Source: Promethearchaeota archaeon (GTDB lineage Archaea; Asgardarchaeota; Lokiarchaeia; Sigynarchaeales; SOKP01). From it: a stretch of DNA of 10,010 bases. The notes under the pieces were generated by a model. It made no database searches. It was not told where the DNA came from and was given only the letters and a program-made list of their open reading frames with translations. Location of the stretch: assembly GCA_030605085.1 (NCBI GenBank), contig JAUWBH010000201.1:1-10010 (forward strand), given 5' to 3'. Each line of letters starts with the position of its first letter. Within the stretch, counting starts at the first letter, position 1. This document shows positions 1 through 10,010 of this stretch, piece after piece. Made by a program: the position numbers and the translations under genes.

Positions 1-38
1 AGTTGCTCTACAATTTCTCCTTCAATTTCGATTTCCAT
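1..38 (-). CDS. 5' end of an unknown gene, cut by the left window edge
   Basis: Reading leftward from an ATG at 38-36 gives an open frame to the edge, MEIEIEGEIVEQ, an acidic start with alternating hydrophobic residues typical of a first beta strand. A box of the form CTTTAAAAAA (62-71, minus strand) lies about 28 bases before the ATG, the spacing expected of a leaderless archaeal promoter. Only twelve complete codons are visible, so the product cannot be named, and a chance open frame of this length is possible. Confidence 0.45.
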   Translation of the reverse strand, partial: MEIEIEGEIVEQ

Positions 39-611
39 TTTTTTATCACTTCTTTTTTAATTTTTTTAAAGTTTTTTAAAAATTAATTCTTAATTAATAA
101 GAATTCGTTCAAACTTTTAAATCTATTCACGAAATTCACCCTTTATAGTATTAACCTCGAAATATTTTAAGATTTTATATATAATAAATAATATTTTTTG
201 TATATTTTCGTCATCTCTACATCTATAGGATTTTAGGGGGATTCTGAGGTGATCCTATAAATTTTTCGAGTTCTGGTAGAGAATAGTTATTTATATAAGA
301 ACATCCGTTTTCAGAAGCAAGAAAAGACAAAAAACCAAGAATATTGATTAAGATATAGACTAAGCAAGGGAAATCCACATTCCACACAATTGAAGCTCAT
401 TCCTTAGAGCTTTCCCGAAGCCCTCAGATTTCTTCTAACTCGCTTTTTTCATCACCTTTGTTAAATGTTTATGAAAATTTTTAATACCTCTTTATTTAAA
501 TAGTCTTAATTAAAAAAAATCCTAAAGCATAAAAATAAGATAAAGTAAAGTTCTTTAACCAATCCTACTTTTTTTAATTTGTTTTTAATATTACCACAAA
601 ATAGAAAGTAA
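39..611. other. Intergenic stretch with a higher-GC island
   Basis: No intact gene is seen in these 573 bases. The two ends are very AT-rich, while about 205-450 is visibly richer in G+C and holds the decayed frame listed at 223-468. It also contains short perfect helices (214-220 with 276-282; 224-231 with 252-259; 393-398 with 407-412). A T-rich run on the minus strand at 505-520 could end the transcript of the nuclease gene that stops at 612. No tRNA T-arm or recognisable RNA family was found. Confidence 0.5.
223..468 (-). pseudogene. Decayed minus-strand reading frame, identity unknown
   Basis: One minus-strand frame reads as protein-like sequence with two in-frame TGA stops (426-424 and 399-397) and a final TAG at 225-223. 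The parts are TFNKGDEKSELEEI, then GLRESSKE, then 57 residues from 396 down to 226. The last part has a hydrophobic segment (LVYILINILGFLSFL) followed by a polar stretch including NNYSLPELEKFIGSPQNPP. There is no ATG in the last part. The coherent polar/hydrophobic pattern and raised G+C suggest a dead or truncated gene rather than random AT-rich spacer, but no family is recognised. A structured RNA using the same bases is the alternative. Confidence 0.33.
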
Positions 612-2555
612 TTAGAGAAACTCTTCCCATTGGCAAGGACGATTGTGCTTATTCAAAAAATCTTTAATCGTGTGTAGCAGAGTTTCTGGCTCATAAATCC
701 ACACTCCAAGTTTATTGAAAGATGCACATAACAATTCATTAACACTGAGATTTCTTTTTATAATCAACCCATATAGACCTACTTGTGGAATTGAGTTTAT
801 AAAAGATTTTCTAAGAGTATTTAAAGATAAAATAGGTGTTTCATTAGGCTTATAATCAATCACAAATACAGAATTTTTAATAATTTTAATCAAATCGACA
901 TGACCAGTTAAGTATAAATTTTTATGCTTTTCCCAGATGGGGATTTCACCACCAATGCTATTAGAATCCTTCTCCATTTGTAGAGACAACACATAATCAT
1001 GTCCAGCACTCCCATGAGCATAGGGTTTTTTTGTTGTTGGATTAACAAACGCTTTTTGACCATATCGTTCTCTGATAACGCTATTTTTAGATAGTTCTAT
1101 TAAATAACAAACGGACATATGTATGTTGCAATTTTCAAAAATTACCTTAATTTTTCCAGTATCAATAAGATTTTTAGTAAAATCATATTTTATTTTTTTT
1201 GGGTCTATATTTTTTAGTGTATTACCGAACTTTGATATTCTTGGAAAATTGACATAATTATCCATAATATAATCTGGAAAGCCTAAATTTTTTTGTACTA
1301 ATCTTAAATGATTTAAAAATATCGGAAAGTTTTTTGCTTTTTGTAAATTTCCTATTATAGGGGTATCCCTCCAATATTCATTTGGATATATAGGTGGTCT
1401 CTTAAGTCCAGCTATATTTCGGATATCTTTGAAATTTATTTTATGATAATATATAGCATCATAAAATTTTTGAAATTCGTTATTAATCAAAGAAGTAGGA
1501 GGCGCATAACCATCTTTGATTCCATATTCCTTCTTGAATTTATTCGACATTACATTTTCTAAGAGAAATCTTGTTGCGTTTTTAACTGCCATTTCATAGG
1601 TTCTTGGATTACCCATTTTACTCCAAGCAAAATCGCTCCAACTCTTATACTTATTTACTATAACTAACCCAGACATGTTAACGACATCATCATAATTAAT
1701 TTTTTTGTTATAAATTGCAAGATAAAAATTTTGATGTTCGTGATTATTGTATTCTTTTATCCAGCGAATACGAGGCGCATCTCCCACTTTTAGATTGAAA
1801 AAATCCTTAAATTTATCCGTCATCACATTATTCAGTAAATAGTCTGATGCATTTTTAACCGCATCTCCATAGGTTCTTGGAATACTCATTTTGCTCCAAG
1901 TAAAATCACTCCAATCCTTATATTTATTTACGACAACTAACCCAGCCATGTTAATGGCATCATCATAATTTATTTTTTTATTAAAGATTGCGCGATAGAA
2001 ATTTCGATGTTGTCCCGAATTATATTTATATATCCATTGAGAATTAGGCGCTTCTCCCTCGCTTAAATTAAAGAATTTCTTGAATTTATCCGTCATCACA
2101 TTATTCAGTAAATAGTCTGATACATTTTTAACCGCGGCTCCGTAGGTTCTTGGGATACCCATTTTGCTCCAATCAAAATCGCTCCAATCCCCATGTCTAT
2201 TTACAACAATTAACCCAGCTGCGTAAACGATATCATTATAATTCATTTTCCTATTATAAATTGCAAGATAAAAATCTTGGTGTTCATGATTATTATATTC
2301 TTTCATCCAACTACCACAAGGTGCTTCTCCATCTTTTAAATCAAAGGTTTTCTTTAATTTATCCGTTATAACATTATTCAGTAAATAAACTGATGCATTT
2401 TTGACCGCTTCTTCGTAAGTTCTTGGGACACCCGTTTTGTTCCAATTCATGAAACCCCATTTTGAATTCGAATAATTTGCGAGTACTTTATAACGATAAG
2501 TCCGATTATTTCGGCAGAAAATCTTTCTTGATGGGCAAAAAAACAATCCGTTCAT
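612..2555 (-). CDS. Four 91-residue repeats fused to a RecB/Cas4-type PD-(D/E)XK nuclease
   Basis: 647 residues. Residues 38-384 hold four tandem repeats at exactly 91-residue spacing (Trp38, Trp129, Trp220, Trp311). Each starts W-x-K followed by PRTY, then AVKNAS-x-YLLNNV, a G-x-AP turn, FY-x-AI, and an AGL-type end. After a linker, the C-terminus carries the motif order of RecB/Cas4-family nucleases: G515-x3-H519, E537, GHVD with Asp554, IDYK with Asp567 and Lys569, and Q591-x3-Y595. These are the expected metal-binding and catalytic positions, so DNA cleavage is the likely activity. The repeats resemble in layout the short helical repeats attached to homing endonucleases, so they may bind DNA (inference). 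The start is supported by a TATA-like box 28 bases upstream; a later Met36 would still keep all repeats. The gene stands alone, with 375 bases before it and a long gap after. Confidence 0.85.
   Translation of the reverse strand: MNGLFFCPSRKIFCRNNRTYRYKVLANYSNSKWGFMNWNKTGVPRTYEEAVKNASVYLLNNVITDKLKKTFDLKDGEAPCGSWMKEYNNHEHQDFYLAIYNRKMNYNDIVYAAGLIVVNRHGDWSDFDWSKMGIPRTYGAAVKNVSDYLLNNVMTDKFKKFFNLSEGEAPNSQWIYKYNSGQHRNFYRAIFNKKINYDDAINMAGLVVVNKYKDWSDFTWSKMSIPRTYGDAVKNASDYLLNNVMTDKFKDFFNLKVGDAPRIRWIKEYNNHEHQNFYLAIYNKKINYDDVVNMSGLVIVNKYKSWSDFAWSKMGNPRTYEMAVKNATRFLLENVMSNKFKKEYGIKDGYAPPTSLINNEFQKFYDAIYYHKINFKDIRNIAGLKRPPIYPNEYWRDTPIIGNLQKAKNFPIFLNHLRLVQKNLGFPDYIMDNYVNFPRISKFGNTLKNIDPKKIKYDFTKNLIDTGKIKVIFENCNIHMSVCYLIELSKNSVIRERYGQKAFVNPTTKKPYAHGSAGHDYVLSLQMEKDSNSIGGEIPIWEKHKNLYLTGHVDLIKIIKNSVFVIDYKPNETPILSLNTLRKSFINSIPQVGLYGLIIKRNLSVNELLCASFNKLGVWIYEPETLLHTIKDFLNKHNRPCQWEEFL
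1404..2444 (-). repeat. Four in-gene 273-bp tandem repeats (91-residue units)
   Basis: Units at 2444-2172, 2171-1899, 1898-1626 and 1625-1404 encode the repeats of the nuclease protein. The period is exactly 273 bases. Units 2 and 3 are closest, sharing for example YLLNNVMTDKFK and the KINYDD block. Unit 4 is the most diverged and has lost four codons in the YNNHEHQ region before FYDAI. The regularity points to expansion by tandem duplication with later drift. Confidence 0.9.
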
Positions 2556-2576
2556 TATGTTGCTGAATTTTATTTG

Positions 2577-2588
2577 CTTATTTAAATA
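2577..2588 (-). promoter_or_regulatory. TATA-like box of the repeat-nuclease gene
   Basis: The minus-strand sequence TATTTAAATAAG is centred about 28 bases before the ATG at 2555, the archaeal TATA-to-start distance for a leaderless mRNA. No ribosome binding site precedes the ATG. Confidence 0.5.
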
Positions 2589-2856
2589 GTTTAACCATTT
2601 TTTTTTATGGATTTCTTAATATAAATTTCTATTACTAAGATTGAATTAAATTTCTTCTTAATTTTATAATTAATACCTAAACACCTTATTATTCTATTTA
2701 TTATTTAGAATTAAACTAATATTTTCTAAAGAATTATCTTGACCTACTATTGAATATACATAGTTTATATTTTCCATATTTTTTCAAGTTGTAACATAAT
2801 TTTTTGTAGGTAAAATTAAAATTTAAAGTTAAACTCTCAGAAAATTTAATAATTTT

Positions 2857-2920
2857 TTTAAAAAAAAGAATTGAAAAAAAATTTAGCAAGAATTAAAAAT
2901 GGATAAAAAAATTAAAAATT
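2857..2920 (-). terminator. U-rich transcript end behind the small gene at 2931
   Basis: On the minus strand this stretch has several runs of 5-8 T within 60 bases, starting about ten bases after the TAA. Archaeal RNA polymerase stops at such tracts without needing a hairpin. Confidence 0.4.
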
Positions 2921-2930
2921 AAAATTGTAT

Positions 2931-3155
2931 TTAATGATTAATGTTCACATAGTCTTCTTTGATCTGTTGTGTAAGTTCTCTGACTGCAATTTCGGTGATA
3001 TCCTTTACGGTTTCAATCATTGATGTTGAATTGCAAGAAAGTTGTTCGGTATTTTCAAAATTAGATTTGATAACATAAAGGATCGATGTGTCATAGAAAT
3101 GATCTCTTTTAATATTAACTTCAACAGTTAACATCTTTCTCTTCATTAATAACAT
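2931..3155 (-). CDS. Small hypothetical protein (74 residues)
   Basis: The protein is unrecognised. It reads as an alternating strand (MLTVEVNIKRDHFYD), a second strand (SILYVIKSNF), a short Ser/Asn/Thr-rich turn with one Cys, and an amphipathic C-terminal helix (MIETVKDITEIAVREL onward) ending EDYVNINH. This suggests a small beta-beta-alpha domain with no membrane segment. Met1 (3155), Met4 (3146) and Met8 (3134) are all possible starts. The shared TATA-like box at 3166-3182 favours Met4 by spacing, while an AATATATT box at about 3183-3190 would favour Met1. It diverges from the membrane-protein gene at 3200 and a T-rich terminator follows. The balanced amino-acid use makes it likely real; its function is unknown. 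Confidence 0.6.
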   Translation of the reverse strand: MLLMKRKMLTVEVNIKRDHFYDTSILYVIKSNFENTEQLSCNSTSMIETVKDITEIAVRELTQQIKEDYVNINH

Positions 3156-3165
3156 CTTTGATAAT

Positions 3166-3182
3166 TATTTTAAATTTTAAAA
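3166..3182. promoter_or_regulatory. Near-palindromic TATA box shared by two diverging genes
   Basis: TTTTAAATTTTAAAA (3168-3182) is almost the same on both strands. Its centre is about 26 bases from the plus-strand ATG at 3200 and about 28 bases from the minus-strand ATG at 3146. One box could therefore serve either direction, and simultaneous use would be sterically excluded. Confidence 0.35.
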
Positions 3183-3199
3183 AATATATTAAAGATATC

Positions 3200-3763
3200 A
3201 TGCAAAATATTCAAGCAAAAAAAGAAAGCTTAATGCGTATATTAGGGATGGTTTTAATCCTTTTTGGTCTACTCATTACCCTTATTCTTGACTATATTTT
3301 CGTAATGGCAAATCTTACATTGTATCTATTGATTCTCTTAATTATAATTCCTTGGTTTTTATTGATTATCTTGTTGAAGCTGGAAAAAGATTTTGTTGTT
3401 GATAATGTTATAATATTTTTTATTATCCTCTGTGTGTATACGATTATAATTATATTCGTAGCATTTTCGCTAAGTCCTAATGAATCTACTTCATTATTAT
3501 TTATTATGTTGGTGATTTCTGATATTTTGCTATTGATTTGCTGGCATTTCGCATTTTCTATTTATAAGAAGGAGAAATTAATTTTTCTCTTATGCGGCAT
3601 CGGATATCTCATTATAAGCGCAATATTTAGAGTTTGGCCACCCGTATTTAATTTAATATGGATTATCAAACTTGTTCCATCAGGGCTCGTTCTTCTTGGA
3701 ATAGTCTCAATATTATTTGCAGAGTTGAGAATGAAAAAAAAAGGCTTACTGAATTATATATAA
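3200..3763 (+). CDS. Six-helix membrane protein, unknown family (copy 1)
   Basis: 187 residues from the ATG at 3200. An in-frame TTG at 3158 would add 14 residues but is less likely given the TATA spacing. There are six hydrophobic segments near residues 13-35, 39-60, 69-90, 98-119, 126-145 and 151-175. The loops are short, and the basic tail ELRMKKKGLLNYI is probably cytoplasmic. No catalytic or transport motif is recognised. A close relative lies at 8432-8890 and shares IPWF, a LLKLE block, KLIF..GGIGY-like spacing and the tail ELRMKKKGLL, so this is a lineage-specific small membrane family. The stop is followed by a T-rich tract. Confidence 0.75.
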   Translation: MQNIQAKKESLMRILGMVLILFGLLITLILDYIFVMANLTLYLLILLIIIPWFLLIILLKLEKDFVVDNVIIFFIILCVYTIIIIFVAFSLSPNESTSLLFIMLVISDILLLICWHFAFSIYKKEKLIFLLCGIGYLIISAIFRVWPPVFNLIWIIKLVPSGLVLLGIVSILFAELRMKKKGLLNYI

Positions 3764-3770
3764 CTATAGA

Positions 3771-3806
3771 AAATTATTTTTTTTTATTTCTTTTATTATT
3801 ATTTAT
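3771..3806 (+). terminator. T-rich terminator of the membrane-protein gene
   Basis: Beginning about ten bases after the TAA is a run of nine T (3777-3785) and further T4-T5 tracts, typical of archaeal intrinsic termination. It faces the end of the minus-strand remnant at 3803. Confidence 0.5.
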
Positions 3807-3937
3807 TCGTCTAATCGTTTCCATAATCCTCTATAATCTTCTTTAGAAATAGTTACGGTTTTTTTTATAGAATCTGATTGTTCCTTTCTAAAAGATTCAG
3901 GAAGATCATTCTTATCTTGAGTAATTCATTCGAACAT
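3803..3937 (-). pseudogene. Short gene remnant with an early in-frame TGA
   Basis: The minus-strand frame reads MFE, a TGA at 3928-3926, then 40 residues to a TAA at 3805-3803. The peptide includes DLPESFRKEQSDSIKKTV and TISKEDYRGLWKRLDE. It is charged and helix-like, quite unlike random translation of AT-rich spacer, and the segment KKTVTISKEDYRGLWKRL resembles the strand-then-helix pattern common in small antitoxins and coiled-coil starts (weak inference). There is no usable ATG after the TGA. It is probably a truncated or dead gene; a short gene with an unusual start is possible. It begins 21 bases beyond the stop of the 386-residue gene on the same strand. Confidence 0.38.
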
Positions 3938-3958
3938 TTAATAGCCGGATACAAAAAC

Positions 3959-5119
3959 TTAATAAAGACCTAAAGCATCAATAAAAAAAAAATAAGTAGT
4001 CATCATTTTATTTAATTCATCAATATTCATTACTAAATCAAGAACATCACCCACTCTTGGAATATAAATTGTTCTTTTATCTTCAGAGATCTTTATTTTA
4101 TCAGGAATTTCATGAGCTTCTATCCGTCGAAAGACATTGAACTTAGTATAGATTTTCGATAAAAAATCAGCTAATTTTTGATATCTTTTCCTTAATTTCA
4201 ATCTTAAAAAATCTTTTAAGAGAGTTCTAGTTCTTGAATTAAAAGGTCTAGGCGAAATTAAAAAATAACAATCTTTCTTTTTTTTATAATCCCTATTATT
4301 TTCTGTTAGAATATGATAGAGTCGGCTTAGAAACTTAGTAAATTGGATATTAAATGAATCAATATCTTTCAAAAGTCTCAATCCTTCATAAATCATTGGT
4401 AAAGAACCATGTTTCAGAGCATCTAAAAAAAAAACAGACATGTTACAATATTTCTCAGCGAAATTCGTATCTTCAAATTTTTCATGTTCTTCATATATAT
4501 TTTCAGAGCTAATTTCTATTAGGGGGTCATCTTTAGAAATGGTAGCTCTTACATTTTTTACAATTGCATCAATTCCATTTGTAATAATTGACTTTAAATC
4601 TTCTTTAATATCCGTAATATTTGATTCTATATTACTTTTTAATTGAAGGATATCTTTTTTAGTATAATTAGTTGGAAATAGATCGTTCTGTTCTTTAAAT
4701 TCTTTCATTTGACTATATAAATAATGTAATAAGGAATTTTTATGAAAAAGTATCATATTTGGACTTATTGTCTTTTCAAAATAGTTTTTCATTGAATCTT
4801 CAATTTCTTCTTGGTAAAGTAAAGGATTCTTCTTTTTAACTTGATCAATGAAATCATAATATTCTTCGACAACATCTTTCATCCCATCTAAAACAATTTC
4901 TTTTGTAAAATCGTGCATACCAAATAGTCTAAAAATTTCTTTTAAGCCAGAATAGTCTTCGTTCCACCATAACAATACTCCACTCCTATATTTTATCAGA
5001 TCCAAAATGAATAGAATAAGATCATCTACTATTGTATCTTTTTTTGCTGCTAATAATTCTATTAATTCAAATATAAGTTCAATTTTCTCTTTTTCATTGT
5101 TATTTGATGGATTGTCCAT
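3959..5119 (-). CDS. Unknown 386-residue helical protein, possible C-terminal HEPN-like domain
   Basis: No family is recognised with confidence. The protein is almost wholly helical and soluble. It has an acidic N-terminus, a Trp-containing segment (SGVLLWWNEDYSGL, 46-59), a likely coiled coil at about 155-195 (KKDILQLKSNIESNITDIKE), and a very basic helix at 300-315 (LKDFLRLKLRKRYQKL). Near the C-terminus FRRIEAHE contains Arg331-x4-His336, followed by a short strand pair and a final helix from about residue 366 (DELNKMMTTYFFF). This order (helix, R-x4-H, small hairpin, del-helix) matches what is known of HEPN ribonuclease domains in abortive-infection proteins, but it rests on one short motif and is an inference. 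A TATA-like CATATAAAG box lies at 5161-5169. Downstream on the same strand is the remnant at 3803-3937. Confidence 0.8.
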   Translation of the reverse strand: MDNPSNNNEKEKIELIFELIELLAAKKDTIVDDLILFILDLIKYRSGVLLWWNEDYSGLKEIFRLFGMHDFTKEIVLDGMKDVVEEYYDFIDQVKKKNPLLYQEEIEDSMKNYFEKTISPNMILFHKNSLLHYLYSQMKEFKEQNDLFPTNYTKKDILQLKSNIESNITDIKEDLKSIITNGIDAIVKNVRATISKDDPLIEISSENIYEEHEKFEDTNFAEKYCNMSVFFLDALKHGSLPMIYEGLRLLKDIDSFNIQFTKFLSRLYHILTENNRDYKKKKDCYFLISPRPFNSRTRTLLKDFLRLKLRKRYQKLADFLSKIYTKFNVFRRIEAHEIPDKIKISEDKRTIYIPRVGDVLDLVMNIDELNKMMTTYFFFIDALGLY

Positions 5120-5160
5120 ATTACTTCAATTTTAGTTATGTAAATATCATTAAGTCAAAT

Positions 5161-5169
5161 CTTTATATG
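5161..5169 (-). promoter_or_regulatory. TATA-like box of the 386-residue gene
   Basis: The minus-strand sequence TCATATAAA is centred about 46 bases before the ATG, implying a leader of roughly 20 bases with no obvious Shine-Dalgarno sequence. A weaker ATATTTACAT element nearer the ATG (about 5138-5147) would give a leaderless message instead. Confidence 0.35.
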
Positions 5170-5294
5170 ATTCATTTACCATTTAATTTTTATACAAAAG
5201 TTTTGAAATTTTTGTAAAATTTTAAATTAATTATTCCTTCTTTAATAAAATAGAATAAGAGAGTATCAATTTTTTATGTTTAAAAAAAATTCTA

Positions 5295-5549
5295 TAAAAA
5301 TATTTCAATGATCAAACCACCTGCACATGTCGCCAAACCATCACGACCCGATAGCAGGTCTTGGGCTACATTGTCCTCGAGGCTTCATAGATCCATTTTT
5401 TCTCTATAGCCCCATTCAACAAACTTTTTCATAGCAATCTCAGTATATTTAATAAAATACTACTCCATACTTCAGAAAAGGGAAATAGTGAAGACAAAGT
5501 GCAAAAAATAATCTATTAATTCTTTAGGTATTTTGACGCTCTCTTCCAT
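5295..5549 (-). pseudogene. Decayed reading frame with three in-frame stops
   Basis: From the ATG at 5549 one frame reads MEESVKIPKELIDYFLHF and on to SLF, then TGA (5474-5472), SME, TAG (5462-5460), YFIKYTEIAMKKF and VEWGYREKMDL, then TGA (5387-5385), then SLEDNVAQDLLSGRDG and LATCAGGLIIE, ending at a TAG at 5294-5292. The pieces keep one frame over about 85 codons and look like protein, with few improbable residue runs. The patch at 5310-5390 is clearly richer in G+C than its flanks. The family is not recognised. The same bases can form a nested helix (5319-5324 with 5354-5359; 5329-5332 with 5344-5347), so a non-coding RNA is an alternative. Confidence 0.38.
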
Positions 5550-5600
5550 TAAACTTAAAACTCCAAACTAACAATTTTCTATTTTAATTCGTAAATCTTA

Positions 5601-5695
5601 CATTTATCCCCCTAAAAATAGTAAATTTTTACCACAAAATATGATTCAACCTTAAAAAAATAGCTTTTGATTTTTAATTCTAAAGGGGATAAATG
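5601..5695. repeat. Perfect 11-base inverted repeat
   Basis: CATTTATCCCC at 5601-5611 is matched by GGGGATAAATG at 5685-5695, with 73 bases between. The four C/G pairs in such AT-rich DNA make it stand out. It may be a long-looped hairpin at the 3' end of the SIR2-TPR transcript or the ends of a tiny decayed element. No target duplication is evident. Confidence 0.5.
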
Positions 5696-5792
5696 GTTTA
5701 GTTAAAAACAATTCCATCTAAATACATTAATTTAAATAACTAATGCATTTTTCGTGTCGAAACAATCGAAGATGTGATAACCGAGAAAATTT

Positions 5793-8030
5793 TTATCTCA
5801 TTTTAATCTTTAGAATTTGAATGTTCCTTTTAAAAGTTTTTGCGTTAGGAGAGTCACTTAATCCAAGCTGTGATAGAATTTGTAACGCTTCCTCGTACCT
5901 TTTTAGCGCTTCGTCATAGTCCCCTCGTGCGTCATATATCGTACCGATGTTATTAAGACGAATGGCATTCCCCGATAAATTACCCAACTGTTCGTCAATT
6001 TTTAACGCTTCTTCGTACAGTATCAACGCCTTCGCATAGTTCTCTTGCATTTTATAAATCATCCCAATGTTATTAAGGTGAGTGGCTTTCGCCGGCAAGT
6101 TTCCTAATTGCTCGTCAATCTTTAACGCTTCTTTGAAATGTTTTAACGCTTCTATATAGTTCCCTTGTGTTTTATAATTCATCCCGATGTTATTAAGATG
6201 AGTGGCTTTCCCCGACAAATCACCCAACTGCTCGTCAATCTTTAACGCTCCTTTGAACAGTTTTAACGCCTCCGCATAGTTCCCTTGCGCATTATGAATT
6301 AATCCAATGTTGATAAGATCTCTAGCTTTCGCCGGCAAGTTTCCTAATTGCTCGTCAATCTTTAACGCTCCTTTGAACAGTTTTAACGCTTCCACATACT
6401 CCCCTTGTGTTTTATAAATCGTCCCAATATTATTAAGATGAGCGGATTTCCCTGACAAATCTCCTAATTGTTCTGAAATCTTTAACGCTCCTTTGAACAG
6501 TTTTAACGCCTCCGCATAGTTCCCTTGCGCATTATGAATTAATCCAATGCTGTTAAGACGGATTGCTTTCCCAGATAGATCTCCTAATTGCTCGGCAATC
6601 TTTAACGCTCCTTCAAACTGTTTTAAAGCTTCCACATACTTCCCTTGCATCTCATATATCAATCCAATGTTATTAAGATAAGTAGCTTTCGACGATAAAT
6701 TTCCCAATTGCTCAGAAATCTGTAATGCTTTTTTATATAGTTTCAACGCCTTCGCATAGTTCCCTTGCATTTTATAAATCGCCCCAATGTTATTAAGACG
6801 AGTGGCTTTCCCAGACAAATTACCCAACTGTTCGTCAATCTTTAATGCTTCTTTGAAATGTTTTAACGCTTCAGCATAATTCCCTTTCGTACTATAAATC
6901 AATCCATTGTTGCTAAGATAAGCAGCTTTCCAAGATTGATCCCCTAATTCTTCAGCAATGGGAATTATTCTTTCTCCACATCTCATTGCATCCTCATATA
7001 TATCAAAATCGAAATAAATTTTATAAGGAATTTGATATTTCACTATTTCGTGTGGAGTTTTAACATTATGCTTGAGCCAAGCCATTGGGCTCGTTGAAAA
7101 ATTATCCAGACTTATTTTTGGCTCGGTATCTAATATTTCTTCGATCAACCTTGTTGTGTTTGCGTCCACTCGGTAAACAGGGATTGCGTTATTCATTCGT
7201 TGAATATCCACTAGTATTTGATTAATTTTTTCCAATTTATTGGTTGCATTTATATCAATTTCGTAAATTTGTTCTTTACCACCGTCGTTGCTTACAAAGT
7301 TAATCCAAACGAGATTTCGAAGGTTTTTCAAAACCTTTAAAGTAGGGACGATGTCAAAATCGTCCATACCAGAATAGCCCATTACAATCAACGAGCGATC
7401 ATTTGAGATATTATCAAACAATGTGCGTTTAAAAGGCTCTACTTGAAAGACATTCAATCCTTTTTTGTTTAAACCAAGTGCTTGCATAGTTGCAACTAAC
7501 CATCTTCTTGTATTTTCTCCCGTAATTATATTTTTAGTCGAGCCATGGATCTTGTATACTGCTTTTTTTCCTTGCTTAAATAATTCGTTTGGATTTTTGT
7601 ATTTTTCAAAATCGTCCTTAGTAATGACTGGAACAACCATGTCTTTAGGGACATTTGATTGAAGGAGAGCGTATTCTATTAAGAAATCAAAGTTCGTAGT
7701 CATTACAAAATGCCCCTTTTTAATCATTTCTGCTAAGAAAAAATGTTGAATGTTCGGTTTGTCGGACTGACCGTAATAGTCGATGATTTTAAGCTCTCTG
7801 TCTAAGCGGTCTCGAACGATTTCGACTAATCCTTCAAAACGGAGTTGTTCTAAGTCCAAGATCTTTTCGATTTCCGATTCGGCACAGGTATATTTAATAA
7901 TTGCTTCCATCATAGAGCGTCCAGCAGGTAAGCAGGAGGGAGCGTCAACAGAACATCCTGCGCCCACTAAAAAGGTCAATTTTGCGTTATCTGTTAAAAA
8001 ATCTTTTATCGTAAGGTTTGTAGATTTCAT
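5793..8030 (-). CDS. SIR2-like NADase domain fused to nine TPR repeats
   Basis: 745 residues. Residues 1 to about 300 form a SIR2 Rossmann domain: LVGAGCS (G23-A24-G25, NAD+ phosphate loop), TTNFD with Asn113 and Asp115, KIHGS with His162, and VMGYSGMDD (217-224). Asn and His at these places are the NAD+-cleaving pair of antiviral SIR2 effectors such as ThsA. No zinc-binding cysteine set of true deacetylases is visible, which favours an NADase. A linker (300-360) leads to nine tandem 40-residue TPRs (361-720) with the core LNNIG.IY..QGNY.EALK, of the kinesin-light-chain-like type, ending in a short basic tail. TPRs probably sense a partner or trigger and control the SIR2 domain (inference from known SIR2-TPR defence proteins). 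The gene is alone on its strand, and the ATG lies about 28 bases after an ATTTATAAAT box. Confidence 0.93.
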   Translation of the reverse strand: MKSTNLTIKDFLTDNAKLTFLVGAGCSVDAPSCLPAGRSMMEAIIKYTCAESEIEKILDLEQLRFEGLVEIVRDRLDRELKIIDYYGQSDKPNIQHFFLAEMIKKGHFVMTTNFDFLIEYALLQSNVPKDMVVPVITKDDFEKYKNPNELFKQGKKAVYKIHGSTKNIITGENTRRWLVATMQALGLNKKGLNVFQVEPFKRTLFDNISNDRSLIVMGYSGMDDFDIVPTLKVLKNLRNLVWINFVSNDGGKEQIYEIDINATNKLEKINQILVDIQRMNNAIPVYRVDANTTRLIEEILDTEPKISLDNFSTSPMAWLKHNVKTPHEIVKYQIPYKIYFDFDIYEDAMRCGERIIPIAEELGDQSWKAAYLSNNGLIYSTKGNYAEALKHFKEALKIDEQLGNLSGKATRLNNIGAIYKMQGNYAKALKLYKKALQISEQLGNLSSKATYLNNIGLIYEMQGKYVEALKQFEGALKIAEQLGDLSGKAIRLNSIGLIHNAQGNYAEALKLFKGALKISEQLGDLSGKSAHLNNIGTIYKTQGEYVEALKLFKGALKIDEQLGNLPAKARDLINIGLIHNAQGNYAEALKLFKGALKIDEQLGDLSGKATHLNNIGMNYKTQGNYIEALKHFKEALKIDEQLGNLPAKATHLNNIGMIYKMQENYAKALILYEEALKIDEQLGNLSGNAIRLNNIGTIYDARGDYDEALKRYEEALQILSQLGLSDSPNAKTFKRNIQILKIKMR
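5871..6950 (-). repeat. Nine 120-bp in-gene TPR repeats
   Basis: Exact 120-base periodicity over 1080 bases, with no indels. G+C is near 40 percent, well above the flanking DNA. Blocks 240 bases apart are more alike than neighbours: 6237-6309 and 6477-6549 are identical over 73 bases, and 6085-6129 and 6325-6369 over 45. A recent two-repeat duplication or gene conversion is implied. Confidence 0.92.
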
Positions 8031-8050
8031 TGGGAATTTCGTAGAGAATA

Positions 8051-8066
8051 ATTTATAAATTTATAA
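8051..8066 (-). promoter_or_regulatory. TATA-like box of the SIR2-TPR gene
   Basis: An A/T-only ATTTATAAATTTATAA element is centred about 28 bases before the ATG at 8030, consistent with a leaderless message. No ribosome binding site is seen before the ATG. Confidence 0.5.
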
Positions 8067-8167
8067 TGTTAAGAAGTTGAAAATGCTTTTTATACTTTTT
8101 CTGAACAAATTGTATCACTGAATTTTGCAATTAAGCAGAAATTTTAGGGATTAACTTTGTCTATGGA

Positions 8168-8395
8168 CTATTTTATAATTTTTAAATTACTAAAGAAAAA
8201 AGGATTAAAAAAAAAATAAGATGTACTTAACATCCCTATTCTGACGAAAACTATTGCGATTCCTGAGATTATTGTGTCAAGTGCTCCGAAAACGACAAAT
8301 AAAATGTTAGCTATCATTAGATATATAAAATTTTTTCTTATTATTTCAAGATTTATAACCATTTCTCGATTTTCTAAATATGCTTTATTAAGATT
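8168..8395 (-). pseudogene. C-terminal fragment of the seven-helix membrane protein family
   Basis: The frame reads NLNKAYLENREMVINLE and then IIRKNFIYLMIANILF with FGALDTIISGIAIV and RIGMLSTSYF. It matches residues 175-225 of the intact protein at 9023-9730, with seven extra residues before IIRK. The first 174 residues are missing, and a TGA lies just before the fragment (8398-8396). After STSYF the match ends at an A10 run on the plus strand, where the intact copies continue SY.GLKPS, so the 3' end appears frameshifted. The ATG at 8362 gives a 64-residue frame, but this is best read as a dead remnant. Confidence 0.7.
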
Positions 8396-8411
8396 TCAAT
8401 GGGAACGAATA

Positions 8412-8433
8412 AAATGTTGATTAAATGTTGATT
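8412..8433. repeat. 11-base tandem repeat at the truncation point
   Basis: AAATGTTGATT occurs twice in direct succession (8412-8422, 8423-8433). It sits exactly where homology of the plus-strand membrane gene begins (8432), between two genes that both lack their 5' ends. Confidence 0.7.
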
Positions 8434-8890
8434 AAATTTAATCTCATTATACGTATTCATTCTATTGATTTTCATTCCGTGGTTTGTCATTATAGTATTA
8501 CTAAAACTGGAAATAAATTTTCTCGTTGATAAAATGTCAATTATTCTGATACTTTTAGCGATATATTCGATTATAATCATTATAGTAGGAAACATATTTA
8601 GCACCAGCATATCAGCAACTTTAATTTTCGTAACAACAGCTATTTCTGAGATATTGATTATTCTATGTTGGCAATTTGCGATTTCTATTTACAAAAAGAA
8701 GAAACTAATCTTTATAATAGGGGGTATAGGATATTGTCTCTTAACCCTAATTTATCGACTATCACAATTAATGGCTCAAGTATTCTGGCTCATAAGTTTA
8801 GTGCCATTGGCAGCAATAATATTCGGAATGTTTTTAATAATATTCGCGGAGTTAAGGATGAAGAAAAAAGGCCTTCTACACTGGGTGTAA
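8432..8890 (+). pseudogene. N-terminally truncated copy 2 of the six-helix membrane protein
   Basis: The open frame from 8432 reads LNLISLYVFILLIFIPWF and continues to a TAA at 8890. It aligns with the intact copy at 3200-3763 from about residue 37 to the end, through the LLKLE, FAISIYKKKKLIF and ELRMKKKGLLHWV blocks. The first transmembrane helix and start codon are missing and a TGA directly precedes (8429-8431). An in-frame TTG at 8465 could start a 141-residue protein, so a shortened product is not excluded. The body has no internal stops, so the truncation may be recent. A hairpin plus T-run terminator follows. Confidence 0.65.
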
Positions 8891-8942
8891 GACTAGTGAA
8901 TTAGAATAAAATAAATTTACACGGTAAAAATTAAATAAAAAA

Positions 8943-8991
8943 ATGAGTGAATTTACTCATCTTCTTTTTTTAATAAAATATTTTTTTTTAG
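8943..8991 (+). terminator. Hairpin and T-run terminator
   Basis: ATGAGT (8943-8948) and ACTCAT (8955-8960) form a six-pair stem with a six-base loop, followed by T7 (8965-8971) and T9 (8981-8989) tracts. It lies about 50 bases after the plus-strand stop at 8890. Confidence 0.5.
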
Positions 8992-9022
8992 CGCAATAAA
9001 TTCTATTAAATATTTACCATTG

Positions 9023-9730
9023 TTATGTTGAAGGTTTTAAACCAAGGTACGAAAAATAAGATGTGCTTATCATCCCTAGTCTAACGATAATTATTGCGAT
9101 TGGTGAGATTACAATAGTATCAAGTGTTCCGAAAAAACCAAATAAAAGGTTAGCTATCAATAGATAGATGAACTTTTTTCTTATTATCCCAGTTGATTGA
9201 TATGCTTTAATGATGTATCCTATTATCGCAACCGATAGAGAAGAAATTATCAAAAAAACAACGATCAAGAATGTTATAGTACCCGTCTTATAACTAGCGT
9301 CAATTAGATGGTCTCCGTTGGGCGAAGTAAATTCAAAGACCTCAAATGGAAATAAAATTATCATCAATACTAAGAAAGAACAAATAACTCCATATATAGA
9401 GACGACTATTTTTTTTACGCGAGGTGCTATGAGTTCGAACATTACATAAAACGAAACAATATTCAACGGAAGTACCCATATATAACTTAAAATCCCATAT
9501 AATCCCCTTGAATTGTCCATGTTTTTTCCAGTCATCAAAATTGTAATAAAATCCACAGAAGGACCTAAATATAAAAGACCTACAAATATCACCACAAATC
9601 CATATAAGAAAAGGAGTTTTGCATCCAATTTTCTACCCTTGTACAAGAAATATGTACCTAAAATTATAGAAATTATCAAAGTACCTATTAATGTGGCAAT
9701 TCCTTCAAGCCAAACTTCAAAAGACACCAT
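9023..9730 (-). CDS. Seven-helix membrane protein, unknown family (intact copy)
   Basis: 235 residues with about seven hydrophobic segments, near 8-29, 38-58, 78-100, 106-128, 150-174, 185-205 and 207-226. The N-terminus is probably outside and the tail is short (LGLKPST). A loop between helices 4 and 5 (FTSPNGDHLIDASYKTG) is the only long polar one. The seven-helix layout recalls sensor-type 7TM modules, but no kinase or effector domain follows and no motif names it. A fragment at 8168-8395 and a partial copy at the right edge are close relatives at DNA level. An ATTTAAATTTAAATG box about 32 bases before the ATG supports the start. Confidence 0.8.
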   Translation of the reverse strand: MVSFEVWLEGIATLIGTLIISIILGTYFLYKGRKLDAKLLFLYGFVVIFVGLLYLGPSVDFITILMTGKNMDNSRGLYGILSYIWVLPLNIVSFYVMFELIAPRVKKIVVSIYGVICSFLVLMIILFPFEVFEFTSPNGDHLIDASYKTGTITFLIVVFLIISSLSVAIIGYIIKAYQSTGIIRKKFIYLLIANLLFGFFGTLDTIVISPIAIIIVRLGMISTSYFSYLGLKPST

Positions 9731-9755
9731 TTTTTTTTACATCTTTTTAACTATC

Positions 9756-9769
9756 ATTTAAATTTAAAT
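9756..9769 (-). promoter_or_regulatory. TATA-like box of the seven-helix gene
   Basis: The palindromic ATTTAAATTTAAAT element is centred about 32 bases before the ATG at 9730, leaving a leader of a few bases at most. No Shine-Dalgarno sequence precedes the ATG. Confidence 0.42.
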
Positions 9770-9901
9770 AACATTTATTTAACTGTGCTTTTAAAATATA
9801 TAAATCTTTTTTCGGTTAGCTCATCCTGAGTCTTACATTATTTGATATTTTGTTTTTTCAATTTATAGTATTTAATATTTTGTTTCACTTATCTATTACT
9901 A

Positions 9902-10010
9902 CTATTTTGATGGTTTTAAACCAATGTACGAAAAATAAGATGTGCTTAGCATCCCTATTCTGACGATAACTATTGCGATACCTGAGATTATTGTGTCGAG
10001 TGATCCGAAA
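9902..10010 (-). CDS. C-terminal end of a third copy of the seven-helix protein, cut by the window edge
   Basis: The visible 35 residues read FGSLDTIISGIAIVIVR then IGMLSTSYFSYIGLKPSK and a TAG stop. They match residues 200-235 of the protein at 9023-9730 almost position for position. The gene continues to the right of the window, so whether it is full length cannot be seen. It is oriented head-to-tail with the intact copy, indicating tandem duplication. Confidence 0.8.
   Translation of the reverse strand, partial: FGSLDTIISGIAIVIVRIGMLSTSYFSYIGLKPSK

Follow-up and report, generated by a model that had tools for sequence, protein, structure and literature searches.

A predicted RecB/MGME1-type nuclease joined to a tandem array of five-helix modules

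Nucleases of the RecB type generally lean on a helicase, on Cas proteins or on another partner. One gene in the window, meaning here the whole stretch of 10,010 nucleotides that was analysed, appears to combine a nuclease domain of this type with a tandem array of large repeats, and raises the question of whether such an array could itself bring the nuclease to its substrate.

The gene, its repeats and its family

In the open reading frame listing of the window, the gene runs from 2555 to 612 on the minus strand as a single frame encoding 647 amino acids (Table 1), and a plus-strand reading of 612..2555 was rejected, as frame 1 is packed with stops. No Shine-Dalgarno-like word lies within 25 bases before its ATG. 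More generally, three of the four minus-strand window genes with an ATG start have TTTAAA or TTTATA 22-38 bases upstream, and Shine-Dalgarno-like words precede none of the four. Three such boxes were reached in 7 of 5000 shuffles, a figure for a pattern that was picked post hoc, after looking. From the sequence, archaeal-type TATA-like boxes without Shine-Dalgarno-like words suggest an archaeon with leaderless transcripts.

Table 1. Features of the window. Repeat scores are matches to a profile built from these repeats themselves.
Feature	Position	Strand	Remarks
Whole gene	612..2555	minus	647 aa; ATG start, TAA stop
TATA-like TTTAAA	2581..2586	minus	at -31 from the ATG of the nuclease gene
Repeat 1	2187..2459	minus	residues 33-123; 117.1 bits
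Repeat 2	1914..2186	minus	residues 124-214; 113.5 bits; 74% identical to repeat 3
Repeat 3	1641..1913	minus	residues 215-305; 113.5 bits; unit folded alone
Repeat 4	1380..1640	minus	residues 306-392, about 87 residues; 107.4 bits; nuclease-proximal
Linker and helical region	1266..1379	minus	residues 393-430; low confidence in part (predicted structure)
Predicted nuclease domain	615..1265	minus	residues about 431-647; Pfam PDDEXK_1 at 537-602
His519, motif Ia	999..1001	minus	8/8 members
Glu537, motif I	945..947	minus	8/8 members
Asp554, motif II	894..896	minus	8/8 members
Asp567-Tyr568-Lys569, motif III (DxK)	849..857	minus	8/8 members
Gln591-Val592-Gly-Leu-Tyr595, motif IV (QhxxY)	771..785	minus	Q, V and Y in 8/8 members
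Hydrophobic protein	3158..3763	plus	ending LRMKKKGLL; no Pfam match
Acidic protein	3959..5119	minus	386 aa; pI 5.8
Intergenic open stretch	5410..5508	plus	33 residues; 11.1 bits against the end of the repeat profile
SIR2-TPR protein	5793..8030	minus	745 aa; N-terminal SIR2-like domain (SIR2_2 37.8 bits vs 24.5), long TPR array
Hydrophobic protein	8465..8890	plus	ending LRMKKKGLL; no Pfam match

Several other features share the window. The SIR2-TPR protein has a make-up reminiscent of defence proteins, and plasmid records match it mainly across its TPR part. The acidic protein has no convincing family in Pfam, NCBIfam, PADLOC or PHROGs and no match in phages or in one viral-contig scan. The two hydrophobic proteins are probably membrane proteins and, with their shared ending, probably duplicates of each other. 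For the intergenic open stretch, the top score per shuffle over 20 shuffles was 2.5-9.0 bits; it may be the remnant of a repeat or may have matched by chance.

The first-pass annotation described the protein as carrying four 91-residue repeats. Four tandem units are indeed present across residues 33-392 (starts at 33, 124, 215 and 306), the first three of exactly 91 residues each, and the description needs amending only for the fourth, which at about 87 residues is shorter by 4. At an offset of 91, the N-terminal 387 residues yield 152 identities in 296 comparisons, against a mean of 18.3 and a maximum of 34 in shuffles (n=1000). Identity between units is 47-74% in protein and 62-81% in DNA, the DNA values that involve unit 4 being taken over its first 53 codons only.

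A search for proteins of the same design, which had been proposed as a check on the pairing of repeats with a nuclease, found at least seven relatives in 5.8 billion proteins and so gave a family of eight, including the window protein (P0001). All eight members share the pairing and the same C-terminal domain, with four repeats in seven members and three in P0002. The protein searches, in which 7994, 740 and 5184 candidates were scored, show the family to be very rare; it may nevertheless exceed eight, because P0003 was missed by two of the three word-limited searches. No relative was confirmed in genome contigs (two scans), viral contigs (five scans), or phage or plasmid collections, in scans that rely on short exact patterns and of which one genome-contig set, derived from three members, suits the branch of P0004-P0008 poorly. 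The open-access literature searched held no description of the repeat-plus-nuclease design. Judged by sequence, this appears to be a small new family whose nuclease type is known and whose repeat module is undescribed so far as was searched. The protein database gives the window protein the precomputed label PF26675.1, which P0002 lacks, P0002 being labelled PF12705. P0008 has an extra N-terminal stretch (residues about 13-42) with CxC and CxxC pairs that looks zinc-ribbon-like by eye.

The C-terminal domain

The annotation had assigned the C-terminus to the RecB/Cas4-type nucleases from His519, Glu537, Asp554, Asp567, Lys569, Gln591 and Tyr595. Each of these residues is found at the position given and is invariant in the eight aligned members, and their order, Ia (H), I (E), II (D), III (DxK) and IV (QhxxY), is that by which the RecB/MGME1-type motifs are defined in PMC6237815. 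The C-terminal 260 residues fit a loose ordered pattern, H..E..D..DxK..QhxxY; its leftmost match starts from His479, and His519 fits as well. When these 260 residues were shuffled 20000 times the pattern arose in 14 cases, and 20000 shuffles of the full-length sequence gave it in 59.

The proposed profile search of this region gave a divided result. Pfam PDDEXK_1 matches five of the eight members at E<=0.1 (three have no match at this level) and its curated cut-off of 22 bits is passed by at least two, P0002 (25.9) and P0003 (24.4), whereas the window protein itself, at 21.5 bits, is short by 0.5 bit; P0005 scores 16.3 and P0004 has no match. An exonuclease family of PHROGs matches four of the eight weakly (best E 0.0066), which is insufficient alone. 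For the window protein, PADLOC and PHROGs each returned no family and NCBIfam only two, at E 0.0019 and 0.0045 and far under their cut-offs. Searched against the PDB by sequence, the window protein had no match, and the profile of the eight-member family reached a best E of 0.29, which is unconvincing.

In the predicted structure, residues from about 431 to 647 resemble Cas4, RecB, AddAB, MGME1 and Exo5 nucleases by Foldseek and VIA-align, most VIA-align rows beginning at 426-436 and finishing at 621-647. The full-length model is modest (pLDDT 70.4, pTM 0.40, with several nuclease blocks at 48-60), and no Foldseek match reached an E of 0.001 or better. Comparison with Cas4/AddB/RecB folds, as the annotation had advised, thus yields a PD-(D/E)XK-type resemblance for the predicted C-terminal domain. 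Two outcomes had been named that would speak against a nuclease, a predicted fold lacking the PD-(D/E)XK core and homologues lacking the Asp and Lys; neither was seen, since the alpha/beta core is present in the predicted structure and both residues are conserved in all eight members.

Cas4 proteins are defined by four conserved Fe-S cysteines, according to PMC5704561. This four-cysteine module is absent from the window protein and its relatives, in whose C-terminal region Cys column 610 is the sole invariant one and two further columns are Cys in six and four of the eight members; membership in Cas4 was therefore rejected. Sequence and model together make a PD-(D/E)XK nuclease of RecB/MGME1 type a well-supported prediction for the C-terminal domain. 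Of the earlier designation, the RecB part is retained on the strength of motif order, conservation in 8/8 members, weak but repeated PDDEXK_1 matches and the predicted fold, and the strict Cas4 part is dropped.

The repeat module and its turnover

When repeat 3 is folded alone, the predicted structure is compact, with five helices and a pLDDT of 87.5. The PDB searches made gave no convincing match for this predicted fold, nor did the repeat profile when compared with the PDB by sequence (best E 0.36). Similarly, Pfam lists 19 families at E<=10 for the 31 repeats of the eight proteins, not one of them convincing; the helicase PWI domain gives a weak, sub-threshold match in four of the 31, with a best E of 0.00097. 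As far as these searches reach, the module would be an undescribed one, whose small fold is predicted well and has no convincing PDB match. Across the 31 repeats, unit positions Arg13, Pro47 and Phe63 are invariant, and Tyr15, Ala18, Asn21, Ala46 and Ala66 nearly so.

A tree of the same 31 repeats shows two patterns. In P0004-P0008, every repeat position forms its own clade (support 0.992-0.997), which makes the array an old and fixed one in that branch. The last repeat is also positional in the window's branch (P0001_r4, P0002_r3 and P0003_r4 together, support 0.962), whereas the upstream repeats cluster by protein (P0001 r1-r3, 0.807; P0002 r1-r2, 0.967), which implies that they were multiplied or homogenised separately in each lineage. 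In this branch, then, the upstream repeats multiplied lineage by lineage and the nuclease-proximal repeat stayed. Identity among P0001-P0003 is 39-46% in the arm against 53-66% in the nuclease; among P0004-P0008 the two parts have changed at a similar pace (66-88% against 73-88%). Synonymous sites are unsaturated in units 1-3 (pS 0.31-0.40), and dN/dS is 0.35-0.76 over all unit pairs, indicating purifying and no clear diversifying selection.

How the nuclease may be directed

The preferred reading, with a probability of roughly 0.55, is that the sequence and the model describe a stand-alone, divalent-metal-dependent DNase tethered to nucleic-acid-binding five-helix modules, the folds of both parts being predicted ones. 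The C-terminal nuclease, without an Fe-S cluster, would cut DNA in a two-metal fashion, with His519, Asp554 and Asp567 as metal ligands aided by Glu537; Lys569 would orient the water for its attack, and Gln591 and Tyr595 would hold the substrate. Three or four compact, mostly basic modules would bind nucleic acid and carry the nuclease to where it acts; among them, the one adjoining the nuclease would be old and fixed, and the outer ones would be gained, lost and diverged via tandem duplication, like a recognition arm. Nuclease activity, DNA as the ligand of the repeats and any site preference are thus what we infer.

Binding of DNA by the arm is suggested because the N-terminal repeat region is basic in seven of the eight members, is paired with a DNase-type domain and undergoes repeat turnover. 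The neutral arm of P0002 (pI 7.1), the low charge of the window protein's single repeats (0, +4, +3 and +6), the basic background of several window proteins and the purifying selection speak against such binding. Basicity is indeed weak evidence here, since P0002 is neutral, single-repeat charges are low and basic proteins also occur elsewhere in the window, with a pI of 8.6 for the SIR2-TPR protein and 9.2-9.7 for the membrane proteins (the 386-aa protein has 5.8).

Adaptor function is common among small all-helical modules, and in the main rival explanation, possible if on the unlikely side, the repeats would be protein-protein adaptors that dock the nuclease on a partner from replication, repair or defence and make no sequence choice. 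The lack of a convincing PDB match for the module and the neutral arm of P0002 are in keeping with this, as is the statement, in section 8 of PMC5704561, that RecB-type nucleases usually need a partner for their direction; the basic arm of the other seven members argues against it. Rather doubtful is a far-reaching form of DNA binding, a natural single-protein site-directed nuclease in which new five-helix DNA-reading modules, re-tuned by duplication, would aim the MGME1/RecB-type nuclease, with the proximal module as a fixed adaptor.

Homing genes can be free-standing, and the rarity of the family would also suit a homing-type or selfish nuclease, whose repeats would read a long target and whose gene would spread via cutting empty alleles. 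In homing endonucleases such as I-Bth0305I a nuclease domain is indeed coupled with a long, modular region that binds DNA, as PMC3943268 describes. However, no Rfam family is found in the window at gathering cut-offs and hence no self-splicing intron is seen, no NUMOD occurs in the list of 19 Pfam families that the 31 repeats gave at E<=10, the motif set is RecB-like and not EDxHD, and no relative turned up in five scans of viral contigs or in the phage and plasmid collections, so that homing is improbable. Least credible is that the repeats bind RNA, as a guide or structured transcript, with the nuclease acting either on this RNA or on DNA that it indicates: the modules are compact, basic and helical, and the PWI fold that four of the 31 repeats faintly match is a nucleic-acid-binding one, but the window holds no Rfam family, and RecB-type nucleases bearing these motifs act, to our knowledge, on DNA.

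The interest of the preferred reading, a DNase tethered to nucleic-acid-binding modules, is that a RecB-type nuclease would be directed in a new manner, by copies of an undescribed module within the same protein. The turnover of the repeats also means that an effect of module number on target choice can be tested. Among known systems, MGME1 has no tandem repeats and a different context, and shows about 13% identity with the window protein in structural alignment. RecB, AddA, AddB and AdnAB have nuclease domains fused to SF1 helicases, whereas no helicase domain is found in the window protein: no SF1 helicase family was found for it at E<=1 or among the eight families listed for the eight members at E<=0.1, the sole helicase-named Pfam match among the members being the sub-threshold PWI one. 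For the Cas4-like nucleases of pfam12705, section 8 of PMC5704561 describes helicase fusions and not repeat fusions. The closest functional analogy is offered by I-Bth0305I/NUMOD homing endonucleases, in which a nuclease domain is tethered to several small DNA-binding modules (PMC3943268). The window protein differs from these in its nuclease motif set, in the lack of a listed NUMOD match or a visible intron, and in consisting of tandem copies of one 87-91-residue module. With TAL effectors and TALE nucleases it has the concept in common of a nuclease linked to a reader made of tandem repeats; yet a TALE repeat is a helical hairpin of 33-35 residues with two reading residues, whereas the units of the window protein have 87-91 residues and five predicted helices.
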